Of a stretch of 64,000 nucleotides of DNA, positions 1 through 64,000 are shown piece by piece; positions within the stretch are counted from its first letter, which is position 1, and each line of letters opens with the position of its first letter. Location: the NCBI GenBank assembly GCA_030536575.1, contig JAUNPS010000013.1:3072-67071 (forward strand), in the 5' to 3' direction. The translations under genes and the position numbers were made by a program. The notes beneath the pieces are model-generated. The model did no database searches. It saw only the letters and a program-made list of their open reading frames with translations, and was not told where the DNA came from. This stretch comes from Eubacteriales bacterium (GTDB taxonomy: Bacteria > Bacillota > Clostridia > Lachnospirales > Lachnospiraceae).

Positions 1-817
1 TATTATTTGTAATAGACGTGTTTGTATCGGTATTCGTCGTATTCGTATCGGCAGAATTTGTATCGGTACTGCTTGTCGTGTCGTCTGTTTCCGTTTCGTC
101 ATCAGCCTGGGTACTGCTTCCCGGCCCGATTCCAATAATCGTCTGTCCGGCAAGGCTGAACGGGCTGAACGAATCCGTCTGGAAGTACAGCATCCCGCCA
201 TTTACCTCCGGCGTCAGCTCCTCCATGCTGCCGTCATGCAGATAATGCAGAATCTTCATGTCGCCGTCCACTTCCACATCCGGCTTCGGAATGCCGATCG
301 TCACGGTCTCACCATTTAATACATATTCGCTGTCCGTATATAAATCCCACAGAACAATGTCATAGGGAACGATAATATCCAGTCCGTTTACACTTTCGGA
401 AGCGTCTTCCCGAATCGAAACCTGAATCTGGGTATACCATGGAATATCCCCTGTCACGGTAACGCCCTGATCACTGTGGTTATAGGCTGCGGCAGTCTCG
501 GTGGCCGCCTCCAGAAGCTGCTTCACGTCTTCGGAAATACTTTCTTTCTCTGCCGCGGATAATGCGTTATAGCGGACATACAGCGGAACCAATGCTTTCG
601 CTTCCTCCCGCGAATGAATCTCCAGCGCCTGGATCTCTTCCGCGACAGCCTGTGCTGCTTCGCTCATGGTCTGAACGGCTGCTTCGGTAATCTCCGTTTC
701 CGACGCATAGCTCATCTGCCGCGGCGCCCCCATCAGGCATACCGCGCTTAAAAACGCACAGCCCATGGCTTTTGCACTGTATTTCACCATCATTTCTTTT
801 GTCGATCTCGTTTTCAT
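1..817 (-). CDS. Secreted surface protein, C-terminus beyond window
   Basis: Open reading frame entering from the left edge; the start is ATG at 817, preceded by AAGGGGAG. The visible 272 codons begin with a basic N-terminus and hydrophobic stretch ending near SYASE, a likely signal peptide. A helical Glu/Ala-rich part follows, then a beta-rich domain (about residues 120-235). The last visible part is a Thr/Asp/Asn-rich linker (TDTN repeats) typical of wall-spanning spacers before a membrane or sortase anchor. No enzymatic motif is visible. Function unknown; the export and surface calls are inferences from composition. Confidence 0.75.
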   Translation of the reverse strand, partial: MKTRSTKEMMVKYSAKAMGCAFLSAVCLMGAPRQMSYASETEITEAAVQTMSEAAQAVAEEIQALEIHSREEAKALVPLYVRYNALSAAEKESISEDVKQLLEAATETAAAYNHSDQGVTVTGDIPWYTQIQVSIREDASESVNGLDIIVPYDIVLWDLYTDSEYVLNGETVTIGIPKPDVEVDGDMKILHYLHDGSMEELTPEVNGGMLYFQTDSFSPFSLAGQTIIGIGPGSSTQADDETETDDTTSSTDTNSADTNTTNTDTNTSITNN

Positions 818-970
818 TTTATTCTCCCCTTCATGTTCCAGTCACTTTACGCCGGCACATGGCGTAGTTCCTTCATGTGAACCAATTATAACATTTCCAA
901 AACAGTTTTTCAAGTATTTATTACAAATTTGTTAAAAATATTTAGTTTAATTTACGTTACTATTGAATTC
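818..970. other. AT-rich intergenic region
   Basis: Divergent intergenic space between the secreted protein and the CNNM gene. It is AT-rich from 880 to 970 and probably carries the upstream promoter of the minus-strand gene, but no single -35/-10 pair stands out. No gene seen. Confidence 0.4.
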
Positions 971-999
971 TTGCATTTATATGGGAAATAAGGTATATT
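971..999 (+). promoter_or_regulatory. SigA-type promoter for the CNNM gene
   Basis: TTGCAT at 971-976 and TATATT at 994-999 with a 17-bp spacer. It lies about 170 bp before the start codon, which leaves a long leader. Confidence 0.6.
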
Positions 1000-1006
1000 A
1001 CTCCTT

Positions 1007-1153
1007 AGTCAACAACCCCACGCCAGCCGCCAAACGGACACGGAAACCTGCCCGCCGGCGCTGCCCGTGGACATAAACTTTCATGCCCCGTATACGGGAG
1101 TTCCTCCCGCGAAATGTTCCGGGACATGCCGCCACCTCGAAACGTACATTTTA
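1007..1153 (+). promoter_or_regulatory. Structured 5' leader, candidate riboregulator
   Basis: GC-rich leader between promoter and start codon. CCCGTATACGGG (1087-1098) is a perfect palindrome. The overlapping CGGGAG TTC CTCCCG (1095-1109) forms an alternative hairpin, so the two cannot form together. ATGTTCC/GGGACAT follows. Upstream, CACGG and CCGTG enclose CGCCGGCG. The order of these elements does not match the M-box or yybP-ykoY consensus I know. The transporter family downstream is linked to Mg2+ or Co2+, so a metal-responsive leader is possible but unproven. Confidence 0.35.
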
Positions 1154-1169
1154 AAGGAGATGATTTTTT

Positions 1170-2456
1170 TTGGATTCGAGTGACGCCTTGCAGGCATGTT
1201 CGCTTATTCTGCTGTTAGGGCTGTCTGCATTTTTCTCATCGGCAGAGACGTCTATGGTAACTGTAAACCGCATCCGCATCACCAGCCTGGCTGAACAGGG
1301 GAATAAAAAGGCGGTCCGGCTTCTGAAGATTATTGATGATTCCGGCAAAATGCTCAGTGCGATCCTGATCGGAAATAACGTGGTGAATCTGTCCGCCTCG
1401 GCGATTTCCGCCACCCTCGCCCAGAGCCTGTTTGGAAGCGCCGGCGTCAGCATTGCCACCGGACTCCTGACGATCCTGGTTCTGATCTTCGGAGAGATCA
1501 CTCCCAAGACGATGGCCACCCTCTATGCCGAAAAGCTGGCTCTGGCCTACTCCGGCGTGATCTGGTACTTGATGGTGCTCATGACTCCCGTGATCTTTGT
1601 CATTAATAAACTTTCCGGTTTCATCCTGAAACTCCTGAAAGTGGATCCCAATGCAAAGAATAACACCATGACCGAGCACGAGCTGCGCACCATCGTAGAC
1701 GTCAGCCACGAAGAAGGTGTGATCGAGAGCGACGAGCGCCAGATGATCTACAACGTAGTCGATTTCGGAGACGCCCAGGCCAAGGATATCATGGTTCCCC
1801 GCGTGGATATGATCTCCGTCTCGGTCACCAGTACCTACGATGAGCTCATCGCCATCTTCCGTCAGGAAAAGTTCACCCGGATTCCTGTTTATGAAAACAG
1901 CTCCGACAATGTCATCGGCATCATAAACATCAAAGATCTCCTGGTTCTGGAGCCCGCTGCGGAATTCCACATCCGCGACATTCTCCGGGAACCGCATTTT
2001 ACCTATGAATATAAGAAGACCTCCGAACTTCTGGTGGAAATGCGCCAGTATTCCATGAATATGGCCATCGTCCTGGACGAGTACGGCGCCACCGCCGGGC
2101 TGATTACCCTGGAGGATCTTCTGGAAGAGATCGTCGGCGAAATCCGCGACGAATACGACAAAGACGAGGAAGACCTGGTTCAGAAGATCAGCGACCAGGA
2201 AGTGATCGTCGAAGGCTCCATGAAGCTGGACGACTTAAACGACGCCCTGGGCCTGTCCCTGGAATCCGAGGATTACGATTCCATTGGCGGTTACATCATC
2301 GAGCATCTGGATCATTTACCCAAGTCCGGCGAATTCACCGTTACCGATACCGGCATCCGCCTGGTGGTTGATTCCGTCGACCGGAAACGAATCGAAAAAG
2401 TCCATATTTATCTGCCGGAACCTTCCGAGGCACTTTCTGAGGAAGTGAAAGCATAG
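1170..2456 (+). CDS. CNNM/CorC-HlyC family membrane protein (hemolysin-like)
   Basis: 428-residue integral membrane protein. The N-terminal DUF21/CNNM transmembrane domain (residues 1-150) contains the family hallmark FFSSAETSM and GEITPKT. A tandem CBS pair (about 190-315, starting IMVPRVDM) follows, then a C-terminal CorC_HlyC domain (about 335-410). The family is linked to Mg2+ or Co2+ efflux; the old name hemolysin is misleading. The start is TTG at 1170, nine bases after AAAGGAG, the only start with a good ribosome site. It is monocistronic, with a promoter and foldable leader upstream and a terminator directly downstream. Confidence 0.9.
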   Translation: MDSSDALQACSLILLLGLSAFFSSAETSMVTVNRIRITSLAEQGNKKAVRLLKIIDDSGKMLSAILIGNNVVNLSASAISATLAQSLFGSAGVSIATGLLTILVLIFGEITPKTMATLYAEKLALAYSGVIWYLMVLMTPVIFVINKLSGFILKLLKVDPNAKNNTMTEHELRTIVDVSHEEGVIESDERQMIYNVVDFGDAQAKDIMVPRVDMISVSVTSTYDELIAIFRQEKFTRIPVYENSSDNVIGIINIKDLLVLEPAAEFHIRDILREPHFTYEYKKTSELLVEMRQYSMNMAIVLDEYGATAGLITLEDLLEEIVGEIRDEYDKDEEDLVQKISDQEVIVEGSMKLDDLNDALGLSLESEDYDSIGGYIIEHLDHLPKSGEFTVTDTGIRLVVDSVDRKRIEKVHIYLPEPSEALSEEVKA

Positions 2457-2463
2457 GCAAAAA

Positions 2464-2492
2464 AGGGAGCCGCATAAAAACGGCTCCTTTTC
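2464..2492. terminator. Bidirectional terminator
   Basis: Stem GGAGCCG (2466-2472)/CGGCTCC (2481-2487) flanked by A-run and T-run. It serves the CNNM gene on plus and the sigma-like gene on minus. Confidence 0.85.
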
Positions 2493-2496
2493 TCTT

Positions 2497-3279
2497 CTAT
2501 TTCCGATCTTCCGCATGCAATGCATCCACCGAAATCTCATCCCCTGCCATCCGCAGAATATCTTTAATCTCCTCCACCGGCATCTCCAGATAAGCCGACA
2601 GCTCCTCGATCGACACCTTATGCTCCAGATCCCGTTCCAGGTTCTTCACCGCTTCCTGCAAATGATTTGCCCGCTCCGCAATCCGCTCTCCCATATCCTG
2701 GATGTCCTGGCTTTCCTCCAGCGCTTCCTCCATCGCCGCCTGGATCTTCTCATACAGATACTTTTCGTACTCCTCCAGCTCCAGCCCGACCTCAAGCTCC
2801 TCCAGCGCCAGCATCAGCCCGATATTTCCCTCCTGGACCAGATCCCCCATCGGAACCCCTCCATATTGATACGTTTGCGAAAGGTCGTAAACAGTCTGCA
2901 AATATCCCTGGGTCAGCCGGCTCTTCGCCTGGCCGTCCCCCGCCGCCGCCATCTGAAACAGCTTCCACTTTTCCTCCTGCGGAATCTGCACAAGCTGCTG
3001 CAGCTCTTCCAGATAAAAATCCAGCGGCGTCCCTCCTTCTTCCGTCTCTGCTTCTTTCGGCTCAGCGGACTTCTCTGCGCCTGCTCCCTTCGGCTCATAG
3101 CCTTCGACCTGAATCTTTTCCCCGGCCAGATATTCGAAAATCATCTGAAAATGGCTCTCTTCCAGATGCGCATTTTGGAAAAACTCCCGGATCTCTGCCT
3201 GGCTTAGCCGGTTCCCCCGCTCATCCGCCAACTTCTTAATCTCGCTTAACATTTCCCGAAAAATGATCTTATCCTGCAT
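2497..3279 (-). CDS. Degenerate sigma-70-like protein lacking regions 2.4 and 4
   Basis: 260 residues. The start chosen is ATG 3279, behind GGAGG; longer frames would run back into ctpA. Residues 1-50 are helical, like sigma region 1.1. LDFYLEELQQL (86-96) resembles region 1.2. The stretch around DLVQEGNIGLM (146-156) is a clear match to region 2.1-2.2 of group 1 sigma factors, and 199-252 resembles region 3 (SIEELSAYLEMPVEEIKDIL). The aromatic promoter-melting segment (2.3-2.4) is replaced by acidic helix, and region 4 is absent. It overlaps the end of ctpA by 11 bp, so the two are probably translationally coupled. It may bind core polymerase without recognising promoters; that is inference. 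Confidence 0.75.
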   Translation of the reverse strand: MQDKIIFREMLSEIKKLADERGNRLSQAEIREFFQNAHLEESHFQMIFEYLAGEKIQVEGYEPKGAGAEKSAEPKEAETEEGGTPLDFYLEELQQLVQIPQEEKWKLFQMAAAGDGQAKSRLTQGYLQTVYDLSQTYQYGGVPMGDLVQEGNIGLMLALEELEVGLELEEYEKYLYEKIQAAMEEALEESQDIQDMGERIAERANHLQEAVKNLERDLEHKVSIEELSAYLEMPVEEIKDILRMAGDEISVDALHAEDRK

Positions 3280-4513
3280 CTTCTGCCTCCAATACTTCAA
3301 TCGCTTTCTGAAGCTGATTGTCTTCTTCCTTCGTGATCTCGATCTGATTCGCCAGCGCCTCATCCAGCTCCACTTCCACATCCGGTTCGATGCCTTTTCC
3401 ATGGATATCCTGGCCCAGCGGCGTAAAATATTTCGCAATGGTCAGTTTCACCGCCGAGCCGTCCGACAGGCGGATGGTCTGCTGGACAATGCCCTTGCCA
3501 TAGGTGGTCGTTCCCACCAGCGTGCCGATCCCGTAGTCCTTCACCGCCCCGGCGAAAATTTCCGAAGCGCTGGCACTGTAGCCGTTAATCAGGACGGCCA
3601 GGGGAATCTGGAGTTCCTTCGTCCCGTCGCATTCGAAGTTTTCCCGCACGCCATTTTTGTCTTCTGTGTAGACAATCAGGCCTTCCGGTAAAATTTCCCG
3701 CAGGATCTCGCAGACAGTATCCAGGACGCCGCCCAGGTTACTGCGCAGGTCGATGATCAGCTTTTCCATTCCCTGGCTTTCCAGGGCTTCCTTCGCCGCA
3801 AGGAACTGCTCCTCGGTCACGGTGTCGAATTCTGCAATGCGGATGTAGCCGATCTGATTTTCCAGCATTTCGTACTCCACCGTAGGGATTTCCACTTTAC
3901 GCCTTTCCACATAAAACACCAGTTCTTCGGCGCTGCCTTCCCGCTCAATGGTAATCTTCACAGTCTCCCCTTCCGCGGTCTTGATCAGGGATACCACATT
4001 GTTCAGATCCATGGCGGACGTCTCCTCGTCGTTCACCTTTGTGATAATATCGCCCGGCAAAAGTCCAACCTCCGCCGCAGGCGTATTTTCATAGCATTTG
4101 ACAATCGTAACCTCCCCGGTCTGCTGATCCTGGGTCACGGTCACACCAATGCCGTCATATTCCCCGGAAGTGGACTCCAGCATGCTGGCCAGCTCCTCCT
4201 CCGTGTAGTAAGCCGCATAGGGGTCGCCCAGTCCGGCAATCAGCCCTTTATACAGGTAATCTTCCACCTTTTCCGCGTCCACTTCATCGTAAAAATATTC
4301 ATTAATAATCTCTTCGATCGCCTGTATTTTCTGGCTGCTCTGCTCCAGATCCAGATTCAGCTTCTCACTTTCTCCCTCTGTCTCATCTATCGCTGCGGAC
4401 AGCTCCTGTCTCTGCGCTGCCTCCGTGCCAAAGCGGACACCGAGCAGCAAAAGCAGGGTCAGGCAGATTCCGCACATTGCTCCCGTCAGAAAGCTGCTGC
4501 GTTTCTCCATCAT
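3269..4513 (-). CDS. ctpA: C-terminal processing peptidase, S41 family (CtpA/CtpB-like)
   Basis: 414 residues. One N-terminal membrane segment (about 8-28) is followed by a coiled stretch, a PDZ domain (about 118-190) and the S41 protease core. The catalytic dyad is visible: Ser in GYSASASEIF (about S315) and Lys in TTYGKGIVQ (K340), 25 residues apart as in Prc/CtpB. Length is normal for the family. Such proteases sit outside the membrane and cut C-terminal tails; in Bacilli, CtpB activates a sporulation protease. Here the downstream partner is the sigma-like gene, whose start overlaps its stop. Confidence 0.92.
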   Translation of the reverse strand: MMEKRSSFLTGAMCGICLTLLLLLGVRFGTEAAQRQELSAAIDETEGESEKLNLDLEQSSQKIQAIEEIINEYFYDEVDAEKVEDYLYKGLIAGLGDPYAAYYTEEELASMLESTSGEYDGIGVTVTQDQQTGEVTIVKCYENTPAAEVGLLPGDIITKVNDEETSAMDLNNVVSLIKTAEGETVKITIEREGSAEELVFYVERRKVEIPTVEYEMLENQIGYIRIAEFDTVTEEQFLAAKEALESQGMEKLIIDLRSNLGGVLDTVCEILREILPEGLIVYTEDKNGVRENFECDGTKELQIPLAVLINGYSASASEIFAGAVKDYGIGTLVGTTTYGKGIVQQTIRLSDGSAVKLTIAKYFTPLGQDIHGKGIEPDVEVELDEALANQIEITKEEDNQLQKAIEVLEAEDAG

Positions 4514-4566
4514 TATGCTCCTTATTCTCTGCCAATTTTCTTTTCCGTCCGGATGCTGGAAACCGC

Positions 4567-4617
4567 AAAAGGTTTTGGCACGATACTTTCTTTATCTTAT
4601 CGTAACCAAAACCCTTT
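4567..4617 (-). terminator. Terminator after the CdaR-family gene
   Basis: Long hairpin: GGTTTTGG (4571-4578)/CCAAAACC (4606-4613) and ACGATA/TATCGT, flanked by AAAA and TTTT. It isolates ctpA from the gene upstream. Confidence 0.8.
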
Positions 4618-4648
4618 TATGCAATCTTTTTATCCGTTCCGCCGGATC

Positions 4649-5737
4649 TTAATAATCCATCGTTTCCATATACTTCATATAGCGGACAACCATCAGCGCG
4701 ATCTTAAAGGTGATCGCGTCTTCGAATACCCGCAGATCCAGCCCGGTGCTCTTCTGAAGCTTATCCAGGCGGTAAACCAGGGTATTCCGGTGAATATAGA
4801 GCTGTCTGGATGTCTCGGAGACATTCAGGCTGTTTTCGAAAAATTTATTGATGGTCGTCAGGGTTTCTTCGTCGAAATCATCCGGGGATTTTCCTTCGAA
4901 AATTTCCTTGATGAACATTTTGCAAAGCGGGATCGGAAGCTGATAGATCAGGCGGCCAATACCAAGGGAACTGTAGGCGATCACGTTCCGCTCCTCGAAG
5001 AAAATCTTCCCTACATCCAAAGCCATCCGCGCTTCCTTATAGGATCTGGACACTTCCTTGATCTCGTCTACAATGGTGCCGTAGGCGATATGGGCCGTTT
5101 CCTTCTTTCCGGTTCCCAGGGAATCCAGAATCTGCCTGGCTGTCCGCTCCATCTCCGGATAGCCTTCCGCAGGCGCCAGTTCTTTTACGACAATGATGCT
5201 CTTTTCATCGACTGCTGTAATAAAATCTCCGTTTTTGCCCCCCAGCATCGTCCGGACATTTTCCAGGGAAGAATTATCCTTCTCATGATCTACTTCCAGC
5301 AAAAAGACGACTCTTCGGGCTTCGGTATCGATGTGCAGCTTCTTCGCGCGATTATAGATATCAACCAAGAGCAGGTTGTCCAGGAGCAGATTTTTGATGA
5401 AATTGTCTTTATCAAACCGCTCCTTATAGGCTACCAGCAGGTTCTGAATCTGAAAGGCCGCCATTTTCCCGACCATATAGACGTCGTCGCTGCTGCCTTT
5501 CGCTACCAGAATATACTCTAACTGATGTTCGTCGAAAATCTTAAAAAACTGATATCCCTGTACAAGCTGGCTGTCTGCCGGCGAATCTACGAAGGGAAGC
5601 ATGTAGGCTTTATGCTCTTCGGCTTCCGGATAGGTCGTAGCGAGCACGTTCCCTTCCAGGTCAATTACACAAAGGTCAATGCGGGAAATCACTTTTAAGC
5701 CTTCGATCGTCGATTGCAGTATCTGGTTCGTTATCAT
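4649..5737 (-). CDS. CdaR/PucR-family transcriptional regulator
   Basis: 362 residues. The N-terminal part begins with a putative sugar-diacid-recognition-like sensory domain (residues about 1-130). A degenerate GGDEF-like domain follows (about 140-260). The C-terminus is a PucR-type helix-turn-helix (about 295-360) with LNVSETSRQLYIHRNTLVYR, the usual signature of the HTH_30 class. CdaR proteins activate carbohydrate or diacid genes in response to a small ligand. No adjacent catabolic operon is present, so the target and ligand are unknown. It is a single gene, closed by a strong terminator. Confidence 0.85.
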   Translation of the reverse strand: MITNQILQSTIEGLKVISRIDLCVIDLEGNVLATTYPEAEEHKAYMLPFVDSPADSQLVQGYQFFKIFDEHQLEYILVAKGSSDDVYMVGKMAAFQIQNLLVAYKERFDKDNFIKNLLLDNLLLVDIYNRAKKLHIDTEARRVVFLLEVDHEKDNSSLENVRTMLGGKNGDFITAVDEKSIIVVKELAPAEGYPEMERTARQILDSLGTGKKETAHIAYGTIVDEIKEVSRSYKEARMALDVGKIFFEERNVIAYSSLGIGRLIYQLPIPLCKMFIKEIFEGKSPDDFDEETLTTINKFFENSLNVSETSRQLYIHRNTLVYRLDKLQKSTGLDLRVFEDAITFKIALMVVRYMKYMETMDY

Positions 5738-5870
5738 TTTTTTCCACTCCTTTGCTACAGTCCAATTACCAATATTTTAATACATAATGCCAAAAAAAGA
5801 AAGTAAAATTTGTGATATTTTATACATTTTTCTTCTTTGACACCGAAGGCCTGCAGCAGAGTCCGGAAGT

Positions 5871-6545
5871 TTATTCTTCGGTGAATTCTGCGACCCGTTT
5901 TTTAAAGGTACGCTTTTCCCGGATCCGTTCCAGAAATTTCTGTTTCGCTTTCATGCCTTTCTGGACGCCGCCGTTTTTTCCGATGCCGATCCAGATCCTG
6001 GAATTCAGCTTCTGGCGGTTCAGATAAGCAAAATTTTCCTGCAGCGGATAGGGAAGCGCGGCCAGAATCACGTCCGCCGCAATCCCGTTCAGCCGGTTCA
6101 GCAGCGCATCCGGGTCTTCCGCCGCCGTCTCTTCGAAGGAGAAGCTTCCCGCGACCTCCAAATGGGGATACGCCTCCCGCAGCTCCTTCTTTAACCGCTC
6201 CCGGTCCGCCGGGGTCTCGGCCACCAGGACGAGGCTTCTCCCTGCTTCGCTTAAATATTCCAGGAAGGAAGCCAGAAACCAGTTCTCCTCCGCCTCCCAG
6301 AGCCGCTCCGGAGCCGTGATGCCGGCCGCTTCCAGCACTTCCCGCTCCCGGATCACGCTCAGGTTCAGCTGCTCGATCTGCTGTCGGTACTCCTCCGACT
6401 CCTCTGTGGCCAGCAGAACGCCGGAGGTCACCATCCCGATGATCCGCAGGGCGTCCCCTTCCAGGAAACCCCTGGCCTTTTCCAGGGCCTCCTGGGTGCT
6501 CATGCTGTCCAGGCGGATTCCCAGAATCTCGATTTTTTCACTCAT
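5871..6545 (-). CDS. Divergent WecG/TagA/CpsF-like protein
   Basis: 224 residues. The opening IEILGIRLDSMSTQEALEK matches the first strand of WecG/TagA/CpsF glycosyltransferases, and VILAALPYPLQENF plus RIWIGIGKNGG match their C-terminal nucleotide-sugar region. The usual family residues are changed: the Asn/Asp-rich active-site loop (normally TPNPE) reads TSGVLLA, and the GSPKQE motif reads PYPLQE. It may therefore be a catalytically weakened relative rather than an active ManNAc transferase. It stands alone, with no teichoic-acid or capsule genes nearby. Confidence 0.6.
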   Translation of the reverse strand: MSEKIEILGIRLDSMSTQEALEKARGFLEGDALRIIGMVTSGVLLATEESEEYRQQIEQLNLSVIREREVLEAAGITAPERLWEAEENWFLASFLEYLSEAGRSLVLVAETPADRERLKKELREAYPHLEVAGSFSFEETAAEDPDALLNRLNGIAADVILAALPYPLQENFAYLNRQKLNSRIWIGIGKNGGVQKGMKAKQKFLERIREKRTFKKRVAEFTEE

Positions 6546-6717
6546 GTCTTTTCACCTGCCCTCTTTGGAACCTTACTTTCCCATGCCTGCGGCAGGGTAC
6601 TTTTTCTCCATCCAATTTGAATCAAAGCTTTATGCCCAATTTACAGTAATCATACCAGAAAACGGCGGCAATGTAAAGCCGTACCTTGCGAACCTTTCTT
6701 TTACTCCCAAAATTCAA

Positions 6718-6753
6718 GGGCAGGCCGTGACTTGTGTAAGTCACGCCCTGCCC
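6718..6753 (-). terminator. Terminator of the five-gene secreted operon
   Basis: GGGCAGG (6718-6724)/CCTGCCC (6747-6753) enclosing CGTGACTT/AAGTCACG with a GTGT loop. The U-run on the minus side is weak. Confidence 0.7.
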
Positions 6754-6774
6754 TGGTTTCGGAAGTTTTTACGA

Positions 6775-8022
6775 TCAATACAGGCTTAACGATGCCAGTA
6801 TGGAACAGATGGTATCCGCATTTTCCGCATACTGCGTGCCGGTCACACAGAATACGTACTGCTTGTCAGATGGATGAAAAAACAGAATGGCTCCGCAGTC
6901 TTCCTCCTCCAGACGGTATGCAACGCACCCGATCCCGTTGATCGTCACAAGATCGTCCACCTGATAGCCGCCCTGCCTGATTACCGCCGCAAGGTCTTCC
7001 AGCGTCTCCGCGCCATCGCTGTATGCCCATACGACAGAAATTGCCGGCGCATATTCCGCCTTGGAGGAATCTCCCGCAAGATAGAGGACCCCCTGCTGCG
7101 CCTGTTCCTCGGTTACCTCGTACACATTCCAGTCGCTTGGCAAATATAATTGAAAGCCGTCCTGGAAGGGCACCCAGGTGCCCGCATAAGCGGCCGCAGT
7201 CTCATCAAAAACAATACTTCCCGCTGTCTGTTCCGATTCTTCTTCCTTGTTTCCGGCGCTTCCGGAAACTCCGCCCACCGTTCCGATCGTCCCGGCGACT
7301 CCCCCGGAACCCGCTTCGGTTTCGGAAGTCTCCTGCCCGATCACGTCTCCGAGCACCTGTTCAACATCGTCTGCTGCCGCTTTTGCGCCTCCGGTCACAG
7401 ACCGTCCGCTGTCTACATGCCTCTCATAATCACTGTCGCCGCCCGCAAGATAAGCAAAGCTCCCCGCCGCCTGCTCCAGGGCTGCCCCCACATAGCAGGA
7501 AAGTTCCGGTATCTCCTTGGCGCCAAACATATAGGTTTTCCCGTTTTCTGCTGTAAACAGCCTTATATCCCGAACAATATAGCCGCTGACTGTATAAGAA
7601 TAGCCAATCTGTGTAAAGCTCCTGCCTCCAAGATTCACCGTATTTGCCTCAGACGTCACCTGAAGGTCACTGTAACCTTCGCTCATATACAACGTAAACT
7701 GATCTGCAAAATCCGCCGTGTCCATATCGTAATAACCGATAATCACATAGGGAATACAGCCCTCTTCCTCCATATACGCATAAACAAACCCGTCTTCCTG
7801 GCAAATGGCTGTATAATCGGAAAGATTCACAGAAATCCCAAGATCATCCAGTGCAATCAAATCTCCCTGTGCCCCGGACGCCTGTGCCGAAGCCGCGATC
7901 TGGTTCTGCTCCTCTCCAAGACCGCCTAATTTCAATTCTGCCTGCGCGGTGATCGTACCGCCTGCCGCGATCGCTGCCGCTGCCAATACGGCCAAAAACC
8001 TTCTTCTCGTTTTCATATTCAC
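6775..8022 (-). CDS. Exported two-domain PsbP/DcrB-like protein
   Basis: 415 residues with a clear signal peptide (MKTRRRFLAVLAAAAIAAG, cleavage near AQA-E). Two similar-sized beta-rich halves (about 45-190 and 270-415) are joined by a Gly/Ser/Glu-rich low-complexity linker (about 200-265). The second half (GFQLYLPSDWNVYEV onward) reads like the PsbP/DcrB/Mog1 fold found in many exported proteins; the first half is a diverged relative. No catalytic motif. It is last in the protease operon, about 40 bp after the preceding gene. The fold call is from pattern only. Confidence 0.65.
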   Translation of the reverse strand: MNMKTRRRFLAVLAAAAIAAGGTITAQAELKLGGLGEEQNQIAASAQASGAQGDLIALDDLGISVNLSDYTAICQEDGFVYAYMEEEGCIPYVIIGYYDMDTADFADQFTLYMSEGYSDLQVTSEANTVNLGGRSFTQIGYSYTVSGYIVRDIRLFTAENGKTYMFGAKEIPELSCYVGAALEQAAGSFAYLAGGDSDYERHVDSGRSVTGGAKAAADDVEQVLGDVIGQETSETEAGSGGVAGTIGTVGGVSGSAGNKEEESEQTAGSIVFDETAAAYAGTWVPFQDGFQLYLPSDWNVYEVTEEQAQQGVLYLAGDSSKAEYAPAISVVWAYSDGAETLEDLAAVIRQGGYQVDDLVTINGIGCVAYRLEEEDCGAILFFHPSDKQYVFCVTGTQYAENADTICSILASLSLY

Positions 8023-8060
8023 GCTTCTCCTCTCTGTTTCCTTTCTGGTATCTGAACTTT

Positions 8061-9434
8061 TTAATTCGGATTCAACTGCGTTGTTCCGGCAGGTTGATCC
8101 GCCGTGTTTGACACGTAAACATTTCCCATGTCATCTGCATATACATAATCATAAGAAACCGGTATTTTCACATGCTCCCCATCCGGCAGCGTATAATCGT
8201 TTTGGGAAAGGATATAATCGGAAAACTGCTCCGCATCATACGTTGCTCCTGTCCCCATCGAAGCGCTGACACTGCTTTCGCAGTAATCCCTTGCCGCTTC
8301 CATGCTGGTGCTCCCGTTGGAAAGCATCTGCTGCATGATCTGATCTTTCGCTCTGGTAAACGCATCCGCAAACTGATCGCTGAAACAGGTATTCATAAGA
8401 AACTGTTCATAGATATCCCGGTTTGCCTCATATTCCGCTTCCGGCGTCAGCATAAAATATACAAGCGGCGCTTCCCACGAAATGTAAGACGTATGAACCG
8501 TCCCTCCATAGAGGATCTCTGTCGAAAAGGAACACTGGCTTCCGTCTGTGGCCGCCAGCACATTCAGCCGGAACGGATATCCATCTAACGAAACGGCATA
8601 GGAACGCTCCGCTATCCCAACATATACGCCATCTACGCTGCAACCTGTCCCCTGCATGAGCGAGGTCATCTGCTGGTACATTTCATTCGCCTTTTCATCC
8701 ATCCGTTTCTGCATGTCAGCCCCCATTTCCGTCTGCCCGACGAGTTCCAGCTGTTGGCCGGAAAGGATGGTCTGTGCCATATAATCGCAGTAAGTTTCCG
8801 CTGTCATAAACTGCAGCATCGGTGTCAGCGTCTGGCTGTCAAATGCCCCGTCCTGATGCTGATTGTATGAAACCCCACCCATCGAATAATCCAGGATATG
8901 CTCATAGACAACCGGAGAATAATATCCCAGCACCGTATTCTGATCCGGGCTCAGGGCCGTCGCATAGACCTGCCCGGGCGCGCCCGCACTCTGCCATCTT
9001 CCGCACCAGATCACTTCCCCGGATACCGTATAATCGGAAGGCGCCATGCAGTGGGCGACCACTTTTCCGGTAGACGAGTCCTGGATATCCCAATACCGGT
9101 ATGCCTGGATCTTCTGTGTGTATGTACCAGCGGTTGACTGCGTCAGAACCGAACCTCCAAGGGTATTTCCTTCCCCTAAGCCAGAAAATCTTTCGCTCAA
9201 AGAAGGCGTTTCCGTTTCCGCATCTGCATCTGTCTTGGCGGCTGCATCTGTTTTTTCCCCTATTCCGATTGCTTTCCGTGAATTGCCAATCTCAAACGTA
9301 CCGTACTGCGCAGCCGTCTCCTTGCCCTCTTCCGCTTTCGCCGTCTGCTGGCCAACTCCAAAAACGCATCCGAATGTCAGCATTGCCCAGACAATTTCCC
9401 TGCCGATAATCGATTTTCTTAATCTCTTTCCCAT
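8061..9434 (-). CDS. Exported protein of unknown function
   Basis: 457 residues. The N-terminus (basic, then MLTFGCVFGVGQQTAKA) is a signal peptide; a low-complexity Thr/Ala/Asp spacer follows to about residue 75. The remainder is a Tyr/Met-rich globular region with at least five Cys (for example AHCMAPSDY, TYCDYMAQ, GTGCSVDG, NTCFSDQF), which could form disulfides outside the cell. I recognise no family. It lies between the M4 protease and the PsbP-like protein, so it may be a substrate, partner or maturation factor of the protease. Confidence 0.65.
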   Translation of the reverse strand: MGKRLRKSIIGREIVWAMLTFGCVFGVGQQTAKAEEGKETAAQYGTFEIGNSRKAIGIGEKTDAAAKTDADAETETPSLSERFSGLGEGNTLGGSVLTQSTAGTYTQKIQAYRYWDIQDSSTGKVVAHCMAPSDYTVSGEVIWCGRWQSAGAPGQVYATALSPDQNTVLGYYSPVVYEHILDYSMGGVSYNQHQDGAFDSQTLTPMLQFMTAETYCDYMAQTILSGQQLELVGQTEMGADMQKRMDEKANEMYQQMTSLMQGTGCSVDGVYVGIAERSYAVSLDGYPFRLNVLAATDGSQCSFSTEILYGGTVHTSYISWEAPLVYFMLTPEAEYEANRDIYEQFLMNTCFSDQFADAFTRAKDQIMQQMLSNGSTSMEAARDYCESSVSASMGTGATYDAEQFSDYILSQNDYTLPDGEHVKIPVSYDYVYADDMGNVYVSNTADQPAGTTQLNPN

Positions 9435-9462
9435 CTTTTCCTCCTCTTCCCATTTCCGTCAT

Positions 9463-11235
9463 CTAATATCCCGCCTCTTCGCAAATTTCATCAATCTTTT
9501 CCAGCCACACGGAGTCCAGCCCCTGTATTTTCGCGGCAAACTTCAGCGCCTCGTGTACTTCCTGATAGCCCGACAGCGGCGTCAGCATTTTCAGCGCCCC
9601 CTGCCACAGCTCAAAAGCCTGCTCCAGCTCCATTCCTTCCATGCAAAGCCGATACCCCACATGGCTGATCAGGGAACTGTTCACATGAACTCCTCCATAA
9701 TCATTTTCCATCAGCGGGTCTTCCGAATCCGGATAATAAAAAAGCCCATTTATCTCCGTAGGCTGCCCATACTGACCGGGTTCACTCATGCTGCGGACAG
9801 GAACGCCGCTGTTTTCTGCCAACAGCCACAGCTCATCCTCCGTAGCTCCCAGGAGCATCTCGCATAAATTCCCGCACACATCGCTGATTCCCTCATTAAC
9901 CGCCCCGGAAGCATTCTGGTAAAGATTGCCGCCCGCCGTATAATCGGTGATCCCGTGGGTAAATTCATGTGCCGCCACATCCACACATTCCCCGTAATCA
10001 TTCACAGCGCTTGCACAAAATACTGCCCATCCTGCGGAAAATCCCAGATACGCCGCATTATCCTCCGGCTCTCTTTCCGCATTGCAGTAATCTGTCAGAA
10101 TCAGGATGGGGCTTCCAAATCCATCTACGGATTCCATCCCATGGCTTTTGTAAAAATCATAGACCTGACAGTAACGGTCATACGTCAGGAGATAGTGCTC
10201 CGGCCATCCCGTATTATCCGGAGATATCCATGGAATCAGTTTCCCTTCAAAGGCATACGCATAATAATCCGCCAGAAGGATATGCCGTTTTGTATCCGCC
10301 AGATAATAATTTCCCGCCAAATCCCGCGCAACGGGAACGGTAATCGTTTCCCTGGTTCCATTCCAGAGCTCCACGCTTCCTGTGTAGCTGTCTTCTGTCA
10401 GCCCCTCAAAGAATGCAAGCGCATTTTCTGCCTGTACGTTATCGCCCAGGATCAGTTCTTCCGGAGAGGAAACCGGCAAATAAGTAAGGTAGGAACCCTC
10501 ATACCCAACCAGGTGCTCCAGATACCCCCTGCCCTCCGAATGTACGGCTGTCACCGGAGCATTGCTGAAAACTGCCCATGCATGATAAGCGACTCCCTGG
10601 ATCGTCACGGAAGTCTGTCGCGTATATTGCGGATACAGCGTCAGGCCATACTGTGAAAACTGCTCCCGGACTATCCGCTCCGCCTCTTCGCCCGTGATCG
10701 AAGGTTCCTCCTCTCCGGCAATCCCAACGTTCGGCGTAAAGGAACTGACTACCCCTGCCGTATACCCCTGCGGATCCAAAAGAATCTTCAGCACGGCGTT
10801 TTCCAGTGTCAGATCTCCATATCGCTGCCGGTAGGTGAGATAAGTATAGCCTTGCGCATCCTGCTCTCCATAAACGGCAAAAAATTCCGACCCTTTTGAT
10901 AATCCGAGAAGACTGGCGATTCCATTTAAGGATTCCACGCCCTTCTCCACATCCGTAACCGGTTCTTCATAATATTTTCCCCGCAGAAAGGTAAGATACC
11001 CGTCCTCACTGTAGAGAAAATCCGCATCTCCGCCGTTCATTTCCAAAAGATCTTTTTCGGTAAGCTGCGGCGTGTCATTATAAGAATTTTTCCGTTTCCA
11101 CACTTCCCAAAGAGAATTCTTTTCTGCCGCTGTGCTGTCTTCCGGGCCAGCCTGGCTGTCCGACGCATAAACAGCAGAGGCCACCATCAAGGCGCCCACA
11201 ACCGCCGTCAGAATTCCCTTCCATCGTCCTTTCAC
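9463..11235 (-). CDS. Thermolysin-like M4 metallopeptidase, exported
   Basis: 590 residues. Start chosen is GTG 11235 behind GGAGGGAGG; its GTGA overlaps the stop of the regulator. Signal peptide ends near VYASD. Residues about 50-170 form an FTP-like propeptide and 170-245 a PepSY-like segment. In the M4 catalytic domain the zinc motif HEFTH is at 423-427, the third ligand Glu is in NEGISD (448), and the thermolysin-type His is in GVHVNSS (517). All catalytic residues are present, so it should be active after propeptide removal. It is co-transcribed with a DNA-binding regulator and three exported proteins. Confidence 0.9.
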   Translation of the reverse strand: MKGRWKGILTAVVGALMVASAVYASDSQAGPEDSTAAEKNSLWEVWKRKNSYNDTPQLTEKDLLEMNGGDADFLYSEDGYLTFLRGKYYEEPVTDVEKGVESLNGIASLLGLSKGSEFFAVYGEQDAQGYTYLTYRQRYGDLTLENAVLKILLDPQGYTAGVVSSFTPNVGIAGEEEPSITGEEAERIVREQFSQYGLTLYPQYTRQTSVTIQGVAYHAWAVFSNAPVTAVHSEGRGYLEHLVGYEGSYLTYLPVSSPEELILGDNVQAENALAFFEGLTEDSYTGSVELWNGTRETITVPVARDLAGNYYLADTKRHILLADYYAYAFEGKLIPWISPDNTGWPEHYLLTYDRYCQVYDFYKSHGMESVDGFGSPILILTDYCNAEREPEDNAAYLGFSAGWAVFCASAVNDYGECVDVAAHEFTHGITDYTAGGNLYQNASGAVNEGISDVCGNLCEMLLGATEDELWLLAENSGVPVRSMSEPGQYGQPTEINGLFYYPDSEDPLMENDYGGVHVNSSLISHVGYRLCMEGMELEQAFELWQGALKMLTPLSGYQEVHEALKFAAKIQGLDSVWLEKIDEICEEAGY

Positions 11236-12995
11236 GTTTCCTCCCTCCTGTCCATTTCCATATCCTGGTCGATAATCGGCAGGCTGACATTTTCCAATGC
11301 ATAACGCAGTTTTGGATGATGAATCACAAAATGAATGGCAGGCGCTTTGTTTTTGGAAACCATGCACCACTTTCCCTCGTGACAGGTAATCTGGATATTA
11401 TGGAAGCCCTTTGCCTGCGTGAGCCGAAATCGGTAATTCTCATGTCCGGAAGCATACTCCTGCGCCGCCCGGATGCAGGACTGGTATTCTTCATAAGTCA
11501 GCCGGATATCCTCTTCGAAAAAGCATTCCGCCAATGGCAGCGCTGCCGGATATTTTTCGTACTCCGTCTCCGACATCTCCGAAAGTTCGTCTTCTACCAC
11601 ACTGTGGGAAAGAATTGCCTCCATCCATTCTTTCTGGTTTTTCCAGTTCTCCAGAATCTGCTCCCGGCGCTCTCTGTCCGTTTTCTGCCGCTTCAGAATG
11701 AACGCCAGCACTTCCGCCGGAATGGAAAACAGCGGAGGCGCAGCAAGAATCCTGCGTCTTCTTCCCTCTTTCCTGGAATCCTCAGTAAGGAACGCATACA
11801 GCTTCTTTCTTTTTTCTTCCCGGTAAATATCCATCAGGGGATGCGCCTTTTTCAAAAGAAATTCCATATTTTTCCGGCATACCGCCACTTCTTCTTTCCG
11901 GCTGGTCAGATAGTAATGCGCCAGATCGTGATGGCCGCTGATACAGTCTCCGGTCATTGCCGCCTGTCCCGAACAGAAATGCAGATGCGAATAGACTTTA
12001 TTCTGCACGCCTTTGAGATAATAGGGCGAAATCTGCCCGGTCATATACAGCGGAACCCAATTTTCCAGCCCCAGCATCATGTCTTTCATCGGCCGTTCGA
12101 CGTCATGCACAATGTGGATGTGCAGGCCCTTCTTCAGCACCATTGCCAAGCCAAACATATATTTTTTGGCAAATTCCTCATCTGCCGCCATATCCTCCAC
12201 CGGCATATCGCTGCATAAATACAGCGGCTTCCTGGATTTTGCAAACACCGTATGTTTCAGAAAATCCAGCTCTCCCTCCCTCATTTCTTTCAGCCCATAA
12301 TAATGTCTGGAAACCGGAAGCTGGAACGGTATTTTTGGAACCTTGAAGGTATCAAAGTGAATCGCCCGGATATAATCATCCAATTCAAAGGAATCTACCT
12401 TTCGCAAAAAACCGGATACATAATCGATCCTTTCACACGCTGCACCGCGCAGCCATTCCTTCAGCCTCCTCCGATAGCCATCCGTCTGCGCAAGCTCCTC
12501 TTCCCCGCATCCGATCAGTAATGCGATGTCTTTTCTTTCTTTTTCACTGGAAAAATTTTTTACCAGATAGCCGCATACATTCTCCACAAATTCCTGCGGG
12601 TGGGAAGGCATCCTTTTGCCCGTGCGGATCTTTGAAATGTAAGACGCATCGTAGTGCAGAAAAGCAGCCATCTGCGACACATTCACGTTGAGTTCTCTCA
12701 GAAGAAGATCCAGTTTTTCGCCTAAAAAAGTCTCTGTATCTTCTTCTGTTTTCAACGTTTCCTGTAAAATCCGCAAAACATCCGGAACCTCCGTATCCCA
12801 GACACCGTTTTCTTTTGCGGTTCTTACAATTCCCTTTGCCAGCATTTCCAGATATTCGCTGTCCGCAGGCGGAATCCGCTCCCCCTTTCGGTATCTGCTG
12901 AGAACCGTTTCCGAAATCCCGCTGTTTCGGGCAAGCTCTTTTCCCGTACAATGAATTTCTTCTATGTATTGATTCAAACGTTCCTGAAACTCCAT
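11232..12995 (-). CDS. Large XRE-type regulator with two HTH domains and a sensory-like C-terminus
   Basis: 587 residues. ATG 12995 follows AAGGAAGGTGAG; longer frames have no ribosome site. HTH 1 lies at about 10-45 (GKELARNSGISETVLSRYRK). A second HTH-like segment lies at about 95-140 (VSQMAAFLHYDASYISKIRT). Both resemble XRE helices 2-3. The remaining 430 residues are cytoplasmic, without membrane segments, and contain His/Cys-rich patches (LHIHIVHDVERP, LHFCSGQAAMTGD). I cannot name the C-terminal family. Being second in the operon suggests autoregulation and control of the protease genes. Confidence 0.75.
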   Translation of the reverse strand: MEFQERLNQYIEEIHCTGKELARNSGISETVLSRYRKGERIPPADSEYLEMLAKGIVRTAKENGVWDTEVPDVLRILQETLKTEEDTETFLGEKLDLLLRELNVNVSQMAAFLHYDASYISKIRTGKRMPSHPQEFVENVCGYLVKNFSSEKERKDIALLIGCGEEELAQTDGYRRRLKEWLRGAACERIDYVSGFLRKVDSFELDDYIRAIHFDTFKVPKIPFQLPVSRHYYGLKEMREGELDFLKHTVFAKSRKPLYLCSDMPVEDMAADEEFAKKYMFGLAMVLKKGLHIHIVHDVERPMKDMMLGLENWVPLYMTGQISPYYLKGVQNKVYSHLHFCSGQAAMTGDCISGHHDLAHYYLTSRKEEVAVCRKNMEFLLKKAHPLMDIYREEKRKKLYAFLTEDSRKEGRRRRILAAPPLFSIPAEVLAFILKRQKTDRERREQILENWKNQKEWMEAILSHSVVEDELSEMSETEYEKYPAALPLAECFFEEDIRLTYEEYQSCIRAAQEYASGHENYRFRLTQAKGFHNIQITCHEGKWCMVSKNKAPAIHFVIHHPKLRYALENVSLPIIDQDMEMDRREET

Positions 12996-13012
12996 TTTTC
13001 TCACCTTCCTTT

Positions 13013-13447
13013 TTAATCCCGAAATATGCTTTCCCAGAAAAAGCCAATGCCTTCCAGCTCGTAAAGTTCGCCGTTTTTCCATTCCAGATTTTTATCATTT
13101 AAGCGGATCACCGTTTTTTCCCCGTCTTCAAAGGTAAAGCTTATGGAATGATACCGATCCGTCACATAAAGATCCGTTCTTTCTCCGATTTGAATCTCCA
13201 TAAATAATTGTACTGCCGCTTCGATCTCCTGCGCATCGGTCAGTTCCACCGTTCTTTTCGCCCCATTGTCATCGGCGATCACCTGGATGCTTTCCGGGAG
13301 TTCCTCCGAAATTCCCGCCAGCTTCTCATCATCCAGGGATTCATATAAATAATTTCCTGTCTGCAGGGCGCATGCTTCTTCCTCCCTTACCAGAAATGGG
13401 AAAAATCCCTGTAAAGCTGCCAGAACTACCCAAAAAAGAATTTTCAC
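13013..13447 (-). CDS. Small exported protein heading the protease operon
   Basis: 144 residues. The hydrophobic N-terminus (ILFWVVLAALQGFFPFLV) looks like a signal peptide or anchor without a lipobox. A compact alpha/beta domain follows, rich in acidic residues and ending in a Trp/Phe-rich tail. No recognised family. It is the first gene after the operon promoter and lies 17 bp from the regulator, so it is a candidate sensor or inhibitor for the system. Confidence 0.65.
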   Translation of the reverse strand: MKILFWVVLAALQGFFPFLVREEEACALQTGNYLYESLDDEKLAGISEELPESIQVIADDNGAKRTVELTDAQEIEAAVQLFMEIQIGERTDLYVTDRYHSISFTFEDGEKTVIRLNDKNLEWKNGELYELEGIGFFWESIFRD

Positions 13448-13488
13448 CTCAACGCCCTTCCTTCTTTGCTTTTCTTCTGTATAATTTT

Positions 13489-13517
13489 AGTATAAACAAG
13501 ATTCCGCCTCCGTGCAA
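13489..13517 (-). promoter_or_regulatory. Strong SigA promoter of the protease operon
   Basis: On the minus strand TTGCAC (13517-13512), 17-bp spacer, TATACT (13494-13489). Transcription would start near 13482, about 35 bp before the first gene. Confidence 0.75.
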
Positions 13518-13519
13518 AA

Positions 13520-13745
13520 AAATTACCGCATTTGTCTTTGACAAATCTGGTAATTTTCTCGTTCACATTTTATTCATGCAAGATTCAAAAATCTTTTACC
13601 GCCTTCTCATTCTTTCTTCATTTCTGCTTTCTATAATAACACTATCAAATAGATGGTAAACGCCGACCAGATACTATTTGAGTAACTTTTTCATAATAAT
13701 GCCGGGTATTCAAGCTGCCTGGCATCCTCCCATTTTCAAACTTTT
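13520..13745. other. AT-rich intergenic spacer
   Basis: Between the protease operon promoter and the glnN terminator. It holds a modest inverted repeat (ATGCC...GGCAT at about 13699-13725) and no convincing gene. Confidence 0.4.
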
Positions 13746-13750
13746 TACAA

Positions 13751-13790
13751 AAGAAAGGGAACTGCAAGTCGCCATGCAGCTCCCTTTCTT
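13751..13790 (-). terminator. Terminator of first glnN
   Basis: AAGAAAGGGA (13751-13760)/TCCCTTTCTT (13781-13790) with inner CTGCA/TGCAG. It sits 10 bp after the stop of glnN. Confidence 0.85.
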
Positions 13791-13799
13791 GTATCTTAC

Positions 13800-15917
13800 T
13801 TAAACCTCGAACAGCAGATCGCCGTAAGACGGCATCGGCCACTCTTCCTTATCCACCAGCATTTCCAGCTTATCCACCGGCTCCCGCAGTTCCTCCATCG
13901 CCGTAACAACATGCTCCCGGTAATATTTCGCCTGCCCTCTTCCGCTCTCCATACCGGCGGCGATATTCGTCATCTCCTCCAGCTTCGCCAGGGCCTTCTT
14001 CGTCTCAGACAGCAGATGGGTCGTCTCTTTTAACAGATTCATCGGCACGGTAACGTCTGCCCCGGCCTGCTTAATCTCGTTCGCCGTCCCGGCCAGGCTT
14101 CTGGAATAGCGCATCACAGCCGGAATAATGTGCTTGCTCGCGATATCGATCATCGCACGCGCTTCGATGTTGATCGCCTTCGCATAGCCCTCATACTGGA
14201 TCTCTGCGCGGGATTCCAGCTCAGAACGGGTAAAGACGCCGAATTTTTCAAACAGTTCGATGGTCTTGGGCTTCGTCAGGGCCGGAATCGCATCCACCAT
14301 ATTTGTGATATTTTCCAGACCTCTCCGCTCGGCCTCTTCCACCCATTCCTGGGAATAGCCGTTCCCGTTAAAGACAATGCGGTGATGCTCGGTCGCGTAT
14401 TTCTTAATCAGATCATGGACAGCCATATCGAAATCTTCCGCTTTTTCCAGGACGTCACAGGCATCGGAGAAGGCTTCCGCCACGATGGTATTCAGAACCA
14501 CATTGCACTCCGCAACGGAATCTCTGGAACCAACCATACGGAATTCGAATTTATTTCCCGTGAAAGCAAAGGGAGACGTCCGGTTCCGGTCCGTGGCATC
14601 CCGCGCGAAATCCGGAAGGGTTTTCACCCCGGTGTGCAGGCGGCCGCCCTTAATGCTGTGCGTAGCCGAGCCCGTGCTGATCAGCTGGGTCAGCACATCC
14701 TCAAGCTGCTCGCCCAGGAACACGGAAACAATGGCCGGCGGCGCTTCATTCGCCCCAAGCCGATGGTCATTTCCCACATCCGCGGCCGACTCCCGCAGCA
14801 GATCCGCGTGTTCGTCCACGGCTTTCAGGATACAGCAGAGCACCAGCAGGAACTGAATGTTCTCGTGCGGCGTCTTGCCGGGATCCAGCAGATTAATGCC
14901 GTCGTCGGTGGTGAGGGACCAGTTATTGTGCTTGCCGGAACCGTTTACGCCCGCAAAGGGTTTTTCGTGGAGCAGGCACTGAAGGCCATGCTCTTCCGCT
15001 ACCCGCTTCAGGGTTTCCATGATGATCTGGTTATGGTCGGCCGCTACATTGCACTCCGCGTAGATCGGAGCAAGCTCATGCTGGCCGGGCGCGACCTCGT
15101 TATGCTGGGTTTTCGCCGAAACGCCAAGCTTCCAAAGCTCTTCATTCACGTCCTTCATGAAAGCGCCGATGCGCTGGCGGATAACGCCGAAATAGTGATC
15201 GTCCAGTTCCTGGCCTTTCGGCGGCATGGCCCCAAACAGGGTTCGGCCGGTAAAGATCAGATCCTTCCGCTTCAGGTATTTGGCACGGTCTACGATGAAA
15301 TATTCCTGTTCAACGCCCACGGAGGGTTTTACCTTCCTGGAAGTGGTATTTCCAAACAGGCGCAGAAGCCGCAGGGACTGGGTCTGAATCGCTTCCATGG
15401 AGCGCAGAAGCGGAGTCTTCTGATCCAGCGCTTCCCCTTTATAGGAGCAAAAAGCCGTCGGAATGCACAGAATCGCGCCCGCGCCGTCTTCCCGCACAAA
15501 GGCCGGTGAGGTGCAGTCCCAGGCCGTATAGCCTCTGGCCTCGAAGGTAGCGCGCAGACCTCCGGAAGGAAAGGAGGAAGCGTCCGGCTCGCCCTTGATC
15601 AGCTCTTTTCCGGAGAACTCCAGGAGTACGTTTCCTTCTTTATCCGGCGCGGTCAGAAATGCATCATGTTTTTCCGCGGTGAATCCTGTCAGCGGCTGGA
15701 ACCAGTGGGTGTAATGGGTCGCCCCTTTTTCCACCGCCCAGTCTTTCATAGCTCCGGCCACGACTTCGGCGGTCATGGGATCTAAGTCTTTTCCCTCGTC
15801 GATGGTCTGGTGAAGTTCTTTGTAGACCTTTTTAGGAAGGCGTTCCCGCATGACTTTGTCGTTGAATACATTCTGGCCGAAAATTTCTGCTGCGTTGAAT
15901 TTCTTTTCTTCGCTCAT
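13800..15917 (-). CDS. glnN: Type III glutamine synthetase, copy 1
   Basis: 705 residues, the length of GSIII enzymes and much longer than GSI (about 450). It makes glutamine from glutamate, ammonia and ATP in the cytoplasm. GSIII landmarks visible include [34 protein letters not shown] and [20 protein letters not shown], which carry metal, glutamate and nucleotide ligands. The start is ATG 15917 with GGAG close upstream. It has its own promoter (15966-15994) and terminator, separate from the second copy. The two proteins are close to identical over long blocks, so this is a recent-looking duplication. Confidence 0.95.
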
Positions 15918-15965
15918 TTTTCTCCATCCCCTCTGCTGTGCTGTTCTATTTATACGCTATAACGC

Positions 15966-15994
15966 ATGATAGCACATTTTTTCGGACTTGAAAA
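15966..15994 (-). promoter_or_regulatory. Promoter of glnN copy 1
   Basis: TTTTCA (15994-15989), 17 bp, TATCAT (15971-15966). The -10 is good and the -35 poor, as expected for an activated or regulated promoter. Confidence 0.45.
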
Positions 15995-16043
15995 GATTGT
16001 ATTTTCCTGAAAATCGTAAGTGAAGGCGCATGAGCCTGGGAAT

Positions 16044-16077
16044 CGTTACTGGAACGAGGTGCGAGTGAACAGTAACG
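16044..16077. repeat. Perfect 8-bp inverted repeat, REP-like
   Basis: CGTTACTG (16044-16051) and CAGTAACG (16070-16077) flank an 18-bp GC-rich centre in the spacer between the glnN copies. It has no U-run, so it is not a terminator. It resembles intergenic REP-like palindromes, but only one copy is in this window. Confidence 0.4.
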
Positions 16078-16111
16078 CGCGCAGAAATCGTGGAAGCTGC
16101 TGTTTACGCAT

Positions 16112-16150
16112 AAAAAGCAGAGCGGCATAGCTTTCACTATACCGCTCCGC
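16112..16150 (-). terminator. Terminator of second glnN
   Basis: 14-bp stem GCAGAGCGGCATAG (16117-16130)/CTATACCGCTCCGC (16137-16150) with two wobble pairs; TTTTT follows on the minus strand. Confidence 0.9.
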
Positions 16151-16164
16151 CGGGGGGGGATTTT

Positions 16165-18276
16165 TTAAACTTCGAACAGCAGATCGCCGTAGGACGGCAT
16201 CGGCCACATTTCTTTATCCACGATCATTTCCAGTTTATCCACCGGTGCACGCAGGGCATCCATCGCCGGAACAACCGTTCCATGGAAATACTTCGCCTGC
16301 TCTTCCACGGAATCCATCTTCGCAGCGGCAGCATCCACCTCGATCAGGGCTTTCAGAGCCGCCTTGGTTTCTTCCAGCAGCGCGCTGGTCTCTCCCAGCA
16401 GCTCTACCTGCACAGCCGCTTTTCCGCCTGCGGCTGTCACGGAATTAATCGTATCCGCCAGGCTCTTGGTGTAACGGATCACCGCCGGAATGATCTGCTT
16501 GCCAGCCATATCGATCATGGTCTTGGCTTCGATGTTCAGTGCCTTCGCATAGTTCTCGTATTTAATCTCCACACGGGATTCCAGTTCCGCCTGGGTAAAT
16601 ACCCCGAATTTTCCAAACATTTCGATGGCCTTCGGCGTAACCAGGGTCGGGATTGCTTCCACCATGGATTTGATGTTCGGCAGGCCGCGCCGTTCCGCCT
16701 CGGCTACCCATTCGTCCGAATAGCCATTTCCATTGAAGACGATTCTCTGGTGCTCGGTGGCATATTTCTTGATCAGGTCATGGACGGCCAGGTCAAAGTC
16801 TTCGGCATTTTCCAGAACGTCGCAGGCATCGGAGAAGGCTTCCGCCACGATGGTGTTCAGCACAATGTTCGGGCCTGCAATGGAATCTCTGGAGCCAACC
16901 ATACGGAACTCAAATTTATTTCCGGTGAAGGCAAAGGGTGAAGTCCGGTTCCGGTCTGTGGCGTCTTTAGCCAGATCCGGAAGCGTCTTAACGCCAGTCT
17001 GCAAAACACCGCCCTTGATGCTGTGGGTCGCGGTTCCGGTGTGGATCAACTGCTGCATCACGTCCTCAAGCTGCTCTCCTAAGAAGATGGAGATGATGGC
17101 TGGCGGCGCTTCGTTGGCGCCCAGTCTGTGGTCGTTGCCCGGATCGGCAGCGGATTCCCGGAGCAGGTCTGCGTGGGTATCAACGGCTTTCAGGATACAG
17201 GTCAGAACCAGAAGGAACTGGATGTTTTCGTGCGGGGTCTTGCCCGGATCCAGCAGGTTAATGCCGTCGTCGGTGGTGATCGACCAGTTGTTGTGCTTGC
17301 CGGAGCCGTTCACGCCTGCGAAGGGTTTCTCATGGAGCAGGCACTGTAAGCCGTGCTGGCAGGCCACTTTTTTCAGGACTTTCATCACAAGCTGGTTGTG
17401 GTCTACGGCAATGTTGGCTTCCGCGTAGATGGGCGCCAGTTCGTGCTGTGCCGGAGCGACCTCATTGTGCTGGGTCTTGGCCGTCACGCCCAGTTTCCAG
17501 AGTTCTTCGTTCACATCCTTCATGAAGGAAGCAATTCTCTGACGGATCGTACCAAAGTAATGGTCATCCAGCTCCTGGCCCTTTGGCGGCATCGCGCCAA
17601 ACAGGGTGCGGCCCGTATAGATCAGGTCTTTTCTTTGCAGATATTTCTGTTTATCAACCAGGAAATACTCCTGTTCCGGCCCAACGGAAGGGGTCACCTT
17701 TTTGGAGGTAGTGTTTCCGAAGAGACGCAGAAGGCGGAGCGCCTGGGTATTAATGGCTTCCATGGAACGAAGCAGCGGGGTCTTCTGATCCAGAGCCTCG
17801 CCTTTGTAGGAGCAGAAAGCGGTCGGGATGCAGAGAATTGCGCCTGCCGCATCTTCCCGTACATAGGCCGGGGAGGTGCAGTCCCATGCGGTATAGCCTC
17901 TCGCCTCGAAGGTGGCTCTCAGGCCGCCGGACGGGAAGGAGGAGGCATCCGGCTCGCCCTTGATCAGCTCTTTTCCGGAAAACTCCATCAGAACCGTGCC
18001 GTCTGTCCGCGGTGCGGTGATAAAGGAATCGTGCTTCTCAGCCGTCATGCCGGTCAGGGGCTGGAAGATATGGGTATAATGGGTAGCGCCTTTCTCTACC
18101 GCCCAGTTTTTCATGGCTTCCGCGACAACTTCCGCGACCATGGGGTCTAATTCTTTACCTTCCTGCATGGTCTTTTTCAGTTCTTTGTAGACTTTTTTCG
18201 GAAGGCGCTCCTGCATGACTTTGTCGTTGAATACGTTTTCGCCAAAAATCTTTGCTACATTCATTTTTTCACTCAT
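16165..18276 (-). CDS. glnN: Type III glutamine synthetase, copy 2
   Basis: 703 residues. Start ATG 18276 behind AGGAG; the longer frame has no ribosome site. It carries the same GSIII motifs as copy 1 ([46 protein letters not shown]). Divergence from copy 1 is concentrated in the C-terminal helical region (about 610-680). It is upstream of copy 1 in transcription order but has its own terminator. Its leader contains a promoter followed by a strong hairpin-U-run (18448-18481), so expression may be set by attenuation. Two differently regulated isozymes would suit changing ammonia supply. Confidence 0.95.
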
Positions 18277-18447
18277 AAACTCCTCATCCTTTCTGGATTC
18301 CGTCGCCGGAGGGCTCCGGATTCTGTTTCCCATGCCGATCTGCGCACACTGTCATCCAGCGCCGCCAAAGCTTCGCCCCTCTCCCGGAGGGCTGTTTTAT
18401 GGGAGCACCGCGTTCCTGCTTTTCGCAATGCGGTTTTTCCCATAAAG

Positions 18448-18481
18448 AAAAAGGCGCTCCACCCGTAAGTGGAACGCCTTT
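18448..18481 (-). terminator. Terminator hairpin in the glnN copy 2 leader
   Basis: AAAGGCG/CGCCTTT and TCCAC/GTGGA around a six-base loop, followed by TTTTTC on minus. It lies between a candidate promoter and the gene, so it is either an attenuator of glnN or simply the aldolase terminator. Confidence 0.75.
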
Positions 18482-18516
18482 GTTCTCATTCGCTCATGTA
18501 TAGGAAATCTGTATTT

Positions 18517-18545
18517 AAAATACTCTACTTTCCGGAAAATTGCAA
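18517..18545 (-). promoter_or_regulatory. Candidate promoter of glnN copy 2
   Basis: TTGCAA (18545-18540), 17 bp, TATTTT (18522-18517), followed by an approximately 235-base leader. In this leader, besides the terminator-like hairpin, CCGGAG/CTCCGG forms a small hairpin close to the ribosome site. Confidence 0.5.
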
Positions 18546-18589
18546 GCGAAATTTTTATTTTTTTTATTTTTCTTTTAAAACGGGGTTTC

Positions 18590-19453
18590 TCAGGCTTTTC
18601 CGATGGAGCCGAAGATTTCCATTTTTTCTTTTACAGTAGCTTTGATCGCTTCTGCGCCCGGTGCTAAGAGTTTCCGCGGGTCGAAGCCTTTGCCCTGCTG
18701 ATCTTTGCCTTCTTCGATGTATTTCCGGGTAGCGGCTGCGAAGGAAAGCTGGCACTCGGTGTTTACGTTAATTTTCGCAACGCCCAGGTCGATGGCTTTC
18801 TTGATCATGTCGGTGGGGATGCCGGTGCCGCCGTGCAGTACCAGAGGCATATCGCCGGTCAGCTCTTTGATGGCTGCCAGGGTCTCGAAGCTTAAGCCCT
18901 GCCAGTTTGCCGGGTATTTGCCGTGGATGTTGCCGATACCGGCTGCCAGGAAGTCGATGCCCAGGTCTGCCACGCGTTTGCACTCCTGGGGATCTGCGCA
19001 TTCGCCCATGCCTACGACGCCGTCTTCTTCACCGCCGATGGAGCCTACTTCTGCTTCCAGGGACATGTTATGTTCTTTACAGATCTCAACCAGTTTCTTG
19101 GTGTTCGCAACGTTCTCGTCGATCGGGCTGTGGGAGCCGTCATACATGATGGAGGAGAAGCCTGCTTCTACGCATTTCAGGCAGGCATCGTAGCTGCCGT
19201 GATCCAGATGCAGGGCAACCGGAACAGTGATGTTCATCTCTTCCAGCATGCCGTTTACCATGCCGACAACGGTTTTGTAGCCAGCCATATATTTTCCTGC
19301 GCCTTCGGATACGCCAAGGATAACGGGGGAGTTGTTTTCCTGGGCGGTCTGGAGGATCGCTTTGGTCCACTCAAGGTTGTTGATGTTGAACTGGCCTACT
19401 GCATAGTGTCCTGCCTGGGCCTTCTGTAACATTTCTTTTGCTGATACTAACAT
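18590..19453 (-). CDS. fba: Class II fructose-bisphosphate aldolase
   Basis: 287 residues; glycolysis/gluconeogenesis, cleaving fructose-1,6-bisphosphate to DHAP and glyceraldehyde-3-phosphate with zinc. Visible family motifs: ALHLDHGS (catalytic Asp and zinc His), EAEVGSIGGEED (zinc Glu), IGNIHGKY and LVLHGGTGIP (zinc His ligands), and a phosphate-binding KINVNTEC. ATG 19453 is chosen because GGAGGT precedes it; an ATG 15 bases upstream has no such site. Monocistronic. Tagatose-bisphosphate aldolases share these motifs, but no tagatose genes are nearby. Confidence 0.92.
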   Translation of the reverse strand: MLVSAKEMLQKAQAGHYAVGQFNINNLEWTKAILQTAQENNSPVILGVSEGAGKYMAGYKTVVGMVNGMLEEMNITVPVALHLDHGSYDACLKCVEAGFSSIMYDGSHSPIDENVANTKKLVEICKEHNMSLEAEVGSIGGEEDGVVGMGECADPQECKRVADLGIDFLAAGIGNIHGKYPANWQGLSFETLAAIKELTGDMPLVLHGGTGIPTDMIKKAIDLGVAKINVNTECQLSFAAATRKYIEEGKDQQGKGFDPRKLLAPGAEAIKATVKEKMEIFGSIGKA

Positions 19454-19592
19454 TTGTATTACCTCCATGTTTTAATTTTTGTTTCAAGGTTGCCTTTATT
19501 ATACTCTATAATTGTGAAAAAAGAAACAACTTTTTACTGCGAAATACCCTTTTTGACAAGTAAGGCGCGGTGCCATGCGCGGTCATGGCGAT

Positions 19593-20501
19593 TTACGCCT
19601 TCTCCTTCTCCGGCCTGCGCACCATAATCTCCACCGCCTGCTTCAGATTCAAAATCTCCACTTCGCGGTGCTTCCCGCCGTCCTCCCCGTCCAGCGTCCA
19701 GGCAATTTCCTCCTCCGACTCGATCCGGATGCAGTTCGTCTTAAAGAAATACACGAATTTGTTATCCGCTTCCCTGGTCAGAAGGCCGGAAAGCACCTGT
19801 TCCCAGTCCAGAGGCGTGATCGGATTCCGGATCAGAACCACCTCGAAAACGCCGTCGTTCAGCTGGACATTTTTCCCGGTAATATTCCGGAACCCTCCCA
19901 CGGACTCCGAGTTCGCCACCATGCCGTAGATAAAGTCCCCTTCCAGATGCATTTCTTCGGACTCGATGCGCAGCTGCTTATAGGGTTTAATATTAAAAAT
20001 GCTTTTCGCGCCGTTCAGCACATAGGCCAGATGGCCGATCAGGTTTTTCATATCCTGGTTCGTCTTATAAGAAACCTCTGTAAAGACGCCAAAGGCTGCA
20101 ATATAGACAAAATAATCGCCGTTAAAGGAGCCGATATCGCAGGCATAGGGGTAATCCTGGGTGATGATCCGGGCCGCTTCGCCCATCCGGGAAGGAATCT
20201 TCAGGCTGTGCGCGAAATCGTTCGTACTGCCTGCCGGAATGTAACCCACCGGACAGGTATGCTCCCCGTCCAGAATCCCGGTAACGACCTCGTCCAGCGT
20301 GCCATCTCCGCCGCTGCAGACGACCAGTTCGAATTCTCCCGCCCGCCTTTTCGTCACCTCGTAGGCATCCAGGCGCTTCTGGGTGGTGTAGACGGTCACA
20401 TCCATATCTTTTTTCACAAGAATGTCAACGATTTCCAAAATATGTCCTTTGATCAGGCCTTTTCCGGCCTTGGGATTTACGATAAGCAAGACTTTTTTCA
20501 T
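19593..20501 (-). CDS. Diacylglycerol/lipid kinase family protein (YegS/BmrU-like)
   Basis: 302 residues. The DAGK catalytic domain is seen in VNPKAGKG (about 9-16), SGGDGTLDEVV (about 63-73) and PAGSTNDFA (about 90-98), which form the ATP site. A C-terminal beta-sandwich is typical of YegS and DgkB. It probably phosphorylates diacylglycerol or a related lipid for phospholipid recycling at the inner face of the membrane. Substrate cannot be told from sequence. AAGGAG precedes the ATG. It stands alone between the aldolase and the DUF1002 gene. Confidence 0.88.
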   Translation of the reverse strand: MKKVLLIVNPKAGKGLIKGHILEIVDILVKKDMDVTVYTTQKRLDAYEVTKRRAGEFELVVCSGGDGTLDEVVTGILDGEHTCPVGYIPAGSTNDFAHSLKIPSRMGEAARIITQDYPYACDIGSFNGDYFVYIAAFGVFTEVSYKTNQDMKNLIGHLAYVLNGAKSIFNIKPYKQLRIESEEMHLEGDFIYGMVANSESVGGFRNITGKNVQLNDGVFEVVLIRNPITPLDWEQVLSGLLTREADNKFVYFFKTNCIRIESEEEIAWTLDGEDGGKHREVEILNLKQAVEIMVRRPEKEKA

Positions 20502-20625
20502 TTGGTAATCTCCTTATTATGCGAAACTGTTAAATAATCCTAATTCTACACTTTCCAAAAACGGTCTGCAAGCACTTTACAGTTTTTTAATACCTGGCCG
20601 GCGCTCCCGCATAACCCCCATTGTC

Positions 20626-20658
20626 AAAAATGCGGGGAACCTCTTCGGTATCCCCGCA
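20626..20658 (-). terminator. Terminator of the DUF1002 gene
   Basis: TGCGGGG (20631-20637)/CCCCGCA (20652-20658) plus ACC/GGT; TTTTT on minus. Confidence 0.85.
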
Positions 20659-20682
20659 CTTTCTCTTTCGCAGACAGGCGTC

Positions 20683-22416
20683 TCAGCCAAGCTCCTCCAG
20701 CTCGCCGTCCCCGCCAAGTTCCTCAAAACCGTCCAGCTCATCCGAGCCATCCAGTTCTTCAAGGCCGTCCAGTTCCTGACTGTCCACTTCTTCCGGGAAA
20801 TCCTCCTCGTAAACCTTGCAGAAGAATTTCATGATGGACGTATACATTTCCTGGCAGCTTTCCGCACTGTAGTATTCGAAAATCTTCTCTTCGCCGTTCA
20901 GGAACAGATCCTGCATCTTGCTGTCCAGATAGTTCAGCTCGTCGTCTTCGTAAACAGCGTCATCCTCCGGAACAAAGTCGCCCATTCCTTCCAGCTTCAT
21001 GCTCAGGAACAGCTCTTCGATGAAATCGATGGCCAGTTTCGAGGTCTCTTCATCCACCGGAACCTTGTAGTTTCCGTCGGAGTCAAGATCCGAGTCGTTA
21101 AAATGTTTCTCGCAGTATTTTACGACACGGTCATAGGCGTCGCGGTCTTCCGCGTCCAGGTAATCCGGGTTCAGCGGGTCTTCGGTCTCCGCAGGCAGTT
21201 CGGTCTCAATGACCTCGACATACTCGGTCTGCGGCTCGGTGCTTTCCACATACTGCTCGGTTTCCGGCTCGAAATATTCGGTCTCTGCCGGAACGATTTC
21301 GATAAACTCTGTCTCTTCCGGGGCAATGTTTTCCACGTATTCCGTCTCTTCCGGAGCGATATTCTCTACATATTCCGTCTCTTCCGGAGCAATATTCTCG
21401 ATGTACTCGGTCTCCCAGGTGTCGTCGCCAAAGACTTCTTCGTTTTCGTCAAAGACCGCTTCGGTCTCTTTCTCGTCGGTGGAACCGGAAATGATATTCT
21501 CTCCCAGGATGCTTTCGTCCAGGCCGCTTAAAATGCTGTCCGGATCTTCGGTTTCCGGTTCTTCAGCCCAAACCCCGTCGGTCTCGTCTTCGATTTCATC
21601 GTCGCCGCCCAGGATTTCAATTTCTTCGTCAGTTCCGTCGTTACCGGATACGTTTCCGTCTACCATTTCCAGCGTATCCTGCATTTCCTCATAGTCATAG
21701 TCCTGGCCTGCAAGCTTTTCCAGAAGGTCCGTCAGCACTTCGACGACTTCATCGTCCAGGACGTAGCCCTTGCCGTCGGCGATCTCCTCGACTTTGGACT
21801 GGATGATCTCCCGATCCTGGAGTTCTTCGCCGAGGACTTCCATCTTCGCTTCGTTGACAATGGCGGTGGCGTCGGTCTGCCCGATCTGGTCGCCAAGTTC
21901 CCCGGTCACGACGAGTTCTTCGGTGGCCAGCTCTTTCTTCTCTTCGGAGAGGGTTTCTCCGGTAGCGGTCTCATAGGCCATGATGATGCCGGTCAGGGCG
22001 CCTGTGCCGGATACCTGGAAGGGGCATGCTGCAATGACTTCGCAGTTCGTCACGCCGGAGGTGGACAGGGTCGTGGCGATCATGTTACAGGTAACCCAGG
22101 AAAGATTCGCGGTTTTTACGCGGATGCCGCCGGAGGTGGTGGGTTTCACGTAGGCACAGCTAAAGGTGCGGGTGCCGATCTGTTCCAGGGGAACGTAGGC
22201 GCTTAAATGGGCGCGTTCGTCGTCATTATTAATGTACAGGACTTCTACTTCGTCGTAGCTGACGTTAAAATAGCGCATCATCGTGTCTTTCTGCTCCTGG
22301 CTCAAGTCCACGCCCAGGGTCACGACCTTACTGGCGTCTGCAAAAGCGGAAAAAGACAGGCCCAGCGAGAGGCACACGCCGCAGATCAGGGCGGCTGCAA
22401 ATTTTTTCTTACTCAT
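20683..22416 (-). CDS. Secreted DUF1002 protein with acidic repeat tail
   Basis: 577 residues; start at ATG 22416 after AGGAGG. Signal peptide ends near AFADA. Residues about 20-260 are a DUF1002 (YpuA-like) domain, recognisable from VVTLGVDLSQEQ and ACPFQVSGTGALTGI. A long acidic low-complexity region follows, including three near-perfect 11-residue units (ENIAPEETEYV) and further ETE-type units. A helical domain (about 410-530) follows, and then a second acidic repeat tail (ELDG/ELEELG). DUF1002 has no settled function. The acidic tails could bind Ca2+ or act as wall spacers; that is a guess. Confidence 0.85.
   Translation of the reverse strand: MSKKKFAAALICGVCLSLGLSFSAFADASKVVTLGVDLSQEQKDTMMRYFNVSYDEVEVLYINNDDERAHLSAYVPLEQIGTRTFSCAYVKPTTSGGIRVKTANLSWVTCNMIATTLSTSGVTNCEVIAACPFQVSGTGALTGIIMAYETATGETLSEEKKELATEELVVTGELGDQIGQTDATAIVNEAKMEVLGEELQDREIIQSKVEEIADGKGYVLDDEVVEVLTDLLEKLAGQDYDYEEMQDTLEMVDGNVSGNDGTDEEIEILGGDDEIEDETDGVWAEEPETEDPDSILSGLDESILGENIISGSTDEKETEAVFDENEEVFGDDTWETEYIENIAPEETEYVENIAPEETEYVENIAPEETEFIEIVPAETEYFEPETEQYVESTEPQTEYVEVIETELPAETEDPLNPDYLDAEDRDAYDRVVKYCEKHFNDSDLDSDGNYKVPVDEETSKLAIDFIEELFLSMKLEGMGDFVPEDDAVYEDDELNYLDSKMQDLFLNGEEKIFEYYSAESCQEMYTSIMKFFCKVYEEDFPEEVDSQELDGLEELDGSDELDGFEELGGDGELEELG
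21311..21409 (-). repeat. Three tandem 33-bp coding repeats
   Basis: Units start at 21311, 21344 and 21377 (exactly 33 bp) and encode ENIAPEETEYV-like peptides inside the DUF1002 protein. Near-identity at DNA level suggests recent slippage expansion. Confidence 0.85.
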
Positions 22417-22557
22417 AACATTCCTCCTCTTAGATACTGCATAGGAAAACAGCTCCATTTTTGTTTATTCTACCACACTTTTCCTCAAAAATCCTAGCTT
22501 ATTTCTTAATTTTTTTCTTTTTCCGCAAAACTGCCCTCCTGCCCGCAGCGCAAAAAG

Positions 22558-22588
22558 AAAAAACCTGGATGCGCCGCGCACACCCAGG
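22558..22588 (-). terminator. Terminator of the AGCS symporter
   Basis: CCTGGATGCGC (22564-22574)/GCACACCCAGG (22578-22588) with wobble pairs; TTTTTTC on minus. Confidence 0.85.
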
Positions 22589-22595
22589 CCTTTCC

Positions 22596-23978
22596 TCATT
22601 TGTCCACAATCGGGATCTCATCCTCACATTTCTTATCCAAATCGTTTATGTACTTCTTCGTCTCCTTCACAATCACATTCGACAACAGCAGCACCGCGAT
22701 CAGGTTCGGAATCGCCATCAGCGCATTCAGCGTATCCGCAATCGTCCACACCAGATTCAGCGCCGCCACCGGAGCAATCGCCGCCACGACAATATACAGC
22801 ACCCGATACGGAACCAGCCCCTTCTTCCCCGCGAAATATTCCACGCAGCGCTCGCCGTAATAAGACCAGCCAAGTACCGTCGAATACGCGAAGGAAATCA
22901 TCCCAACCACCAGAATGATCGGCCCAAGCACCGGAATCTGGTCAAAAGCCAGCGTCGTCAGAATCCCGCCGTCCTTAATATTGGACATGTCAATGGACGG
23001 GTTTTTCATAATACTGGAAACCAGAACCAGTCCTGTCATCAGGCATACGACAACCGTATCCCAGAACGTTCCGGTGGAAGAAACCAGCGCCTGCCGCACA
23101 GGATTCCGCGTCTGCGCCGCCGCAGCCGCAATCGGGGCAGAACCCATACCGGATTCATTCGAAAACAGCCCCCGCGCGATCCCGTAGCGCATCGCCATCA
23201 TGATCCCGCTTCCCACCAGGCCGCCTGCCGCCGCACCCGGCTGAAACGCCAGCGTACAGATCGTCTTAAGCGCCGGCCACAGGAAATCACGGTTAATCAC
23301 CAGAATGATCAAACATCCAACCACATAAAACGCCGCCATAAACGGAACCAGCTTTTCACACACTCTGGCAATGCTCTTAATGCCGCCAAAAATAACCAGC
23401 GCCGTCAGGAGCGCAACCACCACGCCCACGATCCACGGCGGAATCCCCAGATTCGCCTCACAGACCGTAGCAATCGCATTCACCTGCGTCGCACATCCGA
23501 TTCCGAAGGAAGCAAAGGCTCCAAAGAACGCGAAAATCAGCGCCAGCCATTTGGCATGAAGGCCCCGCTCCAGCGCGTACATTGCCCCGCCCTGCATCCG
23601 GCCGTCTTTCGTCTTCACCCGGTATTTCACCGCGATCAGCGACTCCGAATACTTCGTGGCAATGCCGAAAACGCCGGTGAGCCAGCACCAGAGCACCGCG
23701 CCCGGCCCTCCAAGGGCGATCGCCGTCCCCACGCCGATAATATTTCCCGTGCCGATGGTAGAGGCCAACGCCGTGGCCAATGCGCCAAACTGGCTGACTT
23801 CTCCTTCCGAGTCAGGATCCCTGGTTACGGAAAGCTTAATGCCTGTCAGGACTTTCCTCTGGATGCCTCCGGTTCGGATCGTCATGAAAATGTGGGTTCC
23901 TAAGAGCAGGATGATCGTCGGCCAGCCCCACACCCAGGCGTTTGAGGTGTTGATAAATGATACGATTGCGTCTAACAT
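22596..23978 (-). CDS. Sodium:alanine/glycine symporter, AGCS family
   Basis: 460 residues, about eleven membrane segments. It brings small neutral amino acids in with Na+. Family motifs: TGTGNIIGVGTAIALGGPG (about 75-93), GAVLWCWLTGVFG, YVLE-like GGAMYALERGL, and NESGMGSAPIAAAAA (about 273-287), which is strongly conserved in AGCS. Length is usual. The start is behind GGGAGG. It is the only gene of its unit, transcribed from a consensus promoter through a short leader with a terminator hairpin, so attenuation by an unidentified signal is likely. Confidence 0.93.
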   Translation of the reverse strand: MLDAIVSFINTSNAWVWGWPTIILLLGTHIFMTIRTGGIQRKVLTGIKLSVTRDPDSEGEVSQFGALATALASTIGTGNIIGVGTAIALGGPGAVLWCWLTGVFGIATKYSESLIAVKYRVKTKDGRMQGGAMYALERGLHAKWLALIFAFFGAFASFGIGCATQVNAIATVCEANLGIPPWIVGVVVALLTALVIFGGIKSIARVCEKLVPFMAAFYVVGCLIILVINRDFLWPALKTICTLAFQPGAAAGGLVGSGIMMAMRYGIARGLFSNESGMGSAPIAAAAAQTRNPVRQALVSSTGTFWDTVVVCLMTGLVLVSSIMKNPSIDMSNIKDGGILTTLAFDQIPVLGPIILVVGMISFAYSTVLGWSYYGERCVEYFAGKKGLVPYRVLYIVVAAIAPVAALNLVWTIADTLNALMAIPNLIAVLLLSNVIVKETKKYINDLDKKCEDEIPIVDK

Positions 23979-24049
23979 AATTCCCTCCCTGTTTCATAAT
24001 TTCTCAGCATCGGACAACGGTCTGCTTCACAGATGCAGCCGGTAAAGCA

Positions 24050-24089
24050 AAAGAAAAAGGTGCATCGCTTAAAAACAGCGCATACACCT
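24050..24089 (-). terminator. Leader terminator/attenuator before the AGCS gene
   Basis: AGCGCATACACCT (24077-24089) pairs with AGGTGCATCGCT (24058-24069), followed by TTTTTCTTTT on minus. The upstream arm begins in an AAGGAGG sequence, and a four-codon ORF (ATG at 24083, Met-Arg-Cys-Phe-stop) lies in the arm and loop. It may instead be the greA terminator. Confidence 0.7.
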
Positions 24090-24119
24090 CCTTGTGTCCT
24101 TTGCCCAAACGTTGGTATC

Positions 24120-24148
24120 ATTTTACACCATGGAACGGGCAATATCAA
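24120..24148 (-). promoter_or_regulatory. Promoter of the AGCS symporter
   Basis: TTGATA (24148-24143), 17 bp, TAAAAT (24125-24120). Start of RNA near 24113, only about 24 bases before the leader hairpin. Confidence 0.7.
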
Positions 24149-24186
24149 GCACAAATTGTAATTTTTATTGCATTTTTTCGAAAAAC

Positions 24187-24690
24187 CTAAAATTTTCGGA
24201 TTTCATCCTGGCTGTCATCCGTGGTTTTGCTGATTTTTTTGATCACAATGTAGTATCCATAGGTATCGTTCACTTTAATGTAAACGCGGTCGCCTTCCTT
24301 CCGCCCCAGGATCGCCTTTCCAATCGGGGACTCCGTGCTGATCAGCCCCTTCAGCGAATTCCCGCGGATCGACGTCACCAGCCGGTACTCCTCCGTCACA
24401 TCATCTTCTTCGAAATAAACGGAAACCGTATTATTCAGCCCCACCTCGTCTTCTTTCGAATCGTCGGAGATCACCACCGCGTTTTTCAGCATGCGCTCCA
24501 GATAGCGGATCCGGCTTTCATTTTTATTCTTATCGCGTTTTGCCGCATAATATTCGAAGTTTTCGCTCAGATCGCCTTGGGCTCTGGCTTCTTTTACGGC
24601 TTCGATGGCTTCCTTGCGGACTACCAGCTTCCGGTATTCGATCTCCTCTTCAATTTTCTTTACGTCACTTTTTGTCAATTGTTCACCCAT
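24187..24690 (-). CDS. greA: GreA/GreB-family transcription elongation factor
   Basis: 167 residues. An N-terminal coiled-coil (about 5-80) carries the tip acidic residues in EARAQGDLSENFEYYAAK, the GreA signature that reaches into the polymerase channel. A C-terminal FKBP-like domain contains SPIGKAILGRKEGD. It rescues backtracked RNA polymerase by stimulating RNA cleavage. Length is slightly above the usual 158. It starts 45 bp after brnQ with no terminator visible between, so the two may be co-transcribed. Confidence 0.92.
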   Translation of the reverse strand: MGEQLTKSDVKKIEEEIEYRKLVVRKEAIEAVKEARAQGDLSENFEYYAAKRDKNKNESRIRYLERMLKNAVVISDDSKEDEVGLNNTVSVYFEEDDVTEEYRLVTSIRGNSLKGLISTESPIGKAILGRKEGDRVYIKVNDTYGYYIVIKKISKTTDDSQDEIRKF

Positions 24691-24735
24691 GTTCTGTTCA
24701 TTCCTTCTTTTTTCATTGACCTGAACGGCCGCTTT

Positions 24736-26052
24736 TTATTCTACCACATTTTTCGCAGAAGAACCAACCGAAATTCCCGTACAGATCAAAACAGACAGCG
24801 CCGCCGGCCAGATCCACCCAAATCCTTCCTTATAAAATGGAATCTGTTCGAAAAACGCCTCCGCCGCCGAAACCAGAAAGCCCTGTTCGCCGATCACATG
24901 GATCACGCTGAACAAAAAGGTGCTTCCCACAGTCAGCGGATAGAGCGCCCGCACGGCCTGAAGCCGGGCAGGTGCAAAAGACAGCAGGATCAGAACCAGC
25001 GCCACCGGATACACCGCATTCAGAAGCGGCTCGGAAATGCGCAGAATCGCGTCCAGCCCCGCATTGGAAATGAGCATACTGACCGCTGCCCACCCAATCA
25101 GCCACCGATGGTACGAAACTGCCGGAAACAGCTCAGAAAAATATTTGCTGCAGCAGCTCAGAAGACCTACGCAGGTATTCAGGCATGCAAGCACAAACAT
25201 GACCGCGAGCACCAGATAGCCCCATCCTCCGTAAAGGCTGCCAGCCAGATTCGACAATACCTGTGCTCCATTTGACACCGAAGCATTCCGGCTCCCTTCC
25301 ACCGCCCCGGCATGCGCCAGAAGCGCATAGATCAGAAACAGCAGGCCTCCCGCAAAGAGTCCGGCCAGGATTGTCTCCCGCATCTGCGCCTTTTCCTCCG
25401 TCACGCCCAGATTCCGGATATTAAGCGCAAGAATAATGCCAAAATTCAGGGCCGCAAGCGCATCCAGCGTCTGGTAGCCGTCCAGGACTCCCCTGGAGAA
25501 AGGCGTTTCCTGGTACTGTAATGCAGCCTTCCCATACTGCGGCTCCATCTGCAGCATACAGCCCGCCGTCAGAACCAGCACTAAAACCAGCAGGCACGGC
25601 GTAGTGACTTTTCCCAGTTTTTCGGAAAGCTTCTCCGGATTCCAGGCCATCACCGCAGCCACCGTGAAAAAAATAATGGAATACGCCAGCAAAAGCCATC
25701 CCTGCAGCCGCCCGTCCGTGAACGGCTCCATCGCCATGGCGTAAGAAGTGCTCGCCGTCCGCGGAATCGCGAGGCACGGCCCGATGAAAAGATAGGTGAT
25801 CAGCGTAAAAACGAAGGCAAACCTGGGGTGTACCCGCCCGGCGAGCCGATTCAGTCCTCCGGTCCGCGCCACGGCCACGATTCCCAGAATCGGAAACCCC
25901 ACCGCCGTCACGGCAAATCCCAGAAAGGCAGGCCACGTCTGTTCTCCTGCCATCGCTCCCAAAAACGGAGGAAAAATCAGATTCCCTGCTCCGAAAAACA
26001 TGGAAAATAGAGTAAGGCCGATCATAACCCGGTTTCTCCTGGATAAGCGCAT
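24736..26052 (-). CDS. brnQ: Branched-chain amino acid transporter BrnQ
   Basis: 438 residues with about twelve hydrophobic segments. LFSMFFGAGNLIFPPFLG (about 15-32) is the diagnostic BrnQ/LivJ N-terminus. The family imports leucine, isoleucine and valine with Na+ or H+. GTG ATATC spacing places the ATG behind GGGG. A promoter with TAGACA-17-TACAAT lies 45-70 bp upstream. greA follows after 45 bp. Confidence 0.93.
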   Translation of the reverse strand: MRLSRRNRVMIGLTLFSMFFGAGNLIFPPFLGAMAGEQTWPAFLGFAVTAVGFPILGIVAVARTGGLNRLAGRVHPRFAFVFTLITYLFIGPCLAIPRTASTSYAMAMEPFTDGRLQGWLLLAYSIIFFTVAAVMAWNPEKLSEKLGKVTTPCLLVLVLVLTAGCMLQMEPQYGKAALQYQETPFSRGVLDGYQTLDALAALNFGIILALNIRNLGVTEEKAQMRETILAGLFAGGLLFLIYALLAHAGAVEGSRNASVSNGAQVLSNLAGSLYGGWGYLVLAVMFVLACLNTCVGLLSCCSKYFSELFPAVSYHRWLIGWAAVSMLISNAGLDAILRISEPLLNAVYPVALVLILLSFAPARLQAVRALYPLTVGSTFLFSVIHVIGEQGFLVSAAEAFFEQIPFYKEGFGWIWPAALSVLICTGISVGSSAKNVVE

Positions 26053-26095
26053 GATATCACCCCTGATGTCTCACATTTTGTCTTCGACTGCCTAT

Positions 26096-26124
26096 ATTGT
26101 ACTTTATTTTCAGATAGTTGTCTA
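26096..26124 (-). promoter_or_regulatory. Promoter of brnQ
   Basis: TAGACA (26124-26119), 17 bp, TACAAT (26101-26096); RNA start near 26089. Confidence 0.65.
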
Positions 26125-26226
26125 CTTACCAGCAGAAGACTCCTGGGGATATCCTGTAAATTTTCTGTTAATATTTTATGTCTAATGCGTTGCCCGGACA
26201 AAACGTGTGCCGCGCCGCAAAAATGC

Positions 26227-26251
26227 AAAAAGAGCCTGCGTATGCAGACTC
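26227..26251 (-). terminator. Terminator of the flavodoxin gene
   Basis: GAGCCTGC (26232-26239)/GCAGACTC (26244-26251) with one wobble; TTTTT on minus. Confidence 0.85.
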
Positions 26252-26256
26252 CTTTT

Positions 26257-26784
26257 TTATTCCGTAATTCCCCTGATATATTCCAGCACCGGCTCCACGT
26301 AGGACGGGTCCGAGAAATCGAAGGATTTTCCGGACAATGCGGCCGCACGCGGTCCTTCCTGCTTCTCCTGCGCCCTCCTTTTGCGGATGTGCCGGAACGC
26401 CTTGATCATCATCCGGTCCCCCGGCCCCATTTTTTCGTAGTTCAGGCCGGAATGCATATAGAAAAATTTGATCTTTTCCAGCTCCGCATCCGTGAAGTTC
26501 TGCTTCAGGGACTTCTGGATCAGCGGCGACTGGGGCGCGGTGGCCCCTGTCACAAAAATAATATTCTTCTTTCCAAGAGGCAGCACCTTTTTCCGGAACC
26601 AATCCCGATTTTTCACCGTTCCGGAACGGAACCCGCTGCCATACAGAATCACGTCATAAGCGGACAGATCCGTCTTCTTTCCTTTATCGAGAGACAGGCA
26701 GGGACAATCCAGTTCACCTGCCAGCCATTTTGCATATTTTTCGGTAAATCCGGTTTTCGAATAGTAAATTACGACTGCTTTCAT
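26257..26784 (-). CDS. Flavodoxin-domain protein
   Basis: 175 residues. The N-terminus VVIYYSKTGFTEKYAKWLA is the phosphate-binding loop of flavodoxins (S/T-x-T-G-x-T), and DVILYGSGFRSGTVKN corresponds to the second FMN loop. IIFVTGATAPQ fits the third strand. The C-terminal 35 residues are an extension with a basic helix (RHIRKRRAQEK). It probably binds FMN and passes electrons or reduces a quinone in the cytoplasm. The partner is unknown. Ribosome site GGGAGG. Single-gene unit with its own terminator. Confidence 0.8.
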   Translation of the reverse strand: MKAVVIYYSKTGFTEKYAKWLAGELDCPCLSLDKGKKTDLSAYDVILYGSGFRSGTVKNRDWFRKKVLPLGKKNIIFVTGATAPQSPLIQKSLKQNFTDAELEKIKFFYMHSGLNYEKMGPGDRMMIKAFRHIRKRRAQEKQEGPRAAALSGKSFDFSDPSYVEPVLEYIRGITE

Positions 26785-26922
26785 TTGATCGCCTCCCGGC
26801 TTCTTCGGTCTTTCGTTTCGGTCTCCATGCCCTGCGCTTTCGTTTTCCCGCGCAGAAGGCTAGTTCTATAGTAGTAAAGATTCCGGGATTTGTCAAAGTA
26901 TTTCTATTCTTTTTCTATTATT

Positions 26923-27402
26923 TTACATTTTCTTTTCATAATAGCGGAAGGCCACAAGATAGCTGAACATGAAAATACAAACCAAAAACAGAAGGATCTT
27001 CACCATCAGCGGCTCAAACAGCCCGCCGACCAGACCCGTCAGGTAAAGGCCCACAAGAAGCATGGTCGCCGCCGTCCGGTATGCCCGGTTACTGATCTCC
27101 GCAACCCGTTCATCCGCCTCTTCCATCCGGCGTTCCTTCCGTTTCCGCTCATTTTTCAAAAGCGCATTCTGCTGAAACCACAGGATCACTGCGCCCAGCA
27201 TCAGGCCCGTTCCGCCCCCGCAGTAAACACCCAGCATATAATCGGCGATCACCGCTTTCCCGCTCCACTCCGCCCAGGCCGATATCCCCATCGCCGCAAG
27301 GCCCAGCAGGAACAGCCCCACCATGCGCGTCTTCCGCTTTTTCAGCACTTCACAATATTCCTCGTCGCTTTTCGTCACCTGGCTGCAAAAAATTCCTCTC
27401 AT
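26923..27402 (-). CDS. Four-helix membrane protein paired with an XRE regulator
   Basis: 159 residues. Two hydrophobic pairs (about 28-75 and 110-155) are separated by a very basic/acidic cytoplasmic stretch ([20 protein letters not shown]). It belongs to the type commonly annotated DUF2178/DUF6442-like, found behind small Cro/CI regulators in Bacillota. Its start overlaps the regulator stop by 4 bp (ATGA), so translation is coupled. Function unknown; such pairs are often thought to act as membrane sensor plus DNA-binding protein. Confidence 0.8.
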
Positions 27403-27608
27403 AAATTCTCTTCCTCCTTATCAAACAGAAAAATCTCTTCAATCGTCACCCCAAAAAACTGGGCGATCTTATGCGCCAGAACAAGCGAAGCGTTATATTT
27501 TCCGTTTTCCAGAGAAATGATGGTCTGACGGGTCACATTGACGGCATCCGCCAGTTCCATCTGCGTAATTTTTCCGGCTTTTCGAAATTCCTGTATTCTG
27601 GTCTGCAA
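27399..27608 (-). CDS. Small XRE/Cro-type regulator
   Basis: 69 residues, almost entirely a helix-turn-helix: [20 protein letters not shown] matches helix 2-turn-helix 3 of the YozG/Cro group. The start is uncertain. TTG at 27608 has GGGGTGG six bases upstream, while GTG at 27617 falls inside that ribosome site. Acts with the membrane protein downstream. Probably autoregulated: three ATGTAAA repeats, 23-24 bp apart, overlap its consensus promoter. Confidence 0.85.
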
Positions 27609-27644
27609 GCAATCCACCCCTTTTCGGCATTATGTATAGCGCGC

Positions 27645-27698
27645 TTTACATTTTTAAGTATAGTTTCTTTTACATAAAATGTCAAGTGTATTTTACAT
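27645..27698 (-). promoter_or_regulatory. Consensus promoter with three phased ATGTAAA operator repeats
   Basis: TTGACA (27685-27680), 17 bp, TATACT (27662-27657), a near-perfect SigA promoter. TTTACAT (plus strand) recurs at 27645, 27669 and 27692: one downstream of the -10, one in the spacer, one upstream of the -35. Spacing of about two helix turns puts all three on one DNA face. Confidence 0.75.
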
Positions 27699-27708
27699 TT
27701 TTCTGTAA

Positions 27709-29055
27709 TCAAAGAACCTGGTGTTTCGCCCATCTTCCGCTGAAATACCGGGATGCGAACAGGATACTGCGCATCACCCAGTCCGTAAACATTCCGATCC
27801 ATACGGCCATCGGCCCGAAATCGAACCGGCGCACCAGCAGAATGCAAAGCGAAACCCGAAAGAGCCACATCGTTGCACAGGAGGTCAGCATGGAAAAGCG
27901 GACATCGCCGGCGGCCCGCATGCCGTAGGCCGGAACGAACGCCCAGGCCCAGGCAATCGGCTTTACAATCGTAATCGCCAGCACCATCTCAAAGCACATC
28001 TTCGCGCTTTCCGGCTCCATCCCGCCAAGGATCGTAATCGGCTTCGTAAGCGCCAGCACAACCACACAGCTAATCGTAATCGCGATCTGCCCCAGGAACG
28101 TCAGCTTTTTAATATAGTAAGCGGCCTCGTCCTTCCTTCCGGCCCCCATGCATTCCCCGACCACGTTCATCAGGCCGATGCCAATCCCGATTCCGGCAAC
28201 GCCGTTTACGGCTTCCAGGATATTCGTCATGGCCTGGGCGGCAATGGCGGTGGTTCCCATCGTAGAAACCGTTGATTGGATCGCCAGTTTTCCGAACTGG
28301 AACATGCTGTTCTCGATACCGGAAGGGATTCCCAGGCTCAGGATTTTCTTCATGATCGAGAAATCCGGCCGGATTTTCCGGTAATCCCGCACGACGATCG
28401 GCTGTCTGGGCCTGCGCAGGAAGCAGAGCACCACGATCGCGCAGAATGCCCGCGAAAGCAGCGTCGCAAGGGCGGCTCCGGCCACGCCCATCCGAAAGCC
28501 CCAGATCAGGAGCGCATTGCCCCCAATATTCAGGAAATTCGAGATAACGGAAATCGTCATCGGCGTTTTCGTGTTCTCCTGTGCCCGGAAAATGGAGGCC
28601 CCGGCGTTATACAGGGCGATAAATGGGAAGGAAAGTGCGGTAAGCAGGAAATAAATCTGGGCGGCATCCATAACGTCCGCTTCCACTGCCCCGAAAATCC
28701 CATGCAGCATGGGCTTGCGCAAAAGCAGGCAGAGCGCCATCAATGCGGTGGAAATGGCTCCCGTCGCCAGGACTACCTGTCGCGCCGCCTGGTTCGCCCC
28801 TTCGTAATCCTTCCCGCCCACATAGTGGGAACAGATGATGGTTCCGCCTGCGGCCAGGGCCGAAAAGGCCTGGATGACCAGAATGTTAATGGAGTCTACC
28901 AGGGAGACGGCGGAAATCGCGGCCGAGCCCACATTGCTGACCATAATCGTATCGACGGTTCCCATCAGGGAGTTTAAAAGCTGCTCGACGATCAGCGGAA
29001 CCAGGAGTTTTTTTAAGTCCTGATTGCTGAACATATGCTGTTGCTGTTGTTTCAT
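27709..29055 (-). CDS. MATE-family multidrug exporter 1
   Basis: 448 residues, about twelve membrane segments in two homologous halves typical of MATE/NorM proteins. LIVEQLLNSLMGTVDTIMVS at the N-terminus is the family signature of the first helix, and the equivalent position in half two is the stretch around ENSMFQFG. It exports cationic drugs or metabolites against Na+ or H+. Start behind TGAGGT. It follows a second MATE gene after 48 bp with no terminator seen between, so both probably share the leader-peptide attenuator upstream of the first. Confidence 0.93.
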   Translation of the reverse strand: MKQQQQHMFSNQDLKKLLVPLIVEQLLNSLMGTVDTIMVSNVGSAAISAVSLVDSINILVIQAFSALAAGGTIICSHYVGGKDYEGANQAARQVVLATGAISTALMALCLLLRKPMLHGIFGAVEADVMDAAQIYFLLTALSFPFIALYNAGASIFRAQENTKTPMTISVISNFLNIGGNALLIWGFRMGVAGAALATLLSRAFCAIVVLCFLRRPRQPIVVRDYRKIRPDFSIMKKILSLGIPSGIENSMFQFGKLAIQSTVSTMGTTAIAAQAMTNILEAVNGVAGIGIGIGLMNVVGECMGAGRKDEAAYYIKKLTFLGQIAITISCVVVLALTKPITILGGMEPESAKMCFEMVLAITIVKPIAWAWAFVPAYGMRAAGDVRFSMLTSCATMWLFRVSLCILLVRRFDFGPMAVWIGMFTDWVMRSILFASRYFSGRWAKHQVL

Positions 29056-29103
29056 ATCCGTACCTCAATCCAGCGCCCGTTTCCGGGCTTTTTTCACCGG
29101 ACA

Positions 29104-30450
29104 TTATAGCGCGTTCTTCTGAGAAATACAAGGTTTTCCGTGGACGGACGCCGTCGCTTTCCGCACAAACCGCCAGGAGGCCAGAAGGGTTCCCGCCTCG
29201 GTGACGCCAAAGGAAAGCCAGATCCCGGTCATGCCAAAGATGCGTGAAAGCAGCACCGCGAAAAAGAGGATGCCGACGCAGCCGCGCAGGATTGCGATAA
29301 AAAAGGATTCTTTTGCCCGATCCATTGCGCCCAATCCGGCCGCCGCCGTAACATTCACGCCTGCTGCCAGGAATCCCGGAAAATAAATCCGAAGACCTTC
29401 GGACGCAATCCGGGCGAGCTCCGGATTTTTTTCGCTGTTAAAGGCCGCGACCAGAGGCGTGTTCAGCAAATAGGCCGCCAAAGCCAGAAGCGCTCCTAAA
29501 ACCACGGAGAGCACCGTGCTGTAGAGGAAGATTTTCCGGATTTCCTGCTCCTCGCCCCGTCCGTAAAAGCGGCTGATCAATGGCTGGCAGCCCTGGGAAA
29601 CGCCGGTAAACACGGCCAGCGCCACAAGCGCCAGATTTGCAACGATCCCGTAAGCGGCCACACCCACATTGCCCGCAATTCCCAGGATCAGCAGATTGAA
29701 CACCGCGAGGACCAGCCCGGAGGACAGCTCGTTTACAAAGGCGGAAACGCCAAGGCTTAAAATCCCAGGAAGCCGCTTCGGCTCGATGCCTGTCACGCGG
29801 AAATGGAAGCGGTTCTTTTTCCGGAGGATGTGAACGGACTGCACCAGCATGCCGATAACCGGGGAAACTGCCGTTGCCAGGGCTGCTCCGGCCATTCCCA
29901 GATTCAGCGGATACAGGAACAGATAATCCATCAGTACGTTGGAAAAGCTTCCGATCAGCATTCCCAGCATGGCCAGACTGGGATCACCGTCGTTTCGCAC
30001 GAAGGCGGTCAGGATGTTATTCAAAATGAAAAAGGGCGCGAAGCACATCAGGATTTTCAGATATGTTTCCGCCATTGGAAGGATATTTCCCGACGCGCCC
30101 AGGGCTGATGCCAGAAATTTGGAAGCGAAAAGCCCCAGAAAAAGGAAGAAACTTCCCACACCGATGCCAAAGGCGGCTGATGTGCTGAACACCCGGTCGG
30201 ATTGCCCGCCGTCGCCGTGGGCTTGGCAGATCGCAAAGCGGGTGGCGCCTCCGATCCCGACCATCAGTCCCATGCCGCTTATCAGGCTGTACAGGGGAAG
30301 TACCAGATTCAGGGCGGCCAGGCCGTCGGCCCCCAGACGGTTGGCAATAAAGTAAGTGTCTGCCAGGATATAGCAGGACAGGCCGATCATGCCGGCCACA
30401 TTCAGGGAGACGTATCCGGTGAACTCCTTTAAAAGATGTTTTTGTTTCAT
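29104..30450 (-). CDS. MATE-family multidrug exporter 2
   Basis: 448 residues, twelve predicted membrane segments. It has a typical MATE core with LADTYFIANRLGADGLAALN (about 30-49) and PVIGMLVQ in half one, and GVSQGCQPLISRFYG in half two. GGAGG precedes the ATG. It is the first structural gene of the unit and directly follows a leader with a short ORF and terminator. Two dissimilar MATE proteins in tandem may work separately or together. No substrate can be given. Confidence 0.93.
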   Translation of the reverse strand: MKQKHLLKEFTGYVSLNVAGMIGLSCYILADTYFIANRLGADGLAALNLVLPLYSLISGMGLMVGIGGATRFAICQAHGDGGQSDRVFSTSAAFGIGVGSFFLFLGLFASKFLASALGASGNILPMAETYLKILMCFAPFFILNNILTAFVRNDGDPSLAMLGMLIGSFSNVLMDYLFLYPLNLGMAGAALATAVSPVIGMLVQSVHILRKKNRFHFRVTGIEPKRLPGILSLGVSAFVNELSSGLVLAVFNLLILGIAGNVGVAAYGIVANLALVALAVFTGVSQGCQPLISRFYGRGEEQEIRKIFLYSTVLSVVLGALLALAAYLLNTPLVAAFNSEKNPELARIASEGLRIYFPGFLAAGVNVTAAAGLGAMDRAKESFFIAILRGCVGILFFAVLLSRIFGMTGIWLSFGVTEAGTLLASWRFVRKATASVHGKPCISQKNAL

Positions 30451-30502
30451 AGACTACCTCCGATTTTCCGTAAATCTTATCGTGTAGTATTTCCTTTGCG
30501 GA

Positions 30503-30557
30503 CAAAAAAATGCCCGGACATATTTCTTCAAAGACCTAATGAAATATGTTCAGGCAT
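30503..30557 (-). terminator. Attenuator terminator in the MATE leader
   Basis: 17-base arms (30541-30557 and 30510-30526) pair at 16 of 17 positions with one G-U; seven U residues follow. The upstream arm consists of codons 1 to 6 of the nine-codon leader ORF, so a ribosome there would block folding. Confidence 0.85.
30528..30557 (-). CDS. Nine-residue leader peptide of the MATE operon
   Basis: Met-Pro-Glu-His-Ile-Ser-Leu-Gly-Leu, then TGA. AAGAAGG lies three bases before the ATG, a tight but possible spacing. RNA from the promoter at 30602-30630 would have about 38 bases before this ORF. The stop codon is in the terminator loop. Stalling of a drug-inhibited ribosome within the ORF should free downstream transcription, as known for leader-controlled resistance genes such as ermC, bmrCD and msrD. 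No functional data; the reading is from architecture. Confidence 0.6.
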   Translation of the reverse strand: MPEHISLGL

Positions 30558-30601
30558 TTTCCTTCTTTACCCGGTGGCAAAGAGAGCACTCACAGTTATT
30601 T

Positions 30602-30630
30602 ACTTTACCACGCCGCCTGTCTTCTGTCAA
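30602..30630 (-). promoter_or_regulatory. Promoter of the MATE leader
   Basis: TTGACA (30630-30625), 17 bp, TAAAGT (30607-30602). RNA start near 30595. Confidence 0.8.
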
Positions 30631-30706
30631 GTCCCCGGTTTCTGCACTTCACGGCCGCGCTAAAGCCGATTAGTTCGGGGACTGCTCTTTCCGTCCCTGC
30701 CGGAAC

Positions 30707-31114
30707 TCAATCCATCCGCTGGCTGCACCCGGGTTTCGCTTCAGCCCAAAAAGGCTTTTCACCGTTGTCCGAGTGAAAGCACGCACGGAACCGCTCCGCG
30801 TCTTCCAGCGTATGCTTCCATCCATACTTTTTCAGATCTACCCGCTGCCCGTCAGTCACCTCGACCCCTTCTTTTTCCAGCAGCATTGCCTGTAATCCGC
30901 TCACCGCAAAAGCGCCCGCTCCGCTTAGATACCCCTGGCCGTTCACAACGCGGTGGGCCGGAATGTCATCCCTTGTCAGCCGATGCCCCAGCGCATATCC
31001 TACCTGCCTTGCATTGGCAGGCTTCCCGCAGAGCAGCGCAATCTGCCCGTAAGTCGCTACTCTGCCAAACGGAATCTCCTTACAGACCATTTCCACCCGT
31101 TTATAAAAATCCAT
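30707..31114 (-). CDS. Alkyltransferase-like (ATL) protein, MGMT family without catalytic Cys
   Basis: 135 residues. Start ATG 31114, ten bases after AAGGAG and just past the stop of the GTPase fusion. The DNA-binding part of O6-alkylguanine transferases is clear: IPFGRVATYGQIA, NARQVGYAL (Arg finger) and the active-site motif. That motif normally reads PCHRV; here it is PAHRV (residues 52-56), so the acceptor Cys is Ala. ATL proteins bind O6-alkylguanine, flip it out and recruit nucleotide excision repair instead of repairing directly. Its place in an operon with a ribosome GTPase-nuclease fusion is unexpected. Confidence 0.85.
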   Translation of the reverse strand: MDFYKRVEMVCKEIPFGRVATYGQIALLCGKPANARQVGYALGHRLTRDDIPAHRVVNGQGYLSGAGAFAVSGLQAMLLEKEGVEVTDGQRVDLKKYGWKHTLEDAERFRACFHSDNGEKPFWAEAKPGCSQRMD

Positions 31115-31118
31115 TTCG

Positions 31119-33812
31119 TCAAAGCTCCTTCTTTCCCAGGCGGACATCTTCCATATAATCGGCCATTTCTTCGTTCAGGTAGTTAAACAGATAATTTTTA
31201 CTGCTCTGCCTCCGGTTCAGGTACTCGCTGCGGATTTCCCGCCCTGCGATCTCCAGTTCCTCTCTCAGGCCTCTGGCCGAAAGACGCCGGCAGCCCTGTC
31301 CCAGAATAATCACCTGCTCCAGGCCGTCGGAAGTCGCGACCGTCACCGAAGCACGTCGGCCAATGGCGTGGGCGGTCTTTTCGATATACTGGTCAGCCGT
31401 CTCGGCCTCTTTCGTGTAGACAATATAAATATTATGGTATTTCAGGATCTCTTCCGTGTGTCCCTGGACTTTATAAGCGTCAAAGACCAGGATAAGGGTA
31501 CATTTCTTATATCCCTGGTAGTTGCAGAGCAGATCCATCAGCTTCGTCCGCGCGCCGTCAATGTTCGTCGCGGCCAGCTCTTTTAAGTCGTCCCAGGCGA
31601 AAATGATGTTATAGCCGTCTACCAGAAGGTATTCTTCCTGGGATTCCGGCTTTTTCCGAGGTTTGTAGGAGGGCTCGGAAGGCTTTTTTCCGCCCATGCG
31701 CCCGTTCTGCGCGCCGCGGTCGCGTTTGATCGGCCCGTAGGTACGGACAAAAATTTCTTCCAGTTCTTTTTCGTCATGCCAGACAGGTTCCGGAGGCTTT
31801 GGAGCAGGCACGGCGGCCGTCTCCGTCTCTTCCTCCAGCATCAAATCCGTATGCAGGTGCATATATTGCTCCACCTGATCCCATGGGACCAGAAATCCGG
31901 CCCCATGCGCACAAAAAACGGAACCGGTGGGGTTCGCCGTGTCCCGCTCGGAATCGTAACCGATGGCTTCGATCACCTCTTCCGCATTCCGGCAGGGCTC
32001 ATAGCCTTTCAGCGTATAGGAAAGCCTCCCGCGCCCTCTGGTGTAAGAAATCACCTGGCTCTGGTAATCCCGCATCGCCGCCACGGGAGCCGAACCAATC
32101 AGCACGGAATTCTCTCCCTCCAGAACCGGAGGTTCAAAGCTGCCCTGCATTTTCTGGATATCCGTCAGGGCGCGTCCCACATTTTCCGAAGGGATTTCCA
32201 GCCGGAAGTCATAATATGGCTCCAGCAGGACGCTTTTCGCCTTTTTTAAGCCCTGGCGCAGGGCGCGGTAGGTCGCCTGGCGGAAATCGCCGCCTTCCGT
32301 GTGCTTTAAATGTGCCCGTCCGGTAAGGAGCGTAATCTGCACATCCGTGATCCCGGAGCCGGTCAGCACGCCGATGTGTTCCCGTTCTTCCAGATGGGTG
32401 AGGATCAGGCGCTGCCAGTTCCGATCCAATACGTCCTCGCTGCAGGCGGTGAAAAACTGAAGGCCGCTGCCCGGCTCCCCCGGTTCCAGAAGCAAATGGA
32501 CTTCCGCGTAGTGCCGCAGGGGTTCGAAATGGCCCACACCTTCCACGGTATTCGCGATGGTTTCTTTATAAACAATGTTTCCGGTTCCGAATTCGACGGC
32601 CACCCCAAAACGCTCTTTTATCAGGCTTTTTAAAATCTCGGTCTGGACTTCGCCCATGAGCTGTGCATGGATTTCGCCCAGATGTTCATTCCACACAATA
32701 TGTAACTGCGGCTCCTCTTCCTCCAGGAGGCGCAGCTTCTGCAGCATGCCGTGCACGTCGCACTCCGGCGGGAGCTTAATCTGGTAGGTCAGAACCGGCT
32801 CCAAAACCGGAAGTTCCGAGGCTTTTTCGCAGCCGAAGCCTTCACCGGGGCGGGTTTTCGTCAGGCCGGTGACGGCGCAGATGCTCCCAGCCGGGGCTTC
32901 GCTGACCGCTTCGAAACGCGCGCCGGAATAAAAGCGGATCTGATTAATCTTTTCTTCCCAGTACTCATCCCCGTCCGGCGCGTCTGGCGGGCGGTTCGTC
33001 AGGGTATCTTTTACCTTCAGGGTTCCTCCGGTGACTTTCAGATAAGTGAGCCGGGTTCCCTGGTCGTCTCTGGCGATTTTGTAGACTTTTGCGCCGAAGG
33101 CGTTTCCGTAGTGCGGGGCCGCGGTATAGCGCCGGATTCCTTCCAGAAATTCCGGTACGCCGTCTAGTTTCAGGGCGGAACCGAAGTAGCATGGGAAGAC
33201 CTTTCGCTCTGCAATCAGGCGCACGATCTCTTTTTCTGCTATCTCTCCGCTCTCTAAATATTGTTCCAGAAGCGTCTCCTCGCATACGGCCAGATTCTCC
33301 AGCCAGCTTCCCCGATCCTGTTCCGGGTCGAAGTCGATGCAGCTTTCGTCCAGGCGCTTTTTCAGCTCTTCCAGCAAGACCTGCCGGTCTGTCCCATTCT
33401 GATCCATTTTATTAATAAACAGAAAAACCGGAATCTCATATCTGGCCAGGAGACGCCACAGGGTGCGGGTGTGCCCCTGGACGCCGTCGGCTCCGCTGAT
33501 CACCAGGACTGCGTAGTCCAACACCTGGAGGGTGCGCTCCATTTCTGCAGAAAAGTCCACATGGCCTGGGGTGTCCAGGAGGGTCACGGAAAGGTCGCCC
33601 AGGGCCATCCGGGCCTGTTTGGAAAAGATGGTGATGCCGCGCTCGCGTTCCAGGTCGTGGGTGTCCAGGAAGGCGTCTTTATTATCGACGCGGCCGAGCT
33701 TTCGGATGCTGCCGCTTTTATAGAGCATGCTTTCTGACAAGGTGGTTTTTCCGGCGTCTACATGTGCGAGAATACCAAGACAGATGTGCTTTTCCAATCC
33801 TGAACCCATCAT
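31119..33812 (-). CDS. TetM-like translational GTPase fused to a Rae1/YacP-type NYN nuclease
   Basis: 897 residues. 1-655: EF-G/TetM-type GTPase with AHVDAGKTT (G1, 16-24), RGITI (G2), DTPGH (G3, 80-84) and NKMD (G4, 134-137), then the EF-G-like domains. The TetM drug-dislodging loop before ADFR (normally YSPVSTP) reads HLKHTEGG (501-508), so tetracycline protection is doubtful. A basic Pro/Lys linker (660-726) leads to a C-terminal NYN/YacP domain (727-865) with LLVDGYNII, LVFDAY, ETADQYIEK and VATSDG, the acidic residues of the B. subtilis A-site nuclease Rae1. An HTH gene overlaps the start; ATL follows after 4 bp. Confidence 0.9.
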   Translation of the reverse strand: MMGSGLEKHICLGILAHVDAGKTTLSESMLYKSGSIRKLGRVDNKDAFLDTHDLERERGITIFSKQARMALGDLSVTLLDTPGHVDFSAEMERTLQVLDYAVLVISGADGVQGHTRTLWRLLARYEIPVFLFINKMDQNGTDRQVLLEELKKRLDESCIDFDPEQDRGSWLENLAVCEETLLEQYLESGEIAEKEIVRLIAERKVFPCYFGSALKLDGVPEFLEGIRRYTAAPHYGNAFGAKVYKIARDDQGTRLTYLKVTGGTLKVKDTLTNRPPDAPDGDEYWEEKINQIRFYSGARFEAVSEAPAGSICAVTGLTKTRPGEGFGCEKASELPVLEPVLTYQIKLPPECDVHGMLQKLRLLEEEEPQLHIVWNEHLGEIHAQLMGEVQTEILKSLIKERFGVAVEFGTGNIVYKETIANTVEGVGHFEPLRHYAEVHLLLEPGEPGSGLQFFTACSEDVLDRNWQRLILTHLEEREHIGVLTGSGITDVQITLLTGRAHLKHTEGGDFRQATYRALRQGLKKAKSVLLEPYYDFRLEIPSENVGRALTDIQKMQGSFEPPVLEGENSVLIGSAPVAAMRDYQSQVISYTRGRGRLSYTLKGYEPCRNAEEVIEAIGYDSERDTANPTGSVFCAHGAGFLVPWDQVEQYMHLHTDLMLEEETETAAVPAPKPPEPVWHDEKELEEIFVRTYGPIKRDRGAQNGRMGGKKPSEPSYKPRKKPESQEEYLLVDGYNIIFAWDDLKELAATNIDGARTKLMDLLCNYQGYKKCTLILVFDAYKVQGHTEEILKYHNIYIVYTKEAETADQYIEKTAHAIGRRASVTVATSDGLEQVIILGQGCRRLSARGLREELEIAGREIRSEYLNRRQSSKNYLFNYLNEEMADYMEDVRLGKKEL

Positions 33813-34024
33813 AATACCTCTTCCGGATGAATCTTCTGCAGCATCCCAGGCCGCTCCATCTCTACCTTATATGCCATCAGTTTCAATAAATACTCCGGCA
33901 TCCTCCGGTTCCCCAACTCCCAATCCTGCAAAGTCCGGTAGGGAATCCCAAAATATTCCGCAAACTGCCGCTTATTCATCCCGGTGCTTCTGCGCAGCAT
34001 CATCAACTGTTCTCTTGAGTCCAT
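33809..34024 (-). CDS. Small HTH protein heading the GTPase-nuclease operon
   Basis: 71 residues. A single XRE-like helix-turn-helix: MNKRQFAEYFGIPYRTLQDW, then NRRMPEYLLKLM, a form common in antitoxin-like or autoregulatory proteins. Start ATG 34024 behind AAGGAAGG; the longer frame lacks a site. Its stop TGA overlaps the ATG of the GTPase fusion, implying coupled translation. It may regulate the operon; no cognate toxin-like gene is visible other than the nuclease fusion. Confidence 0.8.
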   Translation of the reverse strand: MDSREQLMMLRRSTGMNKRQFAEYFGIPYRTLQDWELGNRRMPEYLLKLMAYKVEMERPGMLQKIHPEEVL

Positions 34025-34062
34025 AATCCTTCCTTCTTCCTCATACGCATTGTGTACATCAT

Positions 34063-34091
34063 ATCTTACCACAGATCATCCACAAAATCAA
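34063..34091 (-). promoter_or_regulatory. Promoter of the HTH-GTPase-ATL operon
   Basis: TTGATT (34091-34086), 17 bp, TAAGAT (34068-34063). RNA starts near 34056, about 30 bases before the HTH gene. Confidence 0.65.
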
Positions 34092-34209
34092 TGCTCATTT
34101 TCAGCCTTGTTTTCTGTGCAGAGACGCGCATCTGGTACATGGCATTGTGTACTTTTCCAATCAGTTCCTTATTATTCCTATCGCCCATACCCCCGTGGAA
34201 ATAGGTTGG

Positions 34210-34784
34210 TTACCGATAGAGATCCTCCAGCGTCAGCAAGGTAACCTCCCCCTGCTTTTCTGCCTCCAACAGTTCGGGTGTAAAACCGCCTTTAGAAAAA
34301 ATGTAATAATGGAAGGTTCCATTCCTGCGGAATACCGCCGCATATCTACGAAGCAGCTCCAATTCCTCGATTCCAATCTTCTCATTCCGATATTTGCAGG
34401 AGCCGATCAGATACTCATTGCCATCCACTGGCGTACCCACGCCAAATATGGGTACTCATCAATGACAAACACCAGCCGTTTCTCCGCCGCCATCGCAGTA
34501 ATGGCATCCAGTGCATCCGCATAACTCTGATAGGTAGGAGCGCTGGCGCTGTCCGGGTTCTGACAGGTATAAATCGCCTTAGAGAGCGCCTCCAAATTTT
34601 CCTGGGAGGAGGCGTTTAATGCAGAGAAATAGACGGTAGGTTTCCCTTTGCAAAATTCATTGATTAAGGCCGTTTTGCCCACACGCCGCCTGCCATATAT
34701 GACAACGCACTCAAACCGCCCTTTCTCATAACGGTGATTCATCGTGCGTAATTCTTCTTCCCTGGAAAACGGATTTTTCTGCAC
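34210..34784 (-). pseudogene. AAA-type ATPase (DUF234 family) with internal deletion
   Basis: The N-terminal 120 codons show GRRRVGKTALI (Walker A) and LVFVIDEYPYLAW (Walker B). A short out-of-frame piece follows and then, in another frame (34440-34210), the C-terminal DUF234 nuclease-like end with EYLIGSCKYRNEKIG. Intact homologues are about 450-480 residues; here only about 195 codons remain and the middle is gone. The 5' end abuts a transposase remnant on the other strand. Not expected to be functional. Confidence 0.8.
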
Positions 34785-35059
34785 GTCCGGTAAATGTACG
34801 GAGGGAAAACCGGATAAAAGCCCATTTTTTAACCTGTTTTCTGGTACTGCTGGTATTCCGGCTGTTGAAAAGAGAGCTTGGAGAGCAGTTCACTTACGAA
34901 AAGCTATTGGCAAAACTGAAAGAAATGAATTTTGGTGATATAGCAGAGAAGGGATATGATCCATTATACGAGAGGGATGCTCCTACAGATAGCATCCCTC
35001 GGGTTGAGGAGGCGCTCGTCGAGGTGTCATGCGCGATTAAAATCGGAACTTTTTTGTGA
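34769..35059 (+). mobile_element. IS1634-type (IS4-like) transposase, C-terminal remnant
   Basis: The plus frame reads ARPVNVRRENRIKAHFLTCF, then LLVFRLLKRELGEQFT and KLLAKLKEMNFGDIAEKGY, matching the C-terminal end of IS1634/IS1182-like transposases (RPVYV..IKAHFLTCFLAL). The rest of the enzyme and the terminal repeats are missing. The remnant begins at the 5' end of the broken ATPase gene, suggesting insertion followed by deletion. Confidence 0.7.
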
Positions 35060-35063
35060 TCAC

Positions 35064-35951
35064 TTAGCTGGCAGTCTTCTTTTTCACAGCCCGCAGCTCA
35101 ATATAGCCGCGCGCGCCGCGAGGCTCCAGTTGGATGCGGGGATTTTCATCATCCCATTCATAACCGATCACAGATGGTACATAGCGTTCGATGGCTTTCT
35201 GAACCGCCATGATCGCCTCACCGTAATTTTCTTCTTCAAACGGCTCTCCCTGGAACATCAGATATTCCGCTTCGGGAAGGCAGATCATGTCAAACCCTTC
35301 AGGGATCGCACCACTATACTCCGCTTCCACCTCTACCCCCTGCACATAAGTGGAAGTTCCCGGCTTTTTGTACTGTTCCGGCAGCCACAGACATACCGGC
35401 TCTCCGCAAAGGGAATCCATGGAAAGCAGCGTTCCCCACACATCACAGCCTACTTCCTCGCAGTAGGAAAAATAGTCCGCCGCTTTCACGCCCCGCTTGA
35501 TTATGACTTTTCTCTCCGGTTTCCGGATCACCTGAACAAACACGCTCTGCAAATTCTCCATGTCAAAATCATCCTTTCTTAGTTCTCTGAATTTTACGCC
35601 GTAAGGTACGAAAAGGCTGAGGGGAACCGGATTGTTGACATACGCTCCTGGATTACAGCCAAATTCCCGCCGGAAAGCCCTCGTATATCCGTCTGCGCTC
35701 TGAAAGCCGCAGTCGAAAGCGGCGTCAAGGATGCGTCCTCTTTCCTTTTTCAGCATCATAGCAGAACGGGAAAGCCGCAGCCTGCGGATATATTCTGTAG
35801 GTGTGTAACCCGTAAGCGCCTGGAAAAGCCGATAGGAATGCCATGGGGAAAACAAGGATACGCGCGCCAAATCCGCCAGCGTGATTTCCTGTTCCAGATT
35901 TTCCTCAATGTAATCCTGCATACGCTGAACCGCCAAAATATGTTCCTTCAT
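35064..35951 (-). CDS. AraC-family regulator with GyrI-like effector domain
   Basis: 295 residues; ATG 35951 behind AGGAGG. Two AraC helix-turn-helix units at the N-terminus (about 5-105: ITLADLARVSLFSPWHSYRL and AFDCGFQSADGYTRAFRREF). A GyrI/Rob-like small-molecule binding domain follows (about 125-290). This order (HTH first) is that of SoxS/Rob/TipAS-type drug-sensing activators. Target genes are not obvious; nearest candidates are the acquired resistance-like genes downstream. Confidence 0.88.
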   Translation of the reverse strand: MKEHILAVQRMQDYIEENLEQEITLADLARVSLFSPWHSYRLFQALTGYTPTEYIRRLRLSRSAMMLKKERGRILDAAFDCGFQSADGYTRAFRREFGCNPGAYVNNPVPLSLFVPYGVKFRELRKDDFDMENLQSVFVQVIRKPERKVIIKRGVKAADYFSYCEEVGCDVWGTLLSMDSLCGEPVCLWLPEQYKKPGTSTYVQGVEVEAEYSGAIPEGFDMICLPEAEYLMFQGEPFEEENYGEAIMAVQKAIERYVPSVIGYEWDDENPRIQLEPRGARGYIELRAVKKKTAS

Positions 35952-36065
35952 CTTTTCACCTCCTGACACATTCATTTTACTTTTTTCAGGAAGAAATCTC
36001 TCGACTTTCCTTGCCATTTTTCCTATGTCCCAGTCTTATTTACGGAGTTTCTTCTGCAAGCCACT

Positions 36066-36161
36066 TCATTGGAAGAATCTCCTTGCGAATTCCTTCGCAC
36101 CGGCGATGGCTTCCGCAGTCTGGAAGGATGCCAGATTGTCTTCGTCCTGAACATCATACAT
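36066..36161 (-). pseudogene. Short ORF, probable gene remnant
   Basis: 31 codons (MYDVQDEDNLASFQTAEAIA, then GAKEFARRFFQ) directly after the PNPOx-like gene, with AGGAG 12 bases upstream. It reads like the C-terminal helix of a larger alpha/beta protein, perhaps flavodoxin- or reductase-like, rather than a free peptide. Confidence 0.35.
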
Positions 36162-36176
36162 TCCCGATATTTCTCC

Positions 36177-36596
36177 TTATGTAAAATCAATATCATATCT
36201 TGTGCCATCTGAAAACAGCACGCCATCCGTCAACCTGATTTTCAGCAGGCAGGTGTTGGGGTCTGCTTCGTTGGTGTGTCCGTTGTCGTACCATGCCGCA
36301 AATGCAGCACGCAAAACCGCCATAATTTTTTCGTTTTGGGGCAGCAGCACATGGCCTAAGTTTTCACCAATCCCATGGGCCGTAAACCATTCACCGGAAA
36401 TGGCTGCCACCGGATTTTTAGTAATTTGTTTCATTTTGTTTGACAGCGCATAGGTCACCACATAAAATGCGCCGTCCAGGTATACTGCGTCCACGGTGCG
36501 GACATAGGGAACGCCGTCCTCCACCGTGGCAAGGGCGATCAGAGAATCCTTGCAAAAGCGTTCCGTCAAAATTGTATCTGCGTGAATATTTTTCAT
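36177..36596 (-). CDS. Pyridoxamine 5'-phosphate oxidase-like flavin protein
   Basis: 139 residues, the size of stand-alone split-barrel FMN proteins. DGVPYVRTVDAVYLDGAFYV and FYVVTYALSNKMKQITKNP fit strands 1-4 and the FMN phosphate-binding region of the PNPOx-like family, and AISGEWFTAHGIGENLGHV the following turn. Members bind FMN, F420 or heme; the reaction here cannot be named. Its ATG overlaps a short remnant (LLEAMRPEMPEPKKKKGKSL) that follows the aminoglycoside-kinase-like gene. Confidence 0.75.
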   Translation of the reverse strand: MKNIHADTILTERFCKDSLIALATVEDGVPYVRTVDAVYLDGAFYVVTYALSNKMKQITKNPVAAISGEWFTAHGIGENLGHVLLPQNEKIMAVLRAAFAAWYDNGHTNEADPNTCLLKIRLTDGVLFSDGTRYDIDFT

Positions 36597-36663
36597 TTCA
36601 AACTCTTTCCTTTCTTTTTCTTCGGTTCCGGCATTTCCGGCCGCATCGCTTCAAGCAGCTCCT

Positions 36664-37614
36664 TCAGGAATGCTCCTCCAGCCAGCGAAGCAGTTTCGTT
36701 GAAAATACCGCCTGACGGAGATAAATATGTCGATTTCCTGCGGTGGAGGAATAGTATTGTCCGTAGTAATCACATACCGCAATCTGATAATAAAACAGCG
36801 ATACCATACAGCGCAGATCAGAATCATTCAAAGCAGCGAATTTCAAATACTCCGACACATAGCGGGCAAATCCGTCCTTATCGATCTCTCCGTTTTTACA
36901 GGACGGAACAGCGTAAACATAAGAACGGACAATCTCCCAAACCACCGGGTGGACACAGGCCGTCGTCCAATCGATTACTGCATTGATTTTTCCATCCCCG
37001 CACAAAATTTGAGTGATAAAGAAGTCGCCATGCGTGGCACGGCAAGTCAGTTGTTCCAGGTCAAATTCCTGTTTTGGGAACCGCCTCATCAATTCCATGC
37101 GATACTGCAAATCGCGGATACTATCCGTATCGCCTCTGTCTTTTGCAATGGCAAGGGAATTCTCATAGGACTTGAAGGCCCGCTCCGGCGTCATGAACTG
37201 AAAGAAATCCCTCCCGATGCCGACAGGCAAACCCGGATAATCTTTTAATGCCGTGTGGATTCTTCCCAGCATCTGGGCCGATTGCGTCAACAGCCAGTCA
37301 GGCGCTTCGTGCCAATCATACATTCTTCCCTCGATAAACCTTTGAACATGAAAAAGCCTCCCGTCTGTATCTGAGGTCAGAAATTTCCCTGTGCTATTCC
37401 GCAAAAAACGGCAGCACGGAATACCGTGATGATTCAGGTATTCGCATAGTTCCGGTTCCTGCTCTAGGTGGTTGATCTCGCTGGAAGCAGGGTATTTGAC
37501 CACATATTTTCCGTCTGTGCAGGTAACAAAGTAAGTGTCTGAACCGGCACCGACGGCGGAATGCTCTATCGACATCGGTTCCAGCCCATACATTTTTTTC
37601 AATATCTCTTTCAT
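36664..37614 (-). CDS. Aminoglycoside phosphotransferase-family (APH/choline kinase-like) protein
   Basis: 316 residues. The kinase-like fold is shown by YVVKYPA (ATP-binding Lys), the catalytic loop ATHGDFFITQIL and AVIDWTTACVHP (metal-binding Asp). In canonical APH the catalytic loop is HGDxxxxN; here the Asn position is Gln, which may alter activity. The family includes antibiotic kinases, homoserine and choline kinases, so resistance should not be assumed. ATG overlaps the end of a gene fragment (TTATGA) upstream. Confidence 0.75.
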   Translation of the reverse strand: MKEILKKMYGLEPMSIEHSAVGAGSDTYFVTCTDGKYVVKYPASSEINHLEQEPELCEYLNHHGIPCCRFLRNSTGKFLTSDTDGRLFHVQRFIEGRMYDWHEAPDWLLTQSAQMLGRIHTALKDYPGLPVGIGRDFFQFMTPERAFKSYENSLAIAKDRGDTDSIRDLQYRMELMRRFPKQEFDLEQLTCRATHGDFFITQILCGDGKINAVIDWTTACVHPVVWEIVRSYVYAVPSCKNGEIDKDGFARYVSEYLKFAALNDSDLRCMVSLFYYQIAVCDYYGQYYSSTAGNRHIYLRQAVFSTKLLRWLEEHS

Positions 37615-37709
37615 AATCTAAGTTCCTCCGGTGATGGCTGCATATCTGCAAGTCTATACAGCCGCCCGTCCATGCTCCGGTCCAGAAAGCGGTAATCATA
37701 CAACGCTTC
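37611..37709 (-). pseudogene. C-terminal gene fragment before the APH-like gene
   Basis: About 32 codons (EALYDYRFLDRSMDGRLYRL, then ADMQPSPEELRL, stop) with a stop codon just before the readable part and no start. It looks like the tail of a truncated protein; family unknown. Its stop overlaps the APH-like start. Confidence 0.4.
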
Positions 37710-37755
37710 ACGAGAATCTCACCGCTGTCATAGCACCCTGCTGCATTCACACCGC

Positions 37756-38526
37756 CTATAGCTTCTTTTTGTTAAATACAACAATACTCATAACAAAACA
37801 TATCAGACTTGTAGCTCCCGTGATGATCATAGCTGCTGCATATGTTTTCGTTTCTGCAATACCGTAAATCAAAGAATTCCCATCTGCCAACAGAGTAGGC
37901 AAATACGCTTTGCATTTTGGAAGTAACCCAAGCAGATAGGAGGCAAGGACGACCATGCCGGTTCCAATCAGCACGCCTGTATTCGTCCCGGCGATTGTGG
38001 AGAATAAAATCATCAGTGCAACAACCCACAGGCCGACCATCCACCAGCATACCGCTGAAAACATCAGATGATTTGCTATGGCATTATCCCAGAAATAGGC
38101 GTTATATGCGTATGTAATCCCAAAACACAGCCAATAGCCAACCGTCCAGAGAACAGAAAGCTCAACCATTTTGGAAATGACAACCTTATAGCGTTCCAGC
38201 CCTTTTGTCAAAGACAGCACCAAAGTACCTGTCTGGTATTCCTTTGTAAAGATACTGCTTTCGAGAAGCACAAAGGCAGCCAACGCCAAAGGGATGTTCT
38301 TGAAAAACTGCACCCAGGAATCCATTGCGCTTACGCTTACGGATGTAACGATCATACCGCTTTCGGCAAGGGAATCCGCCAGTACCTCAAGCATCCACGG
38401 CGTTAATTTCGCAATGGCCGGATTCATAATGCCAAACAGAAGAAACAGCATACACAGGATCATCAGCCTGCCGGAACGAAATTGCTCCATTGTCTCCTTT
38501 TTTATAAAGGCCAAAAAAGATTTCAT
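37756..38526 (-). CDS. ABC-2 type transporter permease
   Basis: 256 residues, six hydrophobic segments arranged as in ABC-2 exporters of the bacteriocin-immunity/lantibiotic type (NatB/BcrB-like). FTKEYQTGTLVLSLTKGLER (about 92-111) is the cytoplasmic coupling region. ATGA overlap with the ATPase gene means coupled translation. Works with the ATPase at 38523-39422 and probably the small membrane protein at 39422-39625. Confidence 0.9.
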   Translation of the reverse strand: MKSFLAFIKKETMEQFRSGRLMILCMLFLLFGIMNPAIAKLTPWMLEVLADSLAESGMIVTSVSVSAMDSWVQFFKNIPLALAAFVLLESSIFTKEYQTGTLVLSLTKGLERYKVVISKMVELSVLWTVGYWLCFGITYAYNAYFWDNAIANHLMFSAVCWWMVGLWVVALMILFSTIAGTNTGVLIGTGMVVLASYLLGLLPKCKAYLPTLLADGNSLIYGIAETKTYAAAMIITGATSLICFVMSIVVFNKKKL

Positions 38527-39422
38527 TTCTCAACCACCTCCATAAACAAGGACTCCAGAGTCGGCTCCGCCTGTTCCAATTTCAGAAGCGGGATGTGCCT
38601 GTCTGCCGCAAAACCCATTAAATCAAATACGGTACTGTCCCTTTCGTAAAAAACAAGTTGGTTTCTTCCGGTCTGCTGTATATCGGAAAAAGCCTGCCGA
38701 AGAACATGCATATCCGTGTCATTCTCTGTTTCCAACAGATATTCTTTCCTTCGGTATTTCGTCTTTATGTCAGAAAGCTTTCCCTGCACCTCTGCCGTGC
38801 CATGATCCAGAAACGCCACATCCGTACAAATGCGCTCTACGTCTGAAAGGATATGGGTAGAAAATAAAACGGTTGTCTGCGCTCTGACAGATAAAAGAAT
38901 GTCCAGTATCTCTTTTCTGCCCACAGGGTCAAGGGCGGAAGTCGGTTCATCGCAGATCAAAAGTTTCGGGCGGTTCAGAAGCGCCTGCGCGATGCCCAGC
39001 CGCTGTTTCATACCTCTTGAAAACCCTTTTATACGGTGCGTTTCATTCCTAAGCCCCACCAGCTCCAGGAGTTCCCCGCAGCGTTTTTCATTCTCTGCTT
39101 TCTCCATCCCGGTGATTTCACCGCAGAATCGAAGGTACTCCATCGCCGTCATAAACGGATAAAACTCCGGCACATCGGGGAGATAGCCAATATGCCGATT
39201 CGTTGCTGTCTGGCCATAAACCACTTTTTCTCCGGCAACCATGATTTCCCCGGCATCCGCCTTTAAGAGTCCCAGCACGGTTTTCATCGTCGTTGTTTTA
39301 CCAGCGCCGTTTTTCCCGATAAATCCAAATATGCTGTGTTCCGGCACAGCCATATTCAGCCCTTTCAAAACCTCTTTATTACCGAAGCGTTTATGCAGAC
39401 CGGTAATGCACAGCATATCCAT
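38523..39422 (-). CDS. ABC transporter ATPase
   Basis: 299 residues. Walker A GKNGAGKTTTMK (about 35-46), signature FSRGMKQRLGIA (about 130-141), Walker B LLICDEPTSALDP, and H-loop FSTHILSD. The C-terminal 85 residues are the usual BcrA/NatA-like extension. It energises the permease, with which it overlaps; likely exports a peptide or drug, or provides self-protection. Start overlaps the stop of the small upstream gene (TAATG). Confidence 0.93.
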   Translation of the reverse strand: MDMLCITGLHKRFGNKEVLKGLNMAVPEHSIFGFIGKNGAGKTTTMKTVLGLLKADAGEIMVAGEKVVYGQTATNRHIGYLPDVPEFYPFMTAMEYLRFCGEITGMEKAENEKRCGELLELVGLRNETHRIKGFSRGMKQRLGIAQALLNRPKLLICDEPTSALDPVGRKEILDILLSVRAQTTVLFSTHILSDVERICTDVAFLDHGTAEVQGKLSDIKTKYRRKEYLLETENDTDMHVLRQAFSDIQQTGRNQLVFYERDSTVFDLMGFAADRHIPLLKLEQAEPTLESLFMEVVEK

Positions 39423-39625
39423 TACGCATCCTCCCTGCCGAGCAGGAAGTACAGAATCGGTCCGACAAAGTTCATCAGTACAATGGTAATAACAAGCCAG
39501 AACGTGCGATTTCCCCGCTTATAAGTGTTATGCGTCAAAATATGGTACAGCGTATATCCCAACAGTGCAAATTCCACGATCAAAAGCGGAATCAAAAACG
39601 GAAGAAATTCCATAATCTTATCCAT
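39422..39625 (-). CDS. PLDc_N-type small membrane protein
   Basis: 67 residues, two membrane helices. NRTFWLVITIVLMNFVGPIL, then YFLLGRED, is the PLD N-terminal (PLDc_N/Cls-like) motif seen in bacteriocin-immunity-type peptides. ATG 39625 is used because AGGAGAAG lies before it; it overlaps the end of the MerR gene. Probably assists or protects with the ABC exporter in the same operon. Confidence 0.8.
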   Translation of the reverse strand: MDKIMEFLPFLIPLLIVEFALLGYTLYHILTHNTYKRGNRTFWLVITIVLMNFVGPILYFLLGREDA

Positions 39626-40352
39626 TATTTTTCTTCTCCTCTCCATAGGTCTCCACACAGAAACCGTGATAGCCGCAGCAAATGCAGGTCAGCTTTCTAA
39701 GCGTCGGCGTATGCCTCGCCCAAAACGCTTCCTTAAAATTCGGTTTAAATACTTCGTGGCACTGCGGACAGATATATGCAGCCTGTCCGAAATAAAAATT
39801 GGATACCCAGACTCCATACGGGATCAGCAGCAAAACCCAGACAACGACAGGCCACCATATTCCCGTAGTGATCCATAGAATTATGGATGTCCACTGAATG
39901 ATACCAATCGGGATGCCCGAAATCAGCAAAATGGCATGAAGCTGCTTCAGTTTCTTTTTATTTGCCATCGCATATGCTATGTCTCCAATAGATTCAACGG
40001 AGAAGTTCTCCACACTCTTTAATTCTTGTCTGATACTCTTAATGATTTCCAGCTTTGTTTTGCACTCGTTTACTTCTTCCCTAAGAGCCTGCTCCTGCTG
40101 TTCCAGTAAAATGGAAATCAAATCGTCCGGATTTTCTTCTGAAAGAAGTTCTCCAATGTTATTGATCGAAATTCCTGCATCACGAAGAAAGCAAATGATC
40201 TTCATTCGCTTCAAATCCTGCTCCGAGTAAAGCCTGCGGCCGCCCTCTGACAATTCGCTGGGAGTCAGAATGTTTCTGGAATCATAATACTGCACCGTTC
40301 TGACAGATACGCCGCAGCGCTTTGCGATTTCTCCTGTCGTGTACTTTGACAT
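39618..40352 (-). CDS. MerR-family regulator with membrane and zinc-ribbon C-terminus
   Basis: 244 residues. N-terminal MerR HTH (TGEIAKRCGVSVRTVQYYDS) and coiled-coil to about 125. Then two membrane helices (about 140-185) and a C-terminal Cys pair set (ICPQCHEVF...TCICCGYHG) resembling a zinc ribbon. A MerR protein tethered to the membrane is unusual; it may sense a membrane-active drug directly. ATG 40352 after AGGAGG. It heads the ABC exporter operon, whose promoter has the MerR-type 19-bp spacer. Confidence 0.85.
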   Translation of the reverse strand: MSKYTTGEIAKRCGVSVRTVQYYDSRNILTPSELSEGGRRLYSEQDLKRMKIICFLRDAGISINNIGELLSEENPDDLISILLEQQEQALREEVNECKTKLEIIKSIRQELKSVENFSVESIGDIAYAMANKKKLKQLHAILLISGIPIGIIQWTSIILWITTGIWWPVVVWVLLLIPYGVWVSNFYFGQAAYICPQCHEVFKPNFKEAFWARHTPTLRKLTCICCGYHGFCVETYGEEKKNNG

Positions 40353-40376
40353 AGCTTTCACCTCCTTACACCGCCT

Positions 40377-40407
40377 ATCTTACCTCATTACGCAGCGTCA
40401 CAAGCAA
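40377..40407 (-). promoter_or_regulatory. MerR-type promoter with 19-bp spacer
   Basis: TTGCTT (40407-40402) and TAAGAT (40382-40377) on minus, spacer 19 bp, containing the imperfect dyad TGACGCTGCGTAA. Overlong spacers are the hallmark of MerR-activated promoters. Confidence 0.75.
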
Positions 40408-40504
40408 TACCCTACGCAAGGGGATTTTTCAGATCATCCTCTGTTCCGTTCTTTATACCACATCACCACCGCTGCACGTTTTTTTGCCTGAACAAACGCA
40501 GCTT

Positions 40505-41797
40505 CTATATCGCCTCGCTCCGCTCCTCGATCAGCTTCATCACCCGCTCCGCTTCCGCGCCCTCAAGCGGCATCGGCTGATAGTTGTTGATGGTGCTGTC
40601 CGAGGATACGGAACAGGGAATCACATTGATCTCACTGTCCGTAATCTTCTTTTGCGCATCCAGCACAAACTTCTGCTGAAAAATCATCGTATCCGTTTCT
40701 GTGGGATGCGTGTTTCCGCCAAAACAGAAGTTCCCCAGGCTGTAGGCGATTGTTTTTCCTTTATACGTATCGATTCCCTGGAGCACATGAGGATGGTGCC
40801 CTACTACCAGATCCGCACCCTCATCGATTGCAAGATGCGCCAGGGTCACCTGATTTTCATCCGGTACGGTTTCCAGTTCATTTCCCCAATGGAAAACTGC
40901 CACTATGATATCTGCTCCGCCCTCTTTTAACGCCGCGATATCTTTCTTTACCTGCGGAATCCTTTCCAGATGGTCGTCCAGCTCGTAAATTCCAAACAAT
41001 CCTACCTTCACTCCTTTCACCGGGAGGATCGCCGTTTCATCATAGCCAAACGTCCGTATTCCCTTTTGTTCCAGTATATTTACAGTGTCGAAAAAACTTT
41101 GCTCCCCATAGTCATGGCTGTGGTTATTCGCGACATTTGCGGCTTCCACTGAGGACGATACCAGAATATCCACAAACTCCGGCTCTCCCTTAAAAGCAAA
41201 CTGTTTTTCCAGTCTGGTCGTCTCTTCGGTCAATGTCCCTTCCATATTTACCACCGTCAGGTCGTCCGCCTGAAAAATGTCCCGCACCTGATCCATAAAA
41301 TACGACGCTCCATAGAGTTCATAATAGGCATTCAGCCCCGTATCCCAGGCAAAAAATTCATCCGTTCCCAAAATGCAGTCCCCGGTAAAGGTTAACAGCA
41401 GTTCCACCGGTTCTGAGGATTCCGACTGCGGCCCGTTCGTTTCTTTCGTCCCGTTTGTTCCTTTCGTTTCCTCTTCGCTGCTTTTTGCGGCAGTATTCGT
41501 TTCCTTTCTCTGCACGGTTCCCGCAGAACTTTCTTTGATAACTTTTTTCCCGACGCCCGTTCCCCAGAGAACGACGATTACCGCAAGCGTCAAACCGCAC
41601 CCCAGAGTAATGTAAAACTGTCTTCTCTGGAGTCTTTTCTGCCTTCGGATGATTTTTCTGATGCGAGTGATCCTGCGCAGTTTTTCTTCTTCCCTGCAAT
41701 CCCATGTCAGTTCCTTTAACATCCGGTCCGCTCTGTTTAACTGCCGCTCCCCGGTCAAGTTACTTATCAGCTTCCCTAAAAATCCCTGTTTTCTCAT
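40505..41797 (-). CDS. CapA-family (PGA_cap) metallophosphoesterase-like protein
   Basis: 430 residues from ATG 41797. A cytoplasmic basic N-terminus (1-75), one membrane helix (FYITLGCGLTLAVIVVLWG, about 76-94), a Thr/Glu-rich spacer and the CapA domain (about 130-425) outside the cell. Motifs: TFTGDCILG, VVNMEGTLT, NVANNHSHDYG, FHWGNE and GADLVVGHHPHVLQG, the metal and His ligands of PGA_cap proteins. The family is tied to poly-gamma-glutamate anchoring or release. The frame continues upstream without a stop into another reading frame (see 41798-42110). Confidence 0.85.
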   Translation of the reverse strand: MRKQGFLGKLISNLTGERQLNRADRMLKELTWDCREEEKLRRITRIRKIIRRQKRLQRRQFYITLGCGLTLAVIVVLWGTGVGKKVIKESSAGTVQRKETNTAAKSSEEETKGTNGTKETNGPQSESSEPVELLLTFTGDCILGTDEFFAWDTGLNAYYELYGASYFMDQVRDIFQADDLTVVNMEGTLTEETTRLEKQFAFKGEPEFVDILVSSSVEAANVANNHSHDYGEQSFFDTVNILEQKGIRTFGYDETAILPVKGVKVGLFGIYELDDHLERIPQVKKDIAALKEGGADIIVAVFHWGNELETVPDENQVTLAHLAIDEGADLVVGHHPHVLQGIDTYKGKTIAYSLGNFCFGGNTHPTETDTMIFQQKFVLDAQKKITDSEINVIPCSVSSDSTINNYQPMPLEGAEAERVMKLIEERSEAI

Positions 41798-42110
41798 ATT
41801 TTCTTCCCTTCCTCCCCACTCGTTGCCCGCTATCACAATCGTCCGGCACAAAATTGCATACATCCTGCTTTGTGACACCTTTTCTCCCTGAAAATACAGA
41901 TTACAGTCTATCCCGTCTTTGATGGCTTCCACGACCGCATCCGGAAAGCCCAGGCTCTCCATCTCCGCAAACATGCTGCGCAGGACATGATTGCGCAGCA
42001 GACACGTTCCGTACCATATTCTCGTTCTCTTTGTTCTTTTGCGCAAATTGCGGAAGCTCTGTCCATAAAGCCTAAAACCGCATTCTTGTGCTCATTCAAT
42101 ACTCTGTCTT
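41798..42110 (-). pseudogene. Frameshifted upstream ORF joined to capA-like gene
   Basis: Two frames together read as one small protein: LKDRVLNEHKNAVLGFMDRA, then ASAICAKEQRERE, continuing after a frame change near 42005-42025 as CLLRNHVLRSMFAEME and VEAIKDGIDCNLYFQGEKV, up to the CapA start without a stop. It begins exactly at the isochorismatase stop, so its own start is lost. Probably a damaged gene whose second part is still readable as a CapA extension. Family unknown. Confidence 0.5.
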
Positions 42111-42599
42111 TCAGATCATTTCGCTTAATCTCTCAACTATGCACCCCTTACTTTCATAGTATCGGAGCATTTCATCAATTTTTCTTTTATCATAACTGGT
42201 GATGCAGTCAGACAGTACATGAACGGTATAACCCTCTTTTGCCATGTTGTAGCAGGTGGATTTCACGCAGGATGTAGCATCCGCACCGGCAATATAAAAT
42301 TCATTGATTTCATTTTCTCTTATAAAGTCAGTAAAACTTTCGCTTGTCATAGCATTCGCCCTGGTCTTAATAAAAATATTTTCAGATACGATTTTCATAT
42401 CCGAAACCAATTCAGCGCCATGCGTGCCGGGCTTAAAGCTCCTTGCATGGACAGACAAATAATGATTTGCAATGTAGACAACGTGTATATCATTGATTAC
42501 CGCCCAATCAACAGCTTTGTTGATATTTTCGATTATTTCCTTATAATTTTTCGTAATGTCATTTTGAATATCGATAATTACTAATGCTTTGTTCTTCAT
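42111..42599 (-). CDS. Isochorismatase-family cysteine hydrolase
   Basis: 162 residues; ATG 42599 after GAGGAGG. The fold is clear from ALVIIDIQNDI (catalytic Asp, residue about 8-10), the Lys in IKTRANAM, and the Cys in IAGADATSCVKST. All three members of the Asp-Lys-Cys triad are present. The family hydrolyses amides such as nicotinamide or carbamates; the substrate is unknown. It follows the DJ-1 gene, with a 98-bp gap. Confidence 0.85.
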   Translation of the reverse strand: MKNKALVIIDIQNDITKNYKEIIENINKAVDWAVINDIHVVYIANHYLSVHARSFKPGTHGAELVSDMKIVSENIFIKTRANAMTSESFTDFIRENEINEFYIAGADATSCVKSTCYNMAKEGYTVHVLSDCITSYDKRKIDEMLRYYESKGCIVERLSEMI

Positions 42600-42697
42600 A
42601 AGCAGCCTCCTCAGCTTTCTATTTTTTACTTCATACAGATTTGCCATTCCGAGAATCTATGCACCTCTTAGATCTTCTTTCAGTATCACGCCATTTT

Positions 42698-43213
42698 CTA
42701 CTGGAGCCGATTATAATTTTTCCAGAATCCAATCGTCTCCTGCAAATCTGTCTCATCCCTGAAAAGATTTAACCTTTTTGCCACCTCAATGGCAAAATCC
42801 ACGTAGGCATTGGCCCTGGCCGTAATCACGTTTCCGTCACTCACGAAATCTTCCTCCGTTGAATGCGTAGATCTTATATTTTCAAGGAGCCCTGCTTTAT
42901 CCAAAATGTCAACCCCTGCACAGATCCCCGCAATCAAAACTTTCCGACCATTCAATTCCCGTAAATACTGTTTTACCTCATCATGATCGATGGCAGAAAT
43001 ACCGCCGCCGGGAATGATGAAGCTTCTGACCTGGTCCTTATCAATCTCCTCCAGCGCCATATCCGCATTTACAGAAAATCCTTCCATCGCCCTGACCGCC
43101 GAGCCGTCCAAAGAGCAGAAAATCACATCACAGTTTGTAAATTTCATAAAATAGCTCAAAATCACAATTTCATAGAAACAAGCACTGTTATATACAAGAA
43201 ACACATCTTTCAT
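42698..43213 (-). CDS. DJ-1/PfpI-family protein
   Basis: 171 residues, ATG 43213 after GGAGG. The nucleophile elbow is AGICAGVDIL (Cys near 98), with the Glu/Asp position near the N-terminus (NSACFYEIVIL) as in DJ-1/PfpI glyoxalase/deglycase-type proteins. Some members act as transcription factors or chaperones; the reaction is undefined. Start region overlaps the tail of a gene remnant upstream. Confidence 0.85.
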   Translation of the reverse strand: MKDVFLVYNSACFYEIVILSYFMKFTNCDVIFCSLDGSAVRAMEGFSVNADMALEEIDKDQVRSFIIPGGGISAIDHDEVKQYLRELNGRKVLIAGICAGVDILDKAGLLENIRSTHSTEEDFVSDGNVITARANAYVDFAIEVAKRLNLFRDETDLQETIGFWKNYNRLQ

Positions 43214-43487
43214 ATCCAGCCTCCGTATCCCAATGTCCCTCATCGTCATTGAAAAAGTTTGCCAAGCGCATCCATTTCCCGCTCTTTCTTTCCAAGAATA
43301 TAGGCGGTGTTAAATGTGGAAATTGCAAATATTGACATGCTTTCCTCGGATAACAATGCCGAATTCTCCAGCCATCCTCTTTATTACGATTGGGTATACC
43401 ACGTTTGATATCGTCTTTATGTATGTAACAATCGAAACAGCCTTCGCTACATTTGCACCAGACACGCCGCGGGCTCCACATTGCCAT
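43188..43487 (-). pseudogene. Remnant of a DUF5131 (phage Gp37/Gp68-like) gene
   Basis: About the first 40 codons (MAMWSPRRVWCKCSEGCFDC then YIHKDDIKRG) match the N-terminus of DUF5131 proteins (NPWRGC..CSEGC..CY), usually 230-250 residues. The rest of the frame is unlike the family and runs into the DJ-1 gene. The usual partner (ASCH-like) is also broken just upstream. Confidence 0.6.
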
Positions 43488-43489
43488 TT

Positions 43490-43561
43490 CTAAAGCCTCG
43501 ATTTTTCGTAATTGTAGGGAATACTCGTTCCTACATTATCGCAATACACGAAATGCACCAT
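43490..43561 (-). pseudogene. Remnant of an ASCH-like gene
   Basis: MVHFVYCDNVGTSIPYNYEK, then SRL and stop (23 codons) behind AGGAGG. The opening MVHFVYCDN is that of the ASCH-like partner of DUF5131 genes. Truncated. Confidence 0.5.
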
Positions 43562-43589
43562 TTTAATATCCTCCTGCACAAACACCAAT

Positions 43590-43958
43590 TTATTTTGATA
43601 ATAGTTTCAAAAATCTCTTGTCACTCATCTGCTCATTTGTTAAATACGCTCCATCATAAAACAGCGCATAGGTCGTAATTGGAGTCGGCGCATTTTGCGC
43701 TTCTTTTTTGCTCTGCAGATGAATGGAGCAAAATTGCACACCCTGTTCCCTTGCTGTTTCTTCTACAACCGGGACATATTTCGTGTTAAACGGACAAGCA
43801 CTTTCCCCGTTCTTCGCTTTTCAGGAAAACAAGCCGTCCTCAAATCGCCCTTTCAGCCACGCCTTTTTGGATGACACCTGAATATCCTTGTTGTTTGAAA
43901 TCGCACAGCATATATGCTCTTTGTCTATATTCTCGCTGGTCACTCTGATGTATTTCAT
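43590..43958 (-). pseudogene. YoaP-type GNAT acetyltransferase with internal deletion
   Basis: The first 52 codons (MKYIRVTSENIDKEHICCAI...KAWLKGRFEDG) and last 65 codons (FNTKYVPVVEETAREQG...NAPTPITTYALFYDGAYL, ending LKLLSK) match the two ends of YoaP-domain GNAT proteins of about 250 residues. A one-base loss at LFS-stop and a missing central 130 codons destroy the gene. The ribosome site GGAGGT is intact. Confidence 0.8.
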
Positions 43959-44074
43959 AAAGATACCTCCGCAGCTTCCGCTTTTTCTTTCATATGTAAC
44001 CTCCCGTCAATCCCTCTTGTGAAAGAGAGCCGTCTCTGTGCCGCCCCAGCGCATACCTTCTCCTTTTTCCTTTA

Positions 44075-44936
44075 TTATTTTTTATCCGCCGGCTGCTCCA
44101 ATGTCCTGATTTTTCTTGAACAGTAAATGCACGGCGCCAAAATGCACATACAGAAACCACCAACGATAATCAGCAGCGCTGCGCCCCTGCCCGCACCAGT
44201 TCCAATCACCTTTCCTATATTTCCATAAAAAAGGCCGCCTTCCCGCAGCGCCGGGCTAAAAACATAATCCGTAAGGAAACCGACCACGGCATTCGCTGCC
44301 ACATATCCCATTTGCGAAATCAGCCCAATCATGCCCCACGCCCTTCCCTGCACTTCATTTGGAATATTCTGCCGCACCAGAATGTCCAGACAGGTATTGG
44401 CAAATGGCAGACACATAAAAACCAGGAAACCGGATACCGTAATCAACAGGATATTCTCTCTTAGTCCAAACAGAATCATAAATACGCCGATGCCGAAAAA
44501 CGCCTTTGCCAGCGTCCTGACATAGCTTCCTTTTATGGAAAAAATACCGATCAACAGGCTGGAAACCAGCATACCCACAGCACAAATCGTCTCTGCTGTT
44601 CCAAGCGCCGCTTCATCTGTAAAGGCCAGAATCATCGGCGTGGCAAGCGTCTGAATAAAGGTCAGGAAAAAGCATACCAGGGCCGCCAGCACTGTAATGA
44701 AGAATGTTCCAATGTCAATCCATAAAATCAGGATAATTCCCGAAAACTTCATCAGTAATCCCGCCAAAAACGGAGCTTACCATTACTCCAATACAGATAT
44801 TGACAAGCCCCGCCTCCCCACGCAGCAGGCAGAGCAGGATATAAAACAATCCCAATGCGGATAATCCGTCTCCAAGAATCATCATCATTCTCCGATCATA
44901 ACGATCCGCAAGAACTCCAGCCACCGGCCCCCCCCC
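44075..44936 (-). pseudogene. MFS drug transporter with missing N-terminus and internal deletion
   Basis: The frame ending at 44715 reads GPVAGVLADRYDRRMMMILG (MFS motif A) and two helices. A frame change near 44770 leads into a 230-codon part with the last six membrane segments (FVFMCLPFANTCLDILVRQ, VQGRAWGMIG). The N-terminus stops at a nine-base G tract (44928-44936), and the helices between are missing. Non-functional. Confidence 0.8.
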
Positions 44937-44939
44937 TGG

Positions 44940-45048
44940 CCATTTTTATTTCCGCACAGCGCAGGGTTTTCACGTCAATATACCCGCTGGTTGTCTCCAT
45001 GTCCGCCTCTGTCTCCTCCAGTCTTCAGGCAAGTACCTTTTCCATTTC
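44940..45048 (-). other. Coding remnant of unknown origin
   Basis: A reading frame (METTSGYIDVKTLRCAEIKM) with an internal stop joins PspC to the G tract of the MFS wreck. It looks like debris of a small regulator; no family can be named. Confidence 0.3.
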
Positions 45049-45246
45049 TCATACCCAATCCTCCGGCTGGCTAGGGATGATTATGGCAGCAATGATATAA
45101 GCAAGAAAGCCGCTGCCGCCCAACGCACAGAACAGCACCCACCCCAGACGCACCAGCGTCGGGTCTATCGCAAAATACTCCGCAATCCCGCCGCAAACTC
45201 CCTCCAGCATTTTATTTTCTCTTGATTTATAAAGCCGTTTTTTCAT
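45049..45246 (-). CDS. PspC-domain protein
   Basis: 65 residues. MLEGVCGGIAEYFAIDPTLV followed by one membrane helix (FLAYIIAAIIIP) is the PspC domain. PspC proteins sense envelope stress at the inner membrane. It overlaps by 20 bp the end of a truncated acetyltransferase frame upstream, so its translation may depend on that frame. Complete for a single-domain member. Confidence 0.85.
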   Translation of the reverse strand: MKKRLYKSRENKMLEGVCGGIAEYFAIDPTLVRLGWVLFCALGGSGFLAYIIAAIIIPSQPEDWV

Positions 45247-45541
45247 ATTTTCTGACCTCCCGATTATTTAATGTCCTTTGTGTTTTGTTTTCCCGGCAAA
45301 GCTGGCGCACCGCTCTAATGCTTCCGACAACAATGCCCTCCACACAGACGGCATAGGCAAAAGTGCTGTTCTCATCGGCGTCCAGCATTACCTTTATGTA
45401 TGCTTCAGTATCAGCCTCCGTATAGGGGTAGGGGATACCGTCCCGCAGGTTTTTCAGAATGTTTGGATTACTGAGCAAATGGGACAGTTCCTGTGCATCT
45501 GCCAGCTTCCATTTTCGCAAAATTACTTCTTTTATCTTCAT
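45227..45541 (-). pseudogene. Truncated GNAT acetyltransferase
   Basis: 104 codons. The N-terminal half of RimJ/RimL-like GNAT proteins is visible (LRKWKLADAQELSHLLSNPN, then LRDGIPYPYTEADTEAYI). The acetyl-CoA-binding motif A is replaced by an unrelated tail that runs into PspC. Probably inactive. Confidence 0.65.
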
Positions 45542-45575
45542 ACTGACCTATTTCTACTGTGGTTAGGGCGATGGG

Positions 45576-46115
45576 TTAGGACGGATAGGTCACTTGCAGC
45601 AAAAATTCCGGCGTCTTTGACCAGTATTTGATTCCCCAATGTTCGAAATCCCATTCCGTCATATAAGCATTGCACTCATAATCTATGTAGTACAGAATCC
45701 CATTCTGCGGAATGAAGTTCGTTGGGAAATAGTCTATGTTCAGTCCTGCCGGATACAGCAGCCTGCACATGTCCTGCACCTGCTCCAGCCAAGTATTTTC
45801 CATCTGGTCGGTGCAAATCAGTTCAAAAATTGTTTTTCCGGCAATATATTCCTTCAAAATACGCTCTTGACCGGAATCCACCGCCAGAAGCCGGGGCATA
45901 GGAATCCCTATCCTGCGGAGGGTTTCGTAGTCCCTCAGTTCCGCTTCCAGCTTATTGCCAAAGGTATAATAATCGCATGGCTCATGATGGATTTGCTTCA
46001 GGACATACTGCATTGTCCCATCCGTCACCAGATACGAATAGCCGCCTTTTCCTTTTCCAAGCAGTTTGATTACCTGATATTCCAACTTATTTACGATCAA
46101 TGATGTAACAGCCAT
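45576..46115 (-). CDS. Kinase-like (RIO/LPS-kinase type) small protein
   Basis: 179 residues from ATG 46115 (behind GAGGAAAAG). LLGKGKGGYSYLVTD is a Gly-rich ATP loop, YVLKQIHHEP the Lys strand, and YPAGLNIDYFPTNFIPQNG then LYYIDYECN the catalytic-loop and metal-binding positions. The Asp of the catalytic loop is in NIDYFPTNF. It is short for a kinase but the core is present. Substrate unknown; it could be a small-molecule kinase. Confidence 0.7.
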   Translation of the reverse strand: MAVTSLIVNKLEYQVIKLLGKGKGGYSYLVTDGTMQYVLKQIHHEPCDYYTFGNKLEAELRDYETLRRIGIPMPRLLAVDSGQERILKEYIAGKTIFELICTDQMENTWLEQVQDMCRLLYPAGLNIDYFPTNFIPQNGILYYIDYECNAYMTEWDFEHWGIKYWSKTPEFLLQVTYPS

Positions 46116-46161
46116 CTTCCATCTTTTCCTCTTTTCTAAATAAACTGATTTTTCTGAATCT

Positions 46162-46300
46162 CTACGGTCCGGGAGAGACCCGCATGACCTCTGCATAAAG
46201 GCTATAGGCAGCCAGGGATACAGCGCAGACCGCCACAGCCGCCCATTTGTGGAGCCGCATCCATTCTTCAATATGTGGGTGTTTGGCACATTCTTCGAAT
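46162..46300 (-). pseudogene. Chimeric remnant: YoaP-like piece joined to ICMT-like piece
   Basis: After the DinB stop the frame reads SKFEECAKHPHIEE, a segment typical of YoaP-type GNAT proteins, directly joined to WMRLHKWAAVAVCAVSLAAY and SLYAEVMR. The second part closely resembles residues of the intact methyltransferase at 48503-49171. A frameshift then gives SRTVEIQKNQ. Shows that deletions fused unrelated genes. Confidence 0.6.
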
Positions 46301-46957
46301 TTAGAATTGCTTATGGATTTTATTTTCGATTCGAATGCTCGCTTCAATGTGCATGATCCAATGACGTGAAAAGGGCATCTGAACCAACCCACGGATATTT
46401 TTTCCACACCAGAAGTCGATGAGCCAGCAAGCGCTTTCTTCCGGACTTACCACCTGCAAAGACCGCAATCTTGCTTTATCCGCATCCTCAAATCTTCTGT
46501 TCAAATCCCGGTAGGATAGCTGCTTTAGCAGTACATCGGTACTGAACTTGACCGCAGCGGCATAGGCATACAAGGCATCTAAATCCAACTCTTTGGAAAA
46601 ATCCACGATCTGCTGATCGGCCAGTTCGTTGCCGGTTGTGATGATTGGTGCGCCGATTTTCTCTTGAAAGGTGTCAAGCACTTCTTTTTCCTGCCTGATC
46701 AGACTGTTGGCAACAATATCTTCTATTCTAAAAATGTGCCAAATTGAGTAGGCAATGGTCTTGCTGTGATACCCATTTGCTTTTGGAAAAGGCATAACAC
46801 AAAACTCGGCTCCGCTTAATTCCTCTTTCATGCGGAGCAGCTCGTCCATAAGGGCTTGCCGCAGAGTGAGCAGCGTTTCGATGCCTTGTACAAAGGTTGC
46901 CTCTTTCTTAAGCTGCGTCTGAACTGCTTTATTTAATTCCGACCATTCTTGATTCAT
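46301..46957 (-). CDS. DinB/DfsB-family four-helix protein
   Basis: 218 residues. Mostly helical with YHSKTIAYSIWHIFRIEDIV (about 72-91), which carries the His of the DinB metal site, and SRHWIMHIEA near the C-terminus supplying another. Members bind a divalent metal and act as bacillithiol/thiol transferases or stress proteins. Only two of three typical His are obvious. No terminator before the chimeric remnant that follows. Confidence 0.75.
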   Translation of the reverse strand: MNQEWSELNKAVQTQLKKEATFVQGIETLLTLRQALMDELLRMKEELSGAEFCVMPFPKANGYHSKTIAYSIWHIFRIEDIVANSLIRQEKEVLDTFQEKIGAPIITTGNELADQQIVDFSKELDLDALYAYAAAVKFSTDVLLKQLSYRDLNRRFEDADKARLRSLQVVSPEESACWLIDFWCGKNIRGLVQMPFSRHWIMHIEASIRIENKIHKQF

Positions 46958-47145
46958 AAACAGATACCTCTCTTTTCAAGCAGCGTCCGTATATCCGCTT
47001 CCACGAATAATCGAACTGTTGTTTCCCATGCATAATATTTGAACTTCGTCCGATGTTCCTGCATCCGTCCGGCGCGGTCTTCGCCGCCAAATCAGGAACC
47101 GCCTGCCCAAGCCAATCAGAATCGTGGAAGGAGAGCGGTGAAGAT

Positions 47146-47728
47146 TATTGCTGATTCCCGTTTACGATCTGTGCGTAGGTTTCTTCCGGGATCATAGGTG
47201 AGCCGATCTCCTCCATCAGTTCGGCGTCAATGCTGCCGCTTTCCGCATACTGCCGCCCGGCCTGTTTTACCAGTTCCAGCCGCGGCTCTGTGACGGACGC
47301 CGCCTCCGGCGCGTTGAACATAGGGCTTTCCGGGACGGTGATGATCGGGAGTAATCCGCCTGACCCACATGCTCATAGCGGTCGCCCACCTTCGTCATGG
47401 CCATAGAACTGAGGGGGAGGGTGCGGTCAATGAGGTTTTTCAGCGCCGCAGGCATCCCATAGCCATAAAGCGGGAAACTGAACAGCAGCAGATCGCTGTC
47501 CAGAATTTCTTCCAAAATCCCGCGCATATCATCGTTATGGACGCATGTGCCGCCGTTATATTTGCAGGCAAAGCAGCCCTGACAGAACGCAATCTTCCGG
47601 TCGATGACGTTGATAATGTGTATCTCCTGGGGCGCCGCTTCGTTCATCCCGTTAAGAAACGCACGGGTAATGTGCATGGTGTCGCTCTTCTCTTTTTTCG
47701 GACTGCCGTTAAAAACAAGTATCTTCAT
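47146..47728 (-). pseudogene. NADPH-dependent FMN reductase with internal deletion
   Basis: The first 127 codons (MKILVFNGSPKKEKSDTMHI ... QGCFACKYNGGTC) are a good FMN reductase/flavodoxin-fold start; the C-terminal 67 codons (PIITVPESPMFNAPEAASVT ... EETYAQIVNGNQQ) continue in another frame after the sequence TACTCCCGATC. About 50 central codons are lost at a clean junction near 47350. Its ATG overlaps the stop of the DUF2975 gene (TAATG). Confidence 0.8.
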
Positions 47729-48294
47729 TATTCGTTCTCCTTTTGCTTTATTCCCGTTTTTTCCTGTTCCAGCTCTGCCGCATACCGGCACACCAGCGCC
47801 AGCACCAGGAACATAATCCCCAGAGAAACTAAGCCGCCATTGTCCACATCGAACTTCCATGTATTCGATAAGAACTCCGCCAGAATTCCGTTGATGATAG
47901 CCGCCAGGATGTTCGCACCCAGAGGCAGGACAATGGTGAGGATGCCAAGCCGGGTCAGTTCCTTTGCCCCTTCCTGTGTAAAAGGCGTCCCCGCGGTCAA
48001 TTCCCGCTTGAAATAGGTTTTTGCGAACCATGCCAACACCGCCTCTGCTGCAATTACAACCAGCCAGACAGCGATTGCGGAAATCATCTGATCGGTGGTC
48101 ATACCGCCCTTATTGGCCACGATGCCGTGAATCGTCACGCCGCCAATCTTAAAAACTTTTTCCGCACCCGCCGCAAGACAGACGAGCCCCACCAGGCTCA
48201 GCGAGGCAGCAACTATCGAGCAGACAAATGCAATCGTACTCAGAATTTTTCCGAGTTTGAATAAAATTTGAATCGTAGACAGTGTTTTTTTCAT
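47728..48294 (-). CDS. DUF2975-like membrane protein
   Basis: 188 residues, four membrane helices (about 15-45, 72-95, 118-140, 155-175). TYFKRELTAGTPFTQEGAKE and LTRLGILTI (region between helices 2 and 3) are typical of DUF2975 proteins. Function unknown. ATG 48294 behind AAAAGGAG. It is immediately followed by the broken reductase, so it once formed a two-gene unit with it. Confidence 0.75.
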   Translation of the reverse strand: MKKTLSTIQILFKLGKILSTIAFVCSIVAASLSLVGLVCLAAGAEKVFKIGGVTIHGIVANKGGMTTDQMISAIAVWLVVIAAEAVLAWFAKTYFKRELTAGTPFTQEGAKELTRLGILTIVLPLGANILAAIINGILAEFLSNTWKFDVDNGGLVSLGIMFLVLALVCRYAAELEQEKTGIKQKENE

Positions 48295-48502
48295 TGTATT
48301 ATTCTCCTTTTCATTGGGTTCATAGAGCTTTGTTCCAATTCGTTTTACAGCTTTTCTGCAATATGCCCGCACAGAATTTCATAAATCCTACCGGCATTCT
48401 GTGTCGCTTGATCAACGGAACTCCGCCGCCTTCGCAATTCGTCGGGCCAGGAGCTGACGCCATGGCAGTCAACGTGCCGCAGCCTGCGGAGGATTCTGCC
48501 GC

Positions 48503-49171
48503 CTACCAAATAAACGGAATCAGCCTGTACTTCACTTTCTTTTCATACTCTAAATACCCTGAAAGCCCTTCCTCCAAAACTGATTCTTCATTCCGGATTC
48601 GCTTCACCAGCAGCAAGGGAAAGGGCAGCATCACAAGAAATGCGGTCAGCGACCCCAGGACGAAGGGCATCGCCCAGAACAACAGAACCACCGCGAAATA
48701 CATAGGGTGTCTGACGATCCCATACAGCCCGGTTGAGATAACCTTCTGATTTTCCTGGACTTCCACCGTTCGGGAAAGGTAAGCGTTTTCCCGCATGACC
48801 TCCGCATAAAGGCCATAGGCGACGAGAAACACAGCGCAGGCCGCCGCGATCACCCATCCGGGGAGCTGCGTCCAGCCAAAGCGGAAATCGAATCCCGCCA
48901 GAACAAAGCAGGCGATAAACTCCAGACTGGACAGTGCAATCACCATTTTCTGCTCGGATTCACCCTCCTTGTCATTGAGGCGTTTCCGCAGCAGTTCCGG
49001 CGCCTTTTTCATCAAGACGATTCCGACAATCAGCATCGGAACAAACAGAAGCACGATCAGCCTCCATGCACCGGCATAACGGATGGTTCCCGCTGGCCAA
49101 AACAGCAGGAGACCTATCAGCAGCAAACCGCTGAAAAATTTTATGGTTGCCTGACCAGCGAGTTTTAACAT
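48503..49171 (-). CDS. ICMT-like membrane methyltransferase (isoprenylcysteine carboxyl methyltransferase family)
   Basis: 222 residues, about five membrane helices. VISTGLYGIVRHPMYFAVVL is the conserved RHPxY motif of ICMT/NnrU-like enzymes, followed by NEESVLEEGLSGYLEYEKKV and YRLIPFIW, a typical C-terminal end. Uses S-adenosylmethionine; substrate in bacteria unknown. ATG 49171 follows GGAGG. A short near-copy of its middle occurs at 46.2 kb as a remnant. Confidence 0.85.
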   Translation of the reverse strand: MLKLAGQATIKFFSGLLLIGLLLFWPAGTIRYAGAWRLIVLLFVPMLIVGIVLMKKAPELLRKRLNDKEGESEQKMVIALSSLEFIACFVLAGFDFRFGWTQLPGWVIAAACAVFLVAYGLYAEVMRENAYLSRTVEVQENQKVISTGLYGIVRHPMYFAVVLLFWAMPFVLGSLTAFLVMLPFPLLLVKRIRNEESVLEEGLSGYLEYEKKVKYRLIPFIW

Positions 49172-49240
49172 TGTGGTATCCTCCAATTCTTTTCGTTATC
49201 GTCCTATACAACAGACTCGCGAAAATGCCAACGCATTTTC

Positions 49241-49768
49241 TCATAGCTTATATTCCAACTGCACATCGCAAGGCTCCTTCTCCGCAAGCGTTTCGTTTAT
49301 CTCTGCCGCCAAGACACAGCCAAACGCCCTGTATGCCGCTTGTGATTCTTTCGAGGAATGCGCGGAAATATACAGCTTTTCCGCGCCAAGCCTCACAGCC
49401 TCCTGGCAGGCCAGCGCAAAGAGGTGTTTGCCAATTCCCTGATTCCGGTACGGTTCCGACACCTGAAAGCAGACGAGTTCCGCATAGCGTGCCGTACTGC
49501 CGAACATGCGGTGTGATACGGTAATAAAACCAACCAGCTTAGAGCCGTCAAACGCACCGAAAGCGGTTTGATCCTTGTTCATATGACGGGCAATATCCCC
49601 TGCAGTCTCCCTGCACTCCTGTAAAGGCCAGTTTTCTTCAAATACATTGGGAACGAGCTGCCATTCGCCGTCAATCTTTCTCCAGCACTCTTTCACCTCT
49701 TGATGACGGATAAAGCCATCCAATGTATTTTGATTAAAATTGCTGTCGTCTAATTTTCGATATTCCAT
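49241..49768 (-). CDS. GNAT-family N-acetyltransferase
   Basis: 175 residues. AELVCFQVSEPYRNQGIGKH (about 90-109) is motif A with the acetyl-CoA pyrophosphate loop; AEKLYISAHSSKESQAAYRA gives motif B. Complete, unlike the truncated GNAT at 45.2 kb. Acceptor unknown. ATG 49768 has GGGGAG upstream. Confidence 0.85.
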   Translation of the reverse strand: MEYRKLDDSNFNQNTLDGFIRHQEVKECWRKIDGEWQLVPNVFEENWPLQECRETAGDIARHMNKDQTAFGAFDGSKLVGFITVSHRMFGSTARYAELVCFQVSEPYRNQGIGKHLFALACQEAVRLGAEKLYISAHSSKESQAAYRAFGCVLAAEINETLAEKEPCDVQLEYKL

Positions 49769-49804
49769 GCTTTTTTCTCCCCTGGAACAATGATCCAATC
49801 GTTA

Positions 49805-50116
49805 CTAACAAAGGTTCTTCATCAGAAAATCCCCCAATGCTGGGATTTCTGGTTCCCTCCAGTAAAATTTACCGTCCGCCGTCCGATTCAGCAGGCGTTT
49901 GTTATACAGTTCTCGCCGCAGGGTTGCGTGGTCGTGAAATACCGCCCATTCATCCAGCAGGTCATTGATCTCCGATTCGGTATATTGCCGTCCTGGTTCG
50001 ATTTTCCCGGACAGATACCAGAGTGCGGTCAGCTTTTTCTTATATTTCGCCGGCATTTGTGTCAAACGCCCATCGCCGTCCAAAAACGGCATTAAGTTCG
50101 ATAATTCTTTCTCCAT
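49805..50116 (-). CDS. DUF2087 domain protein
   Basis: 103 residues. KKKLTALWYLSGKIEPGRQY, then TESEINDLLDEWAVFHDHAT and LRRELYNKRLLNRTADGKFY, match DUF2087, a winged-helix-like domain common in Bacillota, often at the C-terminus of regulators. ATG 50116 is used because GAGG precedes it; ATG 50149 is also in frame. A promoter lies 30-60 bp upstream. Probably DNA-binding. Confidence 0.85.
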   Translation of the reverse strand: MEKELSNLMPFLDGDGRLTQMPAKYKKKLTALWYLSGKIEPGRQYTESEINDLLDEWAVFHDHATLRRELYNKRLLNRTADGKFYWREPEIPALGDFLMKNLC

Positions 50117-50147
50117 TGCTTGATCCTCAACACGCTTCCCTTTTTGC

Positions 50148-50177
50148 ATTATATGTTACGCATTATTTGTTTTGCAA
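50148..50177 (-). promoter_or_regulatory. Promoter of the DUF2087/GNAT genes
   Basis: TTGCAA (50177-50172), 18 bp, TATAAT (50153-50148) on minus. Confidence 0.65.
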
Positions 50178-50423
50178 CCTACGTTTTTATTATACGCATC
50201 CCCAGACCTGCTGTCAATCCCTCTGGCTCCAAATTCATAAATTCATTTCAAACCGCCAAGATCCGCCCTTTCCGCCGCGCCGCCGGAAAACATCGCAACC
50301 GGAATCTCAACGCTTCCAACATGCATAGTTTCTGCCTACTTGGGTATCCTTCCGAATAGAAGCCCCGTGGAAATGCGGCTGTCTGGCTCATTGCCCGCGG
50401 GAATAAAAATGGAGGTATGCCCT
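50178..50423. other. Divergent intergenic region at the edge of the accessory zone
   Basis: Between DUF2087 (minus) and the helical protein (plus). Base composition changes here from AT-richer to GC-richer. No gene, strong promoter or hairpin seen for the plus-strand gene. Confidence 0.4.
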
Positions 50424-50858
50424 ATGAACTATCACGATACCGTCTCTCTTCTTCGCGAATGCGACGCCGGAACCAAAATGGCCGTCTCTTCCATCGACGA
50501 AGTCCTCTCCAAAGTCAGCAGCCCCGACCTGAAACAGCTCCTGACCGAAAGCAAAAAGCACCACGAAAAGCTCGGCAACGACATCCACTCCCTTCTGGAA
50601 AAGCACAAAAGCGACGAAAAAGAGCCGGAACCCATCGCCAAAGGGATGGCCTGGCTGAAAACAAACGTCAAGATCACCCTAGACGACAGCGACGCGGCCA
50701 TCGCCGACCTGCTCACCGACGGCTGCAACATGGGAACCAAGTCCCTTCACAAATACCTGAACCAATATAACGAAGCCGACCACTCAGCCAAACAGCTCTG
50801 TAACCGCCTGGTAGACCTCGAAGAACAATTATGTAAAGACCTGCACAGCTATCTGTAA
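50424..50858 (+). CDS. Small all-helical cytoplasmic protein (ferritin-like/DUF2383-like)
   Basis: 144 residues; ATG 50424 follows GGAGGT. The composition and heptad spacing suggest four helices (about 2-30, 35-62, 75-105, 110-143), resembling DUF2383/DUF892-like ferritin-fold proteins. The family metal ligands (ExxH pairs) are not evident, though KHHEKLGNDIH has two His. No operon partner; a GC-poor inverted repeat and the ECF promoter follow. Function unknown. Confidence 0.7.
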   Translation: MNYHDTVSLLRECDAGTKMAVSSIDEVLSKVSSPDLKQLLTESKKHHEKLGNDIHSLLEKHKSDEKEPEPIAKGMAWLKTNVKITLDDSDAAIADLLTDGCNMGTKSLHKYLNQYNEADHSAKQLCNRLVDLEEQLCKDLHSYL

Positions 50859-50879
50859 ATTTCCCCTCCGTGTCCGGGA

Positions 50880-50921
50880 AAAGAGAAAAGTTTTGAAAAA
50901 AATTGCGAACCTTTTCTCTTT
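50880..50921. repeat. Perfect 11-bp inverted repeat spanning an ECF-sigma promoter
   Basis: AAAGAGAAAAG (50880-50890) and CTTTTCTCTTT (50911-50921). The right arm lies inside the spacer of the promoter at 50903-50931. Could be a weak terminator of the gene before it or an operator. Confidence 0.6.
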
Positions 50922-50931
50922 TCATTACAAT
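50903..50931 (+). promoter_or_regulatory. Promoter of the ECF sigma operon
   Basis: TTGCGA (50903-50908), 17 bp, TACAAT (50926-50931). The -35 area also reads GCGAACCTTTT, like the AAC-type -35 of ECF sigma factors, so autoregulation is possible. Confidence 0.55.
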
Positions 50932-50993
50932 ATAGGATTGAAAGGCAAAACCTTTCTCAGACGTCTGGAATCCCGAAACACGGAGGAACTTAC

Positions 50994-51530
50994 ATGAATG
51001 ACACAGAGCTGGAAGCTTGTATCCATGCCTATGGAAAAGATCTTTATTCCTTCCTATATCAATTAACCGGAAACCGCCAGGAAGCGGACGACCTCTATCA
51101 GGACACTTTTTTAAAGCTCCTGGAGCTGGACCAGCGCCCGGATTTCACCCGGAATCCCAAAAGCTGGCTTCTGACCATTGCCGTCCAACTCTGGAAAAAC
51201 CGCCGGCGCAAGTACGGCTGGCGGCAGCGGATTGCCGGGGCCCCGGTTTCCATGGACGAGCCGCTTTCGGAGATTCCTTCCAATGAGGCCTCTCCGGAAC
51301 AGCAGGTCATTTCCGCGGAAGAAGCGGTTCTGGTGCGGGAAGCTGTCCGCCGCCTGCCGGATCGTTACCGGCTTCCGGTCGTCCTGTTTTATATGGAGGA
51401 ACTGAAGATTGCGGAAATCGGCCAAATCCTGCATATTCCACAGGGCACGGTAAAAAGCCGGCTGCATCAGGCAAAGAAAATCCTGGAAAAGGAACTGGAG
51501 GTTGCGTTTGATGAAAAGAAACATGGATGA
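50994..51530 (+). CDS. ECF-type RNA polymerase sigma factor
   Basis: 178 residues. Region 2 (about 10-80) includes YSFLYQLTGNRQEADDLYQD and LKLLELDQRPDFTRNPKSWL. Region 4 (about 118-170) includes LPDRYRLPVVLFYMEELKIA and IGQILHIPQGTVKSRLHQAK. Region 3 is lacking, as in group IV sigma factors. Ribosome site GGAGG. Its last 20 bases overlap the anti-sigma gene, so the pair is co-translated. Likely responds to envelope or antibiotic stress. Confidence 0.93.
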   Translation: MNDTELEACIHAYGKDLYSFLYQLTGNRQEADDLYQDTFLKLLELDQRPDFTRNPKSWLLTIAVQLWKNRRRKYGWRQRIAGAPVSMDEPLSEIPSNEASPEQQVISAEEAVLVREAVRRLPDRYRLPVVLFYMEELKIAEIGQILHIPQGTVKSRLHQAKKILEKELEVAFDEKKHG

Positions 51531-52683
51531 GCTGTTAAAACAGTCTCTCACTCCCGCCCAGTCGCCAGACCCCTGGCTGAATCAGCATATCCTGTGTCAG
51601 GCAAAGGAGATGGAGACAATGACAAAAAAAACGAAGCGAATCCCCGCCGCCGCGGCCGGAATCTGCATTCTGCTGCTGGGTTCCGTGACTGCCCTTGCGG
51701 CCTGGGAACATTTAAACCCCGCACAGGTGGCGGAACATCTGGAAGATACGGAACTCGCAGAAGCTTTTCAGAGGGAAGACGCCCTGTATCTGGATGAAAC
51801 GCAGGCGTTTTCCGACTATAAAGTGACGCTCCTGGGCGCGGCTGCCGGGAAAGATTTAAGTTCTTTTCTGGCCGAAGACGATCAGGGAAAAACTCTGGAT
51901 GATATGCTGTATACCGTCGTGGCCATTGAAAAGACCGATGGAACGCCCATGCCCGCCGCTGGAGATGCCGGCTATGAACCATTTTTCGTGTCGTCTTACA
52001 TAAGCGGCCTGAATCCGGCCCAGTATAACGCCATGACGATGGGCGGCGTCTACCAGGAATTTGTCCAGGAGGGCATTCTCTACCGCCTGTTTGAAATTTC
52101 AAACCTGGAAATTTTCGCCGACCGCACGGTCTATGTAGGCGTCAGCACCGGAACTTTCTATGATTCGGAGGCCTATTCTTATGATGAGGCGTCCGGACTG
52201 CTCAGCCGGAACGAATCTTATGACGGTGTCAATGCATTGTTTACCCTTCCGCTGGATACCGCAAAGGCTGACGCGGAAGCGGCCAACGCTTTCCTTGAAA
52301 ATCTGGAAGCTTCCTGGCATTCGTCAGACAGCGTGACGGAAATCGAAGAAGATGCGGAAATTACCCAGTGGTACGCAAAAGTGTCCACCGGAAATCTTAC
52401 GGATTACGCACAGCTTGTAGAGTCCACTGTACAGGAGTGTACGGCGGATGAAGACGGCGTTTATGCTTACTCCTGGGAATATGAAGGCGCTTCCGGTTCC
52501 GGAACATTCACAGAGGAGTTTCTAAATGACGCCGTTCCCGGCGAGCCCATGATGCTCGGCTATTCCTACAGCGACGGCCTGGAGGATCTGGTGCTTGAAA
52601 CCTGCACCCGAAACGAAGACAGCAGCGTAACCTTCGCCCTGTATACGCCGCTCCTCGTTATCCTGGAAACTTCTGCCGAGTAA
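51511..52683 (+). CDS. Membrane anti-sigma factor partner
   Basis: 390 residues from ATG 51511 (ATG 51523 is also possible). The short cytoplasmic N-terminus (about 1-38: MKRNMDELLKQSLTPAQSPD) is the presumed sigma-binding helix. One membrane helix (about 43-65: IPAAAAGICILLLGSVTALA) follows. The extracytoplasmic part is about 320 residues, DUF4179-like in type, rich in Asp/Glu/Tyr and without lipobox or protease motif. It should hold the sigma factor inactive until a signal is sensed outside. The ligand is unknown. Confidence 0.85.
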   Translation: MKRNMDELLKQSLTPAQSPDPWLNQHILCQAKEMETMTKKTKRIPAAAAGICILLLGSVTALAAWEHLNPAQVAEHLEDTELAEAFQREDALYLDETQAFSDYKVTLLGAAAGKDLSSFLAEDDQGKTLDDMLYTVVAIEKTDGTPMPAAGDAGYEPFFVSSYISGLNPAQYNAMTMGGVYQEFVQEGILYRLFEISNLEIFADRTVYVGVSTGTFYDSEAYSYDEASGLLSRNESYDGVNALFTLPLDTAKADAEAANAFLENLEASWHSSDSVTEIEEDAEITQWYAKVSTGNLTDYAQLVESTVQECTADEDGVYAYSWEYEGASGSGTFTEEFLNDAVPGEPMMLGYSYSDGLEDLVLETCTRNEDSSVTFALYTPLLVILETSAE

Positions 52684-52724
52684 ACGCGCGCCGCGCTGGC
52701 GCATCGCCAACCCACACCACACTC

Positions 52725-52747
52725 ATCCGGGGCTTTCCGCCCCGGAT
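52725..52747. terminator. Terminator shared by anti-sigma and ABC exporter genes
   Basis: ATCCGGGGC (52725-52733)/GCCCCGGAT (52739-52747) with a five-base loop, between convergent genes. U-run is weak on both sides. Confidence 0.75.
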
Positions 52748-52752
52748 TTCTC

Positions 52753-53925
52753 TCACCCTATCTCCCTCTCTCTCGTCTTCGAAAACGCCATCCCCACCAA
52801 CACAATCGCCGCCGCGAACAGCACCTGAATCCCATACCCCTTATAAATCTCCGCCAACTGCTCCCCACTAAACGCCGCATGCTCCGCCAGCATCTCATTC
52901 ACCGTCTCATACCAATACACCGGCAAAAACTGCGCCACTCTTCGCACCCCGCTGCTCAATATCTCCATCGGCACAAAAACCCCGCACGAGAAACACATTC
53001 CAAGGGAAATCACATTGACGGCCCCATTCACCATCGTATCCGCCGAATCCCCCTGCGGAATCAAGCACCCCAGCGTGAACGCAATCGATAGGGAAACCAG
53101 CATCAGCACAAAACTGTTCACAAGATAATACCCGGCATTCGCATCCCCCCAAAACGCCTTTCCATACATTACCACCGGAATCAGCATACAAAACGCCCAA
53201 AGTCCGATCCCTGCTACTAAAAATCCCAGCAAGATCTGCACATTCTGACTGCGCAGCGACACCGCCGAACACAGCATCCGCCGCCTGATATCCCCCTGCC
53301 GGAACTCTATCAAAATGAAGCACATACTATAGCAGATCGCAGCCAGCATCAGATACGGCAAATACTGAAACAGGTACGAAAACGCCGGGCGCTCTCCCCC
53401 ATGGCCATTCTGATCCAAAAGCTCCACCACCGGCTCCGTCTTGGCCGCTGCCAGCAGTTCCTGCACCGTTTCTTCCGTCGAAAATCCCGCATTCGTCATC
53501 ATCCGCGCACCGTTTAAGTACGTATTGATCTGCTGATCCACATAATAGGTACTCATTGTCCCCGGAACAGTCGTTACAGCCAGTTTTTCCCCCTGTTCCA
53601 AAACCTTTTCCTCAAATCCTTCCGGAATCGTCACCACATAGTAGAGGTTCCGGTAAAATAATTCCTCCTGGATCACCGCCGGGTCGTCCTCCACGTCCAC
53701 CAGATCATGATAGTTTCCCAGATACTCGGCAAGTCCCTTCGCCAAAACCCCCTGATCCCGGTCAATCACCGCAATGTTCAGCCGCTCGGCCTCAAACCGC
53801 ACAAGCTCCTTCCCGCCCGCCAGCGTCTGGATCATAACCAAAATCGTCAGGAAAATCGCCAGATACATCACAACCACATGCAGGTTCCGCTTCAGCATCA
53901 TCAAAAACCCTTTAAATACTTTCAT
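52753..53925 (-). CDS. ABC-2 permease, YhgE/DrrB-like, copy 2
   Basis: 390 residues. One N-terminal helix (about 15-35), then an extracellular domain (about 40-175) typical of large ABC-2 exporters, then five helices (about 185-385). Motifs LVRFEAERLNIAVIDRDQG and FILIEFRQGDIRRRMLCSAV fit the YhgE/LinA-like group. Works with the second permease, which it overlaps by 14 bp, and with the ATPase upstream. Substrate is likely a lipid or antibiotic; not determinable. Confidence 0.88.
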   Translation of the reverse strand: MKVFKGFLMMLKRNLHVVVMYLAIFLTILVMIQTLAGGKELVRFEAERLNIAVIDRDQGVLAKGLAEYLGNYHDLVDVEDDPAVIQEELFYRNLYYVVTIPEGFEEKVLEQGEKLAVTTVPGTMSTYYVDQQINTYLNGARMMTNAGFSTEETVQELLAAAKTEPVVELLDQNGHGGERPAFSYLFQYLPYLMLAAICYSMCFILIEFRQGDIRRRMLCSAVSLRSQNVQILLGFLVAGIGLWAFCMLIPVVMYGKAFWGDANAGYYLVNSFVLMLVSLSIAFTLGCLIPQGDSADTMVNGAVNVISLGMCFSCGVFVPMEILSSGVRRVAQFLPVYWYETVNEMLAEHAAFSGEQLAEIYKGYGIQVLFAAAIVLVGMAFSKTREREIG

Positions 53926-55027
53926 AGCGTTCCCTCCTTATTCCGAAAAATGCCAGCGCCAGCAGCCCGGCACTCATAACTCCAAGAATGACCAGACATC
54001 TGGCAAGGCGCGCCGGATTGTCATAGATTCCAAGGCAATAATAAGCGTCGCTTAAAACCGCCGCCGGATTGATCCGGTTCAAAAGCGGGCAGGCATGCTC
54101 CACGATATCCTTCATATTTCCAAACATCAGCCCGGCTAAAAACGACAGAAACAGCGTCGCTCCGATCACCGCGCCCATTTTCACCGACTCGCTGGCACGC
54201 AGCAGGCTCCCGATGGCAATTCCCAGCGAAACACCGATCGCGCTTCCCGCCAGATTGACCAGCAGGATCCCGCCCAGATTCGACCCCACAGCCACACCCA
54301 GCACAAAATGCACATAGGCTGTCAGCAGATTGACATTCAGAAAATGAATGCACAGCAGCGCAATCAGGTCAATGAGAATCATTTTCAGCCGGTGCGTCGG
54401 AATCACACTCCGGCGCGCCCCCAAAGGCGACAGGTTCGCCTGGCTGTCAAAGCTCGCCTGCAGTCCCAGAAAAGCGCCTGACATACAAGCATAGGCAATC
54501 AATGCAAAATAATAGACAATATTCGGATCCGTAACCTCCGACCCCATTGACAGAGTTTCCGTCATTTCCTGATAATCCTGAAGGCTCTGCACGGCCGCCG
54601 CCAGCCCCTCCGGACGCTCCCTGACAATCTTCTCCACCAGCGCCGCATTTTTCTGGTAGGTATCCAGCAGCATGGTCAGAATGCTCTCCTGAAGCCCGGA
54701 ACCCGCCACCTTCAGATACGGCTTGGCCGTTCCGTAAAAAATGCCGACAATCTCCCCGGTTTCCAGCGCTTTTTCCGCCTCTTCCTCACTGAAATCGTAA
54801 AGTTCCAAGATTCTCCCATCCATTTCTTCCATATAAGAGGCAAAGACCGTTCCCTCCGTCTCCTGCACCACCGCAGCCGGAATCAATTCCATTTCTTCCC
54901 CGGACATCCCATTGCCAAAAGAAATCCGGAACATGGTTCCCAGAATCAGCGGAAAAGCAAGGGCCCAGAACATACTCTGATGGTTCCGGGTAATCTGAAG
55001 CACCCGGTAATAAAGTAAATGCAGCAT
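53912..55027 (-). CDS. ABC-2 permease, copy 1
   Basis: 371 residues with the same plan: N-terminal helix (about 18-38), extracellular domain to about 170, and five to six helices. FWALAFPLILGTMFRISFGN and AYACMSGAFLGLQASFDSQA fit ABC-2 permeases of the LinF/DrrB type. It lies 12 bp after the ATPase gene and overlaps the other permease, giving a heterodimer exporter. Confidence 0.88.
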   Translation of the reverse strand: MLHLLYYRVLQITRNHQSMFWALAFPLILGTMFRISFGNGMSGEEMELIPAAVVQETEGTVFASYMEEMDGRILELYDFSEEEAEKALETGEIVGIFYGTAKPYLKVAGSGLQESILTMLLDTYQKNAALVEKIVRERPEGLAAAVQSLQDYQEMTETLSMGSEVTDPNIVYYFALIAYACMSGAFLGLQASFDSQANLSPLGARRSVIPTHRLKMILIDLIALLCIHFLNVNLLTAYVHFVLGVAVGSNLGGILLVNLAGSAIGVSLGIAIGSLLRASESVKMGAVIGATLFLSFLAGLMFGNMKDIVEHACPLLNRINPAAVLSDAYYCLGIYDNPARLARCLVILGVMSAGLLALAFFGIRRERYESI

Positions 55028-55039
55028 AGCGTCCCCTCC

Positions 55040-55969
55040 TTAATCCCGCAGCCCGGTTCCCGTGATTTCCAGGAACACGTCGTTGAGCGTCGGCATTTCC
55101 GAAAATACCCGTCCAAATTGGAGATCCTGCTCCTGTAAATAGGTGAGAATCCGCACAAGATTATGCCGGGCGCTGCTTAACCGGAGCGTCAGCCGCTGTT
55201 CCTCATAGGTCAGCTCAAACACATGGGGCAGCTCCCGAATCTCCGCAAGCTGCCTTTCGTCCAGGCTGATGGCGTCAATGGTAATGATTTCCCCGGTTTT
55301 GATCATGCCTTTCAGCTCCTCGGTAGTCCCGGTGGCCAAAATGCGCCCGTGATCCAGAATTGCAATCCGGGTGCAGATCTGCTCCACCTCTTCCATATAA
55401 TGGGACGTGTAAATAACCGTGGAACCCTGCCGGTTCAGCTCCTGAATCCCCTCCAGAATCTTGTTCCGGCTCTGGGGATCGACCGCCACAGTCGGCTCAT
55501 CCAAAATAATCAGCTTCGGCTTATGGGCAATTCCGCATGCAATGTTCAGCCTGCGCAGCAAACCGCCTGACAATTTTCCAGGCTTCGTTTTTGCAAACTG
55601 CTCCAGCCCCACAAACGAAATCGCTTCCTCCACCAGCCGTTTGCGCTCCTTTTTCTCCGGCACGTACAGCCCGCAGAAATAGTCAATATTTTCATAGACG
55701 GTCAACTGCTTAAAAACCGCTACATTCTGCATCACAACGCCGATATTCCGCTTAATCTCATAGCTGTCCGGCGCCATTTCCTTTCCAAAAATCCGAATCG
55801 AGCCCTTGTCATATTTCAAAAGAGCCAGCAGACAATTGATCGTCGTGGTTTTCCCACAGCCGTTTGGCCCCAGCAGACCGAAAATTTCCCCTTCCCGGAT
55901 CTCCAGATTCAGGTGATCCACCGCCACCAGTTCCCCATAGCGTTTTACCAGATTTTCGATTTGAATCAT
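55040..55969 (-). CDS. ABC transporter ATPase of the TCS-linked exporter
   Basis: 309 residues. Walker A GPNGCGKTTTINCL (about 34-47), signature LSGGLLRRLNIACG, Walker B LIILDEPTVAVDP and H-loop YTSHYMEEVEQ. C-terminal extension as in DrrA/NatA-type drug exporters. First gene of the three-gene operon. Divergent from a two-component system with which it shares the promoter region, as in many antimicrobial-peptide-response modules. Confidence 0.93.
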   Translation of the reverse strand: MIQIENLVKRYGELVAVDHLNLEIREGEIFGLLGPNGCGKTTTINCLLALLKYDKGSIRIFGKEMAPDSYEIKRNIGVVMQNVAVFKQLTVYENIDYFCGLYVPEKKERKRLVEEAISFVGLEQFAKTKPGKLSGGLLRRLNIACGIAHKPKLIILDEPTVAVDPQSRNKILEGIQELNRQGSTVIYTSHYMEEVEQICTRIAILDHGRILATGTTEELKGMIKTGEIITIDAISLDERQLAEIRELPHVFELTYEEQRLTLRLSSARHNLVRILTYLQEQDLQFGRVFSEMPTLNDVFLEITGTGLRD

Positions 55970-55992
55970 AAACGTCCCCTCCTTTTTTCTAC

Positions 55993-56021
55993 TTGTAGTA
56001 TAGCCCTCCCTCCGCTATAAT
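55993..56021 (+). promoter_or_regulatory. SigA promoter of the histidine kinase operon
   Basis: TTGTAG (55993-55998), 17 bp, TATAAT (56016-56021). On the opposite strand TATACT (56002-55997) is a good -10 for the ABC operon without a fitting -35, as expected for an activated promoter. Confidence 0.7.
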
Positions 56022-56047
56022 GATAGTGTCGCAAGTCAAAACCTGAG

Positions 56048-56067
56048 ATGACAAATGTCATATGACA
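56048..56067. promoter_or_regulatory. Overlapping palindromes, likely response-regulator operator
   Basis: ATGACAAATGTCAT (56048-56061) and TGTCATATGACA (56056-56067) share TGTCAT, giving three alternating half sites ATGACA/TGTCAT between the ABC operon and the kinase. Good fit for a NarL/LuxR-type dimer pair. Confidence 0.65.
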
Positions 56068-56079
56068 CGAAAGGAAACC

Positions 56080-57162
56080 ATGAAACGCATTCTCGACCAG
56101 GCAGTCCTGCTGCTCCTTTGCCTCTTCACCCTCCAATACGCCGCCCCAGCCCAGGGGCTTTCCAACTCCGTCATTGCCCTCCTCCTGGCGCTGAGCCTCT
56201 GCTCCCTCAGCTTCCAGAGCCTCCCATCCCCGGCCTGGCACGCCCTGTCCGCCTGCTACCTCTGCGGCTCTTTCTGGCTTCCGGAGCTGCTTTTCTTCGC
56301 CCCAATGGTCTTTTACTGCCAGCTTTTCCGAAAAAACATACCCTTCCTTTTCCTGGCATGCGCCCTGGCACTCTGGCAATTCCTGCCGGATTCCCCAGCC
56401 CTGGCCCTGTACCTTTTCGCAGTCACCCTGGCCGCCCTGCTCTTGCAGGAACACACCGCCTCCTACGGCCGCCTGCTGGACACCTTCCACAAAAATCAGG
56501 ACGCCTCCACCGAAAGCGCCCTTCTCCTGGAAGAAAAAAATAAAGCCCTGTTGGCCAAACAGGACTCTGAAATCTACGCCGCCACCTTGCAGGAACGAAA
56601 CCGCATTGCACGGGAAATCCATGACAATGTGGGCCACATGCTCTCCCGCTCCATCTTAATGACCGGCGCTCTGAAAACCGCCAACCAAACCCCCGCCCTG
56701 GCCCAGCCCCTGGATCTGTTGGAAGAAACCCTCAGCCAGGCCATGACCAGCATCCGCACCAGCGTCCACGACCTCCGCGACGAATCCATTCGTCTGCAAT
56801 CTGCCCTGGAAAGCCTGGCCGAAACCTTCACCTTCTGCCCCGTGACCCTGCGCTACGACCTGGGCTTTGAAGTGCCGAAAGAAGTCAAATACGCCTTCAT
56901 CACCATCTGCAAAGAAGCCCTCCACAACGTCCTGCGCCACAGCAACGCCACCGCCGTCACCATCACCGTCCGCGAACACCCGGCCTTCTATCAGCTCCTG
57001 TTCGAAGACAACGGCACCCGCATCTCGCCCCCGTCCGGCACAGGCTGCGGCCTTGCAAACATGAAAGAACGCGTCGCCGCCCTGCACGGAACCTTTAAAA
57101 TCCGCACAGAGAACGGCTTCCGCATTTTCATCACCATCCCAAAGGAGGACAATGACCCATGA
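56080..57162 (+). CDS. Sensor histidine kinase, LiaS/DesK type
   Basis: 360 residues; ATG 56080 is chosen because AAAGGAAACC precedes it (ATG 56062 lies in the operator). Five to six short membrane helices (about 5-140) with hardly any extracytoplasmic part: an intramembrane sensor. A dimerisation/phospho-acceptor helix NRIAREIHDNVGHMLSRSI carries His in HDNVGH. N box KEALHNVLRHSNA and G box GTGCGLANMKERV complete the HATPase. Such kinases sense membrane damage or lipid order. Its stop overlaps the response regulator. Confidence 0.9.
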   Translation: MKRILDQAVLLLLCLFTLQYAAPAQGLSNSVIALLLALSLCSLSFQSLPSPAWHALSACYLCGSFWLPELLFFAPMVFYCQLFRKNIPFLFLACALALWQFLPDSPALALYLFAVTLAALLLQEHTASYGRLLDTFHKNQDASTESALLLEEKNKALLAKQDSEIYAATLQERNRIAREIHDNVGHMLSRSILMTGALKTANQTPALAQPLDLLEETLSQAMTSIRTSVHDLRDESIRLQSALESLAETFTFCPVTLRYDLGFEVPKEVKYAFITICKEALHNVLRHSNATAVTITVREHPAFYQLLFEDNGTRISPPSGTGCGLANMKERVAALHGTFKIRTENGFRIFITIPKEDNDP

Positions 57163-57779
57163 GAATTGTAATTATTGATGATGACATCCTGGTCGTAAAC
57201 GCCCTGAAAATCATTCTGGAAGCCGCCGACCAGGTCGAAGTGGCAGGCGTCGGAACCGACGGCGCAGAGGCCGTTTCCCTCTACCGGACGCTGAAACCCG
57301 ACGTCCTTTTGATGGATATCCGCATGAAAGGCTTAAACGGGCTGGACGCCGCCAAAGAAATTTTGCGGGAAGACCCCCAGGCCAAAATCCTGCTGCTGAC
57401 CACCTTCTCGGACGACGAGTACATTGTCAAAGCCCTGAATTTCGGCGTAAAAGGCTACCTCTTAAAGCAGGACTACGCCAGCATTGTCCCGGCCCTGATG
57501 GCCGTCTGCACCGGACAGACCGTTTTCGGGACAGAGATCATCTCGAAAATCCCGCACCTTTTGCAGAAAGAACAATCCTTTGACTACGAAGCCTATGATA
57601 TCACGCCCAAGGAATACGAGCTTATAACGCTGGTCGCCCAGGGCCTCAGCAACCGTGAAATCGCCGGCCGGATGTTCCTAAGCGAAGGAACCGTGCGAAA
57701 TTATCTCAGCAATGTCCTCGAAAAACTGGGACTGCGCGACCGGACACAGCTTGCCGTCTTCTACTACCAGCACAGCTAA
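57159..57779 (+). CDS. NarL/LuxR-type response regulator
   Basis: 206 residues. Receiver domain 1-120 with DDD (6-8), phospho-acceptor Asp 53 in LLMDIRMKG, and Thr/Lys positions (LLTTFSD, LKQD). LuxR-type HTH at about 140-200 (LVAQGLSNREIAGRMFLSEG then TVRNYLSNVLEKL). ATGA overlaps the kinase by 4 bp. It should activate the divergent ABC exporter through the palindromes at 56048-56067 and possibly autoregulate. Confidence 0.93.
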   Translation: MRIVIIDDDILVVNALKIILEAADQVEVAGVGTDGAEAVSLYRTLKPDVLLMDIRMKGLNGLDAAKEILREDPQAKILLLTTFSDDEYIVKALNFGVKGYLLKQDYASIVPALMAVCTGQTVFGTEIISKIPHLLQKEQSFDYEAYDITPKEYELITLVAQGLSNREIAGRMFLSEGTVRNYLSNVLEKLGLRDRTQLAVFYYQHS

Positions 57780-57782
57780 CCG

Positions 57783-58919
57783 TCAGCCCTTCTCAATATA
57801 AAACCAGTCGCGCAGAAGCAGCCAGTTCGCCCGGAAAAGCTGCATGATCTGCCAATACCCCGCTCCCCGCAGCCCAAACTCCCGGATCAGCCCGAACTTC
57901 CCTTCCAGGCTCCGCACATCCTCAAACCACACCTCATGGGCGACGCCCTCCCGCTCATACCGGAAAAACGGGGACTGCGCCCGCTCGTCAAACTGGATCG
58001 CCGCGCCGTTTTCGATGGCAATGCGCACGGCCTCGATGTTTCCGATGGTCTGCGCCTTCGTCACGCCCCGCTCATAGGGAAGGGGCCAGTCGTAGCCGTA
58101 ATTAGGGATGCCAAGGCTGATCTTTTCCGGAGGGATTTCGGTGACGGCGTATTCGACGACGCGGCGCACCTGGTCTAAAGGGGCGACGGCCATCGGAGGG
58201 CCGTAGGTATATCCCCACTCATACGTCATCAGCAGCACATGATCCGCCGCCTCCCCAATCGCCCGATAATCCTTCCCCTCATACAGCAGTCCTGCCTGCC
58301 CCGCCTCGGTCTTCGGTGCCAGCGCCACCGACACCTGATACCCCTCCGGCCTCAGCGTCTCCGCCATCACCCGCACAAACTCTGAAAACGCATCCCGGTC
58401 TTCCGCCAAAATGTACTCAAAATCAATATCCACGCCCCCATATCCCTTTTCCGGCAGCACCCAGAGCAGTTCCCCGATCAGCCGCTCCCGGTAGGCCGGA
58501 TTCTGGACGACGGAATGAATCAGCATATTGTTAAAATTTCCGTCCAGCCCGAAGGGCGTCAGCGTCAGAATCGGAACCGTCCCAAACCGCCAGGCTTCCG
58601 CGATCATCCAGGTATCGTCCAGCACGGGCGGGATCAGTTCTCCTTCGAAGGTAAAACCGTAGGAAAAGACGGACAATTCGCTAAGAAAGGGCAGGGTCTG
58701 CTCCAGAACCCAGGGACTGATAAACGGGTAGGCGTAGCCATTGCTCCGGATACTGCGGACGGCGTTTCGGCCCCCGGTGGGAATCAGAAGGGCCTGCCCC
58801 ACCGCCAGTTCATAGGGGTAGATGAGCTGATTCGCAAAAATGACGGCCTCCGGATCTGCTCCGTAAGCCGCCGCAATCTGATCAATATTGTCCCCATTCT
58901 GCACAACATAAATTTCCAT
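57783..58919 (-). CDS. LysM-GH18 spore-type glycoside hydrolase (SleL/YaaH-like)
   Basis: 378 residues. One N-terminal LysM repeat (1-47: VVQNGDNIDQIAAAYGADPE) for peptidoglycan binding, then a GH18 domain (about 60-370). Catalytic DxDxE motif is GGVDIDFEY (D164, D166, E168); the Trp-bearing barrel end is GAGYWQIMQLF. No signal peptide, as with spore-coat-delivered SleL/YaaH enzymes. It likely cuts cortex peptidoglycan as an N-acetylglucosaminidase at germination, supporting a spore former. Convergent with the response regulator, 3 bp apart. Confidence 0.88.
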   Translation of the reverse strand: MEIYVVQNGDNIDQIAAAYGADPEAVIFANQLIYPYELAVGQALLIPTGGRNAVRSIRSNGYAYPFISPWVLEQTLPFLSELSVFSYGFTFEGELIPPVLDDTWMIAEAWRFGTVPILTLTPFGLDGNFNNMLIHSVVQNPAYRERLIGELLWVLPEKGYGGVDIDFEYILAEDRDAFSEFVRVMAETLRPEGYQVSVALAPKTEAGQAGLLYEGKDYRAIGEAADHVLLMTYEWGYTYGPPMAVAPLDQVRRVVEYAVTEIPPEKISLGIPNYGYDWPLPYERGVTKAQTIGNIEAVRIAIENGAAIQFDERAQSPFFRYEREGVAHEVWFEDVRSLEGKFGLIREFGLRGAGYWQIMQLFRANWLLLRDWFYIEKG

Positions 58920-58990
58920 GGAAGCCCCCGCATGGCTTTTCCTGCATTTTATGCAGGGGCAGTTCTTTTTATGCCATTAGCCGAATCTTT

Positions 58991-60085
58991 TCATTCCAGA
59001 ATTCCCAGCCTCTCCGCCTCCTGCAAAAGTCCCCGGTTCCTTTCATTCATCGTACCAAATTCCCTCGTGCACGCAATCACCCGTCTGCATTCCCGCAGAA
59101 CCTGAAGCGCCTGCGAAAAATGCTCCTCACTCACCGCCTCAAACGCCTCCTCCGCAATCACCTGCACAGCCAGCGCCTTCGCCACCTCAAAATCAATGTC
59201 ATTCCGGTGCAGGACTCCCGCCGCGAACGGCACGCCCTGCCTTTGCAGCTTCCGGAAAACCGGAATCCCGCTCCCATTCCCCGCAATCACAAAGACCTGC
59301 GGCTTCCCTTTCGCAGGCTCCATCTCCAGACAGCCGAAATCCGCATTGTAGCTCCCATTCGTAACCCCGTACAGTTCCCGGATATATTCGGACGTAAAAA
59401 TTTCCTCCGGCGTGCCGTACCGGTCAATGGTATCCCCATGGACGCAGACCACAAAATCCGAAATCTTCTGCGCCAGATCCAGTTCATGTAAAGACATGAT
59501 TACCGCCATCTGGTTTTCCAGCACCATGCGCTTCAGAATGGTCAGAAGCTCCAGTTTGTGACGGATATCCAGAAAGGACGTGGGCTCATCCAGGATGATG
59601 ATCTCCGGTTCCTGGCAGATTGCCCGGGCGAGCAGAATCCGCTGCCGCTGGCCGTCGCTGATCGCCGTGAAATCCCGGTCGGCAAGATCCAGGGCATGTA
59701 CCATTTCCATCGCCTGATGCACTTTCTCCCAGTCCTCCGGCTGCAAAATCCCCAGGGTTCCGGTGTAGGGATAACGCCCCGTAGCCACAATGTCCTCGCA
59801 GGTCATCAAATCCGAATGCATCCGCTCCGTCATCACCACCGAAAGCCGTTTGGAAAGCTCCTTATTCGACAGGTTCTGCATCGGATCCCGATCCAGATAG
59901 ACCGTCCCGCCTACCAGCCTGAGTTGTCTCGTCATGCTTTTTAAAATCGTGGATTTCCCGGCCCCGTTCGGCCCGATCAGCGTCAGGATCTGGCCCTTGT
60001 TCAGCCTGATTTCGATATCCCGAATCAGGGGCTTTCCGTCGTATCCCACGGTCATATGATCCGTATAGACAAAATAATTCTCCAT
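58991..60085 (-). CDS. FecE/BtuD-type ABC ATPase with C-terminal extension
   Basis: 364 residues; typical FecE is about 260. Residues 1-255 are the ATPase: GPNGAGKSTILKSM (Walker A), AISDGQRQRILLAR (signature), IIILDEPTSFLDI (Walker B) and MSLHELDLA (H-loop). Residues 260-364 are an extra Rossmann-like domain (VFVIAGNGSGIPVFRKLQRQ, then VLHRNDIDFEVAKALA) seen in clostridial relatives and not part of the transport core. It may bind a nucleotide or a tetrapyrrole-related ligand. One base after the permease gene. Confidence 0.9.
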   Translation of the reverse strand: MENYFVYTDHMTVGYDGKPLIRDIEIRLNKGQILTLIGPNGAGKSTILKSMTRQLRLVGGTVYLDRDPMQNLSNKELSKRLSVVMTERMHSDLMTCEDIVATGRYPYTGTLGILQPEDWEKVHQAMEMVHALDLADRDFTAISDGQRQRILLARAICQEPEIIILDEPTSFLDIRHKLELLTILKRMVLENQMAVIMSLHELDLAQKISDFVVCVHGDTIDRYGTPEEIFTSEYIRELYGVTNGSYNADFGCLEMEPAKGKPQVFVIAGNGSGIPVFRKLQRQGVPFAAGVLHRNDIDFEVAKALAVQVIAEEAFEAVSEEHFSQALQVLRECRRVIACTREFGTMNERNRGLLQEAERLGILE

Positions 60086-60086
60086 G

Positions 60087-61103
60087 TCACGCCTTCCTCT
60101 GCCGCTTTATCATAATGTAAAGAACCACCGGCGCGCCGAAAACGGCCGTCACCGAACTGATGCTTAATTCCACCGGGGCGAACACCGTCCGGGCAATCAG
60201 ATCGCAGAACAGGCAGAACACCGCCCCTCCCAGGAAGCACCCCGGAATGACCAGAAGCGGCTTCGCCGTCTTCAAAAGACTCTTGACCAGGTGCGGAACC
60301 GCAATTCCCACAAAGGAAATCGGCCCGGCAAAAGCCGTCACGCAGGCGGACAAAATGCTGGAAAGCAGGATCAGCGCCACCCGGAACAGCCGGATATTCA
60401 CGCCCATATTCTGTGCGTAAACCTCCCCAAGCTGGTAGGCGCTGATGGGTTTCGACATGAGAAAGGTGAGAATCAGGGTCACAAAGACGACCACGGCCAT
60501 GACTTTCACATTGCCCCAGCTCATCCCGGAAAAGCTTCCCAAAGACCAGTTGTGCAGGTTTACAATATTTGAATCATCGGCAAAGGTCACCACGAAATCC
60601 GTCACCGCCGAACAGATATAGCCAATCATGACGCCGCTGATCACCAGCATGGACATCTGCTTGACCTTTCTGGAAACGGCCAGCACGAAGCCCATGGAAA
60701 TCAGCGAACCCACGAACGCCGAAAGGATCAGCACTGCCGAATTGGCCGACATGCCCCTTCCCAAAAGCCAGATCATCGAAAGGGCCACCACCAGCTTCGC
60801 CCCGGAAGAAATCCCCAGCACGAAAGGCCCGGCGATGGGATTGTTAAAAAAGGTCTGAAGCAGGAAGCCGGACACGGACAATGCGCCGCCCAGGATCACC
60901 GCCGCGCAGATACGCGGAAGGCGGATCGACCAGATAATCTGATAGGAAGTTTCCTCCCCTTCGCGCAGGAACAGAATCCGCAGGATATCCCCCACCGACA
61001 CGTGAATGCTTCCGGAATTGATATTCCAGACCACGAGTACAAAAAGAAGAACCAGCAGGATCACAAAGGATCCGATATAGCGCAGCTTTGTTTTGGATTT
61101 CAT
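60087..61103 (-). CDS. FecCD-type ABC permease
   Basis: 338 residues, about ten membrane helices. SIRLPRICAAVILGGALSVS and GISSGAKLVVALSMIWLLG are classical BtuC/FecCD N-terminal and coupling motifs, and SFVGIAVPHLVKSLLKTAKP the conserved cytoplasmic loop contacting the ATPase. AAGGAG precedes the ATG. Imports an iron, heme or corrin complex together with its neighbours. Confidence 0.94.
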   Translation of the reverse strand: MKSKTKLRYIGSFVILLVLLFVLVVWNINSGSIHVSVGDILRILFLREGEETSYQIIWSIRLPRICAAVILGGALSVSGFLLQTFFNNPIAGPFVLGISSGAKLVVALSMIWLLGRGMSANSAVLILSAFVGSLISMGFVLAVSRKVKQMSMLVISGVMIGYICSAVTDFVVTFADDSNIVNLHNWSLGSFSGMSWGNVKVMAVVVFVTLILTFLMSKPISAYQLGEVYAQNMGVNIRLFRVALILLSSILSACVTAFAGPISFVGIAVPHLVKSLLKTAKPLLVIPGCFLGGAVFCLFCDLIARTVFAPVELSISSVTAVFGAPVVLYIMIKRQRKA

Positions 61104-61115
61104 AAATCAGGCTCC

Positions 61116-62261
61116 TTATTCCAGACAGTAGAGATATTCCAAATGATCCTCCGGATGCTCTTCCGTCAGGATGCTGTGAATATCCAGGATCACATTGCCA
61201 AGGCTTGAGGTGTCCTGGAACATGCTTTTGCTTAAACACCAAACGTTCCCTTCTTTTACGGCCTTAAAGTCTGCAAGCAATGCGCTTTTGTCCAGAAAGG
61301 CGTCCAGGGACTTCAATTCCCCGTCGATGGTACTGTTATAAATCACATAATCCGCGTCTTTGGCTTTCGCGTAAAATTCCTCCATCTGCATGTTCATCGT
61401 GGACAGGGCGTTGTCGTCCCCGGTATCCAGGTTGGAAAAAATGTAGGTTCCTCCGGCCATCTCGATCATTTTCGACACGTAGTCCCCCGGTTTTCGGACA
61501 TTGGCGTAGCCGGATGAGGTAATGTAGAAAAAGGCGACGGTTTTTCCGGTGTTTTCTTCGCTTTCCAGGGCTTCCACCTGCGCGGCCTGCTTCTGGAACA
61601 GCTCCTCCGCCAGGTCTTCTTTTCCAAGCAGGACGGAATAAAGCTTCATCCACTCGATCCGGCCCAACGGATTCGGTTCATAACTGGAATAATCCACCAG
61701 AACCGGAATACCGAATTCCATCAGCTTTTCTTTCACTTCCGGCGTATGGTAAATCATCGTGGATTCAATGGCCAGCTTGCAGCTTTTCGACAGGATCAAT
61801 TCATAATCCGGGGCGCTGTATTTTCCGGCGTAAATCATTTCTCCGTTTTCCATGGCTTCTTTCGCTTCTTCCACGTACCAGCCGTCCGCATTCGTGCCGG
61901 ACAGCGTGATCGCGTCGCAGGCGTCCAGGGCGGCGAAATAGTCCATCACGGCCGTGGCCGCCAGATAAATATCCGTAACCGGCTGCTGCAAAATGACAAT
62001 GTCCGAATCGACCTCTTCCGGAACTTCTTCGCCTTCCGGCACTACCAGAAAACGGCTTCCTTCCGAAATCTGAATCAGGGCACAATCATTTTCGTAATAA
62101 TCCACCGAAAATTCCTGTGCGTAGGAAAGTTCCATGCTGTGATCCACTTTCATTTCCGGAAAGGAAAGCGTCTCAGCGCAGCCGGTACTTTTTACAGAAA
62201 ATAGACAGACAGCCAGGAAGAACATTTTGGCTGTCCTCCTGGCAAAATTCGTTTTCTTCAT
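61116..62261 (-). CDS. Periplasmic-type binding protein of the FecBCD importer
   Basis: 381 residues. N-terminus MKKTNFARRTAKMFFLAVCL then FSVKSTGCAET: a signal peptide ending in a Cys; TGCAE is a loose lipobox, so membrane anchoring is likely but not certain. The remainder has the two-lobed FecB/BtuF fold, with IVILQQPVTDIYLAAT and a domain-linking long helix (NPLGRIEWMKLYSVLLGKED). Seven Tyr pairs suggest aromatic ligand stacking. Delivers substrate to the FecCD permease 12 bp downstream. Confidence 0.88.
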   Translation of the reverse strand: MKKTNFARRTAKMFFLAVCLFSVKSTGCAETLSFPEMKVDHSMELSYAQEFSVDYYENDCALIQISEGSRFLVVPEGEEVPEEVDSDIVILQQPVTDIYLAATAVMDYFAALDACDAITLSGTNADGWYVEEAKEAMENGEMIYAGKYSAPDYELILSKSCKLAIESTMIYHTPEVKEKLMEFGIPVLVDYSSYEPNPLGRIEWMKLYSVLLGKEDLAEELFQKQAAQVEALESEENTGKTVAFFYITSSGYANVRKPGDYVSKMIEMAGGTYIFSNLDTGDDNALSTMNMQMEEFYAKAKDADYVIYNSTIDGELKSLDAFLDKSALLADFKAVKEGNVWCLSKSMFQDTSSLGNVILDIHSILTEEHPEDHLEYLYCLE

Positions 62262-62266
62262 GCGCT

Positions 62267-63310
62267 TTATTCCTGTGTCATACTTGCGGAATCAAAGGTC
62301 AGCGTGTAGTCGATTTCATGAGGTTCGCTCATGGCAGTCGTATCGGCAGTCACCGCAAGCTCCTCATCCAGGGCGGAAACCGGGATTTCAAATACGGAGT
62401 TGCCTTCCGTGTTCACCGGCTCATATTTTTCGCCGTCCACCAGCATGTAGTCGTAGTAAGGGCTGCTCCACTCGATGGTCGCCGTCATCACACCGTCTTT
62501 AACTTCCAGTTTACAGGGAGAGGTGACGGTGGATTTCCCGGAACCGCCGCCCAGGGTGACTGCGATGGTATACGTTCCGTCGGATACTGCCGCTTCTTCG
62601 GACGGCGTTTCGGTGCCGTCGGATGCCGCCGCGTCTTCGGCTGTGGCTTCGGTTTCCTTCGCTTCGGTTTCTTCGGAGCCTCCGCCGACAGTCAGCACTT
62701 TCTTTTCGCTTTTCTTGGGAAGAGAAGCCTGAATTTCCTCATATTTCGCTTCTTCCGCGAAGGCTTCCTTTGGCAGGTCATTGCCCTCGAAAATCAGGAT
62801 GCGGTCGTACCACATTTCTTTTTTCTTGCTGAATGCGGCGCAGTCTGTCTTCGCATTTAATTCTTCAATGGATACCGTGTAGACATAGGCTCCGTTTTCG
62901 TCTTCTTCGAAACCAATGTAATCTTCTTCCGGCGCTGCGGCCGCTTCTTCTCCGGTTCCCATATACACATACAGATAGCCGGTTCCGCCGAGGGTCATGG
63001 CCGCGGTCATTTCCCCGTCTTTGACTTCCAGGCTGCATGCCGTGATTTTAAACATGGAGGAGCTGGAATCCACGGAAATCTCGTAGGTTCCGTCGTTTAA
63101 ATCCGCTGCGGTCAGCGCCACCAGATTCGAGTCGTCCAGTTCCTCCGCCGGAGCCATATCGCTTGCGGACGCTACCGCCGCGCTGCTTTCCCCTTCAGCA
63201 GCAGAAGCAGCTTCGGTTGAAGCTGCTTCCGTCTCTTCTGCGTATGTGCTGAATGGGAAAACAGCAGAAAGTACCATTGCCATTGTAACTGCTGCTATTT
63301 TCCTGTACAT
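62267..63310 (-). CDS. Exported two-domain NEAT-like surface protein
   Basis: 347 residues; ATG 63310 follows GAGAGG. Signal peptide ends at TYAEE. Two tandem beta-domains (about 64-180 and 238-345), each opening with DGTY and reading like NEAT/Isd folds: SLEVKDGEMTAAMTLGGTGY in one, and LEVKDGVMTATIEWSSPYYD, MLVDGEKYEP in the other. An Ala/Thr/Glu-rich spacer joins them. NEAT domains bind heme. Here the axial Tyr position (YYDYM) is present but the helix is changed, so heme binding is an inference. It lies between CbiK and the binding protein. Confidence 0.7.
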   Translation of the reverse strand: MYRKIAAVTMAMVLSAVFPFSTYAEETEAASTEAASAAEGESSAAVASASDMAPAEELDDSNLVALTAADLNDGTYEISVDSSSSMFKITACSLEVKDGEMTAAMTLGGTGYLYVYMGTGEEAAAAPEEDYIGFEEDENGAYVYTVSIEELNAKTDCAAFSKKKEMWYDRILIFEGNDLPKEAFAEEAKYEEIQASLPKKSEKKVLTVGGGSEETEAKETEATAEDAAASDGTETPSEEAAVSDGTYTIAVTLGGGSGKSTVTSPCKLEVKDGVMTATIEWSSPYYDYMLVDGEKYEPVNTEGNSVFEIPVSALDEELAVTADTTAMSEPHEIDYTLTFDSASMTQE

Positions 63311-63374
63311 ATCTTTTTCCTCTCTTTTCTCAGTGCTTGTGCACGTGGACGTTCCGCAATGCTTCCGGCGCGTT

Positions 63375-64000
63375 TTATTCAGCCAGAAGATCCATGGCTT
63401 CCTGGGTATGCGCCACGTAAAGCTGCTGGATCTCTTCGATCTCGCCAAGGCCGGTCAGGATGCATTCCACTTCGTATCCCGCTGCTTCGAACTGGGATTT
63501 CCAGGAATCTTCCTCATCGCCTGCCATGTCGTTATGGGCGTGGTCGCCTGCTACGACCATCAGGTCTTCCAGGACAACTTTCGTATAATCGCCTTCCGCT
63601 ACCAGCGCCAGAACGTCTTCCAGGCTCGGTTCGGCTTCTACCGTACCGATGAAGTAGTTTTCGAATCCGGCTTCGGTCAGGGTTTCCTGCATCTTCGCGT
63701 AAACGCTGTTCGAGTCTGCCTCGGTGCCGTGGCCCATGAAGACGATAGCGGTTTCCCCGTCGTCATATTCCTTCGTCGCGTCGGTGATGGCCGTGGCGAC
63801 GGCCTGGAAATCTTCGTCGGTGGTCAGAAGCGGATTCGCCAGGACAACCTGGTCAAACTGGTCTACATAGGTTTCCAGTTCGTCTTTCAGATCCGTGTAT
63901 TCGTAGCCGTTCATCAGATGGGTGGGCTGTACGACAAGGGTCTTTACGCCGTTTTCGACCGCACGGTCCAGGGCTTCGCCTACGTTGTCGAATTTCTTTC
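63375..64000 (-). CDS. cbiK: CbiK-type tetrapyrrole chelatase, N-terminus beyond window
   Basis: Visible 208 codons, C-terminal part; the frame is open at the right edge. QPTHLMNGYEY is the CbiK active-site lead. The metal-binding residues appear as His in VFMGHGTEAD, Glu in GTVEAEPSLED and His in VAGDHAHNDM, the triad of Salmonella CbiK (H145, E175, H207). CbiK inserts Co2+ into sirohydrochlorin; exported versions exist (Desulfovibrio CbiKP). Whether this one has a signal peptide cannot be seen. First visible gene of the NEAT/FecBCD operon. Confidence 0.9.
   Translation of the reverse strand, partial: KKFDNVGEALDRAVENGVKTLVVQPTHLMNGYEYTDLKDELETYVDQFDQVVLANPLLTTDEDFQAVATAITDATKEYDDGETAIVFMGHGTEADSNSVYAKMQETLTEAGFENYFIGTVEAEPSLEDVLALVAEGDYTKVVLEDLMVVAGDHAHNDMAGDEEDSWKSQFEAAGYEVECILTGLGEIEEIQQLYVAHTQEAMDLLAE

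Follow-up and report, generated by a model that had tools for sequence, protein, structure and literature searches.

The window, a 64,000-nucleotide stretch of a Lachnospiraceae genome, encodes an 897-residue protein in which a complete EF-G-type GTPase and a complete Rae1-like NYN_YacP nuclease (both by Pfam) are joined in a single frame, as the initial annotation had proposed. Judged by its distribution, the fusion is a core gene of this bacterial family, and it appears to have replaced the separate Rae1 in the genomes that carry it. Motifs and trees indicate that the fused proteins and their unfused relatives are a separate GTPase family, here named the KHT family, and not Tet proteins. We propose that the fusion may be a housekeeping mRNA endonuclease targeted to the ribosome, one that reaches the A site by means of its own GTPase, has succeeded to the job of free Rae1 and feeds tmRNA rescue, and give this reading about an even chance. 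The gene, its parts and its two neighbors are as follows.

31119..33812, minus strand: fused GTPase-NYN gene, 897 aa, a single frame with an ATG start
33123..33791, minus strand: G domain, residues 8-230 (PF00009 GTP_EFTU, E 1.5e-51), motifs kept in 83 fused rows
32844..33092, minus strand: EF-G domain II (EF-G_D2), residues 241-323 (PF22042, E 2.5e-6)
32586..32801, minus strand: EF-G domain III (EFG_III), residues 338-409 (PF14492, E 5e-7)
32235..32579, minus strand: EF-G domain IV (EFG_IV), residues 412-526 (PF03764, E 5.2e-17)
32280..32318, minus strand: domain-IV tip loop RAHLKHTEGGDFR, residues 499-511, placed by alignment to the TetM loop YYSPVSTPADFR
31986..32231, minus strand: EF-G domain V (EFG_C), residues 528-609 (PF00679, E 8.6e-19)
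31857..31985, minus strand: family-specific tail SVFCxHGxGFxVxW...YMH, residues 610-652, common to the unfused relatives and not in Tet rows
31635..31856, minus strand: variable charged linker, residues 653-726, from row comparison
31734..31772, minus strand: short conserved motif within the linker, EKELEEIFVRTYG, residues 681-693, from conservation over 54 rows
31140..31628, minus strand: NYN_YacP (Rae1-like) nuclease domain, residues 729-891 (PF05991, E 3.8e-52)
33809..34072, minus strand: 87-aa helix-turn-helix-like frame upstream of the fusion (HTH_3, 22.8 bits against a cut-off of 23)
30707..31147, minus strand: 146-aa gene downstream of the fusion, with an O6-methylguanine-DNA methyltransferase DNA-binding domain

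The stop codon of the 87-aa frame shares ATGA with the start codon of the fusion, and the 146-aa gene overlaps the last 29 bases of the fusion; both observations concern the local layout only.

The N-terminal half has the hallmarks of a translational GTPase of the EF-G superfamily, namely DxAGKT, DTPGH, NKxD and domains II to V. The GTPase motifs were previously read as intact, and AHVDAGKT, DTPGH, NKMD and GSAL are indeed present and conserved. Across 83 rows (82 full-length proteins among the 114 fused frames in the retrieved loci, plus the window protein), D19, G21, K22, T23, DTPGH, K135 and D137 are found in 83/83 and N134 in 82/83. Like TetM/TetO-type proteins, the fusion has the EF-G domain order without the G' insertion, with about 31% identity over residues 8 to 604, and TetM and TetO are the nearest solved structures to this half. 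The best NCBIfam model for the window protein is tet_protect, at 442.8 bits and below the cut-off of 775; five relatives, two fused and three unfused, score 393 to 442, also below the cut-off. The fusion shares all domains and GTPase motifs with EF-G but scores 301.6 bits against the cut-off of 659.4 for the EF-G model TIGR00484. Of the genome's three EFG_IV matches, one is the fused gene and the others are proteins of 703 and 709 aa.

Two features set the family apart from the Tet-type proteins. The domain-IV loop, equal in length in both, aligns without gaps to YYSPVSTPADFR of TetM and bears out the earlier observation that the tetracycline loop is changed, with HLKHTEGG in place of YSPVSTP. 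The tip signature of the family is HxKHTEGGDFR, in which H504 and T505 are present in 83/83 fused and 23/23 unfused rows. The position of TetM Pro509, described as contacting C1054 in the drug site (PMC8161019), is Lys503 in the window protein, and lysine occupies it in 81/83 fused and 22/23 unfused rows. The second feature is the tail behind domain V, which is missing from 6/6 Tet-type rows. Unfused relatives of about 645 to 730 aa carry both tip signature and tail and end shortly after the tail. Both an unfused gene on a Ligilactobacillus salivarius megaplasmid and a fused Monoglobus gene are recorded at NCBI as "translation factor GTPase family protein", a name common to fused and unfused genes in records that name no function.

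Phylogenies of the GTPase half agree with this separation. Fused and unfused rows stand apart from the Tet rows both in a tree rooted on EF-G (71 rows, SH-aLRT 99) and in one rooted on Tet (SH-aLRT 100; 49 rows, omitting six long-branch fused rows, the EF-G rows and L128), the Tet proteins being represented by Tet(M), Tet(O), Tet(S) and Tet(O/W/32/O), with TetQ, OtrA and TetB(P) outside the sample. The initial annotation had called the GTPase TetM-like and suggested a phylogeny and domain search for the fusion. These searches confirm the fusion and leave TetM as the nearest named kin, but the tet_protect score below its cut-off and the position outside the sampled Tet rows mean that the label holds only in part.

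The trees also bear on how the fusion arose. With EF-G as root, 21 unfused rows group together next to the fused ones; with Tet as root, the unfused rows branch first and the fused rows are nested. Both GTPase trees place the unfused L. salivarius gene (L129) among fused rows. A tree of the NYN domain (67 rows) unites the fused rows with the 11 free rows of the family and order, and places this group next to the remaining nine free rows. A single fused clade is not rejected by either the NYN tree (p-AU 0.506) or the Tet-rooted GTPase tree (p-AU 0.209). The simplest history, which the trees allow and do not prove, would be one fusion of an existing KHT GTPase to a clostridial Rae1, followed by loss of the separate rae1.

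The C-terminal half scores 177.1 bits against the NYN_YacP cut-off of 24.6. It had been placed at residues 727 to 865; the domain is present there, and the Pfam match extends further, over 729 to 891. The acidic nuclease residues are intact, as the first reading had them, with D732, D778, D807 and D829 in 114/114 fused rows and E811 in 113/114; N735 is likewise present in 114/114. Mutation of the NYN residues in most homologues, which had been named as a refutation of the proposed rescue factor, is not what is found: they are intact in 114/114 fused rows, as well as in the 11 free NYN rows of the family and order and nine free rows from elsewhere in the class. The closest characterized NYN protein is Bacillus subtilis YacP/Rae1 (PDB 5mq9), which aligns with the fused domain at E 3.7e-28. 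D732 and D807 align with its D7 and D81, reportedly found to be catalytic by Leroy in 2017. On residue conservation, both the GTPase and the nuclease halves look alive. The fusion resembles Rae1 (PDB 5mq8, 5mq9) in having the whole NYN_YacP domain with invariant acidic residues; unlike Rae1, which is free-standing, about 170 aa long and encoded in a cysS-mrnC-rlmB-rae1-sigma cluster, it has the nuclease as the C-terminal portion of an 897-aa GTPase and is encoded elsewhere.

The fusion is near-universal in its bacterial family, unlike TetM/TetO-type proteins. Among 150 Lachnospiraceae genomes, one per genus, 135 have an NYN_YacP match, of which by frame length about 125 are fused, nine are short and one is cut by a contig end. 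These counts combine frame lengths with GTPase positions, and frames interrupted by a contig end or a frame break (G095, G042, G140 and G098 among them) were counted as fused; eight of the nine short frames were read, the ninth being a 260-aa frame in G068. The window's own genome has one NYN_YacP match by profile search, the fused gene. A pattern-based scan of named genomes found 77 relatives and two further loci matching over the G domain only. The relatives are mostly from Lachnospiraceae, including Blautia, Eisenbergiella, Kineothrix, Anaerostipes, Anaerocolumna and Coprococcus, with others outside the family in Desulfosporosinus, Anaerovorax, Alkaliphilus and Fusibacter. The neighbors of the window protein in the EF-G-rooted tree also point to Lachnospiraceae as the source of the window. 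Since the same fusion recurs in about 125 of the 150 family genomes and relatives occur at 77 named-genome loci, it is not a product of chance or misassembly.

Within the family, the GTPase also keeps company with NYN when the two are not fused. The GTPase search gave a match in 131 of the same 150 genomes, one of them (G068) a Tet-type match only. Unfused KHT GTPases are present in five of the nine genomes with a short NYN frame, and the search found no such GTPase in the 15 genomes that lack NYN (one-sided Fisher p 0.003, with kinship ignored). Outside the family the link is loose, which counts against our preferred explanation. NYN is found in 189/291 genomes of a class survey, in two size classes; here, 16 genomes carry an unfused GTPase, 10 with NYN and six without. 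A seventeenth (G385) lacks NYN and has a broken GTPase copy. Left uncounted was G280, which is 65% complete, lacks NYN and has its GTPase copy truncated at a contig end. In a phylum survey, NYN is found in 208/398 genomes and the KHT GTPase (E up to 1e-110) in 28, of which 23 are fused and five unfused, the latter with NYN in four genomes and without it in one. Strict co-dependence of the unfused GTPase and free Rae1 was rejected on the genomes with an unfused GTPase and no NYN (6/16 in the class, 1/5 in the phylum). About 181 of the 208 NYN genomes of the phylum survey have no KHT GTPase at the same E-value, indicating that Rae1 in general needs no such GTPase.

Gene order suggests what became of free rae1. 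Free NYN genes of the family adjoin rlmB: at locus L157 the order is cysS, an RNase III-type gene (mrnC), rlmB, the free NYN gene and a sigma-70 gene, and rlmB likewise precedes the free NYN gene at L161 and L158. We examined the rlmB locus in 18 genomes: 13 whose sole NYN is fused, two with a free NYN, and three with the fusion and a second NYN. No rae1 lies behind rlmB in any of the 13 fused-only genomes. In 12 of them a sigma gene begins 27 to 637 bases after rlmB, and in the thirteenth, the window's genome, another gene directly follows rlmB; the rae1 slot is empty in all. Of the two free-NYN genomes, G054 has its NYN in the rlmB slot and G391 has it elsewhere. The second NYN of G285, G350 and G390 lies outside the rlmB slot, and its presence beside the fusion counts against our preferred explanation.

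We infer a series of events on the ribosome by which the fusion would do this job. The EF-G-like half would bind paused or stalled ribosomes with an empty A site, its HxKHTEGG tip extending to the decoding center at the place of the TetM proline loop, and GTP hydrolysis would free it from the ribosome. Like B. subtilis Rae1, the tethered nuclease would then cleave mRNA in or beside the A site, leaving a ribosome on a shortened message for tmRNA to take over. Rae1 is reported to attack A-site mRNA, and once cleavage has freed this site tmRNA can enter (PMC12320835); Tet-type proteins share part of the EF-G site and extend into the A site (PMC8161019). The fusion would place an A-site nuclease on an A-site-visiting factor. 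A tmRNA gene is present in the window's genome (139.9 bits). A TetM-like domain IV and a Rae1 domain would hardly fit together in one A site, which weighs against the proposed scheme, so that the suggestion that the protein "binds, remodels and cleaves" would have to describe sequential steps or two ribosomes; we favor sequential action or action on a neighboring ribosome. The linker between GTPase tail and NYN is 61 to 115 aa long (median 77, 54 rows) and, if extended, could by our estimate span well past one A site.

A more specific form of this proposal, which we entertain tentatively and think rather doubtful, is a GTP-driven no-go-decay machine in one chain. Here the empty A site would be probed by the tip of domain IV, in which His-Thr is invariant and Lys and Gly-Gly are nearly so, and NYN would cut the codon after the GTPase leaves. 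Hydrolysis would swing the GTPase out, and the tethered NYN would swing in or reach a neighboring, collided ribosome.

The two halves could instead be largely independent, with a nuclease that is simply Rae1 and a GTPase that acts as a separate translation factor (for example, one easing certain pauses) and at most as a ribosome tether. The variable length of the linker fits this idea, as do the unfused GTPases without any NYN in 6/16 class-survey genomes and the free NYN without GTPase in about 181/208 phylum-survey genomes. We nevertheless consider it unlikely: retention of the fusion in about 125 of 150 genera and a nearly invariant linker motif (I687 in 54/54 rows, T691 in 51/54) suggest that the connection between GTPase and nuclease matters. 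Quite improbable, in our judgment, is a factor for ribosome biogenesis or stable-RNA processing, in which the GTPase would act on immature or idle ribosomes and NYN would trim rRNA or tRNA. PMC4342817, from 2015, cites a proposed role of NYN domains in rRNA and tRNA maturation, and the free gene adjoins rlmB, which encodes an rRNA methyltransferase, and a gene of RNase III type, but the closest characterized NYN, B. subtilis YacP/Rae1, is reported to act on A-site mRNA (PMC12320835).

Protection against tetracycline or another drug, with the nuclease adding a new resistance mechanism, was put forward in 2015 (PMC4342817) and would agree with tet_protect as the best NCBIfam model and with TetM and TetO as the nearest structures. 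We regard it as very improbable, given the scores of the window protein and five relatives under the tet_protect cut-off, the lysine that replaces TetM Pro509 and its C1054 contact (PMC8161019) in 81/83 rows, and a fusion spread over about 125 of 150 genera in varied neighborhoods. Over 76 loci no conserved neighborhood was found, the most widely shared neighbor clusters occurring at 18, 15, 11 and 10 of them; the three neighbors named for unfused genes (DNA ligase, a glycosyl hydrolase-like protein and BrxL) have no common theme. Further, at least 12 fusion carriers (G028, G032, G035, G047, G067, G072, G088, G104, G110, G122, G138 and G145) have an additional match of 643 to 644 aa at 32 to 34% identity, recognized by score and length as of the Tet(M/O/W) type; L127, a match of the same kind from the class survey, has YSPVSTP. 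With a Tet-type gene resident in the same genomes, the fusion is evidently no substitute for one, and a role as a resistance gene is unlikely on these comparisons. As to mobility, one fused copy lies on a 518-kb Monoglobus replicon. Two phage records contain the gene; both are labeled UNVERIFIED and carry no annotation, and are therefore possibly bacterial DNA.

The fusion as such is already in print and is not new. Atkinson et al. described in 2015 Tet proteins of ten clostridial species that had acquired a YacP-like NYN domain, perhaps a new resistance mechanism (PMC4342817). As in our case, an EF-G/Tet-like GTPase is joined there to a YacP-like NYN in clostridia, and these proteins are very probably the same fusion; that paper treats them as Tet proteins with possible resistance, whereas our analysis points to a core gene whose GTPase belongs to a separate group and which replaces Rae1. 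In the open-licence literature, which leaves out the primary Rae1 papers, we found no paper mentioning the fusion besides this one, and there we did not find the separate GTPase family, the core-gene status, the replacement of Rae1 or the improbable resistance role.

For annotation, the finding marks a trap, in that a tetracycline-resistance label may fall on a gene of many gut bacteria that is probably a core translation factor. According to a 2025 review, the known set of endonucleases acting on ribosome-bound mRNA is incomplete (PMC12320835). On how A-site mRNA cleavage is targeted, this natural fusion ties a Rae1-type nuclease to a particular translational GTPase and offers structural work a single protein. 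If the no-go-decay reading were true, stall detection and mRNA cleavage would be united in one protein, which would be the default ribosome quality-control nuclease of an abundant gut-bacterial family.

In the window, two MATE transporter genes that neighbour each other and a GreA-like gene, so named by eye, are found downstream of the gene encoding the GTPase-NYN_YacP fusion. The features considered here are as follows.

24187 to 24690, minus strand: GreA-like gene, 167 aa
27709 to 29055, minus strand: MATE transporter gene, 448 aa
29104 to 30450, minus strand: MATE transporter gene, 448 aa
31734 to 31772, minus strand: linker motif E(L/I)xxI(F/L)xRT(Y/F)
34407 to 34784, minus strand: 125-aa frame with a partial ATPase_2 domain match

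Of the 76 loci compared, 10 have the GreA-like gene on the downstream side of the fusion (the window, L037, L045, L048, L052, L055, L059, L068, L076, and L090), immediately adjoining it in five of these. The ATPase_2 match covers just the first part of the domain (positions 2 to 123 of 225), so the 125-aa frame looks like a gene remnant. An unfused GTPase on a Ligilactobacillus salivarius megaplasmid (L129:3526-5917) has a divergent rpsN gene (ribosomal protein S14).

Two gut "Bacteriophage sp." records contain a match to the fusion, covering 94% (L175:5421-7958) and 98% (L176:6001-8595) of the query; both are labelled UNVERIFIED, lack annotation, and may be bacterial DNA. The fusion is also present in a record named Calditrichales bacterium MX18-03 (L066:5998-8646), but this organism name is doubtful, since the nearest row comes from a Clostridia genome bin in which the gene downstream is similar too.

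Within the fusion itself, comparison of 54 rows shows the linker motif to be almost unchanging (I687 in 54/54 rows, T691 in 51/54), whereas the rest of the linker is variable. The motif perhaps serves for docking, onto either the ribosome or the GTPase.
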